A stretch of DNA of 64,000 bases from [Eubacterium] cellulosolvens LD2006 (GTDB lineage Bacteria; Bacillota; Clostridia; Lachnospirales; Lachnospiraceae): positions 186,001 through 250,000 of the forward strand of contig NZ_JHXY01000006.1 in the NCBI RefSeq assembly GCF_000621585.1, written 5' to 3'. Below the pieces are notes generated by a model that worked only from the letters and a program-made list of their open reading frames with translations, made no database searches and was not told the origin of the DNA. Shown one piece after another: positions 1 to 64,000 of this stretch; within the stretch, counting starts at the first letter, position 1; each line of letters starts with the position of its first letter. Both the position numbers and the translations under genes were made by a program.

Positions 1-411
1 GAGGCGCCGGAAAGAATCCTGTTCTTTCTCTTTGCTCTCTTTTTCTTTCCGCTCGTCACTTCCGGGCTTTTCTGTTGATTCACTTCCAACAGCTTCGCTG
101 CCGGAAAGAAACGGAAAGAGTTGTTCACCGCTGTTCGCAGTGACCGGCGGATTCTGCACCGGCTTCTTCGCTTCCCTGCCCGTACTTTTTACGCCGAACA
201 CAATGATGATAATCAGCGCAAACGCCGCCAGCATGGCAATCACGATTTTCTCGGTCTGCGTCAGACGACTTCCGGTTACGGACTGTCCCCGTTGATCGGA
301 CACGTCCGCTCCCGCCGGCACAGCGTTCCTGTCCGGCTCGAGTCTCATACCGCATTTACAACAGAATCGGCTGTCCGGTTCATTTTCACAGCCGCATCGC
401 AAACATTTCAT
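1..411 (-). CDS. Zinc-ribbon, single-pass membrane protein (C-terminus cut by window edge)
   Basis: The first 137 codons of a minus-strand gene are present; the 3' end lies before the window. The start at 411 follows GGAGGGG at a good distance. Residues 3-22 carry CxxC...CxxC (CLRC and CCKC), the pattern of the short zinc-ribbon domain often found at the start of Firmicute membrane proteins. A single hydrophobic helix (about residues 56-75, rich in A, L and I) follows, then a low-complexity Ser/Glu/Lys-rich stretch that probably lies outside the membrane. The function is unknown; the architecture is that of a cytoplasmic zinc knuckle, one membrane segment and an extracytoplasmic part not visible here. 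The reading frame is open to position 1. Confidence 0.7.
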   Translation of the reverse strand, partial: MKCLRCGCENEPDSRFCCKCGMRLEPDRNAVPAGADVSDQRGQSVTGSRLTQTEKIVIAMLAAFALIIIIVFGVKSTGREAKKPVQNPPVTANSGEQLFPFLSGSEAVGSESTEKPGSDERKEKESKEKEQDSFRRL

Positions 412-461
412 ACAGATCCCCTCCATTTACGGAAAATATCTCATATATTTTAACACACAAA

Positions 462-495
462 GAGGACTGTTGCATCCACAGATCCAGCAGTCCTC
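462..495 (-). terminator. Hairpin terminator after the RhaS-like gene
   Basis: An 8-bp perfect inverted repeat (GAGGACTG / CAGTCCTC) with an 18-nt loop is followed on the minus strand by TTTGTGTGTT. It lies between the lipoprotein gene ending at 664 and the zinc-ribbon gene starting at 411, and probably separates the two transcripts. Confidence 0.6.
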
Positions 496-663
496 CCGAA
501 TATTTATGAAATTCATGTCAAATCTTTGCCCGTTTTCCGCGCAGCCGGCGCGCATCCTCGCGAAGCATATATCTCAGTCGCAGATTTCAACTCCAACTGA
601 GACGGGTTTGTTATATCCTCTCCCTGCGCTTCGCTAAGAGGAATGGTTCTTCTCCGGCCGAGA

Positions 664-1773
664 TCAATAAATCCGCGACCATTCATCGATGTTGGACGGA
701 TCGAACCGGAACGGCTCTCCGAGTATAATCTCTGTCGCCCCGTCCTCGTCCGCCGTAACCGTATAATCACCGAGTTCACAGGAAAAAGAGTCTCCCGCAG
801 CGCCGGTGATCTGTCCGTTTACCAGCGCGATCGAAGTATATCCTGCAAGGCTTCCGAGATCGATCGGATTCCAGAGGAACATATACGGACAGACGTCCTC
901 GTCATCCGTTCCGATGTATTCTCTCATTTCCGACGGAAGTCCAAGCCCGGTCAGCTTCACACTGGATCCCTGATCCTGAAGAACTTTTGCAGCCGCGCTC
1001 ATCCCGACCGATGTCGGCGCCAGAATGACTTTAAGGCTCGGATATTTTGTGAGCAGCGCCTGCGTCTGATCGGCGGACTTCTGCGCCTCGTCATCCCCGT
1101 ATGCGATTTCATCGAGCGTCAGCTTCGCATATTTGCTGTCCGAGTTCGCGATTTCCTCCATCGCGTCGATCCACGCATTCTGGTTCGTCGCCTCAGCGGT
1201 CGCGGAGAGAATCGCATACTCACCCTCGCCGCCGGTGAGATCATAAACCGCGTCCATCAATGTCCGTCCGATTTCGCTCGCGCCGGCCTGATTACAGAAT
1301 ACGGAACGATCGCCAGCCGCGACATCGGAATCCAGTGTGCAGACAGCGATTCCCGCCTCCTTTGCGTGATTCAGTGAGGAGGAAAGCGCCTCCGCGTCGT
1401 TCGCGGCAACCGCGATCGAATCCACGCCCTGCGCAATCAACGACTCGATCACCTCGATCTGCGCATCCGCGGTCGCAGCCTCCGGATACGACACAATCGC
1501 GATCCCGCCGGCATCCTCCACCGCATTTCGGAATCCGTCAGCCTCCCGCTCGTTGAACGGGTTTCCGGAAGATTTCGGGACGAGCGCGTAAGTGCCTCCG
1601 TTCTTCGCGATAACCTCTTCGGATCTTGCTTTCACAGAATTTCGGCTCTCTTTCAAGTCGGAAACCGTCTGTACAGAATCTCCGGATTTCGACGCTGTTC
1701 CGGAAGCACAACCCGCAATCATCGTTGCCGCCATCGTCACTGCCATTCCCACACGGATCCATGTTTTCTTCAT
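664..1773 (-). CDS. Substrate-binding lipoprotein of the RhaS/sugar type (periplasmic-binding-protein-like), orphan
   Basis: The 369-residue product starts with a lipoprotein signal: basic MKK, hydrophobic segment and lipobox IAGC with Cys22. The start at 1773 is chosen because AGGAGGAAAACACAG precedes it; an upstream in-frame ATG at 1833 lacks a signal peptide. The mature part has the type I periplasmic-binding fold used by sugar ABC transporters (LacI-like), closest in style to rhamnose or autoinducer-2 binding proteins (for example the motifs NPFNEREADGF and LAPTSVGMSAAAKV). It would capture a sugar outside the membrane and deliver it to an ABC permease. No permease or ATPase gene lies next to it: the neighbours are hisA upstream and a zinc-ribbon protein downstream, so its partner must be encoded elsewhere. 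The sugar cannot be told from sequence. Confidence 0.82.
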   Translation of the reverse strand: MKKTWIRVGMAVTMAATMIAGCASGTASKSGDSVQTVSDLKESRNSVKARSEEVIAKNGGTYALVPKSSGNPFNEREADGFRNAVEDAGGIAIVSYPEAATADAQIEVIESLIAQGVDSIAVAANDAEALSSSLNHAKEAGIAVCTLDSDVAAGDRSVFCNQAGASEIGRTLMDAVYDLTGGEGEYAILSATAEATNQNAWIDAMEEIANSDSKYAKLTLDEIAYGDDEAQKSADQTQALLTKYPSLKVILAPTSVGMSAAAKVLQDQGSSVKLTGLGLPSEMREYIGTDDEDVCPYMFLWNPIDLGSLAGYTSIALVNGQITGAAGDSFSCELGDYTVTADEDGATEIILGEPFRFDPSNIDEWSRIY

Positions 1774-1878
1774 CTGTGTTTTCCTCCTGAATTCTCCATG
1801 ATTTCTTCTTTCGTTTCTATATGTTTCCGGCAAATCAATACTCAGAACGATAACATCCCCTCAAAAGTTCGAAAAAAC

Positions 1879-2685
1879 TTACAGCCTGCAGATTCGCAGC
1901 GCTTCTTCAAAATTCATCTGCCCGCCGAAGAGATCCAGCGCGCTGCCGATCGTGACATGAATGCGGTCTCCGCCCTCTTCTTTCAGCCACTTCAGATCCT
2001 CATAACTTCCGACACCTCCCGCATAGGTGATCGGAAAAGCCGTTCTTCCGCTCCGCTCACCGATCGCGTCGGAGGCCTTTCGCAGGATCGTGACAAGCTC
2101 TCTCTCGACTCCGTTCGCTTTTCCCTCCACATCCGCGGCGTGAATCAGGAACTCGTCGCAGTGCCCGGAAAAATCCAACAGAGACTCGACCGTCACCTCC
2201 ACCTCCGTAAACTTCTGCCAGCGGTCGGTGACGATATAATATTTCCCGTCTCTCTTTCTGCAGCTCAAATCCAGCACCAGGTGCTCTCTTCCCACACTTG
2301 CCTCGAGCCTTTCCAGATTTTCGCGGGAGATTTTCCCATCCTTAAACACGTAGGAAGTCACGATCACATGGCTCGCGCCGGCCCCCAGAAATTCGGCCGC
2401 GTTGTCCGCATGGATGCCACCTCCGATCTGCAGTCCTCCCGGCCACGCCGCGAGCGCGGCTTTCGCCTGTCTCAGCGTCTCCGGATAGTACTCCGAAGAC
2501 GGCGGGTTCAGCAGAATAATATGACCGTTCGCCAGAGCGCGTTCTTTGTATAATTCCGCGTAAAAAGAGGCGTCCTGTCCGGAGACAAAATTCTCTTTCG
2601 CCTGATCTCCCTGATCTCGCAGAGACCCTCCGACGATCTGTTTTACCTTACCATTGTGTATATCGATACACGGACGAAATTCCAT
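1879..2685 (-). CDS. hisA: Phosphoribosylformimino-AICAR ribotide isomerase, eukaryote-type HisA
   Basis: This 268-residue protein begins with [18 protein letters not shown], the signature of the fungal/plant-type HisA (HIS6) rather than the usual bacterial form. It catalyses the Amadori rearrangement of ProFAR to PRFAR, step four of histidine synthesis, in the cytoplasm. The (beta/alpha)8 barrel is supported by phosphate-binding glycine motifs GGGI near residue 90 and the late GGVGS. The start at 2685 follows GGAG at proper spacing; upstream in-frame Met residues lack a ribosome site. It has its own promoter (2734-2764) and stands alone, with no other his gene in the window. Some Lachnospiraceae are known to use this form. 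Confidence 0.85.
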
Positions 2686-2733
2686 TTCTATTGCTCCTGT
2701 CTTTCGAAGACTATTCCAAATTCTTTTGCATGT

Positions 2734-2764
2734 ATTGTAGCACAATCGCCATTTATTTGTCTTG
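2734..2764 (-). promoter_or_regulatory. Promoter of hisA (extended -10)
   Basis: On the minus strand TACAAT (2734-2739), preceded by TGC (extended -10), has AAGACA (2759-2764) upstream with a 19-nt spacer. It lies 50 bp before the hisA start and overlaps the -35 region of the divergent rubredoxin promoter. Confidence 0.5.
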
Positions 2765-2791
2765 CCAAACAAAGAGACCGCATTATATAAT
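2762..2791 (+). promoter_or_regulatory. Promoter of the rubredoxin gene
   Basis: TTGCCA (2762-2767), an 18-nt spacer and a perfect TATAAT (2786-2791) precede the rubredoxin gene by about 85 bp. It is divergent to the hisA promoter, so one shared 60-bp region drives both genes. Confidence 0.65.
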
Positions 2792-2876
2792 TTTTATACA
2801 GCAACCAAAGTCTGCCACAGGCAGGCCGGTGCAGGAAGCCCGGCTGTCTCGGCCATATGAAAGGATGGTATATGCC

Positions 2877-3038
2877 ATGACGAAGTATGAGTGTGGACCT
2901 TGTGGATATGTTTACGATCCCGCGGAAGGTGATCCCGAAGGCGGAATCGCACCCGGAACAGCATTTGAGGATCTCCCGGACGACTGGGTATGCCCTCTCT
3001 GCGGCGCCGGAAAAGAAGACTTCAAGCCTGTAGACTGA
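2877..3038 (+). CDS. Rubredoxin
   Basis: A 53-residue protein with the full rubredoxin pattern: Cys6-x2-Cys9 and Cys39-x2-Cys42, which hold a single iron atom, plus the conserved YVYDPAEGD and [15 protein letters not shown] segments. It is a cytoplasmic one-electron carrier; in anaerobic Firmicutes it feeds electrons to rubrerythrin, superoxide reductase or flavodiiron proteins for oxygen and peroxide defence. The start at 2877 follows AAAGGATGG; longer in-frame extensions upstream cover the promoter and are not coding. Monocistronic, between its own promoter and the shared bidirectional terminator at 3100-3145. Confidence 0.95.
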
Positions 3039-3099
3039 TTGACGCATCATCATTATCCTTATAATAACGCTTCGACTCCCCACTTGGGGCTCTCCGAAG

Positions 3100-3145
3100 A
3101 AAAAACACCGCCGGAAGCTGGTCTTCAGCCACGGCGGTGTTTTTT
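3100..3145. terminator. Bidirectional terminator between rubredoxin and asnS
   Basis: A 13-bp stem (AAAAAACACCGCC / GGCGGTGTTTTTT) with runs of A and T on the two sides can end both the plus-strand rubredoxin transcript and the minus-strand asnS transcript, which converge here. Confidence 0.85.
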
Positions 3146-3247
3146 GTTTTTTCATTGAGTGATGCGGATTTCTCCGCATCCTCTCTTTCCGGATTTCTGC
3201 CCGGCTTGTCTTTTCCCTGGATTTGTTTTTTGGAACTTACCACAGAA

Positions 3248-4642
3248 TCAGAGATCGCAGTGGTTTACGGTTCTCGGGAACGGAAGGACGTCGCGGATGT
3301 TGCCCACGCCTGTGAGGTACATAACGCAGCGCTCAAAACCGAGTCCGAAGCCTGCGTGACGTGTGGTTCCGAATTTGCGCAAATCCAGGTAGAAGTCGTA
3401 CTGGCTCATATCCATTCCAAGCTCTTCCATTCTCTGTTTGAGCTTGTCATAATCTTCCTCTCTCTGGCTTCCGCCGATGATCTCGCCGATTCCGGGTACC
3501 AGACAGTCAGCAGCGGCAACCGTCTTGCCATCCTCGTTCAGCTTCATGTAGAAGGCCTTGATCTCCTTCGGATAGTCTGTGACAAAGATCGGTTTCCTGA
3601 AGACCTGCTCCGTCAGGTATCTCTCGTGCTCGGTCTGAAGATCACAGCCCCAGCTTACCTTGTACTCAAACTCATCGTTGTGCTCCTCGAGAAGCTTGAT
3701 GGCCTCCGTGTATGTCACACGTCCGAAGTCAGAGTTCATGACATGATTCAGTCTGTCCAGAAGTCCCTTGTCCACGAACTGGTTGAAGAAGTTCATCTCC
3801 TCCGGAGCGTTCTCAAGCACGTAGCGGATAATGTATTTCAGCATTGCCTCCGCGCAGTCCATATCGTCCTGAAGATCTGCGAAAGCAATCTCCGGCTCGA
3901 TCATCCAGAACTCTGCCGCATGGCGTGTCGTATTGGAGTTCTCCGCGCGGAAGGTCGGTCCGAAGGTGTAAATCTTGCGGAACGCCTGCGCATATGTCTC
4001 ACCGTAAAGCTGTCCGCTTACGGTCAGGTTTGTCGGTTTTTTGAAGAAATCCTGGGAGAAATCCACGGATCCGTCCTCGTTTTTCGGAACGTTGGCCAGA
4101 TCCATCGTTGTCACCTGGAACATTTCACCGGCACCCTCGGCGTCGCTGGATGTAATCAGCGGAGTGTGCACATAGACGAAATCATTCTCCTGGAAAAATT
4201 TATGAATGGCGTACGCGCACAGGGAACGCACGCGATAGGTCGCCTGAAACAGATTGGTTCTCGGGCGGAGATGCTGGATGGTACGAAGGAATTCCACCGA
4301 ATGTCTCTTCTTCTGAAGCGGATAATCCGGCGTGGACTCACCCTCGATCACAACGGCATCTGCCTGGATCTCGAAGGGCTGTTTTGCCTCCGGCGTCGGA
4401 ACCAGCGTTCCCTCGACGATCACCGCCGTTCCGATATTCAGAGAAGAAAGCTCCGCAAAATTCTCCAGTCCTGTTCCGTATACAATCTGAAGGGTATCAA
4501 AGAAAGTACCGTCATGGAGAACAAGAAACCCGAAGTTCTTGGAGGCGCGGTTGTTGCGAACCCATCCGCCGACTTTGATTTTCGTGTTCAGATACTTGTC
4601 GCGTTCTTTAAAGATCTCTCTTACTGTTACTAACTGTTCCAT
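3248..4642 (-). CDS. asnS: Asparaginyl-tRNA synthetase
   Basis: This 464-residue class IIb synthetase attaches asparagine to tRNA(Asn) in the cytoplasm. The N-terminal OB fold that binds the anticodon (about residues 15-105, with [13 protein letters not shown]) is followed by the class II catalytic core. Motif 2 is [11 protein letters not shown] (the asparagine enzyme has N-S-N-T-T-R-H where the aspartate enzyme has a different set). Motif 3 is [15 protein letters not shown] at the C-terminus. Length is normal. It has its own promoter (4777-4805); no T-box specifier or antiterminator was seen in the 135-nt leader. Confidence 0.95.
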
Positions 4643-4776
4643 CTCTTCTAACCTCTGTTCCTCTGTTATATTTTTTCAAAGCAGCAGGCAGATCTTCTCC
4701 GCCTCCTGATGTCTGTTCTTGTTCGCGTTGCTTTCCGCGCGCGGACCGTGTCTCGTTCAACAAAATCCACTCTACT

Positions 4777-4805
4777 AGAATACATTCCGTACGAAAAAAA
4801 CGCAA
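4777..4805 (-). promoter_or_regulatory. Promoter of asnS
   Basis: TTGCGT (4800-4805), a 17-nt spacer containing a run of T, and TATTCT (4777-4782) on the minus strand. The promoter straddles the end of the preceding gene (stop at 4809), so asnS can be transcribed independently. Confidence 0.5.
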
Positions 4806-4808
4806 GTT

Positions 4809-7295
4809 TCATCTCATGAGATATGTGATAAACCGGAAGCCGTCCGTGCGGAACATTTCTCTGGAGTCATCCGACGCGATCGCCTTCGGCTTCCCGGTCT
4901 CACGGTTGTATACCCAGATATTATCCCTGTCATAGCCGATGATGAGATATACCGCCGTCTTCGTGTAACCGAGCACCGGATACCCGCGGGAAATATAATA
5001 TCTCATGGAATCCTGCGTCACACTTGTCAGATTCAGCGTCATGTAATTTCCGCCGATCAGCTGCGCGAGTTTCTTTTCATCGAAATCCAGCTCCCAAAGA
5101 CCATCCGGAACGGAACCCGTATCGATCGTGTATATATCCTGCCAGTCTCCGCGCTCCCAGATATACTGCTGCGCGTTGTTGAGCACGAGCCCTTCCACCT
5201 GATCCGCTTTGTTCACCGCCACATTCGGCTGATCGTAGATGCCGACAAGATCTCCCTGACTGTAGACGAAATACTTTCTGTTCTCCACTTCCGGCCACTC
5301 GAGAACCATCTCCTCGCCGGCCTTTCTGTAACGGAGCTCCGCGTAAGTTGTCTTCAGCTCCGGACGGGCAAAGGCATCCGGAAATGTCAGCGTCATTTTC
5401 TCTGCCGCCCTGGAATAACTGATCGGATTGAGAACAACATCATCTTCCTTTGTCACATTGTCCACGATGTGATCCATTCCGGCCGGCGCAAAGCCGTCGC
5501 CGAAGCGGATCGCCAGGGTGAGCTCCAGTCCCGTAGACTGCTGGGAAACCCCGGTGACATAGATGTCATCCTTCCGGTATTCCTTCATTAGCTTTCCGGC
5601 CATATTCTGAATGATCAGTTTATACATGCCGACAGTCACGCCGCCGGCAGAATCCGTGACAATATCCTCATCCCGGACAAAACCGTAAACGAAATCTTCA
5701 TTTACAAAGCCGCAGGTTTCGATTTTCTGACCGTCCGGCGCCTTCACTTCTGACGTTTTTTCCGTGTCGAGATCCATGATCGTCGCCGAGGACGCGCTGT
5801 TTTCCTCTCCGCTGTTCTCCCAGGCGACTGTGTGCTGACTTTCAGACGCAGCGAATCCGCCGGAGGGAATACCGGACTGAACCACATCATAGGCTCCGTT
5901 CTTCAGATCGATGCAGCAGAGTTCTGCTCCGAGATACAGATACAGCTTCTCCTCCTCATTTACATAAGAGAGTTTCGAGATACTTCTGTTCAGGACAGAA
6001 AAGCTCTGATTCAGCGGAATAAAAATCTGCTCCTCCGCGCAGCCGTTCTCGACAGAATACACCATAACCGAGACTCCCATCCGTCCTTCATGGGCTCCTG
6101 CCGGCATATAGCCATAGACCGTAAATGTCGTATCACCATTCTCGGCCACCCGCTGGATCGATATATTATGTTCCCGGTTCTCCGTCCTGGCGTCCATATC
6201 AACTTCACCGCTCTTTGTTCTGCGGTTCCGAAAACTGAAAATCCTGTCCAGGCTGCCCGTATTCGTGTTGTACGACCAGAGATCTCCGTTTACCACAAAC
6301 GCCGCAATATCCCTGCTCTTATTGGACGCATAAGACAGATCCCTCTTCTGAATACCAAGATCAAGTCCCGTGTTTGTCTGCACGGCGCCATTCGCCTCAA
6401 AAACGAGTTCCGCGCTTCTGTTGAAATTCAGAAGAGAGACGTCGCCTCCTCCGTCCGTGATCTTCATTCGGTACACATCGCGAACCGTGTAGTACTCCGG
6501 GTCCTTATTGCTGTTCACCGCGGAAATCAGATAATCGAGTTCCACCGTCGCAGTCGTGTTGTTTACCGCGCTGATCTTCGGCACAGCCGCCTTGGCGAGC
6601 GTCGGACTCATTTTCCCCCAGGAGACCATATCCTCACTGGAGTGGATGTCCAGATCCGCAAAGCTCCTGTTCGGAGCGGAGACATCCGATTCCAGATACT
6701 GAACCAGCGTGTCCGATTTCAGCTTATCGAGGCAGGTTCTGTAAAACATATCCGTGAATTCCAGATACTGTTTCATCTGTATGCCTCCGGCCTGGAGAAC
6801 CCTGGTGTAATAATACACCGGTTTTTTCTCTCCGATATCCACTGTAAACCGGAGTGTGTATTCCTGGCTGTTCCGGATGCCGGCTTTCACCGGGAACTCT
6901 GCGCGAATCATCCCGTTCTTTTTCTTAAGATCCGTGATCTGACCGTTCTCCACCGTGCTTCCGTCCTCCATCGAGATGACATCATAGGTGATGCCGCCGA
7001 CGGTCTTCCCGCTGTTTTCGATCAGAAACGTCATTGTGCGGTCCTTGGCGAGAGGGGTGACGCTGTCCCTCAGTTCCTGTTCTCTCAACTCCTGGCGGAC
7101 GCCGAACATCTGATTTACCCGTGTCCCCTCCACCTCCATATAAGCCAGCGGAAGCTCCGGCGCCGTCGCCACTTCCGTCTTTCCCGTTCCGGAACCGACT
7201 TTCATTCTTTTGTTGTTGAACTGATATGTAAATCCGATCAGGCTCACTGCAAAAACAATCAGCAGTATCAACGCCCTCCGAACGTTTCTTTTCAT
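4809..7295 (-). CDS. Large N-terminally membrane-anchored extracytoplasmic protein, function unknown
   Basis: An 828-residue protein with a basic start and one N-terminal hydrophobic helix (residues 7-25), after which the chain is polar. It is therefore probably exported and anchored by its N-terminus. Repeated beta-rich segments in the middle (for example DLWSYNTNTGSLDRIFSF and EKLYLYLGAELCCIDLKNG) look like beta-propeller blades. The last 60 residues read RGYPVLGYTKTAVYLIIGYD...NIWVYN, which resembles the end of C39-like peptidase domains; the usual catalytic His is not present there, so activity is doubtful. It lies between the pseudouridine synthase gene and asnS on the same strand. I do not recognise an established family function. 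Confidence 0.75.
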   Translation of the reverse strand: MKRNVRRALILLIVFAVSLIGFTYQFNNKRMKVGSGTGKTEVATAPELPLAYMEVEGTRVNQMFGVRQELREQELRDSVTPLAKDRTMTFLIENSGKTVGGITYDVISMEDGSTVENGQITDLKKKNGMIRAEFPVKAGIRNSQEYTLRFTVDIGEKKPVYYYTRVLQAGGIQMKQYLEFTDMFYRTCLDKLKSDTLVQYLESDVSAPNRSFADLDIHSSEDMVSWGKMSPTLAKAAVPKISAVNNTTATVELDYLISAVNSNKDPEYYTVRDVYRMKITDGGGDVSLLNFNRSAELVFEANGAVQTNTGLDLGIQKRDLSYASNKSRDIAAFVVNGDLWSYNTNTGSLDRIFSFRNRRTKSGEVDMDARTENREHNISIQRVAENGDTTFTVYGYMPAGAHEGRMGVSVMVYSVENGCAEEQIFIPLNQSFSVLNRSISKLSYVNEEEKLYLYLGAELCCIDLKNGAYDVVQSGIPSGGFAASESQHTVAWENSGEENSASSATIMDLDTEKTSEVKAPDGQKIETCGFVNEDFVYGFVRDEDIVTDSAGGVTVGMYKLIIQNMAGKLMKEYRKDDIYVTGVSQQSTGLELTLAIRFGDGFAPAGMDHIVDNVTKEDDVVLNPISYSRAAEKMTLTFPDAFARPELKTTYAELRYRKAGEEMVLEWPEVENRKYFVYSQGDLVGIYDQPNVAVNKADQVEGLVLNNAQQYIWERGDWQDIYTIDTGSVPDGLWELDFDEKKLAQLIGGNYMTLNLTSVTQDSMRYYISRGYPVLGYTKTAVYLIIGYDRDNIWVYNRETGKPKAIASDDSREMFRTDGFRFITYLMR

Positions 7296-7424
7296 AATGT
7301 ACTCTACCCGTTCCCTCCGGCATCCGCCGTCTCACATCTACTCCGCCGGATACCCGTAAATGATCTGTTAAACCGTCATCGTACATCGTCCGTAAAACAG
7401 GGCGCTGTACTTGTTCGCATTCTG

Positions 7425-8138
7425 TCAAACAAAAAAGGAGGAAAATTCCTCTCCCTCCGGTATAATTCCGATCGCGATCTCGTTCCCGTTGTCCGGATCA
7501 GAAAAAACAAGCTCCGATGCGCAGAGTGCCAGCGTTTTTCCCCTGCTCGCCCCTTCACCTTCCGGAACAGCTTCTCCGTATTTTCTGTCACCGACAATCG
7601 GAAGCCCCGCGTTCGCCAGCTGCACCCGGATCTGATGATGTCTTCCGGTCAGAAGGTTGATCCCGAGGAGGCATCTTCCGTCTCCCGGCATCTCCCGTAC
7701 GCGATAAACAAGTTCCGCTCTCCGGCAACCGGCCGTTCCCTTCGCGACAACCGCTGTCGTGTTTGTCTTTCCGTCTTTCAAAAGATAATCTGTCAGCAAA
7801 ATCTCCTTGTTCTGTTCCTTGGCGGTACTGAGCTGCTCTGCGGTCTTCTCAGTCATTCTGACCACCGCCAGGTAATGCTTTCGGATTCTGTGTGCCTGCA
7901 GCTGCTCCGACAGCTTTGCCGCCGCCTTCTGCGTCTTCGCCGCCAGCACAATTCCCTCCACCGGCTGATCCAACCTGTTGATCACCGCAACATACGGCTG
8001 CCGGCCGGGATTCTTTGAAGCAAGGTATTTCATCATTTCATTTTCCAGCGTTCGTCTGCCGAGAGCTCTGCTCTCCACAGCCATCCCCGCCGGTTTGTAC
8101 ACTGCAATATAAGAATCTGTCTCCTGAAGAATCTTCAT
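7425..8138 (-). CDS. RluA-family pseudouridine synthase
   Basis: A 237-residue cytoplasmic enzyme that isomerises uridine to pseudouridine in RNA. The catalytic aspartate lies in the NRLDQPVEGIVLAAK motif (the family RLD motif). The C-terminal signature GRHHQIRVQLANAGLPIVGD is intact. There is no S4 domain at the N-terminus, which begins directly with the catalytic fold (YIAVYKPAGMAVES), so the protein belongs to the short RluA/RluC-like group; the exact tRNA or rRNA target cannot be assigned. The start at 8138 has AGAGGG upstream; an ATG a few codons earlier is possible. It is followed 129 bp later by the large anchored protein on the same strand. Confidence 0.88.
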   Translation of the reverse strand: MKILQETDSYIAVYKPAGMAVESRALGRRTLENEMMKYLASKNPGRQPYVAVINRLDQPVEGIVLAAKTQKAAAKLSEQLQAHRIRKHYLAVVRMTEKTAEQLSTAKEQNKEILLTDYLLKDGKTNTTAVVAKGTAGCRRAELVYRVREMPGDGRCLLGINLLTGRHHQIRVQLANAGLPIVGDRKYGEAVPEGEGASRGKTLALCASELVFSDPDNGNEIAIGIIPEGEEFSSFFV

Positions 8139-8240
8139 AATCACCCTCTGCTTCATCATTACTGTCAATCGTTGTCATTATACACGAACACGGAGTTTTG
8201 CGGCAACTTTTTCAAAGTCCGCAAGCGTACTTCATCTCCC

Positions 8241-8380
8241 CCATCCCCTCAATCCCCCCGGTGAGCGTAGTCGGACGAAAGGCGCGCGAGCAGAATCGCG
8301 TTAGCGATCCACCCATCTGCGAGCTGCGCATGTAAGCACAGCGTTTTGTGTTATGGAATTTCGAAGGAATTTCCATAACA
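8241..8380. repeat. Dispersed repeat F1, copy A
   Basis: About 140 bp, shared with 30920-31035 and 55509-55612. Constant blocks are GGCGCGCGAGCAGAATCGCG (identical in copies A and C), CATCTGCGAG, and, exactly 16 nt later in all three copies, AGCGTTTTGTGTTAT. It ends in a hairpin (TGTGTTATGGAA / TTCCATAACACA). The segment lies between the pseudouridine synthase gene and the terminator of the short transcription unit. No coding potential is seen. Confidence 0.7.
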
Positions 8381-8388
8381 CAAATAAA

Positions 8389-8423
8389 CGACCGCCTTAT
8401 CAATACTTCTGATAAGACGGCCG
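8389..8423 (-). terminator. Terminator of the short transcription unit
   Basis: A 14-bp stem (CGGCCGTCTTATCA / TGATAAGGCGGTCG, two mismatches) with a 7-nt loop is followed on the minus strand by TTTATTT. It closes the unit that begins at the promoter 8902-8930. Confidence 0.75.
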
Positions 8424-8895
8424 CCTACTCATATGGTTCACTTGTATTCAATTGTTTGCACCTCTGTCAATGCAATTATATATTCGTATGTATTGTCTGC
8501 GGTTCCTATTCCTTACCTGAACAGGGTCTGCCTGTTCCGAACGTTACGCGCTGAATTTTTAAACAGTATCATAATTTCTCTTCTTATGATTAGCCTCGTT
8601 TCTTTACACGACGCCGGATCTGTTCTCTATGTGGTAGATTCTCAATATGAATTGCCGCTGCGCTGTACCTCTCAGCTCTCCGGTTCCGGTTTCTGTCCGG
8701 TAACTCGCTGTTTCATCATTCTATTGTGAGAGGTCTTCCTGTAAGGATCTGCTCTGCAATACCACATCATATTGAGGATGATTCTCCGGTGGATTATCGA
8801 CCATAAGATCATACCTCCTTGTTCTCTCGGCATCCTCCCGTCGGCCCGAAGTTCTGTCTCAGGCTTCTCTGTTGGGATTCCGCTTCGTTTTTATT
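8424..8895 (-). ncRNA. Short transcription unit without a long ORF (small RNA or small-peptide RNA)
   Basis: A near-consensus promoter (8902-8930) and a strong terminator (8389-8423) bound about 500 nt of minus-strand sequence in which no ORF longer than about 35 codons has a plausible ribosome site. A 27-codon ORF with AAGGAGGT upstream (8721-8804) lies in its first third. A second short ORF starts at about 8572 (18 codons, AAGAGAAATT before ATG). The rest could be a regulatory RNA. The opposite strand holds a 98-codon frame, but no promoter or ribosome site supports it. Confidence 0.5.
8721..8804 (-). CDS. 27-residue small ORF with a strong ribosome binding site
   Basis: ATG at 8804 is preceded by AAGGAGGTATGATCTT, an almost perfect Shine-Dalgarno. 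The peptide is polar and acidic (it begins MVDNPPENHPQYDV and ends LQEDLSQ), with no signal peptide or membrane helix. It lies about 90 nt after the start of the short transcript. It could be a real small protein, a leader peptide, or an accident of a purine-rich RNA; no family is recognised. Confidence 0.4.
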   Translation of the reverse strand: MVDNPPENHPQYDVVLQSRSLQEDLSQ

Positions 8896-8901
8896 AATCA
8901 T

Positions 8902-8930
8902 AGAATAGCATTCCTGGGTTAAATTGTCAA
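8902..8930 (-). promoter_or_regulatory. Strong promoter of the short transcription unit
   Basis: Perfect TTGACA (8925-8930), a 17-nt spacer and TATTCT (8902-8907) preceded by TGC on the minus strand. It is one of the closest matches to the sigma-A consensus in the window, lying 50 bp after the stop of the receiver gene at 8982. Confidence 0.75.
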
Positions 8931-8981
8931 TATTATTTTGTTTTATATAAGAATATTCTCTTTCCTTTCATTGCCTGGCGA

Positions 8982-9395
8982 TCAATCTTTCTGAAAACCC
9001 TGGAAATCCGGGTCGTTCTCGTATTCCACATAGCCCATCTGGCGGTCGACAATGCTCATGATCTCCTGGATCTTCATCGACTTGAGGATATATCCGGCCG
9101 GATGATCCTCCATGACTTTGTGCACGCTCGGCGCGTCGTTTTTTCCGGTGAGGAACATGACCGGAATATTTGCGGTCTCCTCGTGCTTCCGGAGCTCGCG
9201 GAGGACCTGCGATCCGTCCATCTCCGGCATGAGGTAATCGAGCAGTATGAGATCCGGTTTCACAACGGACGCGATCGACAGCGCATGTGCGCCGTCTACG
9301 GCAGGAATTACTCTGTATTTTCTTACAAGACTTCCTCTGATCATCTTCAGATATGGCAGGTCATCGTCCACCAGAAGAATTAATTTCTTTTCCAT
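8982..9395 (-). CDS. Stand-alone receiver-domain response regulator
   Basis: A 137-residue single REC domain: acidic pair in VDDD (residues 9-12), phospho-acceptor Asp53 in LILLDYLMPEMDG, Thr in MFLTGKN and the conserved Lys of the GYILKSM segment. There is no output domain. It starts 16 bp after the hybrid kinase gene on the same strand and is surely co-transcribed, so it is probably phosphorylated by, or drains phosphate from, that kinase through its HPt domain, and acts by protein contact. Confidence 0.9.
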   Translation of the reverse strand: MEKKLILLVDDDLPYLKMIRGSLVRKYRVIPAVDGAHALSIASVVKPDLILLDYLMPEMDGSQVLRELRKHEETANIPVMFLTGKNDAPSVHKVMEDHPAGYILKSMKIQEIMSIVDRQMGYVEYENDPDFQGFQKD

Positions 9396-9411
9396 GATCT
9401 CTTTCCCTTCC

Positions 9412-12400
9412 TTATTTCATAAGAAGTGCCTGCATGCTGTCCCAATTGAAATCATCCAATGCCTCTCTGAAGCGCCGCACAAACTCGATTTCAGCCGACT
9501 CATGGGAAATTTTTTCCAGATTCTCCGTCATTTTCGACGCACCGTCATAATCAAAATCGTCTACCAGCGCGCGAAGCTTTTGAATCGTCTCCGCATAGCT
9601 GAGCTTCGGTTCTTCCTCCGACCCGCTCTCGCAGGTGTCAGCGCAAAATGCGTTCTCATGTGTTCGATCCATCTCCAGCAGTATCTCTCTGACCGTTCGG
9701 ATCATAGCAATGATATCATCGGTGTGATACCAGAAGGATTCCATCTCTCCGCGCTTGTAACAGAGTTCCATGAACTCCGCCAGCCTGCTGGCGCATTCAA
9801 ATCCGATCAGTCTTGTGTTGCTCTTCAGCTTATGCATATGGAAAGCAAAAGCTTCACCGTCTCTGTTCTTCTGCAAAGTCTCAAGGTCAGACAGCAATAC
9901 TTCGGAGTCCTTCATGAACATTTGCAGCGATGTGAAAAACATCTCCGGCGAACCACAGAAGGAAATCGCGGAAAAAACATTGATCTCGTCGAGCTGGAAA
10001 ACCCATCCGGGAAAACTGATGCGGTTTGTCTCCTCAATACTCTCAATATATCCGTTTCCGTCTTTTTTCTCCGCTTCTCCGTCCTTCACTTCCACCTTCT
10101 CGATCTTGTCGGCCGGAAGATGCTTCATGACAACCTGCTCGAGAAGATACGGACGGATCGGCTTCGTCACGTAATCGTTGAAACCGGCTTTAATATACTG
10201 CTCTCTGGCACCCTCTACTGCATTCGCGGTGAGACAGATCGCCGGAACCGTCCGGCAGTATTCCTGAGGAAGTTTCCGGATCTCCTGCAGGGTCTCGATG
10301 CCGTCCATCTCCGGCATCTGATAATCCAGAATAACGAGATCGTACGTATACTGCTTCATCCAGGCGAGAGCCTCTGCTCCTCCGGACGCCGTGTCGATGT
10401 GCATCCCGGTTTCCTTGAGAAGTTCCCGGATAACCATGAGGTTCATCATGGCGTCATCTACAACCAGCAGAGACGCCGTCGGCGCGTGGAAGGATTCGTG
10501 ATACTCGGTATCTTCCGTTTTCCTTCTGGAATGAAGGGCGTACTGTCCGATCGACTCCACGGATGCCCGCTGCAACGGAATATCAAAGTAAAAGATGGAG
10601 CCCACGCCGTATGAACTCTTCAGCTGGAGTTCGCCGCCCATCATCTCCAGCAGTTTGCGGACAATGTTCAGACCGAGTCCGCTACCCTGAATCGTCCTTG
10701 TATGTTTAAGATCCAGACGCTCGAAGGATTCAAACAGCCTCTCCCTGTCTTCTCTGCGGATTCCGTGTCCGGTGTCCTGTACCATAAAGTGAAGAACGAC
10801 CTCCGGGAGCTCCTCCGTAGACAGCGCCGCCAGTTCTTCCATCGACTGTTCACTCCTGAGAACACAGCGGAAACTGATTTCTCCGGTATCCGTGTATTTC
10901 ACTGCATTAGAAAGAATATTGATCAATACCTGTTTCAGCCGGAAGCTGTCTCCGACGAGACTCATGGGTATTCTCGGATCCACCTGAAGATCAAACCGCA
11001 GTCCCTTCGCAGTGATCCTGTGCCGGAACATATTGTCCAGATCGTCGAGGATCGCAGGGAAATCAAACTGCTCGTTGACCGCCTCCATCTTTCCTGCCTC
11101 GATCTTGGAGAAATCGAGTACATCGTTGACCAGAGAGAGGAGCGTATTTCCCGCCTCATGGATATTCATCGCGTATTCCCGAACCTTCGGACTCAGATCT
11201 TCGCGGAGAATCAGGTCATCCATACCGAGAATCGCGGTAATCGGCGTCCGGATCTCATGGGACATATTCGACAGGAAGGACGTCTTCGCCTCATTGGCCG
11301 CCTGCGCTTTCAGCGCCATGTCGTTGAGTTCGGCCGTGGATGTCGTCAGATAGTTCGTCAGACGTTCCGTGAGGGAAAGCATCTCCTCACCGCTGCTCAG
11401 GGGTACCGGGAAAAGGTCGCCTTTGACTGCGGCCTGCTTCGGCCCTTCCCGCATGGCAACCGCGACAACCGCTCCACTGAACAATCCCTTTACGCCCTTC
11501 CACCGGTAGATTTCTCCGGAACTCGTATTGGCGAGAAGACCGATACAGGTTCTCAGATAAAGTTTGATCTCCTCCGCCTCATAGTTTCCGAGAAGTCCCT
11601 CTCTGCTCGCACAGCGGAAGACAAAGACGCATTGCGGTTCAAACTGATTGACGATCTTACTGCCCTTGTCAGCTTCCTGAATGAGTTCTTTGATACTTCC
11701 GTATCCGAGCTGAAGTTCCTCATCCTCATAGATATCCCCGTAGAAATAGAGCGTTCCGTCCTCGTCGTTCAAAAACGGAACCCGGACGATCTGTATCCCG
11801 TCTCTCTGAAGAATCAACGGGAACTCGTTGATATTGCTCAGGAAATTCTTTGTGTTCTCTATGCCCAGATATTTCTCATAAAGCCCGACCGCGGGAAGGT
11901 CATCCAGTTTCACCAGAGAGGTGTCGCCGAGCGGACGTTCCCGTTCACTGTCCACATGCGCCTTCACTCCTCTTCCGAGAACCTTCCATCCCAGCCGGTA
12001 ATCCACCATCAGATCCAGATCCTCGCCGGAATATGCCACCGCCAGAACGCCTCTGTCGATGACCCGGTTGCTTCCGATCAGGTAGGGGGTTATCCCCGCA
12101 AAGAGATCCTGCAGATACTGACTGGCTTTTGTCCCGAAGAAGGCCACGTCCTCGTCGAATCCTTCGGTCAGTTCATTGATAAATCGCGAGATTTCCATCC
12201 GTCTTCCGTGGGTAAAAAGCTGAACGCCTCTCAGATTCGGAATACACATCAATTTCTCGCGAAGATCTCTCGTACATTCTTCCTGCGACACCTCGTCGAA
12301 ATCATATTCGAACACAGTCGAGTCCGAGGATTCAAAGAAAAGAAAGCTGATTTTCGCTCCCAGAAGGTCATTCTTCTTGTCCCGTCCGTACTGGGAAATT

Positions 12401-12594
12401 CCGGTCACGATCATCTTTGGATAGGCTTTTCTCAGAATCTTGATTACCTGCGAAATCAGCTGTTTGGGAACTCTGTTGGTATAGACGACGACCACGGATG
12501 ATTTCGCCTCGTAGTACATGGTCTCGAGACCGACATTGTTCATAATTTCATAGACATCTTTTTCGTCATGGACGATATAGGTTTTCTGAATCAT
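9412..12594 (-). CDS. FIST-domain hybrid sensor histidine kinase with receiver and HPt domains
   Basis: A 1060-residue cytoplasmic kinase without membrane helices. The N-terminal ~380 residues match the FIST sensory module (FIST_N then FIST_C), proposed to bind small ligands such as amino acids. A HisKA domain follows with the phospho-accepting His446 in NMSHEIRTP. The HATPase domain has the N-box INILSNAVKYTDTGE, DTGHGI and GSGLGLNIV. A receiver domain has Asp757 (VILDYQMPEMDG), and a C-terminal HPt domain has His921 (HKLKSNTRLIG). This is a complete internal His-Asp-His relay. Start at 12594 follows GGAGG. The downstream partner is the single receiver at 8982-9395. Confidence 0.93.
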   Translation of the reverse strand: MIQKTYIVHDEKDVYEIMNNVGLETMYYEAKSSVVVVYTNRVPKQLISQVIKILRKAYPKMIVTGISQYGRDKKNDLLGAKISFLFFESSDSTVFEYDFDEVSQEECTRDLREKLMCIPNLRGVQLFTHGRRMEISRFINELTEGFDEDVAFFGTKASQYLQDLFAGITPYLIGSNRVIDRGVLAVAYSGEDLDLMVDYRLGWKVLGRGVKAHVDSERERPLGDTSLVKLDDLPAVGLYEKYLGIENTKNFLSNINEFPLILQRDGIQIVRVPFLNDEDGTLYFYGDIYEDEELQLGYGSIKELIQEADKGSKIVNQFEPQCVFVFRCASREGLLGNYEAEEIKLYLRTCIGLLANTSSGEIYRWKGVKGLFSGAVVAVAMREGPKQAAVKGDLFPVPLSSGEEMLSLTERLTNYLTTSTAELNDMALKAQAANEAKTSFLSNMSHEIRTPITAILGMDDLILREDLSPKVREYAMNIHEAGNTLLSLVNDVLDFSKIEAGKMEAVNEQFDFPAILDDLDNMFRHRITAKGLRFDLQVDPRIPMSLVGDSFRLKQVLINILSNAVKYTDTGEISFRCVLRSEQSMEELAALSTEELPEVVLHFMVQDTGHGIRREDRERLFESFERLDLKHTRTIQGSGLGLNIVRKLLEMMGGELQLKSSYGVGSIFYFDIPLQRASVESIGQYALHSRRKTEDTEYHESFHAPTASLLVVDDAMMNLMVIRELLKETGMHIDTASGGAEALAWMKQYTYDLVILDYQMPEMDGIETLQEIRKLPQEYCRTVPAICLTANAVEGAREQYIKAGFNDYVTKPIRPYLLEQVVMKHLPADKIEKVEVKDGEAEKKDGNGYIESIEETNRISFPGWVFQLDEINVFSAISFCGSPEMFFTSLQMFMKDSEVLLSDLETLQKNRDGEAFAFHMHKLKSNTRLIGFECASRLAEFMELCYKRGEMESFWYHTDDIIAMIRTVREILLEMDRTHENAFCADTCESGSEEEPKLSYAETIQKLRALVDDFDYDGASKMTENLEKISHESAEIEFVRRFREALDDFNWDSMQALLMK

Positions 12595-12984
12595 GCGATC
12601 CTCCGGACTGGAAAAAACAACGGTTTTTGTTAAGAAATATCGACATTTTTCTACATTCGTATAAGACGAAAGACCGCTTCCCGGGATGCGCTTTGTGCCC
12701 CGTTATACCTGTTCTTAAATGACTCGGCGAAATACTTGCCTGCCCGGACAGCGCACGTCGGAAACCCTCGGCACAGACCGGCAATCCGCGGGAGTTTCCT
12801 GTGGCAAAGAGGAAACCGCAGGAATTTCCTGCGACATAAATAATACAAAAAGGCGAAAAAAAGAAGAAACGCGCGCACCGCGGGAGTCCGGATTCTTCCA
12901 TCCTTCCTCATCGTGTGTCATTCACGTTTCTTCTCTTTTTTCTTTCCTATACGCGCGGGAAACCGCTCGTCTTTTATCTCACTG
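12595..12984. other. 390-bp gap between hydratase and kinase genes
   Basis: It contains repeat R1 (12707-12778) and, 40 bp further on, an 8-bp inverted repeat CGCAGGAA / TTCCTGCG. Short open frames exist in several phases but none has a ribosome site or protein-like composition. The promoter of the kinase must lie here; TATAAC next to repeat R1 is the only weak -10 candidate. Confidence 0.5.
12707..12778 (-). repeat. Dispersed repeat R, copy R1
   Basis: Related to 15741-15807, 25144-25196 and 27330-27385. Read along the flanking transcript (minus strand), the shared order is CGTGCGCTGTCCGGGCAG, a GTATTTCGCCG segment, and TCATTTAAGAACAGG. It lies upstream of the hybrid kinase gene. Confidence 0.55.
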
Positions 12985-15288
12985 TCAGGATTTGTGCTCT
13001 CTGTAGTAGTTGATCAGACAGCCGTCAAGGATAATCTCTCTCTCGTCGTCGGTCAGATCTCCGAGACGAAGCTCAAACTCCTTCAGCGTTCCGGCCTCCG
13101 GATCTACCGTGTAGGCAGTGATGCTGTTCTTCTTTGTCTCGACCGCGCTGCGGATCTGCGGAACAAAGAGGAAGTCGCCGTTCTTGAACGGAAGCTCGCC
13201 CTCGTCTACGAGGAACGGAAGCATTCCCCAGTTGATCAGATTGGAGCGGTATCTCTTTGTCGCGTAGTCGTTGGCAATATTTGCCCAGCCGCCGAGAACC
13301 TTCTGACAGGAAGCTGCCTGCTCGCGGGCGGAACCGTCTCCCGGTTTTACCGCGAAGATCGTGGAGCCGACGCCGATGTTGTCGTGTCCTGTCTCCGGGA
13401 ACTGTTTGCGGATGGTCTCCATCACCGGCTTCAGTGCCGGAAGTGCCTCGCCTGCGCACTTGCCTTCCTCGAGGGCATGCTGTGCCTTCTGTACTTCTTT
13501 TGCTCTTCCCACATAGAGCGGATCTTTTCTGGAGAGAGCAAATTCCGCAAGACGAAGCGGATTGGAGCGGTAAGAGGAAGTCTCACCGGACGGAATCAGC
13601 TCGTCTGTTGTTGTAACCGGATCGTGAATCTCGGATACCACCTTGAGGATGAGATTCTCCGGAAGGGCGGACATGGTCGGCCAGTCCTTGATATTCGGTC
13701 CGAAGCGTACTTCAACCGTCTCATCTGCTTTTCCGTGGCTGTCGAATACACGATGCTCGTAGATATTTTTGTCAAAATGATATACCGGATGACGGTACTC
13801 ACCCGCAAACTCTGTAGCCGGTGTGAGGTATCCCTGGTTGGCAGCTGTTGCCGCGATGGAACGCGCGTCCATGAGCGCAACTCCTGCAACCTGTCCCTCC
13901 TGAACCTTGGATCCCTCGCGGTTCGGGAAGTTTCTTGTGGAATGACGAATGGACAGATGTCCGTTGGCCGGTGTATCGCCTGCGCCGAAGCAGGGTCCGC
14001 AGAATGCCGTCTTGACAACCGCGCCGGTCTCCATGAGATCTGCCAGAACGCCGTTGGCTGCCAGCTCTTTGTAGATCGGGGAACTTGCCGGATAAACACT
14101 GAGGGTGAAGTCATCGCTTCCGATGTACTGTCCGCGGAGAATGTCCGCAGCATCACAGATATTCTCGAAACCACCGCCCGCGCAGCCGGCGATAACACCC
14201 TGATCAACCAGGAGACGTCCGTTCTTCACTTTGGAGTGAAGATCGTAGCTCACCTGTCCGTTGAAGGATACCTGCGCTCTCTTCTCTACGTCATTCAGGA
14301 TATCGTCGAGGTTCGCGTTGAGCTCCTCGATGGTATATACATTGCTCGGATGGAACGGCATCGCGATCATCGGACGGATCTTGTCCAGTTCTACATGGAT
14401 GCATCCGTCGTAGTAGGCAACCGCACCCGGATTCAGCGGGCGATAGTCGCCGGAACGGCCGTGCTCGTCGTACCATCCCTTGATGGCGTCATCGGTTCTC
14501 CAGATGGAGGACAGACAGGTCGTCTCTGTTGTCATAACGTCGACGCCGATACGGAAGTCTGCGGAGAGATTGGAGATTCCGGGTCCCACAAACTCCATAA
14601 CTTTGTTCTTTACATAACCCTTTTCAAATACGGCACCGATGATCGCGAGAGCAACATCCTGCGGACCGACGCCCGGTACCGGACTTCCTGTCATGTACAC
14701 GGCAACCACGCCCGGCATCTTGATGTCATAAGTCTTGGAAAGGAGCTGCTTCACAAGCTCCGGTCCGCCCTCTCCCATAGCCATGGTTCCGAGAGCTCCG
14801 TAGCGGGTGTGGGAATCGGATCCGAGGATCATGCTTCCGACACCTGCCAGCATCTCGCGGGCAAACTGGTGGATGACCGCCTGGTGCGGCGGCACATAGA
14901 TTCCGCCGTATCTCTTCGCGCAGGAAAGGCCGTACATGTGATCATCCTCATTGATCGTACCGCCGACTGCACAGAGGGAATTGTGGCAGTTTGTAAGAAC
15001 ATAGGGAATCGGGAACTTCTCGAGCCCTGATGCTCTGGCTGTCTGAATAATTCCGACATAGGTAATATCGTGGCTTGTCAGCTTATCGAACTTAATCTGA
15101 AGCGCATCCATATTATCTGAAGTATTATGTGCCTTCAGAATACCGTATGCCATCGTTTCTTTCTTTGCTTCTTCCGCGGAAACACTTCTTCCGGCCGCCT
15201 GCTGAAGCTGCGCAGCCGCGTCAGGGCCGTCCGCAATTACCGTTTCTCCGTTGACGAGATATACTCCGCCGTTCTGTAACTCAATCAT
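12985..15288 (-). CDS. Aconitase-family hydratase
   Basis: A 767-residue [4Fe-4S] dehydratase of the aconitase/isopropylmalate isomerase superfamily. Cluster ligands are visible as Cys in the [10 protein letters not shown] region and both Cys of [19 protein letters not shown] carries the active-site Ser/His motif, and the C-terminal swivel domain has the [13 protein letters not shown] segment. Its divergence from AcnA and LeuC suggests the YbhJ-like hydratase group common in Lachnospiraceae; aconitase activity is possible but not proven. Start at 15288 follows GGAGGAGAAGG. It stands alone, divergent from the 88-residue protein. Confidence 0.85.
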
Positions 15289-15378
15289 CCTTCTCCTCCT
15301 GCCCTTCCGGGAATCCGCCTTTATTCTTTCTCCCATCCGGGTCTACCGTCGTTATTTTTTCGCCGGTTTGTATCTTAT

Positions 15379-15407
15379 TTGCAAATTCACAGATTTTATC
15401 ATATATT
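15379..15407 (+). promoter_or_regulatory. Promoter of the 88-residue protein gene
   Basis: TTGCAA (15379-15384), 17-nt spacer, TATATT (15402-15407), about 40 bp before the start codon at 15447. Confidence 0.5.
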
Positions 15408-15446
15408 ATTTGAGAAAAATTGGCAAGGCAGGAGGAATACTGATTC

Positions 15447-15713
15447 ATGCGTATGTGGGGAAAAATCTGGCAAAATAATCATCTGTTGAAAAACACGACC
15501 GTCACCGATGATACGGAGGATACCAGAACCCATAAAATCTTCCGCTCACTGGAAACCATCTGCCACGAATGGGATCTCTGTGTTCCGGTGTGGCTCGACT
15601 CCAATATCCGGGAATTTAAACAGAACAAAAAAACCCGTTTTTATCAGGACAATTTTGTGGGAGAAGAAATCGATTTCGACTACCTGGAACTGCTTGTTCT
15701 CGAGGAGGACTGA
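15447..15713 (+). CDS. Small conserved protein of unknown function
   Basis: An 88-residue acidic, soluble protein. It begins MRMWGKIWQNN and has the segments DDTEDTRTHKIFRSLETIC, WLDSNIREF and FVGEEIDFDYLELLV, a pattern I associate with a small uncharacterised protein widespread in Lachnospiraceae. The start at 15447 is set by AGGAGGAATACTGATTC. There is no signal peptide or membrane helix. It is transcribed away from the hydratase gene and toward pgi. Function unknown. Confidence 0.75.
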   Translation: MRMWGKIWQNNHLLKNTTVTDDTEDTRTHKIFRSLETICHEWDLCVPVWLDSNIREFKQNKKTRFYQDNFVGEEIDFDYLELLVLEED

Positions 15714-15740
15714 GCACTGAGTCGTCTTGCTTGGCCGGGG

Positions 15741-15807
15741 CATTCTGATACGTGCTATTCGGACAGGCAGACAGGTAATTCGCCGGATTATTTATGAACA
15801 GCTATCC
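15741..15807 (+). repeat. Dispersed repeat R, copy R2
   Basis: Along the plus strand: ATTCTGATACGTGCTATTCG, then GACAGGCAGACAGG, TAATTCGCCGGATTATTT and ATGAACAGC. It lies upstream of pgi. Very similar to R1 over about 60 bp. Confidence 0.6.
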
Positions 15808-15923
15808 TTGTCCTTTGGGCAGACTTCCAATTGACTTTTGACGCAACATGAGAAATAATAAAATCTGATATTTTGCGTATACAAGAGTATACTTTGTGCG
15901 TGTTTCACAGGAGGTAATGATCC

Positions 15924-17504
15924 ATGATTAACTGGAAAAATCTTAATGAACTTTCATCCTATCAGGAGCTTGGCAAGGTTAAACCTCTTGATCTTGCAGA
16001 GGCAATGAGCGGATCAAACGGCGCTGACCGCGTTGGCAGGTACACGGTCGATATGGCAGAGGGTATGACCTACAATTACGCAGCAAAAGCTGTCGATGAC
16101 GATATCCTCGGCACGCTTGCAAAACTTGCCGAAGAAGCACAGCTTGCTGAAAAATTCGAGGAGCTCTACAACGGAGCCGTTGTAAATACAGGTGAGAAGA
16201 GACTTGTTCTTCATCAGCTCACCAGAGGTCAGCTCGGCAATGCCGTAGAGGCTGACGGAAGCGACAAACGCAGCTTCTACATTGAGCAGCAGAACCGCAT
16301 CGCCGATTTCGCAAACAAAGTACACGCAGGCGAGATCGCGAATGCCAAGGGCGAGAAATTCACAACCGTTGTACAGATCGGTATCGGCGGAAGTGACCTC
16401 GGCCCCCGCGCGATGTACCTTGCGCTTGAGAACTGGGCAAAGAAGACAGGAACTTTCAAGATGAACGCAGCCTTCATCAGCAACGTGGATCCGGATGACG
16501 CATCCGCAGTTCTTGCCTCCATCGATGTTGCTCATTCCCTGTTCATCCTTGTTTCCAAATCCGGAACAACACTTGAGACTCTGACAAACCAGGCTTTCGT
16601 GATGGATGCTCTGAAAAAAGAGGGTCTTGATCCGGCGAAACATATGATCGCAGTTACATCCGAGACTTCTCCGATCGCTCACAGCGCGGACTTCCTGGAT
16701 GCCTTCTACATGGATGACTATATCGGCGGACGCTACTCCTCCACTTCCGCGGTAGGCGGCGCTGTTCTCTCCCTTGCTTTCGGACCGGAAGTATTCGCAG
16801 CATTCCTCGACGGAGCTGCAGCAGAGGACAAACTTGCCACAGAAAAGGATCCGCTCAAAAACGCAGCGATGCTCGACGCCCTGATCGGCGTATACGAGCG
16901 CAACGTACTCGGCTTCCCGAGCACAGCAATTCTTCCGTACTCCCAGGCGCTCAGCCGCTTCCCGGCACACCTGCAGCAGCTCGATATGGAGTCCAACGGC
17001 AAATCCGTAAACCGCTTCGGCGAGCCGATCGATTACGTGACAGGACCGGTCATCTTCGGTGAGCCCGGAACGAACGGACAGCACTCCTTCTACCAGCTGC
17101 TCCATCAGGGAACAGATATCATCCCGCTTCAGTTCGTAGGCTTCCGCAACAGCCAGATTCAAAACGACGTTGATATCCAGGGCAGCACCAGCCAGCAGAA
17201 ACTCTGCGCGAACGTAGCTGCACAGATCGTTGCCTTTGCCTGCGGAAAAGAAGACGCCAACCTCAACAAGAACTTCAGGGGCGGCCGTCCTTCCAGCATC
17301 ATCATCGGGGATGATCTGAATCCGAAGACACTCGGCGCTCTCCTCGCTCACTTCGAGAACAAGGTTATGTTCCAGGGCTTCCTTTGGAACGTCAACAGCT
17401 TCGATCAGGAAGGCGTACAGCTCGGAAAAACACTCGCGAAAGCAGTTCTTGCTCACGAGACAGAGGGCGCGCTCACAGAGTACAGCAAACTTCTGAACAT
17501 CTGA
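15924..17504 (+). CDS. pgi: Glucose-6-phosphate isomerase
   Basis: A 526-residue cytoplasmic enzyme converting glucose-6-phosphate and fructose-6-phosphate at the top of glycolysis and gluconeogenesis. Sugar-phosphate binding is seen in GIGGSDLGPRAM (about residues 152-163) and the SKSGTTLETLTNQ loop; DYIGGRYSSTSAVGG is the family motif. Catalytic residues sit in GEPGTNGQHSFYQLLHQGT. The start follows ACAGGAGGTAATGATCC. A repeated GTATAC around 15878-15893 may belong to its promoter. The antisense strand is open for 480 codons, a consequence of codon bias. A terminator follows at 17535-17573. Confidence 0.96.
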   Translation: MINWKNLNELSSYQELGKVKPLDLAEAMSGSNGADRVGRYTVDMAEGMTYNYAAKAVDDDILGTLAKLAEEAQLAEKFEELYNGAVVNTGEKRLVLHQLTRGQLGNAVEADGSDKRSFYIEQQNRIADFANKVHAGEIANAKGEKFTTVVQIGIGGSDLGPRAMYLALENWAKKTGTFKMNAAFISNVDPDDASAVLASIDVAHSLFILVSKSGTTLETLTNQAFVMDALKKEGLDPAKHMIAVTSETSPIAHSADFLDAFYMDDYIGGRYSSTSAVGGAVLSLAFGPEVFAAFLDGAAAEDKLATEKDPLKNAAMLDALIGVYERNVLGFPSTAILPYSQALSRFPAHLQQLDMESNGKSVNRFGEPIDYVTGPVIFGEPGTNGQHSFYQLLHQGTDIIPLQFVGFRNSQIQNDVDIQGSTSQQKLCANVAAQIVAFACGKEDANLNKNFRGGRPSSIIIGDDLNPKTLGALLAHFENKVMFQGFLWNVNSFDQEGVQLGKTLAKAVLAHETEGALTEYSKLLNI

Positions 17505-17534
17505 TCCGAAAGATACAAAAGAATAAGAAAGTTC

Positions 17535-17573
17535 AAACGGGATCCGCGTCTGTTGCGCGGATCCCGTTTTTTT
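17535..17573 (+). terminator. Terminator after pgi
   Basis: A 14-bp stem (AAACGGGATCCGCG / CGCGGATCCCGTTT) with a 7-nt loop and seven T. The mtnN gene on the other strand ends 10 bp away, so it may serve both. Confidence 0.85.
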
Positions 17574-17582
17574 ACTGCATTC

Positions 17583-18281
17583 TCAAATTTTCTTCGCCAT
17601 GCCGCGGAGCAAACGGACACAGTGTTTGACACAGTCCGCCGTAAAGGTATTGTCGTCGGCGACGGCGCTTCCGTCCGCCTTGTCGCAGATGACGCGGATG
17701 ATCAGGAACGGCACCTTGTTTCTCCACGCGGTCTGTGCGATGGCGGCTCCCTCCATCTCCGCGCAGGATCCGTCAAATGTGCTGATCAGTTTCTCCTTTG
17801 TGTCCTTGTCAGCGATGAACTGATCACCGCTGACAATTCTGCCGCGGAAGGTGTGGATCTCCGAATTCACCTCGGCGCAGACCTCCTCCGCGAGGGCGAT
17901 CAGTTTCTCGTCTCCCGGGAAGATATAGGTCTCCATGCCCGGAACCTGTCCCGGCGCGTACCCCCACACGGTCGCGTCCATATCATGCTGGACGGCATCG
18001 GCGGAGAGCACAATGTCACCGATGTCAATTTTGTTCTGAAGACTGCCCGCGATTCCCGAATTGATCACACAGTCCACCTGAAACTGATCCACCAGAATCT
18101 GTGTACAGATCGCCGCGTTGACCTTGCCGACGCCGCTCTGTACCACAACAGCCGTTTTTCCCTCAAAGGTTCCGCGGAAGAATTCCATCCCCGCAACGGT
18201 AGTCACGGTGACCTCCGTCATCAGCTGTTTCAGCTCCGCAACTTCCTCATCCATAGCTCCGATAATTCCGATTAAACGCAT
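17583..18281 (-). CDS. mtnN: 5'-methylthioadenosine/S-adenosylhomocysteine nucleosidase
   Basis: A 232-residue cytoplasmic hydrolase that cleaves adenine from methylthioadenosine and S-adenosylhomocysteine, clearing the by-products of SAM use. The start MRLIGIIGAMDEEVAEL is typical. The substrate loop has SGIAGSL, and the catalytic and ribose-binding region has EMEGAAIAQ and VICDKADG, whose Asp is the general acid. Length is normal. It lies 115 bp downstream of the metallo-beta-lactamase gene on the same strand and may share its transcript. AAGAGAGAGACAT is the ribosome site. Confidence 0.95.
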   Translation of the reverse strand: MRLIGIIGAMDEEVAELKQLMTEVTVTTVAGMEFFRGTFEGKTAVVVQSGVGKVNAAICTQILVDQFQVDCVINSGIAGSLQNKIDIGDIVLSADAVQHDMDATVWGYAPGQVPGMETYIFPGDEKLIALAEEVCAEVNSEIHTFRGRIVSGDQFIADKDTKEKLISTFDGSCAEMEGAAIAQTAWRNKVPFLIIRVICDKADGSAVADDNTFTADCVKHCVRLLRGMAKKI

Positions 18282-18395
18282 ATGTCTCTCTCTTTCTTCT
18301 GTTTCTGCCGGCCTGCCGGCGTTCTCAGTTTTTTCGTCCGGATTCTTTGATTTGCCTTCCCTGATCCGGGTTCCTTCATCGATCTTTATCTCCCG

Positions 18396-20009
18396 TCATC
18401 TGTCCCACTTGTCACAGAGCGCGTTGATCTGATCCGTAAACTTTGCCAGATCCTTATTCGCGCCTCCCTCGTTGTGCCGGATCACCGTCATCAGCCGCTG
18501 GCCGGCAGCCACGAGTCTCGCAAATACCGTTCTCGCCCGGAGTGTGGAAGGCCGAATTCCGCCGCTCTCTTTGACGACAGGAACTCCCACAGGCGTCGAG
18601 AGCATCTTGCCGGTGAGCAGATCCACCTCTGCTCCCGAGTAGGGCGCGTAGGCGTCATAGCCGAGCTCACGCCGCAGACGGTTCGCAAAAATCTCCGTCA
18701 CCAGGTCCTCGCCGTGGCAGACAAAAACCTTCTGCGGTTTCTTCTCGAAGGCAGCCGCCCACTTCATCAACCCCGCGTTATCCGCGTGTCCGCTCATGCC
18801 GGGAAGTACACGAATGCTCGCATTCACCGCGACATCTTCTCCGAACAGCCGGATATGATCCGCGCCGTCCACGATCGCGCGCCCCGCCGTTCCGACCGCC
18901 TGATAACCGACAAAGAGGATGGTGCACTCTTTTCTCCAGAGATTGTGCTTCAGGTGATGTTTCACCCTTCCGGCGTCGCACATGCCGCTCGCCGAGATGA
19001 TCACCTTCAGATCGTCGGTCTCATTGATGTTCTTCGAGTCTTTGGCATCGACCATCGCCTTCAGCCCCGAAAACCCGATCGGATTGATTCCCTGTCTCAG
19101 AAGATCCGACGCCTCCTCATCATAACACTCATCGGGATGATTTTTAAAGATTTCTGTCGCCTCGTTTGCCAGCGGGCTGTCCATGTAGACGGTAAAGTTC
19201 CCGTGATTTTTTACCAGATCCTGCTCCTTGATCTGCCGGATATAGTAGAGAATCTCCTGCGTGCGCCCAACCGCGAAGGAGGGAATCACCACGTTTCCTC
19301 CCCGGTCAAACGTCTCCTGGATGATGTGCGCCAGCATTTGGACACAGTTTACCTTTTCCCCGTGGCTCCTGTCTCCGTAGGTGGACTCCATCACAACATA
19401 GTCCGCCTCTTTGATGTACTGCGGATCCCGGATCAGGGGCTGATCCACATTTCCGATGTCGCCGGAGAAGACGATTTTTTTCTCTCTGTCCGCCTCTCTC
19501 AGCCATACTTCGATACTGGCAGAGCCCAGCAGATGACCGGCGTCCGTGAAGCGAATGTCGATGCCCGCCGCCACGGAAATGATCTGATCGTACGGATGCC
19601 CTTCGATCTGCCGGATCACGCCGTCCGCATCGGCCATGGTGTAGGGCGGAACATACTCCGGTTTCCCTGCCCTTCGCCCTTTCCGGTTTCTCCAGTCTGC
19701 CTCAAACTCCTGGATGTGCGCGCTGTCCCTCAGCATAATATCGCAGAGATCGGCGGTCGCGTTCGTCGCAAATACCGGTCCGCGAAATCCCATGGCATAG
19801 AGCTTCGGCAGCATACCCGAGTGATCAATGTGCGCATGTGTCAGAAGAACAAAATCGATATCTGACGCCGGAACCGGCAGCTCCACATTCTCGTAGACAT
19901 TGTTGCCCTGTTCCATGCCGTAGTCGACGAGGAACCGTTTCCCCGCGGCCTCGAGATAATAACAGCTCCCTGTGACCTCATGATCCGCACCGATAAACAT
20001 TAGTCTCAT
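18396..20009 (-). CDS. Beta-CASP metallo-beta-lactamase (RNA-processing exonuclease-like)
   Basis: A 537-residue cytoplasmic metal-dependent hydrolase. The metal-binding motif HAHIDHSG (about residues 57-64) and a later DAGHLLGSA mark the metallo-beta-lactamase core. MESTYGDRSHG, the SGMCDAGRVKHHLKH segment and PGMSGHAD are the beta-CASP motifs of the CPSF73/Ysh1 branch, nucleases acting on RNA. The start is placed at 20009 because GGGGGAA is then about 8 nt away; an ATG two codons upstream is possible. Its own promoter is at 20107-20135. Which RNA it acts on is unknown. Confidence 0.88.
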   Translation of the reverse strand: MRLMFIGADHEVTGSCYYLEAAGKRFLVDYGMEQGNNVYENVELPVPASDIDFVLLTHAHIDHSGMLPKLYAMGFRGPVFATNATADLCDIMLRDSAHIQEFEADWRNRKGRRAGKPEYVPPYTMADADGVIRQIEGHPYDQIISVAAGIDIRFTDAGHLLGSASIEVWLREADREKKIVFSGDIGNVDQPLIRDPQYIKEADYVVMESTYGDRSHGEKVNCVQMLAHIIQETFDRGGNVVIPSFAVGRTQEILYYIRQIKEQDLVKNHGNFTVYMDSPLANEATEIFKNHPDECYDEEASDLLRQGINPIGFSGLKAMVDAKDSKNINETDDLKVIISASGMCDAGRVKHHLKHNLWRKECTILFVGYQAVGTAGRAIVDGADHIRLFGEDVAVNASIRVLPGMSGHADNAGLMKWAAAFEKKPQKVFVCHGEDLVTEIFANRLRRELGYDAYAPYSGAEVDLLTGKMLSTPVGVPVVKESGGIRPSTLRARTVFARLVAAGQRLMTVIRHNEGGANKDLAKFTDQINALCDKWDR

Positions 20010-20106
20010 AGGCATTTCCCCCGCAAGTCATCCGACGGACGCTATCGTCCGTACACGTCCCAAGGTACCATTCCTTCTTTTTCAGAAAGATCTGTCTGTT
20101 TGATTC

Positions 20107-20135
20107 TATTATATCGCAGCGCTCATCCGCGCTCA
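20107..20135 (-). promoter_or_regulatory. Promoter of the beta-CASP gene
   Basis: TTGAGC (20130-20135), 17-nt spacer, perfect TATAAT (20107-20112) on the minus strand, about 100 bp before the start codon. Confidence 0.65.
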
Positions 20136-20181
20136 ATAAAAGTTCCTCTTCCCGCCCACTTTATTCACCGCTTCTGTTCAT

Positions 20182-20209
20182 TAATAACGCCGGTTATTTT
20201 CACCGATAT
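20182..20209 (+). promoter_or_regulatory. Possible sigma-D (flagellar/chemotaxis) promoter
   Basis: TAAT (20182-20185), 16-nt spacer and ACCGATAT (20202-20209) resemble the Gram-positive sigma-D consensus TAAA-N15-GCCGATAT. It precedes a chemoreceptor operon, the class of gene this sigma factor usually controls. Seven of eight bases match in the -10 element; the -35 match is 3 of 4. Confidence 0.4.
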
Positions 20210-20367
20210 GGTTTATAAGATTGTTCTTATGATAAGGCAGATCTATTCTGCGATTTTCCTTATCACCATCGGCCTGGCCCCGGCGGTTCTCTCGGATCCG
20301 CGCCGTTCGGGCCGACAGTCATTCGTCTCAGTTATTATGATTACAAAGAAAGCAGGTGCAGAAAAAA

Positions 20368-21705
20368 ATGAGAATCAGGAAACCGACAGCACTCATCCTC
20401 TCGGCCGTTCTCTTTGCGACGGTCTTTTCCGCGTGCGGCGGAAGCGGACCAGCAGCAAAAACAGACAGCAGCGCAAAAGAAACCTCCTCGTCGGGCGAGA
20501 CTTCCGGAAAGGCAACCGAAATCAGCCTTTTCAACGGAAAAAGCGAAATCGCCGATCAGCTTCTCGATCTGGCCGCGGCCTATGAAGCGAAAACCGGCGT
20601 CAAAGTCAATGTCGAGACAGCCGCTGCCGGCGTGGATTCCCAGGCCAAACTGAAAGCCTACTTCCTCTCCGACAAGATGCCGGATATTTTTGTCTGTGAG
20701 AGCTCCGGTTTTGAAAACTGGGAGGGACTTCTGGCGGATCTCTCGAAAGAGAGCTGGGTATCGGATACCGATGCGGCGTTCACGGACGAGACCTACGGAA
20801 CCGTCGGGTTCCCCTACACGACAGAGGCCATCGGTCTTGCCTATAACGCCGATCTTCTCGCGAAGGCCGGCATCGATCCGGCCACGCTGACCGGACCGGA
20901 TCAGATCCGCTCTGCCTTCGAAAAACTGGACGAACAGAAGGCTTCCCTCGGACTTACCTCCGTCGTCGGCTACTATGTCGACGATGAGAACCTGTCCTGG
21001 TCCACCGGAAATCATCTCTTCGGCGTATATCTGGACTCCGGACTGGACAGAAGCGATACGACTTACATCGATATGATCACCAACGATCAGAAGCTCGATC
21101 GTTCAAGATTCCGGAAATACGCCGATTTTGTCAAACTGCTCTCCGATTACTCCGACAAAAACAACATGATCAAAGGAACCTATGAAGAACAGGTCAAGGC
21201 GTTTGCCTCCGGCAAATACGTGTTCATCACCCAGGGATCCTGGATCGGAAGTCTGCTGACGACCACCTGCAAGGACGCCTACGAGAAGGCCGGCAGCTTC
21301 AAAGTCGGAATGATTCCCTACGCCTTCGAAGAGGGCATCGACACGATCCTCACAAGCTCTCCGTCCTGGTGGGCGGTTCTGAAGGAAGGAAACGCCGACG
21401 CCGCGAAGGAATTTCTCGCATGGTGCGCCGGCGATGAGGGACAAAAGATTCTCGTAGAAGAGGCCAACTGCGTCAGCCCCTTCAAATCCTGTACCTACAT
21501 CGCCCCCGATCCGTTCGCCGGCGTCCTGTCCGGCTATATCGCCAGAGGGAAAACCTCTTCCTGGCACTGGATGAACCTGAAGGAGGGAATCGCCGCCAAC
21601 GCGACCGGCACGCTTTACCGCGAATATGCCGAAGGAGAAATGGACGCAGACACCTTTACATCAGAGATGGAAAAGGCAATCCATTCGTACTATGCAGCCG
21701 AATAA
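20368..21705 (+). CDS. Extracellular solute-binding lipoprotein (family 1) paired with a chemoreceptor
   Basis: A 445-residue lipoprotein: basic MRIRK start, hydrophobic segment and lipobox FSAC with Cys23, then a Ser/Thr-rich linker. The mature domain is of the sugar/oligosaccharide-binding type (UgpB/MalE-like: MPDIFVCESSGFENWEG, TQGSWIGS, SPSWWAVLKEG). The ATG at 20368 is chosen because AGGTG lies 9 nt upstream; a GTG four codons earlier is possible. No ABC permease follows; the next gene, 12 bp on, is a methyl-accepting chemotaxis protein. The likely job is to present a sugar or related ligand to that receptor instead of, or besides, feeding a transporter. Confidence 0.87.
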   Translation: MRIRKPTALILSAVLFATVFSACGGSGPAAKTDSSAKETSSSGETSGKATEISLFNGKSEIADQLLDLAAAYEAKTGVKVNVETAAAGVDSQAKLKAYFLSDKMPDIFVCESSGFENWEGLLADLSKESWVSDTDAAFTDETYGTVGFPYTTEAIGLAYNADLLAKAGIDPATLTGPDQIRSAFEKLDEQKASLGLTSVVGYYVDDENLSWSTGNHLFGVYLDSGLDRSDTTYIDMITNDQKLDRSRFRKYADFVKLLSDYSDKNNMIKGTYEEQVKAFASGKYVFITQGSWIGSLLTTTCKDAYEKAGSFKVGMIPYAFEEGIDTILTSSPSWWAVLKEGNADAAKEFLAWCAGDEGQKILVEEANCVSPFKSCTYIAPDPFAGVLSGYIARGKTSSWHWMNLKEGIAANATGTLYREYAEGEMDADTFTSEMEKAIHSYYAAE

Positions 21706-21717
21706 GGAGGAAAAAGC

Positions 21718-23505
21718 GTGAATACAGACAAAAAGAAAAAAGCCGTGAAGAACCCCAAAAAGCCGGTGTTCTTCCGGACAATCCTGTTCGAGATCACTCT
21801 GGTAAATCTGATCATGCTCTGCGCCTTCGGTCTTGTCATGTACCAGATTCTCAACTCCATGGAAACAAACAATGAGACCAGCCGTGTCATGTCCGAGTAT
21901 GTCCTCAATCTGAGCCGCGACGAAAGTCTTCTGAAATCGGATATCATGTCGCTCTACGATCAGACACTCGGCTACGTCGACGCCACCGCACAGGAAACCC
22001 GTGAGGCTCTGCTTCCGGAAATCGAGAGCGCGAAAGAGGCGATCACAAACGACATTGACGGTCTGACCGAATCCGCAAAAGACTCTGCCAACGCCGAAGA
22101 CATCACCTACGCCCTCTCCGAAATCCGCTCCGATGTGGATCGGATGATCGCATACATTGATTCCGCTATTGCCGAGACCGACAAGGGCAACACCGCGGGC
22201 GCGAATGAGATTCTGTTCAACAAAGCGGAGCTCCAGAAGGTTGCCGCTTTTCACATGACAAAGAAAATCGACGATGAGATCATCCATATCGAGAATCAAA
22301 ACAATGCCACCGCCGACAAGCTCCTCGCAAGCGGAAAAGCCGTTGCCACGCAGGGAAACATCATCTTTGTCATCCTGATCGTTCTGAACTTCATCATCAG
22401 CTGGCTGTTTATCGTTAGGAAAATCAATTCCATCTCCCGCGGTATCAACCATATGATCAGCGACATCAATGACAACAACGGAGATCTCACCTGCAGAATC
22501 AACACACGCACCGGTTCGGAACTCGTGTATATCGTGAACGGCTTCAACCATTTCATCGAAACCCTGCAGACCATCATGCGCGATGTAAAACACGGAGCCG
22601 GCACGCTGAACGATTCCTCCCGCAAAGTCAGTCAGGGAATCGAAAATGCGAACAGCCACGTATCCAGCACCTCCGCAGCCATGGAGCAGCTCTCCGCGGG
22701 AATGCAGTCGATGGAGACGATTGTGGATTCGATCGACGCACAGGTGGGAAGCGTGCGGACAGCTTCCATGAGTATCAACCGGCAGGCAGCCGAGGGAAGC
22801 ACAAGGGCCAACGCCATCAAGGCGGAGGCCGACCAGATTCAGTCCTCGGTTCTCGTCAAGAAGGAGAATATGCAAAACCGCGTAAACCATCTGTCGGAAG
22901 TTCTCGCGCAGTCCTTAAAGAACAGCGAAAAGGTAGAGGAGATCGACAAACTCACAAAGACTATTCTCGACATCGCCTTCAAGACAAACATCCTGGCACT
23001 GAACGCCTCCATAGAGGCCGCGCGCGCCGGGAAGGCCGGACAGAGTTTCGCCGTTGTCGCAAACGAGATCAGCACCCTGGCATCCAATTCACAGGCGGCC
23101 GCGGCCGACATCTCACGCATCAACGAAGAAGTCACGTCCGCTGTAACTTCTCTCTCCACCAACGCGCAGGATATGCTTGGCTTCATCAACAGTGAAGTCA
23201 TCGCCGACTATGACGATTACGTGGAGACCGGTGAGAAATACGAACAGACCGCCGGTTACATCCACGATCTTCTGGCCGACTTCCACGACAATGCCGACCA
23301 TCTGGACAAGGTCATGACGGATATGACAAACTCCATATCCACCATCAGCTGCTCCGTGAAGGAGAGCACACAGGCCGTCAATATGACAGCGGCAAATACC
23401 GTAGAGATCGCTTCCGAGATCCAGACCATATCGGAAGCCGCCGAAGAAAACACCAAGGTCAGCGGACGTCTCAACGACACTGCGGGAAAGTTCACGCATG
23501 TCTGA
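21718..23505 (+). CDS. Methyl-accepting chemotaxis protein
   Basis: A 595-residue transmembrane chemoreceptor starting with GTG after AAGGAGGAAAAAGC. Membrane helix 1 is about residues 23-43, an extracytoplasmic helical domain spans about 44-220, membrane helix 2 is about 220-240, and a HAMP domain follows. The cytoplasmic hairpin tip around residues 416-452 reads [19 protein letters not shown], the CheA/CheW contact region, slightly diverged from the usual TNLLALNAAIEAARAGE. It is the second gene of a bicistron with the binding lipoprotein, so the ligand is probably sensed as the loaded lipoprotein. Its 3' end borders a gene remnant on the other strand. Confidence 0.92.
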
Positions 23506-23519
23506 ACCACAAAAAGGAA

Positions 23520-23612
23520 GGTCAAATCGTCTACCGACTTTTCCAACTCAGCGCTGATCTCCCGGCTAAGTTTAATCTTACAGCCATCCTTCTCTGTAAC
23601 CTTCTTTGCCAT
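23520..23612 (-). pseudogene. N-terminal remnant of a small gene
   Basis: ATG at 23612 follows GAGGGTAG and a promoter (23688-23716). The first 31 codons encode a protein-like, charged segment (MAKKVTEKDGCKIKLSREIS and AELEKSVDDL). The frame then runs into the antisense of the chemoreceptor's last codons, where composition turns hydrophobic and non-protein-like. This suggests that the rest of the gene was lost when the lipoprotein/chemoreceptor segment joined here. No family is recognised. Confidence 0.35.
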
Positions 23613-23687
23613 CATCTACCCTCGATTTCATATTAACATCATGCCTTTAGTAACACAATTACTATGAGTATCGATTTCTTACTATCA

Positions 23688-23716
23688 ATTATAGTAGAGA
23701 GCGCACCAGATGTATA
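23688..23716 (-). promoter_or_regulatory. Promoter of the truncated gene
   Basis: TATACA (23711-23716), 17-nt spacer, perfect TATAAT (23688-23693) on the minus strand, about 75 bp before the ATG at 23612. Confidence 0.5.
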
Positions 23717-23975
23717 GCATCAGTTTATTTTGTGCCGCATTATATATATTTTTAGTGTTTTGTTGTTCGTGTACAGTTTGCGGCCTCGCGACATGTCGGG
23801 CGAACACGTTGTCTCGTCGGAAGCGCTGCGCCGCTTATTTGGAGCCGGTTCCGGAAACTCGCGAACCATCTTCTGTCACATAATCTACGCATCTGCAGAA
23901 TCCGCCTCCTACTGCGCAGGTTGCGCGGTCTGACTTGCGGCGTTCATCGCGTTATCGACCGCACCGCCCCCTTCC

Positions 23976-24004
23976 TTGACTTTGTAACTGCCTGAGCATA
24001 GAAT
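23976..24004 (+). promoter_or_regulatory. Promoter of murG
   Basis: TTGACT (23976-23981), 17-nt spacer, TAGAAT (23999-24004), 30 bp before the murG start codon. A promoter this close implies a very short leader. Confidence 0.65.
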
Positions 24005-24033
24005 GGAAACAGCAAATTTTCAGGAGGCTCAGA

Positions 24034-25098
24034 ATGAAGCACATCGTACTCACCGGCGGCGGAACTGCCGGACACGTTACACCGAATATTGCACTGATTC
24101 CCCACCTCAAAGAGCTGGGCTATGAAATATCCTACATCGGTTCCTACATGGGCATTGAGAAGAGTCTGATCGAGGCAGAGGGCATTCCGTATTACGGCAT
24201 CGCCACCGGAAAACTCCGCAGATACATCGATCTCAAGAATCTCTCCGATCCCTTCCGTGTCATCAAGGGCTACTTCGAGGCCAGAAAACTGATCAAGAAA
24301 CTGAAACCGGACATCGTCTTCTCCAAAGGAGGTTTTGTATCCGTTCCCGTCGTCTTCGCGGCGTCGAGCAGACGCGTCCCGGTAATCATCCATGAATCAG
24401 ATATGACCCCGGGTCTCGCAAACAGACTCAGCATCCCGAAAGCGTCCAGGGTATGCTGCAACTTCCCGGAGACATTGAAGAACCTTCCGGAGGGCAAAGC
24501 GATTGTCACAGGCACGCCGATCCGCGAGGAACTCAAGGCCGGTGACAAACAGCGAGGTCTCTCCTTTACGAAACTGTCCGACACCAAACCGGTGATTCTC
24601 GTCATGGGCGGAAGCCTCGGAGCGGTAAATGTCAACAACCACGTTCGCGAAGCTCTCCCTGAGCTCTTGAAAAAATATCAGGTCGTTCATCTCTGCGGAA
24701 AAGGACATCTGGATGATTCTCTGAAGGATCTCGAGGGCTACCGCCAATATGAATACATCAAGAAGGAACTGCCGGATCTCTTCGCCATGGCAGATCTGAT
24801 CATCTCCCGTGCCGGAGCAAACGCAATCTGCGAAATCAGTTCCCTCGCGATTCCGAATCTTCTGATTCCGCTCTCCGCCCAGGCCAGCCGTGGCGACCAG
24901 ATTCTGAACGCCCACTCCTTTGAAAAACAGGGATACAGTCTGGTACTGGAAGAGGAGAATCTCACCAAAGAGAGTCTTCTTGCAACGGTCGAAAAGCTCT
25001 ATGAGAATCGCGATTCCTTTATCTCCGCGATGAAAAACAGCGGCCAGACCGACTCCATTCCGATCATCCTGAAGCTGATCGAGGAATGCAGAAAGTAA
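24034..25098 (+). CDS. murG: UDP-GlcNAc:lipid I N-acetylglucosaminyltransferase (MurG)
   Basis: A 354-residue GT28 glycosyltransferase working on the inner face of the membrane. It adds GlcNAc to lipid I to make lipid II, the last cytoplasmic step of peptidoglycan synthesis. The N-terminal glycine loop GGGTAGHVTPNIAL binds lipid I phosphate, and FSKGGFVSVPV and the C-terminal UDP-GlcNAc site (MGGSLGAVNVN, ISRAGANAICEI) are all present. Start follows AGGAGGCTCAGA. It stands outside the division/cell-wall cluster, as in other Clostridia, with its own promoter and terminator. Confidence 0.95.
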   Translation: MKHIVLTGGGTAGHVTPNIALIPHLKELGYEISYIGSYMGIEKSLIEAEGIPYYGIATGKLRRYIDLKNLSDPFRVIKGYFEARKLIKKLKPDIVFSKGGFVSVPVVFAASSRRVPVIIHESDMTPGLANRLSIPKASRVCCNFPETLKNLPEGKAIVTGTPIREELKAGDKQRGLSFTKLSDTKPVILVMGGSLGAVNVNNHVREALPELLKKYQVVHLCGKGHLDDSLKDLEGYRQYEYIKKELPDLFAMADLIISRAGANAICEISSLAIPNLLIPLSAQASRGDQILNAHSFEKQGYSLVLEEENLTKESLLATVEKLYENRDSFISAMKNSGQTDSIPIILKLIEECRK

Positions 25099-25143
25099 CC
25101 AGCTTCACACAGACTGACGGGCTACGGCGAAACGTATGGAATT

Positions 25144-25196
25144 GTGCGATTTGATAAGCGGGCAAATATTTGGTCGGGTTATTTAAGAACAGCTCT
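25144..25196 (+). repeat. Dispersed repeat R, copy R3
   Basis: Diverged copy after murG: GTGCGATTTGATAAGCGGGC, then AAATATTTGGTCGGGTTATT and TAAGAACAGC. The last 15 bp match R1 and R2 best. It lies in the murG 3' untranslated region, in the sense orientation. Confidence 0.4.
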
Positions 25197-25211
25197 ACGA
25201 ATATTTACCCC

Positions 25212-25262
25212 AAAAAGAAGAACAGGGTTGTGCCGCTCGTGCACAACCCTGTTCTTCTTTTT
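25212..25262. terminator. Bidirectional terminator between murG and the HIT gene
   Basis: A perfect 20-bp stem (starting AAAAAGAAGAACAGGG, ending CCCTGTTCTTCTTTTT) with a short loop; A and T tracts on the two sides allow it to stop both converging transcripts. Confidence 0.88.
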
Positions 25263-25356
25263 CTGTGACAAAAATCTTTTATGGAGATTCCATTTTGTTT
25301 TCAGACGCGCCGGTCTCTCCTGTCAGAAGTCTTCACATCCGAACCGCAAATGTATC

Positions 25357-25770
25357 TCAGCTTCTCAATTCCTTGCTCTTCTCAAGAATCTCTTCTTTCC
25401 ATGCATCGGTGAGCTCACCCGGTTTCCAGCCGACACCTGCATGATCGTTCTTGTAACGCGGAATCAAGTGAATGTGAAAATGGAACACGGTCTGACCTGC
25501 AGCTTCTCCGTTGTTCTGTACAATATTGTAGCCGTCACTCGGAAGCGCGTCCTTCATAAAGGTGACAATCTTCTTGGCCAGCACAAAGGCCTTTGCCGTC
25601 AGTTCCTCCGGCATCTCTGTGATATCCGCATAATGCTGTTTCGGCAGAATCAGGGCATGTCCCTTCGTCGCCGGACCGAGATCCAGGATTACTCTGAAAT
25701 CTTCATCTTCATAAATCGTTGCTGACGGAATCTCCCCGGCAGCGATTTTGCAAAAAATACAATCACTCAT
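25357..25770 (-). CDS. HIT-family nucleotide hydrolase
   Basis: A 137-residue cytoplasmic protein of the histidine-triad superfamily, with the active-site HFHIHLIPRYK (His-x-His-x-His). The start DCIFCKIAAGEIPS has the CxxC common to this Hint-like branch, which may bind zinc. Family members hydrolyse nucleoside phosphoramidates or dinucleotide polyphosphates; the physiological substrate is unknown. The start at 25770 follows GGGAGGAAAGAAA. It lies 70 bp after the FHA gene on the same strand and could be its own unit: TATAAT is found at about 25812-25817. Confidence 0.92.
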   Translation of the reverse strand: MSDCIFCKIAAGEIPSATIYEDEDFRVILDLGPATKGHALILPKQHYADITEMPEELTAKAFVLAKKIVTFMKDALPSDGYNIVQNNGEAAGQTVFHFHIHLIPRYKNDHAGVGWKPGELTDAWKEEILEKSKELRS

Positions 25771-25840
25771 TTTCTTTCCTCCCATCGGATCTTACTAACA
25801 GATATGGATCTATTATACTCCGTAATCGCCCAAATGGCTT

Positions 25841-27307
25841 TTATTTTTCCTCCCCGATCCGTCTGTAAATAAACTTTAGATCCGCAAATTCCACCAGATC
25901 GCCGTCACGGAGGACATAGAGCTCGCCGCTCTGCAGAATCTCTCCGTTCAGACGTGTTCCGTTTCTCGAATTCTGATCCTCGATCCGATAAGTTTCCCCG
26001 TCCCAGAGCATCCGGGCATGAATCCTGCTGACTGCTGCCGAGGACAGCACCAGATCCGCAGCCCTCCGGCTCTTGCCAATCAATATACTGTCATTTTCCA
26101 GCGCAATCACCGATTTCCCGAATTCCGGCTGCGGAATCAGAATTGCCTTTTCCCTGTCCGCAAGTCGCGGCACCGCTTTCCGCTCCCCCAGAGAGACTGT
26201 CTCGTAAGATCCGTCTTCATCCGGGACGTCTCCCTCGCAGTCCGTATACGCATTTACGCCGACTGTGGAGTGCGATCTTCCCACGCTCAGTTCCGATAGA
26301 CCGCTCCCGACATTCGTATCCTCCGTCTCAGCCATCCGGGCGCCCTCTGCCTCATCCCGGTCCATCTCCTCCAGGATTTCCATCTCCATCCATTCCTCGC
26401 CGAGCAGTTCCTCCAGAGAGACATCCTCGTCCGGATCTTCATCCCTCCGTTTGTTCCACCACATGAGAAAGCGCTCCGACAGTCGGCGTTTCTCTCTTTC
26501 TTCCTTTTCCTTTCTTTTCTTCTTCTCCCTTTGAGCCCCGTGTCTTGCGAAGAAACGATGCAGGCTTCTCTCTTCCGTCGTTTCTTTCTTCGCTCTTTTT
26601 CTATCACTCTTTCTATTCTTCTCCTCCGACTCGCCGTCCGCTTCGAAAAAAAGCTTTTCTGCATCCGGCGCAGTTTCCTCCATCTGCTCTTCCACCGGTT
26701 CCTCCCCGGCCTCTTTTGCTGTAGGTTCCGCAGACTGCCCGCATTCCCGCAAAAGATGAAGAAAAATATCCGCCGTGAGATTTTCACCGGCCGAAATCCG
26801 GTAGAACTCATAACCAAGAAAAACCGCTCGCCGGTCGCCGTGATCCAGAAGTTGAAGAAGGTACTCTCCGAGGGCCTTCAGCTGTTCCCGGAAGGATTCA
26901 TCGCTCTCCGGATAATAACAGAACCGGATTTCTTTCCGGGCCGGATCCATATACATATATTCCGGCCGGAGCATCAGACCGCCCGGGTCCAGCAGATAAT
27001 CCGAAAGCTGCTCCATCGCCTCATAGATCGATCGGAATAACAATTCCAGAAGCTCCGCGCTCACCTTTTTGTACTCCAACACACTCTGAAAGGTCTGTCT
27101 CGATGTCACATCGAAGTAAAACAGACGTTTTCCGTCCATCTCATGTACGCAGCATTTCAGAAACCCGGGAATTTCATTCGTCGTAATCATTTTTATCTGA
27201 TACGCGTCCGGAGGAAGAGCCTCCCCCTCTGACAGGATCAGATAATTCCCATACATCTCTCTTCTGTATACAGCCTTCAATTTCCTCCATCCTTCCCCGT
27301 CCACCAT
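25841..27307 (-). CDS. DUF6382/FHA-domain protein of the Tad cluster
   Basis: A 488-residue protein. The N-terminal ~190 residues resemble the DUF6382 domain found next to FHA domains in Lachnospiraceae. A highly charged linker follows (Lys/Arg/Glu runs, about residues 220-300). The C-terminal 90 residues form an FHA phosphothreonine-binding domain: ILIGKSRRAADLVL, VSRIHARMLW and DQNSRNGTRLNG, with the Ser, Arg and Asn residues that contact phosphothreonine. The start is uncertain: ATG at 27307 follows GAAGGTGGG, but an upstream TTG is open. It closes the Tad gene row and suggests control of the pilus by Ser/Thr phosphorylation, as an inference. Confidence 0.8.
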   Translation of the reverse strand: MVDGEGWRKLKAVYRREMYGNYLILSEGEALPPDAYQIKMITTNEIPGFLKCCVHEMDGKRLFYFDVTSRQTFQSVLEYKKVSAELLELLFRSIYEAMEQLSDYLLDPGGLMLRPEYMYMDPARKEIRFCYYPESDESFREQLKALGEYLLQLLDHGDRRAVFLGYEFYRISAGENLTADIFLHLLRECGQSAEPTAKEAGEEPVEEQMEETAPDAEKLFFEADGESEEKNRKSDRKRAKKETTEERSLHRFFARHGAQREKKKRKEKEEREKRRLSERFLMWWNKRRDEDPDEDVSLEELLGEEWMEMEILEEMDRDEAEGARMAETEDTNVGSGLSELSVGRSHSTVGVNAYTDCEGDVPDEDGSYETVSLGERKAVPRLADREKAILIPQPEFGKSVIALENDSILIGKSRRAADLVLSSAAVSRIHARMLWDGETYRIEDQNSRNGTRLNGEILQSGELYVLRDGDLVEFADLKFIYRRIGEEK

Positions 27308-27329
27308 CCCACCTTCATCCGTCTGCAAG

Positions 27330-27385
27330 TATAGCCGTTTTTAAATGATTCGTCTGCCCGAACAGCACGCATCAGAAAGTCTCTC
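27330..27385 (-). repeat. Dispersed repeat R, copy R4
   Basis: Minus-strand order TTTCTGATGCGTGCTGTTCG, GGCAGACGAATC, ATTTAAAAACGGC. The 5' part closely matches R2 (CTGATACGTGCTATTCGG); the internal GTATTTCGCCG segment is missing. It sits between the second TadE-like gene and the FHA gene. Confidence 0.5.
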
Positions 27386-27414
27386 CGCAGCCCGTCTCAA
27401 ACCTGTCCTGCAAT

Positions 27415-27900
27415 TCATCCGTCTCCAAACAGTTTTCTCTTCCAGCTCCCCGCCTCCCGGATTCTCTCTGCCGGTCTCTGAAGGAGCAGTCGCACGTCTG
27501 TCCGGTACCGGAAAATCCCTGTCTGAAGCATCGGAAACCGCTGCCCCCAAAAAGACACGTCCGCCTCGCCGCCGTCTGCGCGGACAGAGACAGACGGACG
27601 TGTCCCCGGCACCGGCTGATCCGTGATCCGTTTCCCCGCGTGAATCACTGCATTTTCTGTTCCGCTCTGCCCGGCCTCTGTTCTGTTCAATGCTGTCAGT
27701 GCGCATTCCCACGCAGTCATTTCATACCAGTTTCGATTATGCACAAAAAAGAAAAGTACCAGCAGCAGAGCCGTCATCATGACCGTACAGGGCACAATCA
27801 CCGCGGCCTCGACCGTCAGAAAACCGCCGGACAGCGCCTGCCGCTTTTCGTTCATTTCCTTCGTATTCATGAACCCTTTCCTGTTCATTTCGTCGCGCAT
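27415..27900 (-). CDS. TadE-like minor pilin
   Basis: A 161-residue protein with a charged 25-residue leader and the prepilin cleavage motif G|FLTVE (Glu at +5) followed by a hydrophobic helix (AAVIVPCTVMMTALLLVLFF). This is the TadE/TadF architecture of pseudopilins in Tad pili. The C-terminal half is small and Arg-rich, with no recognised domain. The start at 27900 is set by CGGAGGATGAATC, 15 bp after the prepilin-peptidase gene. It is probably processed by one of the two prepilin peptidases here. Confidence 0.8.
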   Translation of the reverse strand: MRDEMNRKGFMNTKEMNEKRQALSGGFLTVEAAVIVPCTVMMTALLLVLFFFVHNRNWYEMTAWECALTALNRTEAGQSGTENAVIHAGKRITDQPVPGTRPSVSVRADGGEADVSFWGQRFPMLQTGIFRYRTDVRLLLQRPAERIREAGSWKRKLFGDG

Positions 27901-27914
27901 GATTCATCCTCCGT

Positions 27915-28373
27915 TTATATCTGCAGACAACTGCTGACCGCACACACGACACTCCACGAGAGGTACCCGGCTGTCAGGAACGGAAGAAAGGGATATACCC
28001 GGTTCTTTTTTCCGCGGGTACAGGCCTCCCGGATCAGTCCCCAGATACAGACATATACCAGACCTGCCAGCGTTGCCATCGCCGCCGCTCCGGTTCCGCA
28101 GCACGCGCCAAGAGCAATCACAGCCAGTCCGTCTCCTGTCCCGATCTTCTGTCCGGACAAAAGCGCCGTGAGAACAAGAATCAGTCCGGGCAGCGCTGAC
28201 AGCAGACAACTTCCGGGTGCGCTCCCCTGACAGAAACACCGGAATAAGAAACCGGCCATTCCGGTTGCAATCGTCAGCCACAGGCATATTTCCCTCTTTT
28301 TCAAATCCTGCCGGGTATTGAACACAAGCATGACCAACGCTCCGGACACGGGGATCCAGTTTTCATTCACCAT
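27915..28373 (-). CDS. Type IV prepilin peptidase (A24), second copy
   Basis: A 152-residue polytopic membrane aspartic protease. The two catalytic aspartates are in NTRQDLKKREI (near the start) and in GTGDGLAV, the GxGD motif. It cleaves the short leader of Flp-type prepilins at the inner membrane face. The start at 28373 follows GAGGGAGAAGA and overlaps the end of the upstream TadE-like gene by 11 bp, indicating translational coupling. A second A24 peptidase opens the same operon (35423-35971). Confidence 0.85.
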   Translation of the reverse strand: MVNENWIPVSGALVMLVFNTRQDLKKREICLWLTIATGMAGFLFRCFCQGSAPGSCLLSALPGLILVLTALLSGQKIGTGDGLAVIALGACCGTGAAAMATLAGLVYVCIWGLIREACTRGKKNRVYPFLPFLTAGYLSWSVVCAVSSCLQI

Positions 28374-29181
28374 TCTTCTTCTCCCTCGCTGCACACCGGC
28401 TGCACTCACGAAGTCCCGCCACTTCCGACTCTGGCACCAGCCTCACCTTTCTCACAAGTCCGCTGCAGTGCGCATCATTGTGGTAGCAGGTTCCGTCTGC
28501 CGCTACGTAAACCACTGCGTTTGCGGCCCCGTTTCCCGCGCATTTCTCACAGGCGTGATACCTGCGTCCTTCTGCGTTTCGAAGAGAGGACAGGCTTCCT
28601 TTGGACACTGCCTCGACCGACAGCGCGATGTGCGTGCAGTCCGCGTGGGTATGATATACGCTCTCGTGTTCCGTCACCAGAACCAGTCGTTCGCTGCTCC
28701 CGCTGTCTCCGGCTTGATCCGGACTTCCGGCGTCGCCCGACCAGACTCTGACTCTTCCCCTGCAGGGAATGCTGACGGCGGGAATCGGCACAGGAAACCA
28801 TTGCACGCGGTAAACAACCGGTTCTATGAGATCCACATATCTGTCCCCGGCCGGCTCCTCCGCCCCCTGAACAGCCGCGATCCGCTCCGCCTCCTGTCCC
28901 AGCCTCATCTGCGCATCGCTGTACGCTCCGAAAAGATCCATCATGCAGATCAGACTGACCACACAGAGAAAAAACAGCGGGACGACCCAGGCAGCCTCCA
29001 CCGTCAGACTCGCCCCGGCTGCAGATCTGCGCACATTTTTTCTGCAGAAAAACAAAAGCCTACGCCTCTGCATTCTTTCGAATAAGGGAAACCGTCGCGC
29101 TTTTCTCAGGATATTCCCGGTGGTTGCTCTGGCAGAAGCACTTTTCACTCGTATCTTTTCATCATCTTTCATCTCACCCAC
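28363..29181 (-). CDS. TadE-like pilin with two C-terminal Cys/His metal-binding motifs
   Basis: A 272-residue protein. After an Arg-rich leader comes A|SLTVE (Glu at +5) and a hydrophobic helix (AAWVVPLFFLCVVSLICMM), as in TadE. The C-terminal ~100 residues hold two copies of a pattern His-x3-Cys...Cys-x2-Cys: YHTHADCTHIA...HACEKC and CYHNDAHCSGL...LRECSRC. The second has the spacing of Ada-type zinc motifs (YHxxxCxxL...GxxxCxxC). Start is placed at GTG 29181, 6 nt after AAAGGAGGGA; ATG 29172 is the alternative. Exported Cys/His pairs suggest metal binding or substrate contact at the pilus. Confidence 0.78.
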   Translation of the reverse strand: MGEMKDDEKIRVKSASARATTGNILRKARRFPLFERMQRRRLLFFCRKNVRRSAAGASLTVEAAWVVPLFFLCVVSLICMMDLFGAYSDAQMRLGQEAERIAAVQGAEEPAGDRYVDLIEPVVYRVQWFPVPIPAVSIPCRGRVRVWSGDAGSPDQAGDSGSSERLVLVTEHESVYHTHADCTHIALSVEAVSKGSLSSLRNAEGRRYHACEKCAGNGAANAVVYVAADGTCYHNDAHCSGLVRKVRLVPESEVAGLRECSRCAAREKKNGE

Positions 29182-29246
29182 GCCACATCCCTCCTTTCTG
29201 CAGAATAAATGTACACAGATCAATTTGTGCTTCCCTGCGGATTCGC

Positions 29247-30683
29247 TCAGCCCTTCATGTCGTATCCGAATGCCCGCCTGGTAGAATAATCTCTTCCGCA
29301 GATATCCGCGTGCAGCTCGACTTCCATCGCGTCCACACAGCAGTCGAGTGAAAAACCGCCTCTTCCTGACGCACGCATATTGAGCTCAACAAGATCCATC
29401 AGAGCGCTGAGAAGTTCCCGTCCGTCCACCTTCATCAGAAGAATCCGCAGATAGTCCCGGTAACTTAATCCCGCGTCGCCATCTCCTGTCCTTACCCCGA
29501 CGCTCCCTAGTCCGGCGAGTTCGCCGAGTTCCAGTTTCCAGTCCGCGTCAGATTTGACCAGAGGAACCTTTCCTCCGTTTACAAGACTCCGCAGATCCAT
29601 GACCGCCTCGCCGTACGCCCACGAACACTTCAGCGCAAAGGAGACCGCCGGCGCCGCCTCCGGCGTAAGAGACGCGGCGGCCATCGACGCGGCGAGAAGA
29701 TCCGCCTCCCGTCCTTTCGACGGATTCGTCAGCAGATAGAGCAGGTTCGACGCCTCCCGGATTTTCAAAAGATCCAGGAGAACTTCCCGCAAGTTTTCCC
29801 GGTCCGTTCCCCGGCGTTTGATCCCGTATTCGATCTGACAGACTGCGCCGGCCTCGCTCGCGTCGTCCGTGTAACAGCAGAAATCATCCATCAGATATCT
29901 GCGGAGCCAGGACGAAGCGTCACCGCTGCCGCCTTCCCATCCCGTCGGCCGCATACCGATCCCGCACTTCAGCGCGCGGCAACCTGCAAGGTTCTCTTTC
30001 GCGATTGTTCCGGACGGAATCTTTCCGACATCCGGAAAAACCAGTGCCAGCAGCCCTCTCTTTTTCAGATTTGTAACGGCCTGTATCGGATTCCGGAAAT
30101 CAGCCGGAAGGGCCGGACGCTCATCCTCGCCGCACTCCACATAAAATGCATCTGCCCGCGAAGGGGTGATGCCCGCCCTCTGTTCCAGAATGTCCCGGAC
30201 AGACGCGCCGTCTCTCTCTGTTTTTTCCCGAAGTCTGTACAGTGAACCTTTGGACAGCTGCAGTTTCTCCTGCTGACAGACCTGTCTCTCAAACGCCGCT
30301 CCTCCAAGATCCGTCGCCAGAACCAGCCCGGTGACGGAGGACTCGTGCCGGCAGACGCAGAGATCAGTCAGTCCCGCGCCGCCGTCCGATGGAACAGCGA
30401 CAAGTTCCGCGTCCCTTACGATGCGCTTCAGGATCGGACCCATTTTCCAATCCGGGCCGCCCTTTCCGGCGTCCAGAAAGAGCAGACCATACCTGTCAAA
30501 AAGCTCCCTGTCGTATCCGGCAAACGCAGAGTAAAGCCCCTCCTCTGCCGCCATCTGCATAGAAACCCTTCCGGCCGCGATCCGGACCGAGTAGAATCCG
30601 GCCGCAATCAGTGAGAGCATCACGAGAAGCACCAGGCTCATATACAGCGTGATCCCCGCCCCGCAGAGCTTCCCCCTCTTCAT
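29247..30683 (-). CDS. DUF5702-type Tad pilus protein
   Basis: A 478-residue protein with an N-terminal membrane helix (ITLYMSLVLLVMLSLIAAGF) and a long extracytoplasmic domain, consistent with the DUF5702 proteins that accompany Tad genes in Lachnospiraceae and with TadG-like roles in anchoring or shaping the pilus. Its start overlaps the flp stop codon by one base (TGATG), so the two are translationally coupled. No catalytic motif is seen. There are few cysteines; those around CCYTDD and SLDCCVDAM may pair outside the cell. Confidence 0.75.
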   Translation of the reverse strand: MKRGKLCGAGITLYMSLVLLVMLSLIAAGFYSVRIAAGRVSMQMAAEEGLYSAFAGYDRELFDRYGLLFLDAGKGGPDWKMGPILKRIVRDAELVAVPSDGGAGLTDLCVCRHESSVTGLVLATDLGGAAFERQVCQQEKLQLSKGSLYRLREKTERDGASVRDILEQRAGITPSRADAFYVECGEDERPALPADFRNPIQAVTNLKKRGLLALVFPDVGKIPSGTIAKENLAGCRALKCGIGMRPTGWEGGSGDASSWLRRYLMDDFCCYTDDASEAGAVCQIEYGIKRRGTDRENLREVLLDLLKIREASNLLYLLTNPSKGREADLLAASMAAASLTPEAAPAVSFALKCSWAYGEAVMDLRSLVNGGKVPLVKSDADWKLELGELAGLGSVGVRTGDGDAGLSYRDYLRILLMKVDGRELLSALMDLVELNMRASGRGGFSLDCCVDAMEVELHADICGRDYSTRRAFGYDMKG

Positions 30684-30853
30684 CAGATGCTGTTTCCCTG
30701 ACTTGTGATCTTGTCCAGGATCGAGGAAACCAGCGCAGTGAGCTGGCTCTTAAAAATAATAACCAGTCCGATCAACACAACAATCAGCAGTACGATTTCA
30801 ACAGTCGAAATAGCATCTTCCTCTTTGATAAAATTCAGAAACAGTTGTCTCAT
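30683..30853 (-). CDS. flp: Flp-type major pilin
   Basis: A 56-residue prepilin: leader of 14 residues ending EEDA, cleavage before ISTVE (Glu at +5), then a 20-residue hydrophobic helix (IVLLIVVLIGLVIIF) and a short tail. This is the class IVb (Flp) pilin pattern. The start at 30853 is set by GGAAAGGAGAACAAAT. It would be cleaved by the A24 peptidases of this operon, polymerised by TadA/B/C and displayed as the pilus shaft. It is the only Flp-sized pilin in the window. An F1 repeat lies just upstream, between tadC and flp. Confidence 0.9.
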   Translation of the reverse strand: MRQLFLNFIKEEDAISTVEIVLLIVVLIGLVIIFKSQLTALVSSILDKITSQGNSI

Positions 30854-30919
30854 ATTTGTTCTCCTTTCCTTCTCCATTCTGTTTGCGCGAGTGCGCATCC
30901 CAACGGACTGCATCTCCTC

Positions 30920-31035
30920 ATCCCCTCCATCTCACCGGCGATCACAGTGGACGAGAGGCGTACGGGCAGAACCGCGTCAGAGACCTCCTCCATCTGCGAG
31001 TCCGCCTCTTTCGCGGAGCGTTTTGTGTTATGGAA
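30920..31035. repeat. Dispersed repeat F1, copy B
   Basis: Shares CATCCCCTC, GGGCAGAACCGCGT, CATCTGCGAG and, 16 nt later, AGCGTTTTGTGTTATGGAA with copy A; the right-hand hairpin is missing because the copy runs into the 3' end of the tadC gene. It lies inside the Tad operon in the tadC-flp gap. Confidence 0.65.
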
Positions 31036-31036
31036 C

Positions 31037-32245
31037 TCAGAAGGTCAGCAGCGCCGGCACCATGATTATGACCAGTACAATCAGCAGCATCAGTCCCATC
31101 GGGAGTATCATCCGCACAGCTGCTTTTTCACCCAGAACTCTGGCCCGCCGCTTCCTGTTCTCAAACGCCTCCTGCGTCTCTTCCTCTAAGAGTTCCGAAA
31201 GTCTTGCTCCGCCTTTCATCTGACTCTGCGCCAGAAGAAGCGCAAGTTTTTTGTACTCCGCTGTTCCGCACCGCTCTCCGTAACGCGTATAGGCATCCTG
31301 CTCCAGCACACCGTTCTCCATCTCGTAACAGCATCTCGCGACCTCGGGCTGGATTCTGGCTATTTTTTTCATCGCCTGTCTCAGACTGAGCCCCGCCGCG
31401 GTGTACAGCTGAAGCTGACTGACGATCTCCGGATACCGGCGGGTCAGCTCTTCTCTGTATTTCTGTTCCCTCTCCTCCTTTCTGCTTTTTCTGACAGATA
31501 CGGATCCCAGCACAAGAATCAGGATCAGAGCACTGAGGATCTCTCCCTTTCCTCCCCGCTGCCGGTACCAGACCAGCGGTTCCCCGTCCAGCTGCTCCGG
31601 CAGCGACCAGCGCTTCCGGTTTCTGTTGATCTGTTCCGCCGCCTCCTGCACCTTCTCCTGAAAGGCCTCCTCCTCTCTCGAGGGATAGATGCGGATCATC
31701 TTCTCCCAGGTGAGGTTTCTGTCTCTCAGTTCCAGCCGCGCCGTCAATCGGACCGCCTGTCCCTTTGCCGGAACGCCGCCCAGAATCTTTCCGTCCCACC
31801 CAAGTATTCCCGGGTGGTCCGACGACCATATACAGTTCACCTCCGAATCTTCAAAGCTCATCGGCAGACAGAGATTCCACTCCACATGGTCCGGATCTCT
31901 GTTTTTTCCCAAAAACGTCTTTTCCAGACCGGCCGCGGTCTCCCTCAGCATACGGTCTGCCTCCTCCGGCTCTTCTGTCCGGTCAGGTATTCGCAGTTTT
32001 ACTTCATGCCGCGTTCCGTCCGCCGTCTCGGCCTCCAGCTCAACTTCCTCTCCGGCGTTTTCCCTGCTGTTTTTGTCAAGCATCCGGATCTGTGTTCTCT
32101 CTCCATCCCGCACATCCACAACCGTGAGCGCGAGACACACGGCCAGACCAATCATCCCCGCCAGACAAAGCCTCCCGGATATTTTTCCGTGAAACCGCAG
32201 CCAGGCAACAACCAGAGCGGCCGCGACCGGCACGAGAATCTTCAC
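31037..32245 (-). CDS. tadC: TadC-like platform protein with an Ig-like insertion
   Basis: A 402-residue membrane protein. The C-terminal 150 residues carry the T2SSF fold of TadC (RRYPEIVSQLQLYTAAGLSL, then a final membrane helix). The N-terminus has two hydrophobic helices (residues 3-19 and about 25-45). A polar domain of about 170 residues follows, including SSDHPGILGWDGKILGGVPA, which resembles an atrophied bacterial Ig-like fold. TadC normally lacks this domain. It works with TadB as the inner-membrane platform rotated by TadA. The gene lies 158 bp after tadB; the gap holds a CCCCAT/ATGGGG hairpin. Confidence 0.82.
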   Translation of the reverse strand: MKILVPVAAALVVAWLRFHGKISGRLCLAGMIGLAVCLALTVVDVRDGERTQIRMLDKNSRENAGEEVELEAETADGTRHEVKLRIPDRTEEPEEADRMLRETAAGLEKTFLGKNRDPDHVEWNLCLPMSFEDSEVNCIWSSDHPGILGWDGKILGGVPAKGQAVRLTARLELRDRNLTWEKMIRIYPSREEEAFQEKVQEAAEQINRNRKRWSLPEQLDGEPLVWYRQRGGKGEILSALILILVLGSVSVRKSRKEEREQKYREELTRRYPEIVSQLQLYTAAGLSLRQAMKKIARIQPEVARCCYEMENGVLEQDAYTRYGERCGTAEYKKLALLLAQSQMKGGARLSELLEEETQEAFENRKRRARVLGEKAAVRMILPMGLMLLIVLVIIMVPALLTF

Positions 32246-32403
32246 GTTGCGCTCACCCCTTTCCTCTTCCCTTATCCCAGGTCACCACCGCCCCACCTCA
32301 GCTCCCCATCACACATGGGGATGATGCGTTTACGGGACGGCTGATCTCACGCCTGAACATCAGATCTCCATGCACATACGGCGCCGACTTTCGGACCGGA
32401 AAT

Positions 32404-33120
32404 TCAGATCTGTATATTCATGAGTTTCCTTCCGAAAAGAACGGCTCCCGTATACACGAAGAGACAGATCGTCATCACCGCAATCCCCGGCGGGTTCCCG
32501 TACATTTTTTCAATAAACCCCTGAAAGGTCAGCCGAAGATAGAGAATGATCCCCGCCGGCATAAAATTCATCAGTTTCTGCTCGTATTTCCGCGCCGCGA
32601 TCATCGTGTCGATCTCCCGCTTTGTGTCGATCTTGCCGCAGATATTTCTCCAGGTGGCCTGAAGAATCCGGTTCATATTCCCTCCGGTCCGCTTAGCGAT
32701 CAGCAGAATCTCCGCGAAATTCCGGATGTCTTCGATCCCGCTCCGCCTTCCCAGATCCATAAACAGACTCTCCACCGTTTTCTGAAAATGCATCTGCCGG
32801 AGGATCCCCTGCAGTTCCTTACAAAGGACATCGTCGCGGCCATACAGCCGTTCCAGATCCTCTGTCGCCTGCTTCACGCCGTTTTCCACGGAATAACCGG
32901 CCAACAGAGCCGTGTGAAGAGCCGACAGAAAATCCCGGAAGTGGTAGTGAAGCAATTGTCTCCTCTTCCCTGCCAGTTCTTTTCTTTTCATCCGGATGTA
33001 CAGGACAGCGATCAAAACCGCGAGAGGCGCTCCGTACCAGCTGCGGTAACAGAGCCATACCACCAGGATTCCGAGTCCGGAGCCCAAGAAAAGAGCACTC
33101 AGAAATTCCCGCCGGTTCAT
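32404..33120 (-). CDS. tadB: TadB-like platform protein
   Basis: A 238-residue protein with N-terminal helices (LSALFLGSGLGILVVWLCY), a T2SSF cytoplasmic domain (RDFLSALHTALLAGYSVENG, RRSGIEDIRNFAEILLIAKR) and C-terminal membrane helices, the TadB/GspF architecture. It pairs with TadC around the TadA ATPase. The start at 33120 is uncertain: the tadA stop and its Shine-Dalgarno (GGGAGG) lie about 20 nt upstream, and a five-codon frame between them ends in TGA overlapping this ATG. Coupled re-initiation is likely. Upstream extensions would overlap tadA by 170 bp and are rejected. Confidence 0.85.
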   Translation of the reverse strand: MNRREFLSALFLGSGLGILVVWLCYRSWYGAPLAVLIAVLYIRMKRKELAGKRRQLLHYHFRDFLSALHTALLAGYSVENGVKQATEDLERLYGRDDVLCKELQGILRQMHFQKTVESLFMDLGRRSGIEDIRNFAEILLIAKRTGGNMNRILQATWRNICGKIDTKREIDTMIAARKYEQKLMNFMPAGIILYLRLTFQGFIEKMYGNPPGIAVMTICLFVYTGAVLFGRKLMNIQI

Positions 33121-33136
33121 CCGGTAAGCCGCATAG

Positions 33137-34384
33137 TCAACCTCCCTCTCGCCGCCTGCGGTATTCCATGATTTTATCCGTGTGAAGCAATTCTCCCACT
33201 TTTTCAAGTTTTCCCTCCCGATTTCTCCGGAAAATCGTCCGGATGTCCACTTCCTGTCCGCGCATGCCCGTGATCTCTCCGATTTCTTCCACGTATCTCC
33301 ACCCGCCGGCATCCCTGCCGAGGTGAACCAGAAGATCGATCCCTGCGGCGATCTGTCTTCGTATGACAGGAACCGGCAGCTGCATACCCGCCAGCGTCAT
33401 CATCTCCAGTCTGGAAATCATATCCCGGATGCTGTTCGCGTGTGCAGTTCCGAGGCTTCCGTCGTGTCCGGTATTCAGACAGGTCAGAAAGTCCCCGGCT
33501 TCGGCACCCCGGACTTCGCCGACCACAATCCGGTCCGGCCGCATCCGCAGAGATGTTTTTATGAGATCCCTTATGGTAATCTCATGCATCCCGTCCATGT
33601 TCGCGCTCTTCGCCTCCAGCCTGACCAGATTCGGCAGGTTCTGCAGCTGAAGCTCGGCGTTATCTTCGATGGTTATGATCCTCTCCTGCGGTGGAACGGA
33701 CGAAGAGAGCGCGTTCAGGAACGTCGTTTTCCCTGTGGAAGTCCCTCCTCCGATCATGACCGAATATCTGGCCGCCACCAGCTCACACAAAAAATCCGCA
33801 GCCTCCTGTGTCAGGGTGTTTCGCTCCACCAGATCCTCCATGGTAATTGCCTCTTTCGGAAAACGGCGGATCGTGACGATCGGCCCATCCAGCGCCACCG
33901 GCTTTAAGACGATATTGACACGGCTCCCGTCCTCAAGCCTCGCGTCCGCGATCGGCCGCTGCTCGTTGACCACCCGGTTGCACCTGCCGGCAATTTCCTG
34001 CACCACATCTTCAAGCCTCTCTCTCGACCGGAAGCATTTCTCCCATCGGTGGATTTTCCCCTCTTCCTCGTAAAAAATATCCCGACTCCCGTTCACCATG
34101 ATTTCCGTGATTCCCGGATTCTCGATCAGTTCCTGCAGGACGTCCAGTCTCTGCACGGAGTAAAACAGTCTTTTCCGCAGCTCCTCTTTTTCCCGGATGG
34201 ACATCCCGCGGTTTCTGCAGTTCTCCAGCACCAGTCGGTCCAGTTCCTCCGTGAGTTCTTCATCCGACAGCTCCAGATTTTCCTCAATCATCTCCTGCAG
34301 GCGCTCACGAAGCTTCTCAAACATCGCTTCCCCGCCGGTAGGCTGCACCGGTTCTGTCATTTTCTCCGCTCTGCGTTTCTTCAT
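33137..34384 (-). CDS. tadA: Tad pilus assembly ATPase (CpaF/TadA)
   Basis: A 415-residue hexameric secretion ATPase of the CpaF family that powers pilin polymerisation from the cytoplasmic face. Walker A is GGGTSTGKTTFLNAL (about residues 210-224), the acidic Walker B region reads RIVVGEVRGAEAGDFL, and the His box is TGHDGSLGTAHA. The N-terminal domain has the EIMVNG segment. The start at 34384 overlaps the tadZ stop in ATGA, with GAGGATG upstream. Length is normal. Confidence 0.93.
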   Translation of the reverse strand: MKKRRAEKMTEPVQPTGGEAMFEKLRERLQEMIEENLELSDEELTEELDRLVLENCRNRGMSIREKEELRKRLFYSVQRLDVLQELIENPGITEIMVNGSRDIFYEEEGKIHRWEKCFRSRERLEDVVQEIAGRCNRVVNEQRPIADARLEDGSRVNIVLKPVALDGPIVTIRRFPKEAITMEDLVERNTLTQEAADFLCELVAARYSVMIGGGTSTGKTTFLNALSSSVPPQERIITIEDNAELQLQNLPNLVRLEAKSANMDGMHEITIRDLIKTSLRMRPDRIVVGEVRGAEAGDFLTCLNTGHDGSLGTAHANSIRDMISRLEMMTLAGMQLPVPVIRRQIAAGIDLLVHLGRDAGGWRYVEEIGEITGMRGQEVDIRTIFRRNREGKLEKVGELLHTDKIMEYRRRREGG

Positions 34385-35385
34385 TCGCAATCATCCTCGG
34401 CAAAGATTTTCCTCATGCGCTTCGCAAGTCCCGAATCTGTCCCGGAAAAAAGATCCGCTCCCTCCCGAAGTCCTTCTCCGGTTTTGATCAGACAGATTTT
34501 TTCCGCATCCTCCGGCGGAAGATGCGCCCGGATCTCACGGATCAGCGCCCCGCTCCTGGCGAGACTCAGCTCTCCCTCTCCCGTGACGACACAGATTTTC
34601 CGGCAGAGCTGTGCCAGGGGATCCTGACAAATCATTTGTTTCTCCACATCAAGAATCAGAGTTTCATACTCCCCCGTGCGGAGTACTTCCCGGATCAGGT
34701 CCGCCCAGCCTTCCGCTCCCAGTGCGTCAATATCCTCGAAATTCTCTGCCGGCGGAACATAGCACAGTTTTCCGATGTTCCGGACAAGCCCGTCCAGCCT
34801 GTAGGCGATGCGCGACTTTTCCCTCCGGTAATAAAAGAGCAGATCGCTGAGCGTCTTCTCATAGGATTCCCCCGTCACTTCCTCAAAACCGCTGCACCTC
34901 TCCAGATTCAGATAGAGCGTCCTTCCGTTTTCCGAGAGTACCTCTGCCGCAGCAAGTGCCGCCTCTGTCTTCCGGATCTCATCTCCGGCAGAACAGAAAA
35001 CAATCGCCTTCCTTCCCACAGAGGGAACCGTCTCCGCGCAGGCCGCCTGCTTCCACGCACCGTAACAGTCGAGCACTTCTCTCACTACCTGTCCCGCCCC
35101 CTGATATTTGCAGACCGAGGGATACGTGTCTTCGTACACCGTCTGTCCGCTCCCGTCCGAGAGCACAACGATCCTGCCTGCGTCTATCTTTTTGACCTCG
35201 TCGCACATGGCGTATTCGGAAATCAGAAGCAGTTCGATATGCCTGTTTTTCCCATACTCCGTCAGCGCCCCGACCGATGTAAACACCTGAATTTCGAAGG
35301 GAAGTTTCCGTCTCTGATTCAGATATTCCATAAAATGACAGGCATACTCCTTCTCCACATCGCACACAGCCAGAACATTTTTCAT
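34381..35385 (-). CDS. TadZ/CpaE-like pilus localisation protein with degenerate P-loop
   Basis: A 334-residue protein. The N-terminal 110 residues look like an atypical receiver domain (MKNVLAVCDVEKEYACHF, VVLSDGSGQTV), and the rest has the fold pattern of a MinD/ParA-like ATPase, the CpaE/TadZ arrangement that places the pilus apparatus. The deviant Walker A expected at FCSAGDEIRKTEAALAAAE lacks the GKGGxGKS/T lysines, so ATP binding is doubtful. The start at 35385 follows GGCGGAGGAGATTT. It sits directly before tadA, overlapping it by four bases. Confidence 0.75.
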   Translation of the reverse strand: MKNVLAVCDVEKEYACHFMEYLNQRRKLPFEIQVFTSVGALTEYGKNRHIELLLISEYAMCDEVKKIDAGRIVVLSDGSGQTVYEDTYPSVCKYQGAGQVVREVLDCYGAWKQAACAETVPSVGRKAIVFCSAGDEIRKTEAALAAAEVLSENGRTLYLNLERCSGFEEVTGESYEKTLSDLLFYYRREKSRIAYRLDGLVRNIGKLCYVPPAENFEDIDALGAEGWADLIREVLRTGEYETLILDVEKQMICQDPLAQLCRKICVVTGEGELSLARSGALIREIRAHLPPEDAEKICLIKTGEGLREGADLFSGTDSGLAKRMRKIFAEDDCE

Positions 35386-35422
35386 AAATCTCCTCCGCCT
35401 TTCCTTTTTCTCCCGTTTCCGT

Positions 35423-35971
35423 TCAATGCACGCCATACAGAGCAGTCTTTGCCAGGACGGCCGCCAGTATGTAAATTGTCATGTGCATATTTTCCCTGTG
35501 AAAACCCTCGCGCCGGTATGGAGCCATCCTTCCGCGCCTCACTGACTGTCGAACGTAATTCACCAGATAGTCGCGCCTACTTTTTTCTGTCCGGTCTCCT
35601 TTCAACCGGAATCTCACCAACGTCCACAGAGCAGTTATCCCGGCAAACACAAACGTCAAAACCAGAATGTTGAAACTGTCCCTGCTCCCGTACAGAAGCC
35701 CGAGGACAGACAGAAGCTTGAGATCTCCGGCTCCGATCGCCCGGATCCGGAAAAAAGGTCCCAGGAGAAAAAGCGGCAGGAATCCTCCGCCCAGACTGTC
35801 AGCCAACCGCCATGCCCCTCCGTTTCCGTCTGTGCACAGAACAGCGCCCAGCGTCAGAATCAGACAACAGAGAATCCACACGTTTTCCACCTTGTGAGTC
35901 CTCACGTCGGTATATACCGCGCGGAGGCAGAAAAGTACCGCAAGGCAGTCTTTTATCGAATCACCGTTCAA
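35423..35971 (-). CDS. Type IV prepilin peptidase (A24), first gene of the Tad operon
   Basis: A 182-residue polytopic aspartic protease with catalytic Asp in RAVYTDVRTHKVEN and in the GxGD motif of RAIGAGDLKLLSV. The membrane helices are typical, and a Lys/Arg-rich cytoplasmic loop follows. It starts with TTG at 35971, preceded by GAAGGTGATTGC; no better start exists. Being first, it is expressed from the promoter 36232-36260 after a 260-nt leader. Confidence 0.85.
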   Translation of the reverse strand: MNGDSIKDCLAVLFCLRAVYTDVRTHKVENVWILCCLILTLGAVLCTDGNGGAWRLADSLGGGFLPLFLLGPFFRIRAIGAGDLKLLSVLGLLYGSRDSFNILVLTFVFAGITALWTLVRFRLKGDRTEKSRRDYLVNYVRQSVRRGRMAPYRREGFHRENMHMTIYILAAVLAKTALYGVH

Positions 35972-36231
35972 GCAATCACCTTCCCATCGACGATTACCTC
36001 TATGATTTCTTCTATGTTTACTTCTATGTTTTTTTTATGGTTTCTTCTATGATTTGCTGATAATTGTAAAGATTTGTGAAAATGTCGAAGAACATCGACT
36101 GTTTAGAACCGTTCCCTTTTGATGTGTTTGATATGATCGAAGTGATCTGCGGAACGTTTTAGAGCTGTTTTCTAGTCAGTTTACAGCTGATTCGTAGATC
36201 CACGGATGTTTCCGTGCTGTTTTATATAGTG
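35972..36231 (-). promoter_or_regulatory. Long structured leader of the Tad operon
   Basis: Between promoter and first gene the transcript can form four successive stem-loops: CACGGA/TCCGTG (36201-36216), AGCTGT/ACAGCT (36163-36188), CGTTCC/GGAACG (36110-36156) and GTCGA/TCGAC (36084-36099). Five short direct repeats based on CATAGAAGAAA follow (36001-36057), spaced 10-15 nt. No terminator-like T-run and no known riboswitch consensus (c-di-GMP I or II included) was recognised. Confidence 0.45.
36001..36057 (-). repeat. Five short direct repeats in the Tad leader
   Basis: On the minus strand: CATAGAAGAAAC, CATAAAAAAAA, CATAGAAGTAAA, CATAGAAGAAAT and CATAGAGGTAAT. The period is 12-15 nt. They are close to the ribosome site of the first Tad gene and purine-rich, so they may bind a protein or keep the region single-stranded. 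The frame through them is open but has no start codon. Confidence 0.5.
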
Positions 36232-36260
36232 ATAATATATCTTTTATATTCTTTTGTCCA
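36232..36260 (-). promoter_or_regulatory. Promoter of the Tad operon
   Basis: TGGACA (36255-36260), 17-nt spacer, TATTAT (36232-36237) on the minus strand, each one base off the sigma-A consensus. Divergent from the TraX promoter 23 bp away. Confidence 0.6.
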
Positions 36261-36282
36261 CTGTTGATTTATCCAAGATTCA

Positions 36283-36311
36283 TTGACCTGTTTCGGTCAT
36301 TTTTTTATAAT
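36283..36311 (+). promoter_or_regulatory. Promoter of the TraX-like gene
   Basis: TTGACC (36283-36288), 17-nt spacer, perfect TATAAT (36306-36311), 30 bp before the start codon. Confidence 0.7.
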
Positions 36312-36341
36312 ATTCAAAAACACACTCGTGAAAGGAGTCCC

Positions 36342-37091
36342 ATGTCCTCTTTTATTTCTGAACCTTCGCCCAACGGACGGTTCGCCGGGATGCAGCTGTC
36401 CGGAAATGCCCTGAAACTGACCGCCTGTCTCTGTATGCTCGCGGATCACGCGGCAAAAGCGCTTCCCGTCGGCGAAGAAACATCCTTTCTCTTCATTCAG
36501 ATCCTCGGCCGGATCAGCTTCCCGGTCTTCGCATATCTTCTCGTCGAGGGTTTTTTTTTCACAGGAAACATCCGCAGATATCTGACCCGTCTTCTGGCGC
36601 TGGCCCTGCTTTCCGAAATCCCCTTTGATCTGGCCATGAAGAAAAACATCTTCGATCCAGACCGGCAGAACACCGTTTTTCTGCTCTTCGCAGGACTGCT
36701 CATGTGCCGGGTGATCTCTCTGATCCGGAGTGAGGCTTCCATGCATTACCGCACGGCATTGCTCCTGCAGTTCGCGGCTCTGATCAGCTTCGCGGCCGCC
36801 GCATGGTTTCTAAAGCTTGATTACGGCGCTCAGGGCATCGGCGTCATCGCCGTCTTCTATTATTCTCACGGAAAGCTTCCGGAGCACCCGAAGCGGGAAA
36901 GACTGACCGCCGCCTTCTGGGCCTGCTGCATTCTGAACAGCTATACGCTGGATGAACCGTTCGCTTTTCTCTGCCTTCTCCCGCTGTCACTCTACAACAG
37001 ACAATCCGGAAGCCGCCGGTGGAAAACCGCGTTTTACCTCTTCTATCCGATGCACCTGCTTGCGCTCGCCACACTCAGCCGCGCGCTCTGA
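36342..37091 (+). CDS. TraX-family membrane protein
   Basis: A 249-residue polytopic membrane protein. The family start is clear: LKLTACLCMLADHAAKALP, then GRISFPVFAYLLVEGFFFT and the C-terminal FYLFYPMHLLALA. TraX proteins resemble acyltransferase-3 membrane enzymes; TraX of plasmid F acetylates pilin, but chromosomal homologues in Clostridia have no proven role. The location beside a pilus operon, with a divergent promoter, makes pilin or surface-sugar acylation an attractive but untested idea. The start at 36342 follows GAAAGGAGTCCC. A perfect-palindrome terminator follows. Confidence 0.88.
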   Translation: MSSFISEPSPNGRFAGMQLSGNALKLTACLCMLADHAAKALPVGEETSFLFIQILGRISFPVFAYLLVEGFFFTGNIRRYLTRLLALALLSEIPFDLAMKKNIFDPDRQNTVFLLFAGLLMCRVISLIRSEASMHYRTALLLQFAALISFAAAAWFLKLDYGAQGIGVIAVFYYSHGKLPEHPKRERLTAAFWACCILNSYTLDEPFAFLCLLPLSLYNRQSGSRRWKTAFYLFYPMHLLALATLSRAL

Positions 37092-37106
37092 ATTTTGGAG
37101 GAATTT

Positions 37107-37138
37107 AAAAAAGAATGTCGCTAGCGACATTCTTTTTT
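37107..37138. terminator. Perfect 32-bp palindromic terminator (F2-type hairpin)
   Basis: AAAAAAGAATGTCGCT followed by its exact complement AGCGACATTCTTTTTT. It can end both the TraX-like gene and the converging glgB transcript. The core GAATGTCGC...GCGACATTC is the same module as the F2 repeats. Confidence 0.85.
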
Positions 37139-37178
37139 ATTCCTTACGGATCCAATCCCATAAGTGAGTTATTTCCAA

Positions 37179-39269
37179 TCAGCTGAACTTGAATACAGCT
37201 ACGCCGTAAGGCGGAAGGTCATAGGCGATGTGATTCGGCATGCCGTCACACTCACTCTCATATGCCTTGTATTTTGCCGGTACATTGTGTTTGCCGCCGT
37301 ATTTCTCACAGCGGTTGTCCAGAATCAGCTGATAGGTGCCGGTCTTCGGCACGCCGCACATATAGTCCGGTCTTGCCACCGGCGTAAAGTTGATCACAAA
37401 CAGGAGATGATTCTTGCCTTCCGGTGACCAGCGGATAAAGCTGAAAATACTGCGGTCGGCGTCATTCGGATTCACCCACTGGAATCCGTCATATCCCACG
37501 TCATTCGCGCTGAGCGCCGGACTCTCTCTGTAGAGGGAAAGCAGGTCTCTCACATAAGCCTGCAGATGCTCGTTCTTCTTGTCCTCAAGAAGGAACCAGT
37601 CCACTTCTCTCTCCTCACTCCACTCTCTGTACTGGCCGATATCCTGTCCCATGAAGAGAAGTTTTTTGCCGGGATGTCCGAACATAAAGGAATAACCCGC
37701 CATCAGATTCAGGAACTTGTCCTCCTCGAGTCCAGGCATCTTATTGATCATGGAACATTTCAGGTGAACGACCTCATCGTGGGAGAGAACAAGAATATAG
37801 TTCTCACTGAACGCATAGGTCATCGCGAAGGTCATCTTGTTGTGGTTGTTTTTTCTGAAATACGGATCCAGCTTCATGTACTCCAGGAAGTCATGCATCC
37901 ATCCCATGTTCCATTTGTATGTAAAGCCGAGACCGTCGTCCTCAACTTTACCGGTAACCTTCGGCCACGCCGTGGATTCCTCGGCGATCATCATCGCGCC
38001 CGGATTTCTTCCGAGAACGAGGGAATTCAGATGCTTAAAGAACTCAATGGCCTCCAGGTTCTGATTTCCGCCGAATTCATTGGCAACCCACTCTCCGTCT
38101 CTGCGACCGTAGTCCAGGTAGAGCATGGATGCAACCGCGTCTACACGGAGACCGTCTACGTGGTACTCCTCGATCCAGTACAGCGCGTTCGCCAGAAGGA
38201 AGTTCTTAACCTCCGGGCGGCCGTAATTGAAGATCTTTGTTCCCCAGTCCGGATGCTCGCCCTGGCGCGGATCCGCGTGCTCGTATACAGCCTCGCCGTC
38301 GAACTCCGCCAGACCCTGGGCGTCCTTCGGGAAGTGAGCCGGAACCCAGTCGAGGATTACGCCGATCTTGTTTTTATGCAGATAATCGATCAGATACTTG
38401 AGATCCTGCGGGGAACCGTAACGGGAGGTCGGTGCGTAGTAACCTGTGACCTGATAGCCCCAGGACGCGTCCAGCGGATGCTCCGCGATACCCATCAGCT
38501 CCACATGGGTATAACCCATGTCGTGTACGTACTCCACAATCCGCTTCGCAAATTCCCTGTAGTTATAGAAGCCCTCCGGATTTTCATCCGTGTACGGGTG
38601 TTTCATCCAGGAACCCGGATGTACCTCGTAAATAGAAAGCGGCATCGTCTTCGGGTCGGTCTTCTCTCGCGCTTTCATCCAGGAGGAATCGCCCCAGTGA
38701 TAGGAGATATCCGCAATGCGGGATGCCGTTCCCGGACGTTTCTCTGCCCAGTTTGCGTAAGGATCCGCCTTGTAGAGCTTTCTTCCGTCCCCGGTCGTGA
38801 TGAGATACTTGTACATATCTCCCACCTTTGCGCCGGGAACGAAGAGCTCCCAGACTCCCATCTCCGCGATTCTGGTAAGCGGAGAGGCATTCTCTTCCCA
38901 GCCGTTGAATTCACCGATGACATTTACGGAAGCGGCGTTCGGCGCCCAGACAGTGAACCAGCAGCCTTCCTGTCCGTCAACTTTCGCCGTGTGAGCTCCC
39001 ATCTTTTTGTATAGCTCATAGTGCGTCGCCTGACCAAACAGATACTGGTCGAGCTCTGAAAAAATATGCGGATCTACACTTACCTGTACCTCTGCCGCAG
39101 AATCCGGAATATCATCAACGATCTTCTGTGATGCAGCCTTTGAAACAGTTTTTGTCACCGTTCTCTTGACCGTGTCAGTCACAGCTTTAACCGAATAACC
39201 CTTATTGTTTTTCTGTGCCGGTTTTGATGCTTTTGAAACTCTGCCTTTTTTCTTATTTGCCCTTGCCAT
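37179..39269 (-). CDS. glgB: 1,4-alpha-glucan branching enzyme with a basic N-terminal tail
   Basis: A 696-residue GH13 enzyme that forms alpha-1,6 branches in glycogen. After a CBM48 domain (about residues 85-180, ELYKKMGAHTAK..WFTVWAPNAASV) comes the catalytic barrel: nucleophile Asp in GLRVDAVASMLYLDY, acid Glu in MIAEESTAWP, and LSHDEVVHLKCSM (usual form HDEVVHGKGS). The first ~65 residues are an added Lys/Ala/Thr-rich tail (ARANKKKGRVSKASKPAQK), histone-H1-like in composition, not needed for catalysis. Start is set by AAAGGAGACGGTTTC. It follows the amylase gene by 107 bp, probably in one operon for storage polysaccharide. Confidence 0.93.
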   Translation of the reverse strand: MARANKKKGRVSKASKPAQKNNKGYSVKAVTDTVKRTVTKTVSKAASQKIVDDIPDSAAEVQVSVDPHIFSELDQYLFGQATHYELYKKMGAHTAKVDGQEGCWFTVWAPNAASVNVIGEFNGWEENASPLTRIAEMGVWELFVPGAKVGDMYKYLITTGDGRKLYKADPYANWAEKRPGTASRIADISYHWGDSSWMKAREKTDPKTMPLSIYEVHPGSWMKHPYTDENPEGFYNYREFAKRIVEYVHDMGYTHVELMGIAEHPLDASWGYQVTGYYAPTSRYGSPQDLKYLIDYLHKNKIGVILDWVPAHFPKDAQGLAEFDGEAVYEHADPRQGEHPDWGTKIFNYGRPEVKNFLLANALYWIEEYHVDGLRVDAVASMLYLDYGRRDGEWVANEFGGNQNLEAIEFFKHLNSLVLGRNPGAMMIAEESTAWPKVTGKVEDDGLGFTYKWNMGWMHDFLEYMKLDPYFRKNNHNKMTFAMTYAFSENYILVLSHDEVVHLKCSMINKMPGLEEDKFLNLMAGYSFMFGHPGKKLLFMGQDIGQYREWSEEREVDWFLLEDKKNEHLQAYVRDLLSLYRESPALSANDVGYDGFQWVNPNDADRSIFSFIRWSPEGKNHLLFVINFTPVARPDYMCGVPKTGTYQLILDNRCEKYGGKHNVPAKYKAYESECDGMPNHIAYDLPPYGVAVFKFS

Positions 39270-39376
39270 GAAACCGTCTCCTTTGAAATTTGATCTGAAA
39301 AGTAATACTCCTGCCCCAATTTCTCAGACAGTTCCATCATATCACATCTGTACCGGAAAGAATATATCTTAAAAGT

Positions 39377-40729
39377 TTATTTAATTACGACAATTTTGGC
39401 TCCGCCGGCCGGGAGATGAAGCGTGATTTTTCCGTCCGAAGCGGGATATTCGATCTCATCCACATAGTCGTAATAGCAGCCCGGAAGCGGAACCTGAACG
39501 GTGACGTCCGCGTCGGAATCGTCGTTGTTCAACGCCACGATCACCGCGTCGTTCCCCGTGCTTCTGGAAAAAACATACTGCCGGTTCATAAGCAGCAGCT
39601 CTCTGTATTCTCCGTAGGTGCAGGCCTCCTCATGTGCCATGCGCAGATAATTCAGATACTTGATCCAGGCGGTCAGCTCCGGCATCGGATTGTTTTCGAG
39701 AATCTCATCGAGATCGATGGCCGGACGAAGCGCGTCGTCTCCCTGCTCCTTCGGTGCCCGGATTCCGAACTCCGATCCGTAGTAGACCGACGGAATGCCG
39801 GGAAGAAAATAAACGCAACTGTACACCGGCTTCAGATGTCTCGGATCCTGAAGATTGGAGGCAATTCTTCCGACGTCGTGATTATCCGCAAAACTGTACA
39901 GGCGGCAACCTCTTGCGGAGCCCCACTGCGCGTCAAACAAGTGTCTCACCGTGTGGGCTATCTCGAAGTAGTTGTGAGAGTTATGGCCGGAATACAGCCC
40001 CTTCCACTGCTCATAATTCGTCACGCTGTGAAGGCGGGCATCCTCGGTCCAGCGTCTGTACTCTCCGTGGATTACCTCGCCCATGAGCCAGAAATCCTCT
40101 TTCAGTCCGTCGGTGACGCCGCGCATTTCCCTCATAAAATCAAAATCCAGAACATCCGCGCAGTCCAGTCGGATGCCGTCGATATCGAATTCCTCCACCC
40201 AGAAGCGGATCACATCGAAGAGATAATTCTTTACTTCCGGATTCTTCAGATTGAAGTTGACCAGATCCCCGCTGCCGCGCCAGGTATCATAGGAGAGCCC
40301 GTCGTTGTATGCATTGTTCGCGCCGAAATTGACCCCTCTGTACCAGTCCCTGTACGGGGAGGACTCACGGTTCCTGAGAATATCCTGAAAGGCAAAGAAG
40401 TCTCTGCCGGTGTGATTGAAAACACCGTCGACGACGATTCTGATTCCGAGTTCGTGGGCTTTGTCCACAAAATCCCTGAAGTCTTTGTTGTCACCGAGGC
40501 GGCGGTCCACCATCTTGTAGTCGATGGTATCGTATCCGTGTTTGGTCGATTCAAACAGCGGGCCGATATAAATCGCATCGAAGCCTTCCTCCTCCAGATA
40601 GGGAAGCCACTTCCCGGTGAGAACCGGAAATCTGTGAACCACCTCGCCGCCCTCATTTACCCTCGGTGCTCCGAGAAGACCAATGGGGTAGATGTGATAA
40701 AAATTCGCGCTCTCGTACCACTTTGCCAT
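39377..40729 (-). CDS. Alpha-amylase-family (GH13) glucanase, cytoplasmic
   Basis: A 450-residue GH13 hydrolase without signal peptide, so intracellular. Catalytic motifs are VVDGVFNHTG, GIRLDCADVLD (nucleophile Asp), WLMGEVIHGEYR (acid Glu) and SFADNHDVGRI (Asp). It is short, lacking an N-terminal CBM, with a small C-terminal beta domain. The likely substrates are maltodextrins or glycogen side chains; exact specificity (maltogenic, cyclomaltodextrinase-like or amylase) cannot be read. The start follows AAAAGGAGGATACGAAAGC. Next gene: glgB. Confidence 0.88.
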   Translation of the reverse strand: MAKWYESANFYHIYPIGLLGAPRVNEGGEVVHRFPVLTGKWLPYLEEEGFDAIYIGPLFESTKHGYDTIDYKMVDRRLGDNKDFRDFVDKAHELGIRIVVDGVFNHTGRDFFAFQDILRNRESSPYRDWYRGVNFGANNAYNDGLSYDTWRGSGDLVNFNLKNPEVKNYLFDVIRFWVEEFDIDGIRLDCADVLDFDFMREMRGVTDGLKEDFWLMGEVIHGEYRRWTEDARLHSVTNYEQWKGLYSGHNSHNYFEIAHTVRHLFDAQWGSARGCRLYSFADNHDVGRIASNLQDPRHLKPVYSCVYFLPGIPSVYYGSEFGIRAPKEQGDDALRPAIDLDEILENNPMPELTAWIKYLNYLRMAHEEACTYGEYRELLLMNRQYVFSRSTGNDAVIVALNNDDSDADVTVQVPLPGCYYDYVDEIEYPASDGKITLHLPAGGAKIVVIK

Positions 40730-40969
40730 GCTTTCGTATCCTCCTTTTCCTGTTCCGTGTTCGTATACTCCTGAGCATTATTATTTCCTGATTTCCGTCA
40801 GGCAGCTTTCCCGGCTGCCTCTCCATTTTCTTTCTGCAGCGTTACATCGTTCGGTAAACAAACCTCCCCGTAGGCTGCCCCCCGCCGGTCACTTCCGGAA
40901 ATCTTGTCGGAAGGTGCAGCGCCCCGGAAAACAGCGAACGAACATCCGTATGCCGCCTCCATGATCCGG

Positions 40970-41752
40970 TTACACAGAAAGATCCACCGGCAGACCGTAC
41001 ATCCGGCAGGCATTCTCCCAGGTTACAGCCTCAACTTCCTCTTCCGTTATTCCTTTGATTTCGGCGATCGCCGCAGCCACATATTTCAGGTACGCGGAAT
41101 TGTTCCTGCGACCTCTGTTGGGTTCCGGTGCCAGATACGGACAGTCCGTCTCCAGCACAAGTTTGTCCAGCGGAATCGTCTCCACAACCTGCCGGAGTTT
41201 TCTGGCGTTTTTGAAGGTCAGCACGCCGCCGATGCCGATGTACATGCCCATATCGACGTATTCCACCGCCTGTTCGGCCGAGTAGGAATAACAGTGTACG
41301 ACACCGCCGATCCTTCCGATTTCCTCCTCTCTGGCGATTTCCATTGTGTCCGCCGCCGCGTCCCGGCTGTGAATAATGATTGGAAGTTTCATCTCCCTGG
41401 CCAGTGCCAGCTGTCTCTTAAACCAGTAGATCTGCGTCTCCCTGCTCTCCACGTTCCAGTGATAATCAAGACCGATCTCGCCGACGGCCACACACTCCTC
41501 CCGGAGGCAGTAGTTCTTCAATTCTTCGAAGCGGTCATCGCTCAGCTCCCCGACATTGTCCGGATGAATCCCGTAGGCCGCGTAGGCGTCCGCTCTTCCT
41601 TCCGTCAGCCTTCTTATTTTTCCCAGGCTGGACCACTCCGCCGAGACATTCACAAAGCGCCTCACGCCTGCCTCCCGGATCGAATCGAGAACCTTCTCCC
41701 GGTCTCCGTCGAATGCCTCGTCATCATAATGTGTATGTGTATCAAAAATCAT
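40970..41752 (-). CDS. TatD-family metal-dependent deoxyribonuclease
   Basis: A 260-residue TIM-barrel hydrolase with FDTHTHYDDEAFDGDR (His-x-His metal site), GEIGLDYHW, IIHSRDA and LETDCPYLAP, the four TatD metal-binding motifs. It probably acts as a 3'-5' exonuclease in DNA repair or turnover, in the cytoplasm. Its gene commonly follows metG in Firmicutes, as here (228 bp downstream of metG on the same strand). The start follows AGGAGTACACG. Confidence 0.93.
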   Translation of the reverse strand: MIFDTHTHYDDEAFDGDREKVLDSIREAGVRRFVNVSAEWSSLGKIRRLTEGRADAYAAYGIHPDNVGELSDDRFEELKNYCLREECVAVGEIGLDYHWNVESRETQIYWFKRQLALAREMKLPIIIHSRDAAADTMEIAREEEIGRIGGVVHCYSYSAEQAVEYVDMGMYIGIGGVLTFKNARKLRQVVETIPLDKLVLETDCPYLAPEPNRGRRNNSAYLKYVAAAIAEIKGITEEEVEAVTWENACRMYGLPVDLSV

Positions 41753-41800
41753 CGTGTACTCCTACCAAATATAGGAAATGGGGATCAATTTTCTATGAGA

Positions 41801-41840
41801 AAAAACGCAGAAGGGGCCGCGCCCCGAAATAATCTGCGCC
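41801..41840 (-). terminator. Hairpin terminator in the metG-tatD gap
   Basis: On the minus strand GCGCAGATTATTTCGGGGCG and its partner CGGCCCCTTCTGCG pair (outer CGCAGA/TCTGCG, inner GGGGC/GCCCC), followed by TTTTTT. It can end metG transcription before tatD. Confidence 0.7.
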
Positions 41841-41898
41841 AGCCCCCCTGCTGCTTTCCTGTATTCAAAATCCGGCAAAGTCCTCCGCCGGACTTCAC

Positions 41899-41939
41899 CA
41901 TAAAATAGAATTTCGCCCGCACATTTTCGCGCCGGGCGC
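41899..41939 (-). repeat. F2-type hairpin repeat, after metG
   Basis: Minus strand: GCGCCCGGCGCGAAAATGTG then CGGGCGAAATTCTATTTTAT. It is a diverged copy of the GCGCGnGAATGTCGC...TTTTATA module seen at 44049 and 51612. Confidence 0.35.
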
Positions 41940-41979
41940 GGATGCAAGGCCTCTTCTCCTCGTGCGGGTGCGCCTCCCT

Positions 41980-43971
41980 TTATCCGATTCCGGATCCGGA
42001 AGGAACATCCCTGGACGGAGTCATCAGGCATACATTGCCCTCCGCGTCCTCCGCGGAGAGAAGCATTCCCTGGGATTCCAGTCCGCACATCTGACGAGGT
42101 GCCAGATTGATCAGTGCCATGACTTTCATTCCTACCAGCTTCTCCGGTTCCGGATACCATTTTCTGATACCGGAGAGAATCTGACGTGTCTGATCTCCGA
42201 TCTTGATCTGGAACTTCAGAAGCTTTTTGGATTTCGGAACCGTCTCGCATGCGAGAACCTCTCCGACAACAAACTGACATTTGTCGAAGTCATCGTAGGT
42301 GATTTCCTCCTTCGGCTCCACGTGGATGTCCTCTTTTTCGTCCGCCTCGTCTGCGGCCGTCTCTTCGATACCGGCTGCGGCTCTTGCTGCTGCCTGCACG
42401 GCCTCAACCTTCTCCATAACCTCTTTGAGATCCTGTCTTGCGAAGAGAATCTCCGGCTGATCCGTTACCTTTGTTCCGCTCCTGTAAAGGCCGAACTGAT
42501 CGAGAACCTCGTAATCACGCTCTTCCGCGTTGAGCTGCGCAAGGATTTTTTCCGTTGTCTCCGGAAGGTAAGGTCTGAGGAGAGAAGCGCCGATGATGAT
42601 AGACTCCACCAGATTGTACATAACGGTGGCCAGTCTGTCCTGTTTTGCCTCGTCCTTTGCGATCACCCACGGTGTCGTCTCATCGATGTATTTGTTGCAG
42701 CGTTTAAACAGAGTGAAGATCTCGCTGATCGCGTCTGCCACGTGGAGATCTTTCATCTTGTCCTCCACCTTCTGTGCCGTGGAGGTGACAACTGCCTTAA
42801 GCTCGTCGTCCACCGGCTCTGCAGCCCCTCTGTTCTCCACAACGCCGCCGAAGTACTTGTTGGACATGGAGATCGTGCGGTTCACGAGGTTGCCGAGCGT
42901 GTTCGCAAGGTCGGAGTTCATCCTCTCCACCATCAGATCCCAGCTGATGACACCGTCGTTCTCAAACGGCATCTCATGAAGTACGAAATAGCGGACAGCA
43001 TCCACACCGAACATATCGACAAGGTCATCGGCATAGATCACATTTCCCCTGGATTTCGACATTTTTCCGTCGGCCTGAATCAGCCACGGATGACCGAATA
43101 CCTGCTTCGGAAGCGGAAGGTCAAGACTCATCAGGAAGATCGGCCAGTAGATGGTATGGAAGCGGATGATGTCCTTTCCGATCAGATGAAGATCGGCCGG
43201 CCAGAACTTTCCGAACTGCTCCGTGTGGTTGCCGTCGCAGTCATATCCGATACCGGTGATGTAGTTTGTGAGAGCGTCCAGCCATACATAAACAACATGC
43301 TTGGGATCGAAATCTACCGGGATTCCCCACTTGAACGAAGTACGGGATACGCAGAGATCCTGAAGTCCCGGAAGAAGGAAGTTGTTCATCATCTCATTCT
43401 TTCTGGAGACAGGCTGAATGAAATCCGGATGTGTGTTGATGTGGTCAATCAGCTTCTGCGCGTATTTGCTCATGCGGAAGAAATACGCCGGCTCATTTGC
43501 CTTTGTCACTTCACGTCCGCAGTCCGGACACTTACCGTCCACGAGCTGGCTCTCTGTCCAGAACGACTCGCACGGTGTACAATACCATCCCTCGTAAGAA
43601 CCAAGATAGATGTCGCCCTTGTCGAACATCTTCTTAAACATTTTCTGAACCTGCTCCTCATGATAATCATCCGTCGTACGAATAAACTTGTCGTAGGATG
43701 TGTTCATGAGATCCCAGATTCTGCGGATCTCACCTGCAGTATTGTCTACATACTGCTTCGGTGTCACGCCCGCCTCTGTTGCCTTGTTCTCGATCTTCTG
43801 ACCGTGCTCGTCGGTTCCCGTCTGAAAAAACACATTGTATCCCTGCATTCTGCGGAAACGCGCGATGGAATCTGCCAGAACGATCTCGTAGGTATTTCCG
43901 ATATGCGGTTTACCTGACGCGTAGGCAATTGCGGTTGTCATGTAATAGTTCTCATTTGTATGTTTGTTCAT
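41980..43971 (-). CDS. metG: Methionyl-tRNA synthetase
   Basis: A 663-residue class I synthetase that charges tRNA(Met), including initiator tRNA. The HIGH-like motif is PHIGNTYEI (about residues 21-30), the zinc-binding CTPCESFWTES...CPDCG pair is present, and KMSKSRGN binds ATP. The C-terminal ~110 residues form the tRNA-binding domain (EMAP/Trbp111-like, with KIGDQTRQILSGIRKWY), joined by an Ala/Glu-rich linker. Length is normal for this long form. The Shine-Dalgarno before 43971 is weak (AAAAGAG). Confidence 0.96.
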   Translation of the reverse strand: MNKHTNENYYMTTAIAYASGKPHIGNTYEIVLADSIARFRRMQGYNVFFQTGTDEHGQKIENKATEAGVTPKQYVDNTAGEIRRIWDLMNTSYDKFIRTTDDYHEEQVQKMFKKMFDKGDIYLGSYEGWYCTPCESFWTESQLVDGKCPDCGREVTKANEPAYFFRMSKYAQKLIDHINTHPDFIQPVSRKNEMMNNFLLPGLQDLCVSRTSFKWGIPVDFDPKHVVYVWLDALTNYITGIGYDCDGNHTEQFGKFWPADLHLIGKDIIRFHTIYWPIFLMSLDLPLPKQVFGHPWLIQADGKMSKSRGNVIYADDLVDMFGVDAVRYFVLHEMPFENDGVISWDLMVERMNSDLANTLGNLVNRTISMSNKYFGGVVENRGAAEPVDDELKAVVTSTAQKVEDKMKDLHVADAISEIFTLFKRCNKYIDETTPWVIAKDEAKQDRLATVMYNLVESIIIGASLLRPYLPETTEKILAQLNAEERDYEVLDQFGLYRSGTKVTDQPEILFARQDLKEVMEKVEAVQAAARAAAGIEETAADEADEKEDIHVEPKEEITYDDFDKCQFVVGEVLACETVPKSKKLLKFQIKIGDQTRQILSGIRKWYPEPEKLVGMKVMALINLAPRQMCGLESQGMLLSAEDAEGNVCLMTPSRDVPSGSGIG

Positions 43972-44032
43972 GTCATCACTCTTTTCTTCCGGCGAATGAG
44001 CCGGAGGTTGTTTATTAACGGTTCTGTCACAG

Positions 44033-44060
44033 AAAAGCGCCCGGAGGTAAAGCCGGGCGC
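44033..44060 (-). terminator. Terminator of hom
   Basis: Minus strand GCGCCCGG / CCGGGCGC stem with 8-nt loop followed by TTTTCT. It lies between hom (stop at 44092) and metG (start at 43971). Confidence 0.75.
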
Positions 44061-44092
44061 GAGAATGTCGCAGGCGACATTCTTTTATACAT
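44049..44092 (+). repeat. F2-type hairpin repeat, after hom
   Basis: Plus strand: AAGCCGGGCGCGAGAATGTC then GCAGGCGACATTCTTTTATA. The inner GAATGTCG/CGACATTC pair forms a hairpin at 44063-44082. It borders the hom stop codon exactly and may act with the terminator 44033-44060. Confidence 0.5.
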
Positions 44093-45312
44093 TAGAAGAA
44101 TACTCTGATTCTTCCGAGCATATCATCAGAGAGCATCTCTGCCTTTGCGGCAAAATCAGCTTCTTTCATACTCTTAGTGATAAAAGCAAACTCGCCCGGT
44201 ACGGAAGGAAGGCTGATCGGCTCTACACGACCGAAGATCTCTGTGATCTCGTCGATCTTCTCAGCTACCGTTCCCTTCACGCGAACGAAGAAGCGATTCT
44301 CCATCTCACTGATATCCTTGAGTTCCAGAGAATGGCTGCTCCAGTTCTGCATGATGTTTCTGTGAAGATGTCTTGCTGCGTCAACAACATCGGCTACAAC
44401 AGCGCTGGCTGTCGGAAGTTTTCCTGCTCCGCTTCCGTAGAACATCGCGTCGCCAAGAACATTGCCGTGAACGAAAATGGCGTTGAATACGCCGTTTACG
44501 CTGTACAGCGGACTGGACGGATCGATCATTCCCGGTGTAACCATTGCGTAGAAGCCGTTCTCCGTCTTGCAGCTGGTTCCAAGCAGTTTAATAGCAGCGC
44601 CGATCTCCTGTGCGTACTTGATATCCGTAGCGGTGATCTTTGTGATTCCCTCTGTGTGGATATCCTCGAAATTCACATGATGTCCGTATGCGAGGGAGGA
44701 GAGAATCGCAATCTTACGACATGCGTCGTGTCCCTCGATATCCGCTTCCGGATTGCGCTCGGCATATCCGTTGTTCTGAGCCTCGACGAGAGCCTCCTCG
44801 AACTCGGATCCGTCTCTTGTCATCTTTGTCAGGATATAGTTCGTCGTACCGTTCAGAATACCAGTGATCTGATCGATCTCATCGGCTGTCAGCGACGAGT
44901 TCAGCGGACGGATGATCGGAATACCGCCGCCGCAGCTTGCCTCGAACAGATAGTTGATCTGCTTATCTTCCGCGATCTGCATCAACTCTGTGCCGTGGGA
45001 TGCAACAAGCTCCTTGTTCGATGTACATACACTCTTTCCCGCAAGAAGAGCCTGCTTCGTGAAATCGTACGCCGGACGAACGCCTCCCATCGTCTCAACG
45101 ACAATGTCTACCTCCGGATCCTTTACGATTGTGTCAAAATCATGGACAAGAATCTTCTCAACCGGATCTCCCGGGAAATCACGGAGATCAAGTACATATT
45201 TGATGTTGATCTCGTCTCCGGCTTTCTTGTTGATACTGTCATGATTGGTGTTAATTACTTCCACTACGCCGGAACCAACGGTTCCGTATCCCAGTACGGC
45301 TACATTAACCAT
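44092..45312 (-). CDS. hom: Homoserine dehydrogenase
   Basis: A 406-residue enzyme reducing aspartate semialdehyde to homoserine, the branch point to threonine and methionine. The NAD(P) loop is VAVLGYGTVGSGV; the central domain has GILNGTTNYILTKM and NNGYAERNPEADIEGHDA (catalytic Lys/Asp/Glu region); a C-terminal ACT domain (about residues 325-406, FFVRVKGTVAEK) is the usual feedback sensor for threonine. Start follows GAGTGAGGATAAAGAACAG. A single gene, without thrB or thrC nearby. Confidence 0.95.
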   Translation of the reverse strand: MVNVAVLGYGTVGSGVVEVINTNHDSINKKAGDEINIKYVLDLRDFPGDPVEKILVHDFDTIVKDPEVDIVVETMGGVRPAYDFTKQALLAGKSVCTSNKELVASHGTELMQIAEDKQINYLFEASCGGGIPIIRPLNSSLTADEIDQITGILNGTTNYILTKMTRDGSEFEEALVEAQNNGYAERNPEADIEGHDACRKIAILSSLAYGHHVNFEDIHTEGITKITATDIKYAQEIGAAIKLLGTSCKTENGFYAMVTPGMIDPSSPLYSVNGVFNAIFVHGNVLGDAMFYGSGAGKLPTASAVVADVVDAARHLHRNIMQNWSSHSLELKDISEMENRFFVRVKGTVAEKIDEITEIFGRVEPISLPSVPGEFAFITKSMKEADFAAKAEMLSDDMLGRIRVFF

Positions 45313-45415
45313 CTGTTCTTTATCCTCACTCTCATCTGAATTTTCGGCAGAAACGTTTTCTCAAAAGTCCCTGCCATGGTGTTAATGAAATCTATAATAA
45401 TTAAAAATTATTATC

Positions 45416-46538
45416 TCAGTTCTCCTTTTTCCGGAGTGCCTGCCATTTCAGGTACGCGTTGATAAACGGATCGAGATCTCCGTCGAGTACCGCGCTTGCC
45501 TGTGCTTTCTCGGCGTTCGTTCTCAGATCCTTAACCATGGTGTACGGCTGAAGGACATAGGATCTGATCTGATGTCCCCAGGCGATATCCGTCACTTCAC
45601 CGCGGATACCGGCCGCCTTCTCTGCCTGCTTCTCCTGCTCCAGCATATACAGCTTTGCTTTCAATACCTGCATCGCCTTATCCTTGTTCTGGAACTGGGA
45701 ACGCTCATTCTGGCAGGTTACAACAATACCTGTCGGAAGATGCGTGATACGAATCGCGGAAGACGTCTTGTTGATATGCTGTCCACCGGCACCGCTGGAA
45801 CGATATGTATCCACGCGGATATCCTCATCACGTACTTCGATGTCAATGTCGTCGTTCAGCTCAGGCATAACATCGCAGGAGACAAAGGATGTCTGTCTCT
45901 TGGCCTGTGCGTTGAACGGAGATATACGTACAAGTCTGTGTACGCCTGACTCGGATTTCAGAAGTCCGTAGGCGTTCGTTCCGTTGACCTGGAACATAAC
46001 GGATTTGATTCCGGCCTCATCGCCTTCCTGCATATCCAGTTCTTCGATCGCGAAACCTTTGCGCTCCGCCCATCTGGTGTACATACGATAGAGCATACCG
46101 CACCAGTCCATGGCCTCTGTTCCGCCGGCTCCGGCGTTCAGACGTATAATCGCGTTGTTTACATCGTACTCCTCGGAGAGAAGTGTCTTGATCCGGACAT
46201 TATCCAGTGTTTCAATAAACTCATCGAGCATCTCGCGGACGTCCGGAACAATAGACTCATCGTCCTCTTCCTCGCCCATCTCGATCATCGTCTCGATGTC
46301 CTCTTTGGTAGACAAAAGTTTTGCGTATGTATCCCGGTCACCCTTGAGATCCCCGAGTTCTTTTGTCTGTTTCTGAGCCTCATCCGGGTTGTTCCAGAAA
46401 TCCGGCTCCTCCATCTTACGCTCTAATTCTTCGATCCTCTGCTCTTTACTGGCGAGGTCAAAGTGAATCCCTCACTTCCACCAATGGCTGATCATAAGTC
46501 TTGAGCTCTGCTTTCATGTTTTCAAGTTCTACTACCAC
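45416..46538 (-). CDS. prfB: Peptide chain release factor 2 with programmed +1 frameshift
   Basis: RF2 recognises UGA and UAA stop codons. The gene is read in two frames: codons from 46538 to 46461 end at CTT TGA (TGA at 46460-46458). Slipping by one base on CTT T gives GAC and the second frame to 45416, for a 373-residue product. The slippery AGGGATTCACTTTGAC matches the autoregulatory site of bacterial prfB, with AGGG acting as the internal Shine-Dalgarno. The GTG at 46538 is chosen from AGGTGG 8 nt upstream and from the typical start VELENMKAELKTY. Motifs RSSGAGGQHINKT (GGQ) and the SPF-type region are normal. Annotation pipelines often begin it wrongly at the internal ATG 46414. Confidence 0.93.
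46458..46475 (-). promoter_or_regulatory. prfB frameshift site
   Basis: Minus strand GTGAGGGATTCACTTTGA: internal Shine-Dalgarno AGGG, slippery CTT and in-frame TGA followed by C. When RF2 is scarce the ribosome slips forward and makes RF2; when it is plentiful the ribosome stops. Confidence 0.93.
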
Positions 46539-46719
46539 TAGCTTCACCACCTTTCGCGCCTGCGCGCTTCATGTATTCATGAATGTTGTATTCCGGATTT
46601 TTATATATGGGCACTCACCGGTAAAAGCGCCTATCAGCAATACCGGGTGCGACATTCGCCGCACCCGACATCAACCCCAGTTATAATATCACATGACACG
46701 GATGATTCCAAATGATTCC

Positions 46720-49314
46720 TTAAAAGTCAAGCTTTGCGGAACCCGGTTTTCCGTGACACTGTTTGTACTTCAGACCGCTGCCGCATGGACACGGGTCGTT
46801 CGGATAAATCTTCTTGGCCGCTCTCGTAGAAGGTTTCTTCTTGAGAGAATCATCGTCACGGTTCGTTCCGGTGATCTCCGCAACCTGCTCACGCTCAACG
46901 CTCTCCTGCGGATGTGCATGGTAAAGAACGCGGATCGTATCTTCCTGAATGGAGTTCGTCATCTCACTGAACATATCGTAGGCGAGCATCTTGTACTCAA
47001 CCTTCGGATCTCTCTGACCGTAACCCACAAGTCCGATTCCCTGACGCAGCTGCTCCATATCATCGATGTGCATCATCCACTTCTCGTCGATCACCTTGAG
47101 AAGAATCACGCGCTCGATTTCACGGATCTCATCCTCCGATGAGAACTCTGCCTCTTTTGCCTCATAGAGCTTGGCAGCTTCATCTTTCAATCTCTGCTTC
47201 AGAGCGTTCTTATTCTCTTTGACCTCTTTGATCACAGCCTCGTCGATCGGCTTGAGCGGAATGATCGCATCCAGCAGACGGTTCAGATCCTCAAGATCCC
47301 AGTCCTCCGCGTCGCCGCTCTCTCCGATTGCTCTCTCCACCGTATTGTCAACCGTGTCATAGATCATCTTCAGAACAGAATCTCTCATGTTCTCACCGTC
47401 AAGAACCTGACGACGTTCTTTGTAGATAATCTCACGCTGCTCATTGTTTACAAGATCGTAATCCAGCAGGTTCTTACGGATACCGTAGTTGTTGGCCTCG
47501 ATCTTCTCCTGCGCTTTCTGGATCGCGGAGGAAAGCATCTTGTGATGAATCTCCTCTCCATCCTGTACGCCCAGACTCTTGAACACGCCCATGAGACGCT
47601 CGGAACCGAACAGTCTCATCAGATCATCTTCCAGAGAGATGTAGAAACGGGATTCACCCGGATCTCCCTGACGTCCGGAACGTCCGCGCAGCTGGTTGTC
47701 GATTCGTCTGGACTCGTGGCGCTCGGTACCGATGACCTTCAGTCCGCCGGCTTCTTTCGCGTCGTCATCCAGCTTGATATCCGTACCACGACCGGCCATG
47801 TTTGTCGCGATCGTTACGGAGCCGTTCTCACCGGCGTGGCTGATGATCTCAGCCTCCTGCTCGTGGAATTTTGCGTTCAGAACCTGATGCTCAATTCCCT
47901 CTTTCCGGAGCATTCTGCTTAAGAGTTCGGAAGTATCGATATTGACAGTGCCGACAAGTACCGGCTGTCCCTTCTTGTGTGACTCCACAACCTCAGCGAC
48001 AACCGCTTTGTATTTCTCACTCTTGGTCACGTAAACGGCATCGTCATGATCAATACGGGCAACCGGCTTGTTTGTCGGAATCTCGACAACATCCATTCCG
48101 TAGATATCACGAAACTCCTGCTCCTCTGTGAGAGCGGTACCTGTCATACCCGCTTTCTTTGCGTATTTGTTAAAGAAGTTCTGGAAAGTGATTGTCGCCA
48201 GTGTGCGGCTCTCTCTCTTAACCTTTACATGCTCCTTAGCCTCGATCGCCTGATGGAGTCCGTCCGAATAACGGCGTCCCGGAAGAACACGTCCGGTGAA
48301 CTCATCGACGATGAATACCTGATCATCTTTTACGATGTAGTCTCTGTCTTTGAACATGAGATTGTGCGCGCGGAGAGCAAGGTTTACATTGTGCTGAATC
48401 TCCAGATTCTCCGGATCGGAGAGGTTCTCGATATGGAAGAACTTCTCGACCTTCTTGACACCCTGATCGGTCAGAGTTACAAGTTTATCTTTCTCATTGA
48501 CGATGTAGTCGCCGGTCTCGGTGATCTCCTCGCCCATGATCGCGGTCATCTTCGTTACTTCTCCGGAAGCCTCGCCCTTCTCAAGCTGTCCGGCGAGAAT
48601 ATCGCAGGTCTCGTAGAGTTTTGTGGATTTCCCGCTCTGTCCGGAGATGATCAGAGGCGTTCTGGCCTCATCGATCAGTACGGAATCGACCTCATCGATG
48701 ATGGCAAAATTCAGCTCTCGCTGTACCATCTGATTCTTGTAGATAACCATGTTATCACGCAGATAATCGAAACCATCTTCGTTGTTCGTGACGTAGGTGA
48801 TGTCGCGGTTGTACATCTCGCGGCGCTCATCATTCTTCATGGTGTTGAGTACACAGCCGCAGGTAAGTCCGAGGAAATCGTGAACCTGTCCCATCTGCTC
48901 GGCATCTCGACTTGCCAGATAGTCGTTGACTGTGATGATGTGTACGCCCTTTCCAGTAAGAGCGTTCAGGTACGCCGGCATGGTCGATACAAGTGTTTTA
49001 CCCTCACCTGTCTTCATCTCCGCGATACGTCCCTGATGAAGGATGATACCACCGATGATCTGTACTTCATACGGCTCCATCCCCAGTACACGCCATGCAG
49101 CTTCTCTTACCGTCGCAAATGCCTCCGGAAGGATATCGTCGAGGGTCTCTCCCTTTGCAAGACGATCCTTGAATTCTTTTGTTTTCCCCTTAAGTTCTTC
49201 GTCGCTGAGACCACGCATCTCGTCATGATAGGATTCTACCTTTTTCACGATCGGCATGATTCGCTTCAGCTCACGCTGGCTGTGCGTACCGAAGATTTTT
49301 TCCGATAACTTCAT
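46720..49314 (-). CDS. secA: Preprotein translocase ATPase SecA
   Basis: The 864-residue motor that drives secreted proteins through SecYEG at the membrane. The start [15 protein letters not shown] is typical. Walker A is [11 protein letters not shown], the DEAD-like box is [18 protein letters not shown] and the [13 protein letters not shown] motif belong to helicase domain 2, and the C-terminal zinc-binding SEC-C motif is [16 protein letters not shown]. Length is normal. Ribosome site ACAGGAGAAG is 13 nt from ATG, longer than usual. It follows hpf by 63 bp, a common Firmicute order (hpf-secA-prfB). Confidence 0.97.
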
Positions 49315-49377
49315 TTGTGATATTCTTCTCCTGTAACTCTATATTCGTATTCCGGCCTTAAAAAGCCGGAGGGGACA

Positions 49378-49905
49378 TCAGTCCTCCGGCTCAATCAGGC
49401 CGTATGTATTGCCTTTTCTCTTATAAACAACATTTACCTGATCCGTATCCGCATTCATGAATACGTAGAAGCTGTGTCCCAAAAGCTCCATCTGAACGCA
49501 GGCGTCTTCCGGATACATCGGTTTGATCTCAAATTTCTTGGATCGAACGATCTTGATTTCCTCGTTCTCCATGTAATCGTTCTCGATGTATGCCTTCTGG
49601 AAGTTCATAGCGGCCTGCTTCTTATCAATAATCTTGTTTTTGTATTTTCGAAGCTGACGCTCGATCACTTCCTCAACCAGATCGATCGATACATACATAT
49701 CGTTGCTGACCTGCTCGGAACGAATGATTCTTCCCTTGACCGGGATCGTTACCTCTATTTTCTGGCGTTCTTTTTCAACACTGAGAGTAACCATGATGTG
49801 TGTCTCCGGTGTGAAATAACGCTCGAGTTTCGCGAGTTTTTCATTAACCGCACTCTTTAATCCGGATGTAACCTCAATATTTTTTCCACTGATCGTAATG
49901 TTCAT
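49378..49905 (-). CDS. hpf: Long-form ribosome hibernation promoting factor
   Basis: A 175-residue protein of the long HPF class. The N-terminal domain (about 1-105, NITISGKNIEVTSGLKSAV) binds the 30S subunit; the C-terminal domain (MYPEDACVQMELLGHSFYVFMN) dimerises and joins two 70S ribosomes into inactive 100S particles. The start at 49905 is set by GAAAGGAGATGGTCTC; upstream in-frame Met residues overlap the promoter. It is usually induced in stationary phase. Promoter at 49955-49983. Confidence 0.95.
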   Translation of the reverse strand: MNITISGKNIEVTSGLKSAVNEKLAKLERYFTPETHIMVTLSVEKERQKIEVTIPVKGRIIRSEQVSNDMYVSIDLVEEVIERQLRKYKNKIIDKKQAAMNFQKAYIENDYMENEEIKIVRSKKFEIKPMYPEDACVQMELLGHSFYVFMNADTDQVNVVYKRKGNTYGLIEPED

Positions 49906-49954
49906 GAGACCATCTCCTTTCGATGGGTAATTGACACCCAATTCTGATAAGGAC

Positions 49955-49983
49955 ATTATACCAACTGATAAGTCAGATTGCAA
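49955..49983 (-). promoter_or_regulatory. Promoter of hpf
   Basis: TTGCAA (49978-49983), 17-nt spacer, perfect TATAAT (49955-49960) on the minus strand, just after the rsmI stop codon. Confidence 0.7.
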
Positions 49984-49988
49984 CGCAC

Positions 49989-50843
49989 TCAGCTCTCGCC
50001 GTTTCCATTAAGAATCCCGTAGATTTCCCGCTTTCCGACGCCTCTGTCGCGGGCCACCTGCTTCATTGCGTTTTTCCGGTCCATGCCCTGATCCGTATAA
50101 AATTTCATGTGGTCTTCCACGGACATTTCCTTCCAGACATCCTCCTGTTCGCGGCGGATATCCTCGTGTGTGCGACCCTCGATTACAAGAACAAACTCTC
50201 CTCTCGGATCCTCCTGTTCATAGTAGGCCACCGCCTCTCCGATGGTCGTCCGCATGACCGTCTCATGTTTTTTCGTGAGTTCCCGGCAAAGCGAAATCTT
50301 CCGCTCCGCTCCCAGATACTCCATCAGCTCCCCGAGCGTTCTCTTCAGTCTGTGCGGCGCCTCATAGACGATCATCGTCCTTGTCTCCGTCTTCAGTTCC
50401 TCGAGAATCGTCCGCCTTTCTTTCTTATCCATAGGTAGAAAAGCCTCGAAGGAAAATCTTCTCGTGGACAGACCGGACAGCGTCAACGCCGTGATGCAGG
50501 CCGCCGGACCGGGAATCGAAGTCACCTCGATGCCGGCTTCCACCGCCATCTTTACCAGTTCCTCGCCCGGATCCGAAATACCGGGAGTTCCCGCGTCCGT
50601 GATCAGCACAAGGTTCGTTCCCTCCTGCATCTTCTTCACCAGTTCCCTGCCCTTATCAAAGCGGTTATTGTCATGATAGGCAGTCATCGGCGTATGTATA
50701 TCAAAATGATTCAACAGCTTGATGCTGTTTCTCGTGTCCTCTGCCGCGATCAGATCCGCTTCTTTCATCTCCCGAAGCACGCGGTAGGAAATATCCTCCA
50801 GGTTCCCGATGGGCGTCGCGCAAAGTGTAAGTTTTCCTGCCAT
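49989..50843 (-). CDS. rsmI: 16S rRNA (cytidine-1402-2'-O)-methyltransferase
   Basis: A 284-residue tetrapyrrole-methylase-fold enzyme that 2'-O-methylates C1402 in the decoding centre. Signature start LTLCATPIGNLEDISYRVL; the SAM-binding part has LITDAGTPGISDPGEELV and SIPGPAACITALTLSGL. The start follows GGGAGAATTC, and the gene is 11 bp after the methyltransferase gene. The row holB-ricT-methyltransferase-rsmI is conserved in Firmicutes. Confidence 0.95.
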   Translation of the reverse strand: MAGKLTLCATPIGNLEDISYRVLREMKEADLIAAEDTRNSIKLLNHFDIHTPMTAYHDNNRFDKGRELVKKMQEGTNLVLITDAGTPGISDPGEELVKMAVEAGIEVTSIPGPAACITALTLSGLSTRRFSFEAFLPMDKKERRTILEELKTETRTMIVYEAPHRLKRTLGELMEYLGAERKISLCRELTKKHETVMRTTIGEAVAYYEQEDPRGEFVLVIEGRTHEDIRREQEDVWKEMSVEDHMKFYTDQGMDRKNAMKQVARDRGVGKREIYGILNGNGES

Positions 50844-50854
50844 GAATTCTCCCT

Positions 50855-51595
50855 TTATCTTCCGTCGCCGTATATATCCCGGATGTCCTGTGTGTAGGAT
50901 CCCGGCTTGTCATAGACGATCAGCGGTTTGTCTACCTTCAGTCTCGGCCGTCCGTTTTTGCACGCCTCGATCAGCACAAGATTCGGCTCCCGATCCACAT
51001 ACGGATAAACCAATTGCATCCTTTTCGGCTCCAGTCTGTATTCACGGAGAACATACATGATTTCCGCGATGCGGAACGGCCTGTGGATCAGGTAAAAACG
51101 CCCTCGTGAAGTGAGTATCTTCGCCGTCTGTTCCGCGATGTCCCTGAAATTGCAGAGCACCTCATGTCTCGCAATCGCGAGGCTCTGATCCGGATTCGCG
51201 ATTCCGTGCTGACCGATCATGTACGGCGGATTGCTCACGACTACATCAAAAGAAGCCGGCCCGAATAGAGACGCGGCTTCTCTGATATCTCCCTCCACAA
51301 TCGATATCCTGTCTTCCAGGTGATTCACAGCGACGCTCCGCGCCGCCATCTCCGCACTTGAGTGCTGAATTTCCAGTCCGGCAAAACTCCTGCCCTCCGT
51401 CTTTGCGGCCAGAAGGATCGGAATAATGCCTGTTCCCGTTCCGAGGTCAAGCGCATTCTCACCTTTTTTCACTTTCGCAAATCCCGACAGAAGTACTGCG
51501 TCAATTCCGTATCTGAAATTTTTCTCTCCCTGAATGATATGGTATCCATTCTGGAGATCATCCAGATGTTCTCCATCTTTAAGTTCTGTCGACAC
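50855..51595 (-). CDS. tRNA1(Val) (adenine-37-N6)-methyltransferase-like protein
   Basis: A 246-residue class I SAM-dependent methyltransferase of the TrmN6/YabB type. The start region reads LDDLQNGYHIIQGEKNFRYG, typical of this family; motif I is ALDLGTGTGIIPILL, and VVVSNPPYM is the N6-adenine/NPPY motif. It probably methylates A37 of tRNA(Val). Start is placed at GTG 51595, with AGAGAGG 5 nt upstream, because the ATG frames further upstream run through an F2 repeat and give a non-family N-terminus. Confidence 0.88.
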   Translation of the reverse strand: MSTELKDGEHLDDLQNGYHIIQGEKNFRYGIDAVLLSGFAKVKKGENALDLGTGTGIIPILLAAKTEGRSFAGLEIQHSSAEMAARSVAVNHLEDRISIVEGDIREAASLFGPASFDVVVSNPPYMIGQHGIANPDQSLAIARHEVLCNFRDIAEQTAKILTSRGRFYLIHRPFRIAEIMYVLREYRLEPKRMQLVYPYVDREPNLVLIEACKNGRPRLKVDKPLIVYDKPGSYTQDIRDIYGDGR

Positions 51596-51611
51596 TCTGT
51601 CCTCTCTCCCT

Positions 51612-51656
51612 GTATAAAGGAATGCCGCTTGCGTCATTCGCGCGCCGGCGCGGATG
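51612..51656 (-). repeat. F2-type hairpin repeat before the methyltransferase gene
   Basis: Minus strand: CATCCGCGCCGGCGCGCGAA then TGACGCAAGCGGCATTCCTT and TATACA. Compare 44049-44092. It is followed by the methyltransferase Shine-Dalgarno. Confidence 0.45.
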
Positions 51657-51668
51657 TGAAGCTTTTTT

Positions 51669-51705
51669 CTGACACAGAACAATCAGTTCTGCTGTTCTGT
51701 GTCAG
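51669..51705. other. 13-bp inverted repeat over the ricT stop codon
   Basis: CTGACACAGAACA and TGTTCTGTGTCAG separated by 11 nt. The loop includes the stop codon. There is no T-run on the minus strand after the stem (AAAAAAGC follows), so it is not a standard terminator of ricT; on the plus strand T6 precedes it. Confidence 0.5.
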
Positions 51706-53005
51706 ATCTTCCTTTCTGTTCTGCTCCGCTGCCGCGGTTTCTGCGACGGTTTCTGCGGTTTCTGCGACGTCCGGTCTTCTCCGGATTGCCGCCATTTCCG
51801 CTCTCGGAGTTTTTGTTCTCATTATTCTCGCGCGCGTCGTCGGTCTGTGCGCGTCCCTCTCTTCTCCGGAAACCGTTTCTTCCTTCTCTGGTCTGTGCAT
51901 CCGGCTTCTGTTCGCCGCCGTTCATCTCCCTGCTTTCGCCTTCCGCGTTTTCGTGACGTCGGGATCCACGGTTTCTCCGGCGACGGGCCTCGCCTTCCGG
52001 GCGCTTCTGTCCGCCCTCGCGGCTTTCACCTGCGTCTTTCTTATCTCTGCGGTCTTTCTGATCGGAAGGCTTCCGGTCCTCCCGCTGGCTCCGGTTTTCT
52101 TTCTGATCCCTGTTTTCTTTTGTTCCGGTTGTCTCTGTCTGCTCCGCAGTCTCCTTCGACTCTTTGACCGGCTGTTTGCCGCCCTTCTTTTTCTTTGCGA
52201 TTACGACGATATCCTCTGCCGCGTAGTCAGCAATCTCCTTGTCATCGCCGTTTTCAATCAGCACGCGAACCTTCTGACGGAGTACATTGACAGCCTGTAC
52301 CTCTCCGCTCTGTCCATCCGGCGTCTCCACAAGATCACCGAGCCCCGGAAGTTTCTTGTTGAGGTACTCGTAGGTTTCCTCTTCGTTTTTGAGACAGCAC
52401 ATCAGTCTTCCGCAGACACCGGAGATCTTTGTCGGGTTCAGAGAAAGATTCTGCTCCTTCGCCATTTTGATCGACACCGGCGCAAAATCGGACAGATAGG
52501 ACGCGCAGCACAACGGCCGTCCGCAGATACCGATTCCTCCCAGAAGTTTTGTCTCGTCGCGGACACCGATCTGACGGAGCTCGATTCTGGTTTTGAATAC
52601 AGAAGCGAGATCCTTGACCAGTTCCCGGAAGTCCACCCTTCCGTCCGCTGTGAAGTAAAAGAGTACCTTTTTATTATCGAATGTATACTCGGCCATCACG
52701 AGCTTCATATCCAGATTGTGCTCGCGGATCTTCTGCCGGCAGATCCGGTAAGCCTCTTTTTCCTTCTCGATATTGACCCGTTCTCTCTCCAGATCCTCCT
52801 CGGAAGCGATCCGGATGACGGGACGAAGCGGTGATACCACTTTGTCATCTTCAATCTCTCTCGGAGAGAGTACGATCTTGCCGCACTCAACGCCCCTTGA
52901 AGTTTCAACAATGACGCGATCCCCTCGTTTCAGATCCATCTCTTTCGGATCGAAATAATAGACCTTCCCGGCATTCCGGAACCGCACACCGATTATTTTT
53001 ACCAT
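51683..53005 (-). CDS. ricT: RicT (PSP1-domain) RNase Y complex subunit with a long disordered tail
   Basis: A 440-residue protein. Residues 1-~275 are the RicT/YaaT PSP1 domain with the cysteine sets GICGRPLCCASYL and GVCGRLMCCLKNEEE, which in the B. subtilis RicA-F-T complex hold an iron-sulfur cluster and modulate RNase Y processing of mRNA. RicT usually ends near residue 275. Here about 150 more residues follow, rich in Arg, Asn, Glu and Gly with repeated RRNR/RRRNR patches (for example RRRNRGSRR, RRNRRNRRRNRG), a disordered RNA-binding type of tail. Start follows GGGAG. It lies 5 bp after holB. An inverted repeat covers its stop codon. Confidence 0.9.
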   Translation of the reverse strand: MVKIIGVRFRNAGKVYYFDPKEMDLKRGDRVIVETSRGVECGKIVLSPREIEDDKVVSPLRPVIRIASEEDLERERVNIEKEKEAYRICRQKIREHNLDMKLVMAEYTFDNKKVLFYFTADGRVDFRELVKDLASVFKTRIELRQIGVRDETKLLGGIGICGRPLCCASYLSDFAPVSIKMAKEQNLSLNPTKISGVCGRLMCCLKNEEETYEYLNKKLPGLGDLVETPDGQSGEVQAVNVLRQKVRVLIENGDDKEIADYAAEDIVVIAKKKKGGKQPVKESKETAEQTETTGTKENRDQKENRSQREDRKPSDQKDRRDKKDAGESREGGQKRPEGEARRRRNRGSRRHENAEGESREMNGGEQKPDAQTREGRNGFRRREGRAQTDDARENNENKNSESGNGGNPEKTGRRRNRRNRRRNRGSGAEQKGRSDTEQQN

Positions 53006-53009
53006 ACGT

Positions 53010-54017
53010 TTAATTCTCCCTGATCGTCAGAAACATTAATTCCAGAGACAGATCAAAGTTTACATTGGCACGCAGTCTGTCTTTCGCCGTCTGTATCGAC
53101 TCTTCAATCTTCTCTATCCCCTCATAGGAGCTGACACTTGCCCTCTCCTGAATCGCGTTTATTTCATCTTTGAATACCAGATTATCAACTTCTCTGGTTG
53201 CTTTAAACATCAGTACATCGTGGAACCAGAGCAGAAATACATCCATAAAATCGTATACGCCCTGTCTCTGTCCCGCGAGCTCCTTCACAGCCTCGATCAT
53301 CTCGTAGACCGCAAGGGATTTTGACCTCTTCATCAGACGAACCGCATTCTCAACAGACTCCATAAATTCCGGAGATTCGGCAATCCGCTTCGCGCGTCCG
53401 ATATTCCCCTGAGCGAACGACGCCATGACTTCCGCCTTGTAATCCGGCACGTGCAGCTGGCGCATCAGATACTCTTTCATTTCCTCATCCGTCACCGGCT
53501 TGATCCGAAGCGTTACGCAGCGGGACCGGATTGTCGGAAGCAGAGCTTCCGGGTTGTCGGCAAGAAGGATGATCACCGCGTACTCCGGCGGCTCTTCGAT
53601 CGTTTTCAGAAGAGCGTTCTGCGCCTGCGGCGTCATGAGCGCGGCGTCATCAACAATATAGATCTTGTATGCGCTCTCGTATGGACGTATGGCGACATCA
53701 TTCACCACCTGTTCCCGGATCTCATCGATTCCGACAGAATTGGGTTTCTCATGATGAACATAAATGATGTCCGGCTGGCTTCCGCTCAGTGCCTTCCGGC
53801 AGGATTCACACTGTCCGCACGGCTCGATTCCTTTCTGTTCGCACTGAAGAGTCATCGCAAAAATCGTCGCCATCAGACGTTTCCCGGAACCTTTCTCACC
53901 GCCAATGATATAAGCGTGAGAAACCTTTCCCTGCTTCACGGCACTCTGCATGTGTGCTACGACATCTTTGTGTCCGACAATGCCGGCGAATCCTTTTGCC
54001 TCATCTGGTTCACGCAT
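53010..54017 (-). CDS. holB: DNA polymerase III delta-prime subunit
   Basis: A 335-residue AAA+ clamp-loader subunit. Walker A reads GGEKGSGKR, the zinc module is CEQ...CGQCESCRKAL, and the SRC sensor is PTIRSRCVTLRI. It cooperates with delta and tau to open and load the sliding clamp during replication. The start follows GGAGGGAAACGGAT. Gene order before ricT is conserved in Firmicutes. Confidence 0.94.
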   Translation of the reverse strand: MREPDEAKGFAGIVGHKDVVAHMQSAVKQGKVSHAYIIGGEKGSGKRLMATIFAMTLQCEQKGIEPCGQCESCRKALSGSQPDIIYVHHEKPNSVGIDEIREQVVNDVAIRPYESAYKIYIVDDAALMTPQAQNALLKTIEEPPEYAVIILLADNPEALLPTIRSRCVTLRIKPVTDEEMKEYLMRQLHVPDYKAEVMASFAQGNIGRAKRIAESPEFMESVENAVRLMKRSKSLAVYEMIEAVKELAGQRQGVYDFMDVFLLWFHDVLMFKATREVDNLVFKDEINAIQERASVSSYEGIEKIEESIQTAKDRLRANVNFDLSLELMFLTIREN

Positions 54018-54096
54018 ATCCGTTTCCCTCCATACCCGAACATTTCGTCAAAAAGTCCAATGAATCATCATATAATTTTAACATATTAGCGAAAAC

Positions 54097-54705
54097 TTAT
54101 ACAGACCCAAAATCCACGCTTTCCATGTAATCGATGCACGCCTGTATGCAGTCCCGGATTTCCCCGTTGTTCTCAAACCTTCGCCGGATTCCCTCCCCGG
54201 CGATCTTTTCCTCCGAGAAATCCTCGCAGTCCGCAAGAAACCTGCGGCACATCTCCCTGTACTTCGGCACCTCCTGCTTCCGCTCTCTCTTCAGCGCCCT
54301 CTCCAGCCGGAGCCCGTCATCCACCTCAATGTAAAGCGGAACCATCACGGATTCGCCAAAGTATTCCACCATCTTCCGGTAAGACTCCAGCGTTCCGATA
54401 CCCAGATAGCTGTGCTTTTTCAGATCAATCTGCCCCTCGTCCGCCGTGAAGTAATGCCACGGACCGAAAACCGTATGGTAGACTCTCTCCTCAATGATCC
54501 TTCCTTCTCTCCGGAGCTTTTCGAGTTTTTCCGCGTCAGCAAAAAAATATTCTCTGCCGTCCTGTTCGCCTTCCCGCATCGGCCGTGTGGTGTATATGAT
54601 CAGCGGCTCTACTTTTCCCTGAAGTGTCTCGTTTTCCAGGATTGCGGAATAAATGTGGTCTTTTCCGCTGGCGCTCTTTCCCATTATGTAAAAAATATGA
54701 CTCAT
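54097..54705 (-). CDS. Guanylate-kinase-like nucleotide kinase
   Basis: A 202-residue P-loop kinase of the guanylate kinase fold: start YIMGKSASGKDHIY (P-loop GxSxSGKD, Asp where Ser/Thr is usual), the GMP-binding TTRPMREGEQDGREYFF, and a long lid region. It occupies the place before holB where Firmicutes often have tmk. The altered P-loop and diverged C-terminus make its substrate uncertain; a second, standard gmk would be expected elsewhere. Start at 54705 follows AGAAGGAGTTGGAT; an ATG 10 codons upstream overlaps this site. Confidence 0.8.
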   Translation of the reverse strand: MSHIFYIMGKSASGKDHIYSAILENETLQGKVEPLIIYTTRPMREGEQDGREYFFADAEKLEKLRREGRIIEERVYHTVFGPWHYFTADEGQIDLKKHSYLGIGTLESYRKMVEYFGESVMVPLYIEVDDGLRLERALKRERKQEVPKYREMCRRFLADCEDFSEEKIAGEGIRRRFENNGEIRDCIQACIDYMESVDFGSV

Positions 54706-54876
54706 ATCCAACTCCTTCTGTATCCGGATCGCCATTATGCCTAAAATGTCTGATATAAAGCTGTAAAAAATGAGAATATTGAATAATTATTATAGCATAA
54801 ATCCCTCCGGCAGAATATAATGGATTATAGAGAACGGATGGGGCCGTCTCAAAATGCAATTTGGAGGAGTTTTTAC

Positions 54877-55479
54877 ATGGATATACAAACACAGATTTCA
54901 AACAGTCACGCCGCCTACGCGGGCATGATCGTTGAGATCGAGTCTCTCACGGATGCTGTCCGGGATCATCTGGAAACCCAGCCGGCAATGCTGAAGGTGG
55001 AACTCGATATAATGATTCAGGGACTGTTGTTCCGCACAATTCTTGCCGATAACGATCCGGCGCCGAACAAGCTGCAGTTCATCCGTACCTTTACGCGCTC
55101 CGGTGATTTTCTTGTTCTTCTCGGAAACGAGATGTCCTTCCCGGTTACCTGGGACAACTTTGAGTACGTAAACGGAACCTTTGACAGCAAACACCGCCGT
55201 CAGTTCCGCGAACTGATCACAGAGGTTACGCAGAGAATCTCCCGTGATTTCACGCACAAACTGTGCATCCTAGCGCAGATGACGGGTAGAGTCGATACCG
55301 TCTACACAATGTTCTCCGCGTCTCTTCGCACCATTATGAGCACCGTGACCGCTCTGAACAACGATCAGACCCGCGCGGAGATCAAAGCCGCAGGCCCGAT
55401 CTTCGAAGAACTCTTTGCGAATGTCTGGGATGAGAATATGAAGGAACTCGAGGAAACACTTGCCTCTGTCCGTTCATAA
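54877..55479 (+). CDS. Conserved-looking helical protein, function unknown
   Basis: A 200-residue soluble protein, mostly predicted alpha-helical, slightly acidic, without signal peptide or membrane helix. Distinct segments are IQTQISNSHAAYAGMIVEIE, LLFRTILADND and FTRSGDFLVLLGNEMSFPVT. The start at 54877 follows TTTGGAGGAGTTTTTAC. It is divergent from the kinase gene, with TATAAT at about 54813-54818. I do not recognise a family. An F1 repeat and a terminator follow. Confidence 0.7.
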   Translation: MDIQTQISNSHAAYAGMIVEIESLTDAVRDHLETQPAMLKVELDIMIQGLLFRTILADNDPAPNKLQFIRTFTRSGDFLVLLGNEMSFPVTWDNFEYVNGTFDSKHRRQFRELITEVTQRISRDFTHKLCILAQMTGRVDTVYTMFSASLRTIMSTVTALNNDQTRAEIKAAGPIFEELFANVWDENMKELEETLASVRS

Positions 55480-55508
55480 AAAGAATGTAACTCAGAACAA
55501 AGTCCTGC

Positions 55509-55612
55509 GGCGCGCGAGCAGAATCGCGTAAGCGATCTTCTCATCTGCGAGCTGCGCATCTAAGCGGAGCGTTTTGTGTTATAGAAATTCCAGAGGAATT
55601 TCTTATAACACG
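55509..55612. repeat. Dispersed repeat F1, copy C
   Basis: Contains GGCGCGCGAGCAGAATCGCG, CATCTGCGAG and, 16 nt later, AGCGTTTTGTGTTAT, and ends in a near-perfect hairpin GTGTTATAGAAATTCC / GGAATTTCTTATAACAC. It follows the unknown protein gene directly. Confidence 0.7.
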
Positions 55613-55674
55613 AAAAAGAGGCAGTTGCACAGCGCACATACCGAACCATGTGCCCTGTGTAACCGCCTCTTTTT
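55613..55674. terminator. Bidirectional terminator between converging genes
   Basis: AAAAAGAGGCAGTTGCACAG and CTGTGTAACCGCCTCTTTTT pair over about 18 bp with a 24-nt loop. It can stop the plus-strand gene ending at 55479 and the minus-strand response regulator ending at 55736. Confidence 0.8.
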
Positions 55675-55735
55675 GTTTCGGAAAAAGCAAACTCCGCCTG
55701 TGAACGTTGTTCTCTGTCTTTTCTGCAGATACCGC

Positions 55736-56425
55736 TCAGATCTTGAATCGGTATCCCACGCCCCAGATCGTCTCGATGTACTGCGGCTTGGCCGTGTTGT
55801 ACTCGATCTTTTCCCGGATCTTTTTGATATGTACCGTGACCGTCGCGATGTCGCCGACCGAATCCATGTTCCAGATTTTCTGGAAGAGTTCTTCCTTTGT
55901 AAAGACATGATTCGGGTTCTCCGCAAGGAAGGTCAGAAGGTCAAATTCCTTGTTCGTGAAGTTCTTCTCCTCTTTGTTCACCCACACCCTTCTCGCCGTC
56001 TTGTCAATGCGGATTCCGCGGATTTCGATAACATCGTTCTTCGACTGGCCGCTGCTGACCAGACGCTCATATCTCGCGAGATGCGCCTTCACCCTGGCCA
56101 CCAGCTCGCTCGGCGAAAACGGCTTTGTCATATAGTCGTCCGCCCCGAGGCCGAGGCCGTGGATCTTGTCGATGTCATCTTTTTTCGCGGACACGATGAT
56201 AATCGGAGTATTCTTCTTCTCGCGGATCTGACGGCAGATCGCAAAACCGTCGATCCCCGGAAGCATGAGATCGAGAATAAACATATCGAAGTCTTCCGCG
56301 AGCGCCCGGTCTCTTCCTCTCTCTCCGTCTGTTTCAATCATCACTTCGAAGCCGGACAGTTCAAGATAATCTTTCTCAAGTTCCGCAATCGATTCTTCAT
56401 CTTCAATGATCAGTATTCTGCTCAT
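55736..56425 (-). CDS. OmpR/PhoB-family response regulator
   Basis: A 229-residue DNA-binding regulator: receiver with acidic IEDEE, phospho-acceptor Asp52 (FILDLMLPGIDG), Ser in IIVSAKK and Lys in DDYMTKPF; then a winged-helix domain (NFTNKEFDLLTFLAENPNHV, VTVHIKKIREKIE, YIETIWGVGYRF). Start at 56425 follows ATCAGGAGGTTGAAG and lies 23 bp inside the end of the kinase gene, so the pair is translated together. The target genes are unknown. Confidence 0.95.
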   Translation of the reverse strand: MSRILIIEDEESIAELEKDYLELSGFEVMIETDGERGRDRALAEDFDMFILDLMLPGIDGFAICRQIREKKNTPIIIVSAKKDDIDKIHGLGLGADDYMTKPFSPSELVARVKAHLARYERLVSSGQSKNDVIEIRGIRIDKTARRVWVNKEEKNFTNKEFDLLTFLAENPNHVFTKEELFQKIWNMDSVGDIATVTVHIKKIREKIEYNTAKPQYIETIWGVGYRFKI

Positions 56426-57956
56426 CTTCAACCTCCTGATATTTTCGAAGCACAAAATAGATTACCGTGCCGAGCCCCTCTCTGCTGGTGGCCCACACTT
56501 TTCCCTCGTGATCCTCCACGATCTTTTTCACGATGGACAGCCCGATGCCGCTGCCTCCCCTTGAACTTCTCGCTGTATCGCTCCTGTAGAAGCGGTCGAA
56601 GATCCTGGATATATCTTTCTGTGCGATTCCCTTTCCGTTATCTTCAATCTCCACCTGTATAAACTCACCCACATCGCGCAGGCGGATGTTGATGATGCCG
56701 TCCGTCTTGTCCATATACTTGACGGAGTTACCGACGATGTTGTTGATCACGCGGCGCATCTGCTCCGGATCCGCGATAATCAGCGGTTCCCCGGTCAGAT
56801 AATTGAAATAATTCAGCTGGATGTTCTGGCTCTCCAGCTCGAGACTGAGCTCATCCACACAATCGATAAAGTAATCCCGCACATGGATCTTCTGAAAATT
56901 ATACGGTATGCGGTTTGCCTCGATTTTCGAATAGGTCGTCAACTCATCGATCAGTCTCTCGATCTCCACAGCCTTGCTGTAGATCGTCCGGATATACTTC
57001 TTCTGTTTCTCCGGCGTCGCGGCAACGCCGTCAATAATTCCCTCCGCGTATCCCTTGATCGCTGTGACAGGTGTCTTCAGGTCATGGGAGATATTGCTGA
57101 TCAGTTCTTTGCTCTTGCTGTCACTGCTGACTTTTTCTTCCGCGGACTCCTTCAGGCGGATCCGCATCTCTTCAAAGTCGTCGCAGAGATCATTGATCTC
57201 ACGGACGCCCGTGCCGGAGACACTGTAATTGAGATTTCCGTCTCGAATATTCTGCGCCGCCGTCTGCAGCTCGCGGATCGGATTCATGACTCCCCGGTAG
57301 ATCCAGAAACCGATAAACATACAGGTCACGGACAGAATAATGAGAATCAGTACAACCGTTTCGATCATCGCATTCTTCAGCTGAGGCGCTGTATTGGTCA
57401 GTATGCTCATCAGAAAAACGCTGCAGCGCGTGCCGTCCGGCAACTGAAAATCCAGCTGATTCAGCATAATCTGATCCCGGATCTGTACCGAAGAAGCAGT
57501 CACCGTTCCGCGGATTCCGTCTCCGGGGTCAGCGCCGGTATTCCCCCCGCCCGCATAGGCCGGCAGTGTCGAAAAAAGCTTCTGATCTGGCGCATCGCTG
57601 CTCCCGTTGTACGTAACTTTCTCCTCTTCACGCACAAGAAGAAACGCCCCGTTTTCATTCAGCTCTTCGTTGATCCTGTCCAGAACTTCCGTATTGCGGA
57701 TCTCTTCCGGTTTTTTCTCGATCAGAGACTGTATCTCCGTCTGTTTCTCGTCCATCGCCTTCGAAATAAAAATGGCGTTGTTGTAGAGACTGTCCATGCC
57801 TGGTTTGTCAATGCCATAGTGCTTTCCGATCGAATGGATCCTGTAATTGACCAGCAGAAAAAAGACAAGACTGCAGAGAATTACCGGAATAACAATCACC
57901 GCGAGAAACGCCACGCCGATTCGGGTCCGGAGATCCATATTTGTTCTATTTTTCAT
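56403..57956 (-). CDS. HAMP-containing sensor histidine kinase
   Basis: A 517-residue membrane kinase: helix 1 at about 13-36, extracytoplasmic sensor domain to about residue 200, helix 2 at about 200-222, HAMP, then HisKA with His291 in NISHDLKTPVTAIKGYAEG. The catalytic domain has the N-box RRVINNIVGNSVKYM, DNGKGI and GSGIGLSIVKK. The sensor domain has no recognised ligand-binding family. Partner is the overlapping OmpR-type regulator. The ribosome site is weak at either of the first two ATG codons. An extended -10 (TATGCTATAAT) lies at 57997-58005. Confidence 0.92.
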   Translation of the reverse strand: MKNRTNMDLRTRIGVAFLAVIVIPVILCSLVFFLLVNYRIHSIGKHYGIDKPGMDSLYNNAIFISKAMDEKQTEIQSLIEKKPEEIRNTEVLDRINEELNENGAFLLVREEEKVTYNGSSDAPDQKLFSTLPAYAGGGNTGADPGDGIRGTVTASSVQIRDQIMLNQLDFQLPDGTRCSVFLMSILTNTAPQLKNAMIETVVLILIILSVTCMFIGFWIYRGVMNPIRELQTAAQNIRDGNLNYSVSGTGVREINDLCDDFEEMRIRLKESAEEKVSSDSKSKELISNISHDLKTPVTAIKGYAEGIIDGVAATPEKQKKYIRTIYSKAVEIERLIDELTTYSKIEANRIPYNFQKIHVRDYFIDCVDELSLELESQNIQLNYFNYLTGEPLIIADPEQMRRVINNIVGNSVKYMDKTDGIINIRLRDVGEFIQVEIEDNGKGIAQKDISRIFDRFYRSDTARSSRGGSGIGLSIVKKIVEDHEGKVWATSREGLGTVIYFVLRKYQEVEDEQNTDH

Positions 57957-58270
57957 CCTTTTTGGAAAAACCTCTCGATTTCTTTATTACACAGCAATTA
58001 TAGCATAGTGCTTTTCTGCCGTTTCTTAAAGATTTGTAAAACAGGAAGCCCCCGGCCATCCGCTGTGTGTCATAGAGATTCCGAAAGAATTTCCCGTAAC
58101 ATAAGAGGACTGCCCGGAGGTTCACATTTTCTGTAAACACTCCGGACAGTCCAAGCTCCGATCCGCCTGGCGGATCATTCTGTTCATTTCGTAGTTTTTT
58201 ATTCAGATTCTTCTCGAAGGCTATTACAGATATCCCGTGCACCGCACATCTCTGCCCGGTGGAAACACCC
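57957..58270. other. 314-bp gap between metK and the kinase gene
   Basis: It holds the extended -10 of the kinase promoter, a degenerate F1 end hairpin (58067-58101, GTGTCATAGAGATTCC / GAATTTCCCGTAAC), a terminator-like hairpin after metK (58107-58152) and a GATCCGCC/GGCGGATC palindrome near 58158-58175. No ORF with a ribosome site. Confidence 0.5.
58107..58152 (-). terminator. Hairpin after metK
   Basis: A 13-bp stem with one mismatch (GGACTGCCCGGAG / CTCCGGACAGTCC) and a 20-nt loop; on the minus strand it is followed by TCTTATG, a weak T-run. The probable end of the metK transcript. Confidence 0.5.
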
Positions 58271-59452
58271 TCAGAGAGCAGCCTTCAGAGCCTCTGCCTT
58301 GTCTGTTCTCTCCCACGGAAGATCTACGTCTGTGCGGCCGAAGTGACCGTAAGCAGCCGTCGCTTTGTAGATCGGACGGCGAAGGTCAAGCATCTTGATG
58401 ATGCCGGCCGGACGAAGATCGAAGTTTTTGCGGACGATCTCTACCAGCTTCTCATCAGAAACCTTTCCTGTTCCGAAAGTATCAACCATGACGGATGTCG
58501 GCTCGGCAACGCCGATGGCGTAGGAGAGCTGAATCTCGCACTTGTCTGCCAGACCTGCGGCAACGATATTCTTTGCAACGTAACGTGCGGCGTATGCAGC
58601 AGAACGGTCAACCTTTGTGCAGTCCTTACCGGAGAAAGCTCCGCCGCCGTGACGGGCATATCCGCCGTAGGTATCTACGATGATCTTACGTCCTGTGAGG
58701 CCGGCGTCACCGTGAGGTCCTCCGATTACAAATCGGCCGGTCGGATTGATGAAGATCTTTGTCTTCTCGTCGATCATATTCTTGTCGAGAACCGGATCAA
58801 AGACATATTTTCTGATATCCTCGTGGATCTGCTCCTGTGTCACTCCCTCGTCATGCTGTGTGGAGAGAACAACAGCCTCCAGTCTGGACGGTTTACCATT
58901 CTCATCATACTCTACAGAAACCTGTGTCTTTCCGTCCGGACGAAGGTATGTCAGTGTTCCGTTCTTGCGAACCTCTGTCAGCTTCAGAGCAAGTTTATGC
59001 GCAAGCTCGATCGGATAAGGCATAAGCTCCGGTGTCTCGTTGCAGGCATAACCGAACATCATTCCCTGGTCGCCGGCACCTGTATCCAGATCGTCGGTGA
59101 GGGAACCTTCTTTTGCCTCAAGAGCCTTGTCAACGCCCATCGCGATATCCGCAGACTGCTGATCCAGAGCAACCATAACCGCGCAGGTGTGTCCGTCGAA
59201 ACCTGTCTTCGCGTCATCATATCCGATCTCATTGACCGTCTTGCGGACAATCGACGGAATATCCAGTTTTGCGTTCGTTGTAATCTCACCTGTTACAAGG
59301 ATGAATCCTGTACAGGAAGCCGTCTCACATGCTACTCGGCTCATCGGATCCTGCTCGAAGCAGGCATCGAGGATGGCGTCGCTGACAGCATCGCAGACTT
59401 TGTCCGGATGTCCTTCGGTTACTGACTCAGATGTAAATAATCTTTTTTCCAT
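58271..59452 (-). CDS. metK: S-adenosylmethionine synthetase
   Basis: A 393-residue enzyme making SAM from methionine and ATP. Motifs: [32 protein letters not shown] (the methionine adenosyltransferase signature) and [19 protein letters not shown]. Length is normal. Start follows AGGAGGAAAAA. The transcript carries a SAM-I riboswitch (59577-59720), so expression falls when SAM is abundant, and a second hairpin with a T8 tract just before the gene (59494-59526). Confidence 0.97.
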
Positions 59453-59493
59453 TTTTTCCTCCTAATAGATGAACTGCTATTCCTGCTTTCCGG

Positions 59494-59526
59494 AAAAAAA
59501 AGACGGCCCGGATCGCGCGATCCCGG
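59494..59526 (-). terminator. Second hairpin with T8 in the metK leader
   Basis: Minus strand CCGGGATCG / CGATCCGG stem, then GCCGTC and TTTTTTTT. It lies between the riboswitch terminator and the metK ribosome site. If it works as a terminator, metK transcripts must pass two stops. Confidence 0.45.
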
Positions 59527-59576
59527 AATCTTCTAATCTTCCGGATCTATCTCAAACAGTGGTCGCACATTGAGTC

Positions 59577-59720
59577 AAAAAAAAGCGGTCCAATAAACAT
59601 GAATTGGATCCGCTACCAACTCCCTTATTGTTCGAAAATCTCGCTCAGGCAGGCACCTTCCGTAAACGGGGTTGCCGTGGTTTCACAGGTCCTATGTACC
59701 TCCGCCACTCTGAATAAGAG
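59577..59720 (-). promoter_or_regulatory. SAM-I (S-box) riboswitch with terminator upstream of metK
   Basis: Aptamer 59621-59720: P1 CTCTTATT / AATAAGGGA, then the hallmark CAGAGTGGCGGAGG, ACCTGTGAAACCACGGCAAC and GGAAGGTGCCTGCCTGAGCG. The expression platform is a terminator (59577-59613): AGCGGATCCAATT / ATTGGACCGCT followed by eight T. SAM binding stabilises P1 and lets the terminator form, turning metK off. About 125 nt separate the terminator from the metK ATG. Confidence 0.95.
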
Positions 59721-59816
59721 AAAGCATTATGCAGTTTTTTATACAAACTAACCTTAACGCATTTATCTGACAGCGTCAAGAATTATTCGACACGTTTTGT
59801 CAGATTTTTTTGTTTT

Positions 59817-59842
59817 TAAAAGCATGTCGCTCACGACATGCT
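59817..59842 (-). terminator. Terminator after murA
   Basis: Minus strand GCATGTCG / CGACATGC stem with a 4-nt loop followed by TTTTAAAAAC. The stem resembles the F2 hairpin core. Confidence 0.65.
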
Positions 59843-59953
59843 CACAAAGATCGCAGATGCGAAAGATCTCCCACCGCTCAAGTGCGAATCCCGGCAAAGC
59901 ATTCTTCCGTAAACGCAGGACGCGCACCGGCCATTCGTGATGTCCGGTGCGCA

Positions 59954-60000
59954 TTCTTCATATAATCTATCACTTGCGACATTCCCGCGCCGTGCGCAGA
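59954..60000 (-). repeat. F2-type half repeat after murA
   Basis: Minus strand: CTGCGCACGGCGCGGGAATG then TCGCAAGTGATAGATTATAT. The first half matches the F2 module; the second arm has diverged so the hairpin is lost. Confidence 0.35.
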
Positions 60001-60046
60001 GAAAAACCTCCGCCGATCGCGTGTGCCCTCTCATGATCTTCCGTAA

Positions 60047-61339
60047 TCAACCCACGCGGAGACGGAATTTCTGAATTTCCCTCTCATCGCTGACTCTCTC
60101 GATCTCAGCTCCAAGGTCGCGGAACTTTCGATCGAAATCCTCATACCCGCGCAGAATGTAGATAATATCGTCCACAACGGTGATTCCTTCCGCTGCCAGT
60201 CCGGCGATGACAAGTGCTGCGCCTGCTCTAAGATCCGGTGCGCTGACTCTTGCGCCTGTGAGAGAATCCGTACCATCGATGATCGCGGAATTTCCCTCAA
60301 CCTTAATGGTAGCTCCCATGCGTGTCAGCTCGTCTGCGTATTTAAAGCGGTTCTCGAAGATACTCTCCGTGACAATACTCGTTCCCTCAGCAAGGGTCAG
60401 CGTAACTGCCATCTGCGGCTGCATATCTGTCGGGAATCCCGGATAAGGAAGGGTCTTCACATGTGTCCTGGTGAGTCTGCGCTTCGCGCATACGCGCACA
60501 GCGTCATCGAACTCCTCCACTTCACAGCCGATCTCCTGCATCTTTGCCGTCATTGCCTCAAGATGCTTCGGGATGACGTCCTTAATCAGAACATCGCCTC
60601 TGGTAGCTGCCGCTGCCATCATATACGTACCGGCCTCGATCATGTCCGGAACTACAGCGTATGCCGTCTTGTGCAGACTCTCAACGCCGCGGATACGGAT
60701 GACATCGGTACCGGCGCCCTTGATATTCGCTCCCATGCTATTCAGGAAGTTCGCCACGTCTACGACATGCGGCTCCTTGGCTGCATTCTCAATAATTGTA
60801 TTGCCGCGGGCCAGTGCCGCAGCCATCATGATATTGATGGTAGCTCCTACGGATACCATATCCAGGAAGATATGCGCTCCGTGGAGATCCTCAGCGGAAG
60901 CCATGATTACGCCATGCTTGATGTTGACTGTTGCGCCAAGCGCGCGAAAGCCTTTCAAATGCTGATCGATCGGTCTGCTTCCGATGTTGCATCCGCCCGG
61001 AAGCGGAACCTCTGCATGTTTGTATTTTCCAAGAAGAGCACCCAGAAGATAGTAGGATGCGCGGATCTTCTTAATAAACTCATAATCAACGCTGACAGAA
61101 CCGATCGATGATCCGTTGATCTTGACGGAATGGCGATCAATTCTATCTACCTCTGCTCCGATCTCGCCGATGGCCTCGAGCAGAACATTTATATCACTGA
61201 CATCCGGAATGTTTTCCACAAGTACCGGCTCATTTGTCATTATTGCAGCAGTCAGGATAGCAAGTGCAGCGTTTTTGGCTCCCCCAATTTCCACTTCACC
61301 AACGAGAGGATTCCCTCCCTTGATTACATACTTATCCAT
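60047..61339 (-). CDS. murA: UDP-N-acetylglucosamine 1-carboxyvinyltransferase
   Basis: A 430-residue EPSP-synthase-fold enzyme that catalyses the first committed step of peptidoglycan synthesis (enolpyruvyl transfer to UDP-GlcNAc), the fosfomycin target. The active-site cysteine is in PLPGGCNIGSRPIDQHL; substrate-binding GGAKNAALAIL and TDMQPQMAVTLTLAEG are present. Start follows GAGGTAAAT. Promoter at 61437-61465. Firmicutes often have two MurA paralogues; only one is in the window. Confidence 0.96.
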   Translation of the reverse strand: MDKYVIKGGNPLVGEVEIGGAKNAALAILTAAIMTNEPVLVENIPDVSDINVLLEAIGEIGAEVDRIDRHSVKINGSSIGSVSVDYEFIKKIRASYYLLGALLGKYKHAEVPLPGGCNIGSRPIDQHLKGFRALGATVNIKHGVIMASAEDLHGAHIFLDMVSVGATINIMMAAALARGNTIIENAAKEPHVVDVANFLNSMGANIKGAGTDVIRIRGVESLHKTAYAVVPDMIEAGTYMMAAAATRGDVLIKDVIPKHLEAMTAKMQEIGCEVEEFDDAVRVCAKRRLTRTHVKTLPYPGFPTDMQPQMAVTLTLAEGTSIVTESIFENRFKYADELTRMGATIKVEGNSAIIDGTDSLTGARVSAPDLRAGAALVIAGLAAEGITVVDDIIYILRGYEDFDRKFRDLGAEIERVSDEREIQKFRLRVG

Positions 61340-61436
61340 ATTTACCTCAAATTCTATCAGCTGCTTTCTCCCCAGTCGGCAGCCGATGATTCAAATCATG
61401 TGCCGAAAAAAACGGCGTCTCAAGATTCGTCTTATA

Positions 61437-61465
61437 ATAATAACCTATGAACTCGCATTTGTAAA
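61437..61465 (-). promoter_or_regulatory. Promoter of murA
   Basis: TTTACA (61460-61465), 17-nt spacer, TATTAT (61437-61442) on the minus strand, about 95 bp before the start codon. The rest of the 259-bp aroK-murA gap is AT-rich with no supported ORF. Confidence 0.55.
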
Positions 61466-61598
61466 CCAGAATCGCCGCCAGGCCGCGTCACTGTTCGCTT
61501 TCGCGAAAAAAGCGTCAGCTTTTCATGCGTTTCCCCCTTGTTTTTTCAGATATTTTTTCCTATTTTCGTGACTATTTTTGATAATAGTTAAAGATTTT

Positions 61599-62093
61599 TT
61601 ACAGTGATTTTTCGATCAGACTGAGTGTATCTTCGATATCCTTTCCGGTCTCATCGATGATAATGTCCGCATATTTCTCGTAGAGCACACTTCTTTCTTC
61701 GAAGATATCCCGGAGTGTCTGACCTGCGCGGAGAACAACTCCCCTGTTGTGAAGATTACCAAGTCTCTTTTCCAGCTCATCAAAAGGAAGCTTCAGATAG
61801 ATGACCGTAGCGATTTCTTTCAGATGAGCCATCGCGTTCTCCCCGTAGACGGCGCTTCCTCCGGTGGCAATGACCGCCTTTTCGGCGTCGATCGATGCGT
61901 TTACCTGATCCTCGATCCTCAGGAATCCATCCGTTCCCTCCTGCTCGATGATCTCTTTCAGAAGGCGCTTCTCCCGTTTCTGGATCAGAAGATCCGAATC
62001 CATGAATTCGTAGCCCAGTTCCTTTGCGAGTATAACTCCGATCGTACTTTTTCCTACGCCCGGCATACCGATTAATACTATATTGCTTTTCAT
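61599..62093 (-). CDS. aroK: Shikimate kinase
   Basis: A 164-residue P-loop kinase phosphorylating shikimate in aromatic amino acid synthesis. Walker A is GMPGVGKSTIG; DSDLLIQ holds the shikimate-binding Asp; GFLRIEDQV and ATGGSAVY are the substrate-contact segments; LRAGQTLRDIFEERSVLY is the lid. Start at 62093 follows AAGAGGAAAAA; the in-frame extension upstream is non-coding. Alone, with no other aro gene nearby. Confidence 0.92.
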   Translation of the reverse strand: MKSNIVLIGMPGVGKSTIGVILAKELGYEFMDSDLLIQKREKRLLKEIIEQEGTDGFLRIEDQVNASIDAEKAVIATGGSAVYGENAMAHLKEIATVIYLKLPFDELEKRLGNLHNRGVVLRAGQTLRDIFEERSVLYEKYADIIIDETGKDIEDTLSLIEKSL

Positions 62094-62196
62094 TTTTTCC
62101 TCTTGCGTATTTTCCTTATTAACACAAAGTCCGCGCCTCCTTCGGGAAGGACACGCTGCGGACAGACGACGGGCCTGTCCGGGTGACATTTCTGCC

Positions 62197-62233
62197 CAAA
62201 AAGGCTGCCACACTGTATGTAGTGCAGCAGCCT
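62197..62233 (-). terminator. Terminator after gdhA
   Basis: Minus strand AGGCTGCTGCACT / AGTGTGGCAGCCT stem with loop ACATAC followed by TTTTTGG, 40 bp after the gdhA stop codon. Confidence 0.85.
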
Positions 62234-62272
62234 CCGAAATTTCTAAATTATACTGTGATCAGCACGTAATGC

Positions 62273-63664
<1,392 letters not shown>

Positions 63665-63668
63665 TTAA

Positions 63669-63680
63669 TAGTTTAAACTA
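63669..63680. promoter_or_regulatory. Palindrome TAGTTTAAACTA downstream of the gdhA promoter
   Basis: A perfect 12-bp palindrome about 20 bp after the -10 of gdhA, near the expected transcript start. The position would suit an operator for a dimeric regulator; the family is unknown. Confidence 0.35.
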
Positions 63681-63698
63681 ATAAACTACCTGTGCCAA

Positions 63699-63727
63699 AT
63701 TATAGCATGTGCTATTTTCTCATGCAA
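63699..63727 (-). promoter_or_regulatory. Promoter of gdhA
   Basis: TTGCAT (63722-63727), 17-nt spacer, perfect TATAAT (63699-63704) preceded by TGC on the minus strand. Confidence 0.75.
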
Positions 63728-63813
63728 GAAGTTTTTTCCGATTATTCAAAAAAAGTATTGCTTTTGCTGATTTATACTTAAAATTCAGTATATTTTGCAA
63801 GTTTGAATTCAAA

Positions 63814-63844
63814 AAATGCAGAATGACGGCTGTCATCCTGCATT
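63814..63844 (-). terminator. Terminator of the gene entering from the right edge
   Basis: Minus strand ATGCAGGATGACA / TGTCATTCTGCAT-type stem (ATGCAGGATGAC and GTCATTCTGCAT, one mismatch) followed by TTTTTTG. It lies 70 bp after the stop of the partial gene at 63913. Confidence 0.7.
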
Positions 63845-63912
63845 CATGTGTATTATGTCTAATCAATGGAAAGCATCTGCCTTCTTTGTTGTGAAAGTAA
63901 CGGAGTACTTTC

Positions 63913-64000
63913 CTAAACGGCCCTTTCTTCTTTCGAAATCCGACTCATTCCGACGGCCGCATCTGTCGGATTATCAATCATTTCCTTATACAGTGTCCGC
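63913..64000 (-). CDS. C-terminal end of an unidentified protein (cut by window edge)
   Basis: The last 28 codons of a minus-strand frame, open to the window edge (frame from 63999), ending TAG at 63913-63915. It reads TLYKEMIDNPTDAAVGMSRI then SKEERAV, which looks protein-like and acidic/basic mixed. A terminator at 63814-63844 supports the end of a transcript here. The family is not recognisable from 28 residues. Confidence 0.4.
   Translation of the reverse strand, partial: RTLYKEMIDNPTDAAVGMSRISKEERAV

Follow-up and report, generated by a model that had tools for sequence, protein, structure and literature searches.

What is encoded by a stretch of chromosome that carries a near-consensus promoter and a strong terminator, with no long gene between them? 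This question was raised by an earlier note on positions 8389-8930 of the window, the 64,000-nucleotide stretch of the [Eubacterium] cellulosolvens LD2006 genome analyzed here, which suggested that such a unit might yield a small RNA or a small protein. We found that the minus strand from 8930 to 8383 reads, on its sequence signals, as a single transcription unit with no long ORF in ~510 nt (Table 1); the proposed extent was borne out as a unit, but its 3′ boundary lies nearer 8383 than 8389. The promoter is present as described, with TTGACA at 8930-8925, a spacer of 17 nt, TATTCT at 8907-8902 and a TG before the −10 element (extended), a match at 10 of 12 positions. Because promoter-like sites occur five times in the 2.5-kb region, compared to 2.5 expected from shuffles, this promoter by itself would prove little. 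Among the 88 homologues with enough flank, however, a promoter scoring 10-11 of 12 was found within 200 nt upstream in 61, compared to 9 of 88 shuffled flanks. Similarly, terminator-like sites numbered six (2.1 expected), and the strong terminator that had been claimed has its counterpart in hairpin terminators at the 3′ end of 43 homologues, as counted by a strict scan. The span also folds more strongly than its dinucleotide shuffles (z −4.3; 0/100). There is a 98-aa ORF on the opposite strand (8433-8729), but the conserved signals (promoter, Shine-Dalgarno and terminator) are all on the minus strand. We also noted a perfect-looking inverted repeat, GTTATGGAATTTCGAAGGAATTTCCATAAC, just past the terminator (8350-8379), which is missing in the nearest relative (L002 in G007).

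Table 1. Features of the predicted RNA and its signals, in window coordinates, ordered 5′ to 3′ along the minus strand where possible
Feature	Position	Strand	Remarks
Promoter	8902..8930	-	TTGACA, 17 nt, TATTCT; also kept 5′ of relatives
Whole structured RNA	8383..8895	-	~510 nt; 5′ end placed from the promoter; homologues exist
5′ hairpin GCCUGAGACAGAACUUCGGGC	8844..8864	-	In several genus members; stem variable, loop GACAGAACUU kept in L002, L005, L006, L009
Shine-Dalgarno AAGGAGG	8814..8820	-	Kept in nearly all relatives
Mini-ORF	8721..8804	-	27 codons and stop, MVDNPPENHPQYDVVLQSRSLQEDLSQ; same-frame relatives 15-35 codons up to QY-x-S-G
Helix A, 5′ strand CUCAAUAUGA	8767..8776	-	Within ORF; covariation in three alignments
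Helix A, 3′ strand UCAUAUUGAG	8641..8650	-	Covariation in three alignments
Pseudoknot helix B, 5′ strand GUGGUA	8760..8765	-	Within ORF; covariation, L227
Pseudoknot helix B, 3′ strand UACCAC	8631..8636	-	Covariation, L227
Helix C, 5′ strand UUGC	8756..8759	-	Within ORF; covariation
Helix C, 3′ strand GCAA	8652..8655	-	Covariation
Helix D, 5′ strand ACCUCUCA	8727..8734	-	Covariation; complementary to Shine-Dalgarno too (duplex energies)
Helix D, 3′ strand UGAGAGGU	8667..8674	-	Covariation
Hairpin GUGUAAAGAAAC with conserved loop GUAAAGAA	8598..8609	-	3′ of core in 63/90 relatives
Intrinsic terminator hairpin	8384..8428	-	At least 20 pairs, then TTTGTGTT; relatives also with terminators

Comparison across related genomes, which had been proposed as a check, revealed conservation of the promoter, the terminator, the structure and the interior. 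Within the genus, 11 of 16 genomes (including the window's own) had a match, and clear homologues were present in nine other genomes, where the TTGACA promoter, the Shine-Dalgarno and the start codon were found every time; genus relatives that carry the element include Bilifractor porci. Total length reaches ~850-900 nt in genus relatives via insertions in the 3′ part, and it is therefore not conserved. In L003, L004, L006 and L009 the segments inserted between core and terminator measure hundreds of nucleotides. R1, a covariance model built on the 5′ core, matched in 54 of 250 family genomes (E ≤ 0.1) and, across the order, only in Lachnospiraceae, while a broader model from a trimmed alignment (R2) matched in 54 of 249 sampled Lachnospiraceae genera (E ≤ 0.001). 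Named carriers in this family, found by a pattern scan and then R1, are Blautia (including B. hansenii), Dorea and Extibacter; unrelated pattern-scan matches in named genomes were set aside as spurious, as were two weak hits (L011 and L016) put down to chance. In a class-wide sample R2 found nothing convincing outside Lachnospiraceae, an absence only as good as the models, and the only weak match beyond the family (L226 in G830, E 0.001) resembles coding sequence. Only about a fifth of the family's genera gave a match, with models of limited reach.

The neighborhood of the element is also kept. Aconitase lies upstream on the same strand in 27 loci, and some other loci have an ECF-type sigma factor and its partner upstream; downstream, on the same strand, we found a gene for a TPR-like protein in 34 loci and one for an RluD-type pseudouridine synthase in 19. 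In the window, aconitase occupies 12985-15336, and a histidine kinase and a response regulator lie between it and the RNA. The kinase gene (8982-12594, minus strand) encodes a hybrid sensor kinase of 1060 aa that includes FIST and Hpt domains, and stands beside a lone receiver protein. Given the synteny and the mostly single copy, a mobile or phage element is unlikely, and, to judge from these genome comparisons, the element behaves like a chromosomal gene passed on by vertical descent. In G097 alone the RNA occurs twice, once adjoining aconitase (L225) and once elsewhere (L021), the latter with an ORF of just two codons (ATG GGA TAG).

With a downstream gene close by on the same strand, and a leader-peptide-like ORF that precedes a terminator, we considered that the element might be a leader or attenuator of the RluD-type or TPR gene. 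We regard this as very unlikely, however, since the downstream gene varies among lineages, and since the distance from ORF to terminator is several hundred nucleotides with no visible anti-terminator. Moreover, a separate promoter-like site at 8206-8177 lies between the terminator and rluD, and because of this separation the RNA appears to be independent of the downstream gene; promoter-like sites are likewise visible before the TPR gene in L037, L043 and L044.

The core fold consists of five helices (A to E), of which B crosses A as a pseudoknot. In the genus alignment (10 sequences), 96.3% of cells were paired, with 10 compensatory pairs; in the family alignment (38 sequences, fitted to the model), 92.3% were paired, with 28 compensatory pairs; and in an independent MAFFT alignment of subfamily B (39 sequences), 95.3% were paired. 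The covariation score was reached by 0 of 500 shuffles, counts that are not probabilities because the sequences are related, and when the partners were slid against each other only 30-43% of cells were paired. In a distant member (L227), A, B and C have all been replaced by new sequences that are complementary again (A, UGCGAC/GUCGCA and GAUC/GAUC; B, GUGAUGU/ACAUCAC; C, UGCAAAUG/CAUUUGCA), and the ORF is open. We rejected a pairing of the Shine-Dalgarno GGUA with UACC proposed by RNAalifold, as L003, L004 and L008 are without GGUA and L007 changes partner; GUGGUA/UACCAC covaries instead. Conservation and covariation rule out a chance non-coding gap, and from these alignments the element is almost certainly a conserved RNA family of Lachnospiraceae with the fold described. 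Separately, a loop motif, ACAGAACUU, recurs in L005, L006, L008 and the window (8864-8844), where it is seen within the 5′ hairpin, within the 3′ domain (as CACAGAACUUUCUAAG) and once in a terminator loop; it is possibly a shared binding motif.

This family does not correspond to a known one. A search of the window element against Rfam 15, at gathering and at permissive thresholds, gave no family (the best match stayed below threshold, scoring 20.3 bits where 45 are required, and most of it fell on the terminator), and nine relatives gave no family at threshold. The element lies on contig C3, whereas the genome's tmRNA (G000:C5:95459-95812, 164.9 bits) and its 6S RNA (G000:C5:57239-57420) are elsewhere, so that both identities were rejected. 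We found no description of such an RNA in the literature searched, although one of the large screens may already list it as an unnamed candidate. In the whole window, the only element to reach an Rfam gathering threshold is a SAM riboswitch aptamer (RF00162, 70.1 bits) at 59622-59720 on the minus strand.

Is the mini-ORF translated, and if so, is the peptide the product? The 27-codon ORF and its near-perfect Shine-Dalgarno are where the earlier note had placed them, and the length owes something to a one-base deletion after QYD, which lengthens the ORF to 27-28 codons in the window and in G007. The frame is clearly held: the distance from the start to helix A (CAA) is 24, 27 or 30, that is, 0 mod 3, in 81 of 86 members, and only 5 of these 81 have an in-frame stop before helix A, compared to 37 expected. 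Control segments had no 3-nt periodicity, and the lengths of other segments vary freely. Because the sequences are related, we counted length changes on the tree, and found at least 17 in the start-to-helix segment, 5 of them frame changes, compared to 68 length changes with 41 frame changes in a control segment; the binomial P of ≤5 of 17 is 0.002, assuming that two thirds of changes break the frame and that changes are independent. The covarying structure and the frame-conserved mini-ORF in relatives thus both speak for the view that the locus is a small RNA or a small-protein gene.

With a conserved frame, avoided stops and a strong Shine-Dalgarno, the element could simply be an mRNA for a small protein, in which the long, structured 3′ portion would serve stability only, but we consider this highly improbable. 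Peptide residues in the variable part are not conserved, and the synonymous-substitution test that the note had envisaged gave no coding signal there: in near pairs, 43 of 204 changed codons were synonymous (0.21), equal to the null (0.21), and because the variable codons are without synonymous bias, it may not be the peptide as such that matters. There was no match of the peptide in Pfam or NCBIfam. Moreover, the helices pass through the codons and covary, and L227 swaps the QYVSG residues for others while the pairing is preserved. Finally, members of at least six genera have retained the RNA with no usable ORF (L020, L021, L025, L026, L031 and L035), and because of this translation is not essential everywhere; the absent bias, the lost ORFs and L227 together weaken the case for a conventional small-protein gene. 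Nevertheless, as judged from the frame, most members carry a genuine mini-ORF, which selection keeps open, with exceptions in six genera.

The Shine-Dalgarno itself may be paired inside the RNA. In subfamily B it forms a helix (S) with the 3′ part of its own ORF (GGAGGCUUAAU/GUUAAGCCUUU; 86% paired, 3 compensatory pairs), and the support for this helix is confined to that subfamily. In the window subfamily, the equivalent segment, ACCUCUC, has two potential partners, the Shine-Dalgarno (−8.8 kcal/mol) and the other strand of helix D (−13.3 kcal/mol), so that in the window the internal pairing of the Shine-Dalgarno is weaker than helix D. Pairing of the Shine-Dalgarno with the 16S anti-SD is estimated at −12.6 kcal/mol, and the internal pairing energies come near this, all being two-strand energies only.

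We consider it rather probable that the element is an autonomous structured RNA of ~500 nt with a dual-purpose ORF, in which translation would preclude folding and vice versa. The RNA would run from its own promoter to its own terminator; the strong Shine-Dalgarno and start codon would open an ORF of 15-35 codons, and these codons provide the 5′ strand of each of helices A, B and C. Because the strands belong to the ORF, the knot could not stay folded during translation: a ribosome on the ORF would have to open it, and once folded it would keep the ribosome out, while an internal segment, ACCUUU or GCCUUU, could alternatively capture the Shine-Dalgarno. The RNA would then act via whichever state, translated or folded, prevails, most likely as a trans-acting or housekeeping regulatory RNA that may have a downstream target. 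That it is translation of the ORF which gates the RNA, the peptide not being the product, is a tentative proposal that we hold at somewhat below an even chance. It is doubtful that the family represents a new class of translation-gated RNA, in which ribosome traffic and not the peptide sets the folding of a large regulatory RNA.

The gated RNA is the reading we favor, and it has two main rivals. In one, ribosomes or their 30S subunits would be drawn in by the conserved Shine-Dalgarno and the start hairpin and retained by the knot, so that the RNA acts on translation as a store, a decoy or a sensor and the ORF need only be open. This would fit a frame held while residues are free, and it would fit the Shine-Dalgarno and start still kept where the ORF has only 2-4 codons (L021, L025, L026, L031 and L035), but subfamily B pairs its Shine-Dalgarno internally and L020 is missing the start codon; we think this distinctly unlikely. 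The other is an RNAIII-like dual-function regulator, in which exposed C-rich stretches (the conserved UUCC(C) between helices C and D) would pair with target mRNAs and a small peptide would be encoded separately. The size and layout are similar to those of RNAIII, which is 514 nt long with an internal 26-aa hld, whose translation lags transcription, and C-rich hairpins (PMC8383071), and TTCC or TCCC occurs in the C-to-D stretch of 76 of 90 relatives. In many subfamily-A members, however, UUCCC can pair with GGGAA after the start codon, and with unconserved residues in the variable part, no RNAIII homology and no agr linkage, this rival seems to us rather unlikely.

In any case, dominant gut bacteria from dozens of genera, Blautia and Dorea among them, have retained a large RNA, for the most part at a single chromosomal locus, and it is invisible to current annotation, having no long gene and no Rfam family. 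Its anatomy poses a testable question: could a short ORF be kept for the act of translation, because its codons double as a pseudoknot strand? If the gated reading is true, the RNA would report translation-initiation capacity to the cell in much of Lachnospiraceae.

At the level of sequence the element has two of the marks of a dual-function RNA, the conserved structure of an autonomous RNA and an ORF selected to stay open. tmRNA is likewise a structured RNA that contains pseudoknots and a short reading frame, but the frame here comes with a Shine-Dalgarno and a start codon, and the Rfam tmRNA model did not match; like 6S RNA the element is an autonomous structured RNA, here with no Rfam match. 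With leader-peptide attenuators it shares a short ORF that overlaps mutually exclusive helices, but it is a terminated autonomous unit and the genes downstream differ between lineages. RNAIII and other dual-function RNAs (SgrS/SgrT, SR1) resemble it in length (~500 nt), in having their own promoter and terminator, and in an internal ORF with a strong Shine-Dalgarno and structure around it. In contrast to these, the RNA described here has no Rfam relation, ORF codons that are pseudoknot strands and unconserved residues, and, compared to S. aureus RNAIII, a chromosomal locus by aconitase with no agr; RNAIII may nonetheless be the closest in possible mode of working, without homology. OLE, ROOL, GOLLD and raiA are, like this RNA, large, structured, pseudoknotted, lineage-limited and of unknown biochemical role. 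The Rfam models of all four, raiA having an entry as well, left the element without a match, and it differs from them in its frame-conserved ORF. OLE, ROOL and GOLLD have Rfam entries, and ROOL and GOLLD occur in phages and tRNA islands (PMC12286853), whereas the element here is kept at a chromosomal locus. As large structured RNAs, OLE, ROOL and GOLLD are the closest to it (PMC12286853).
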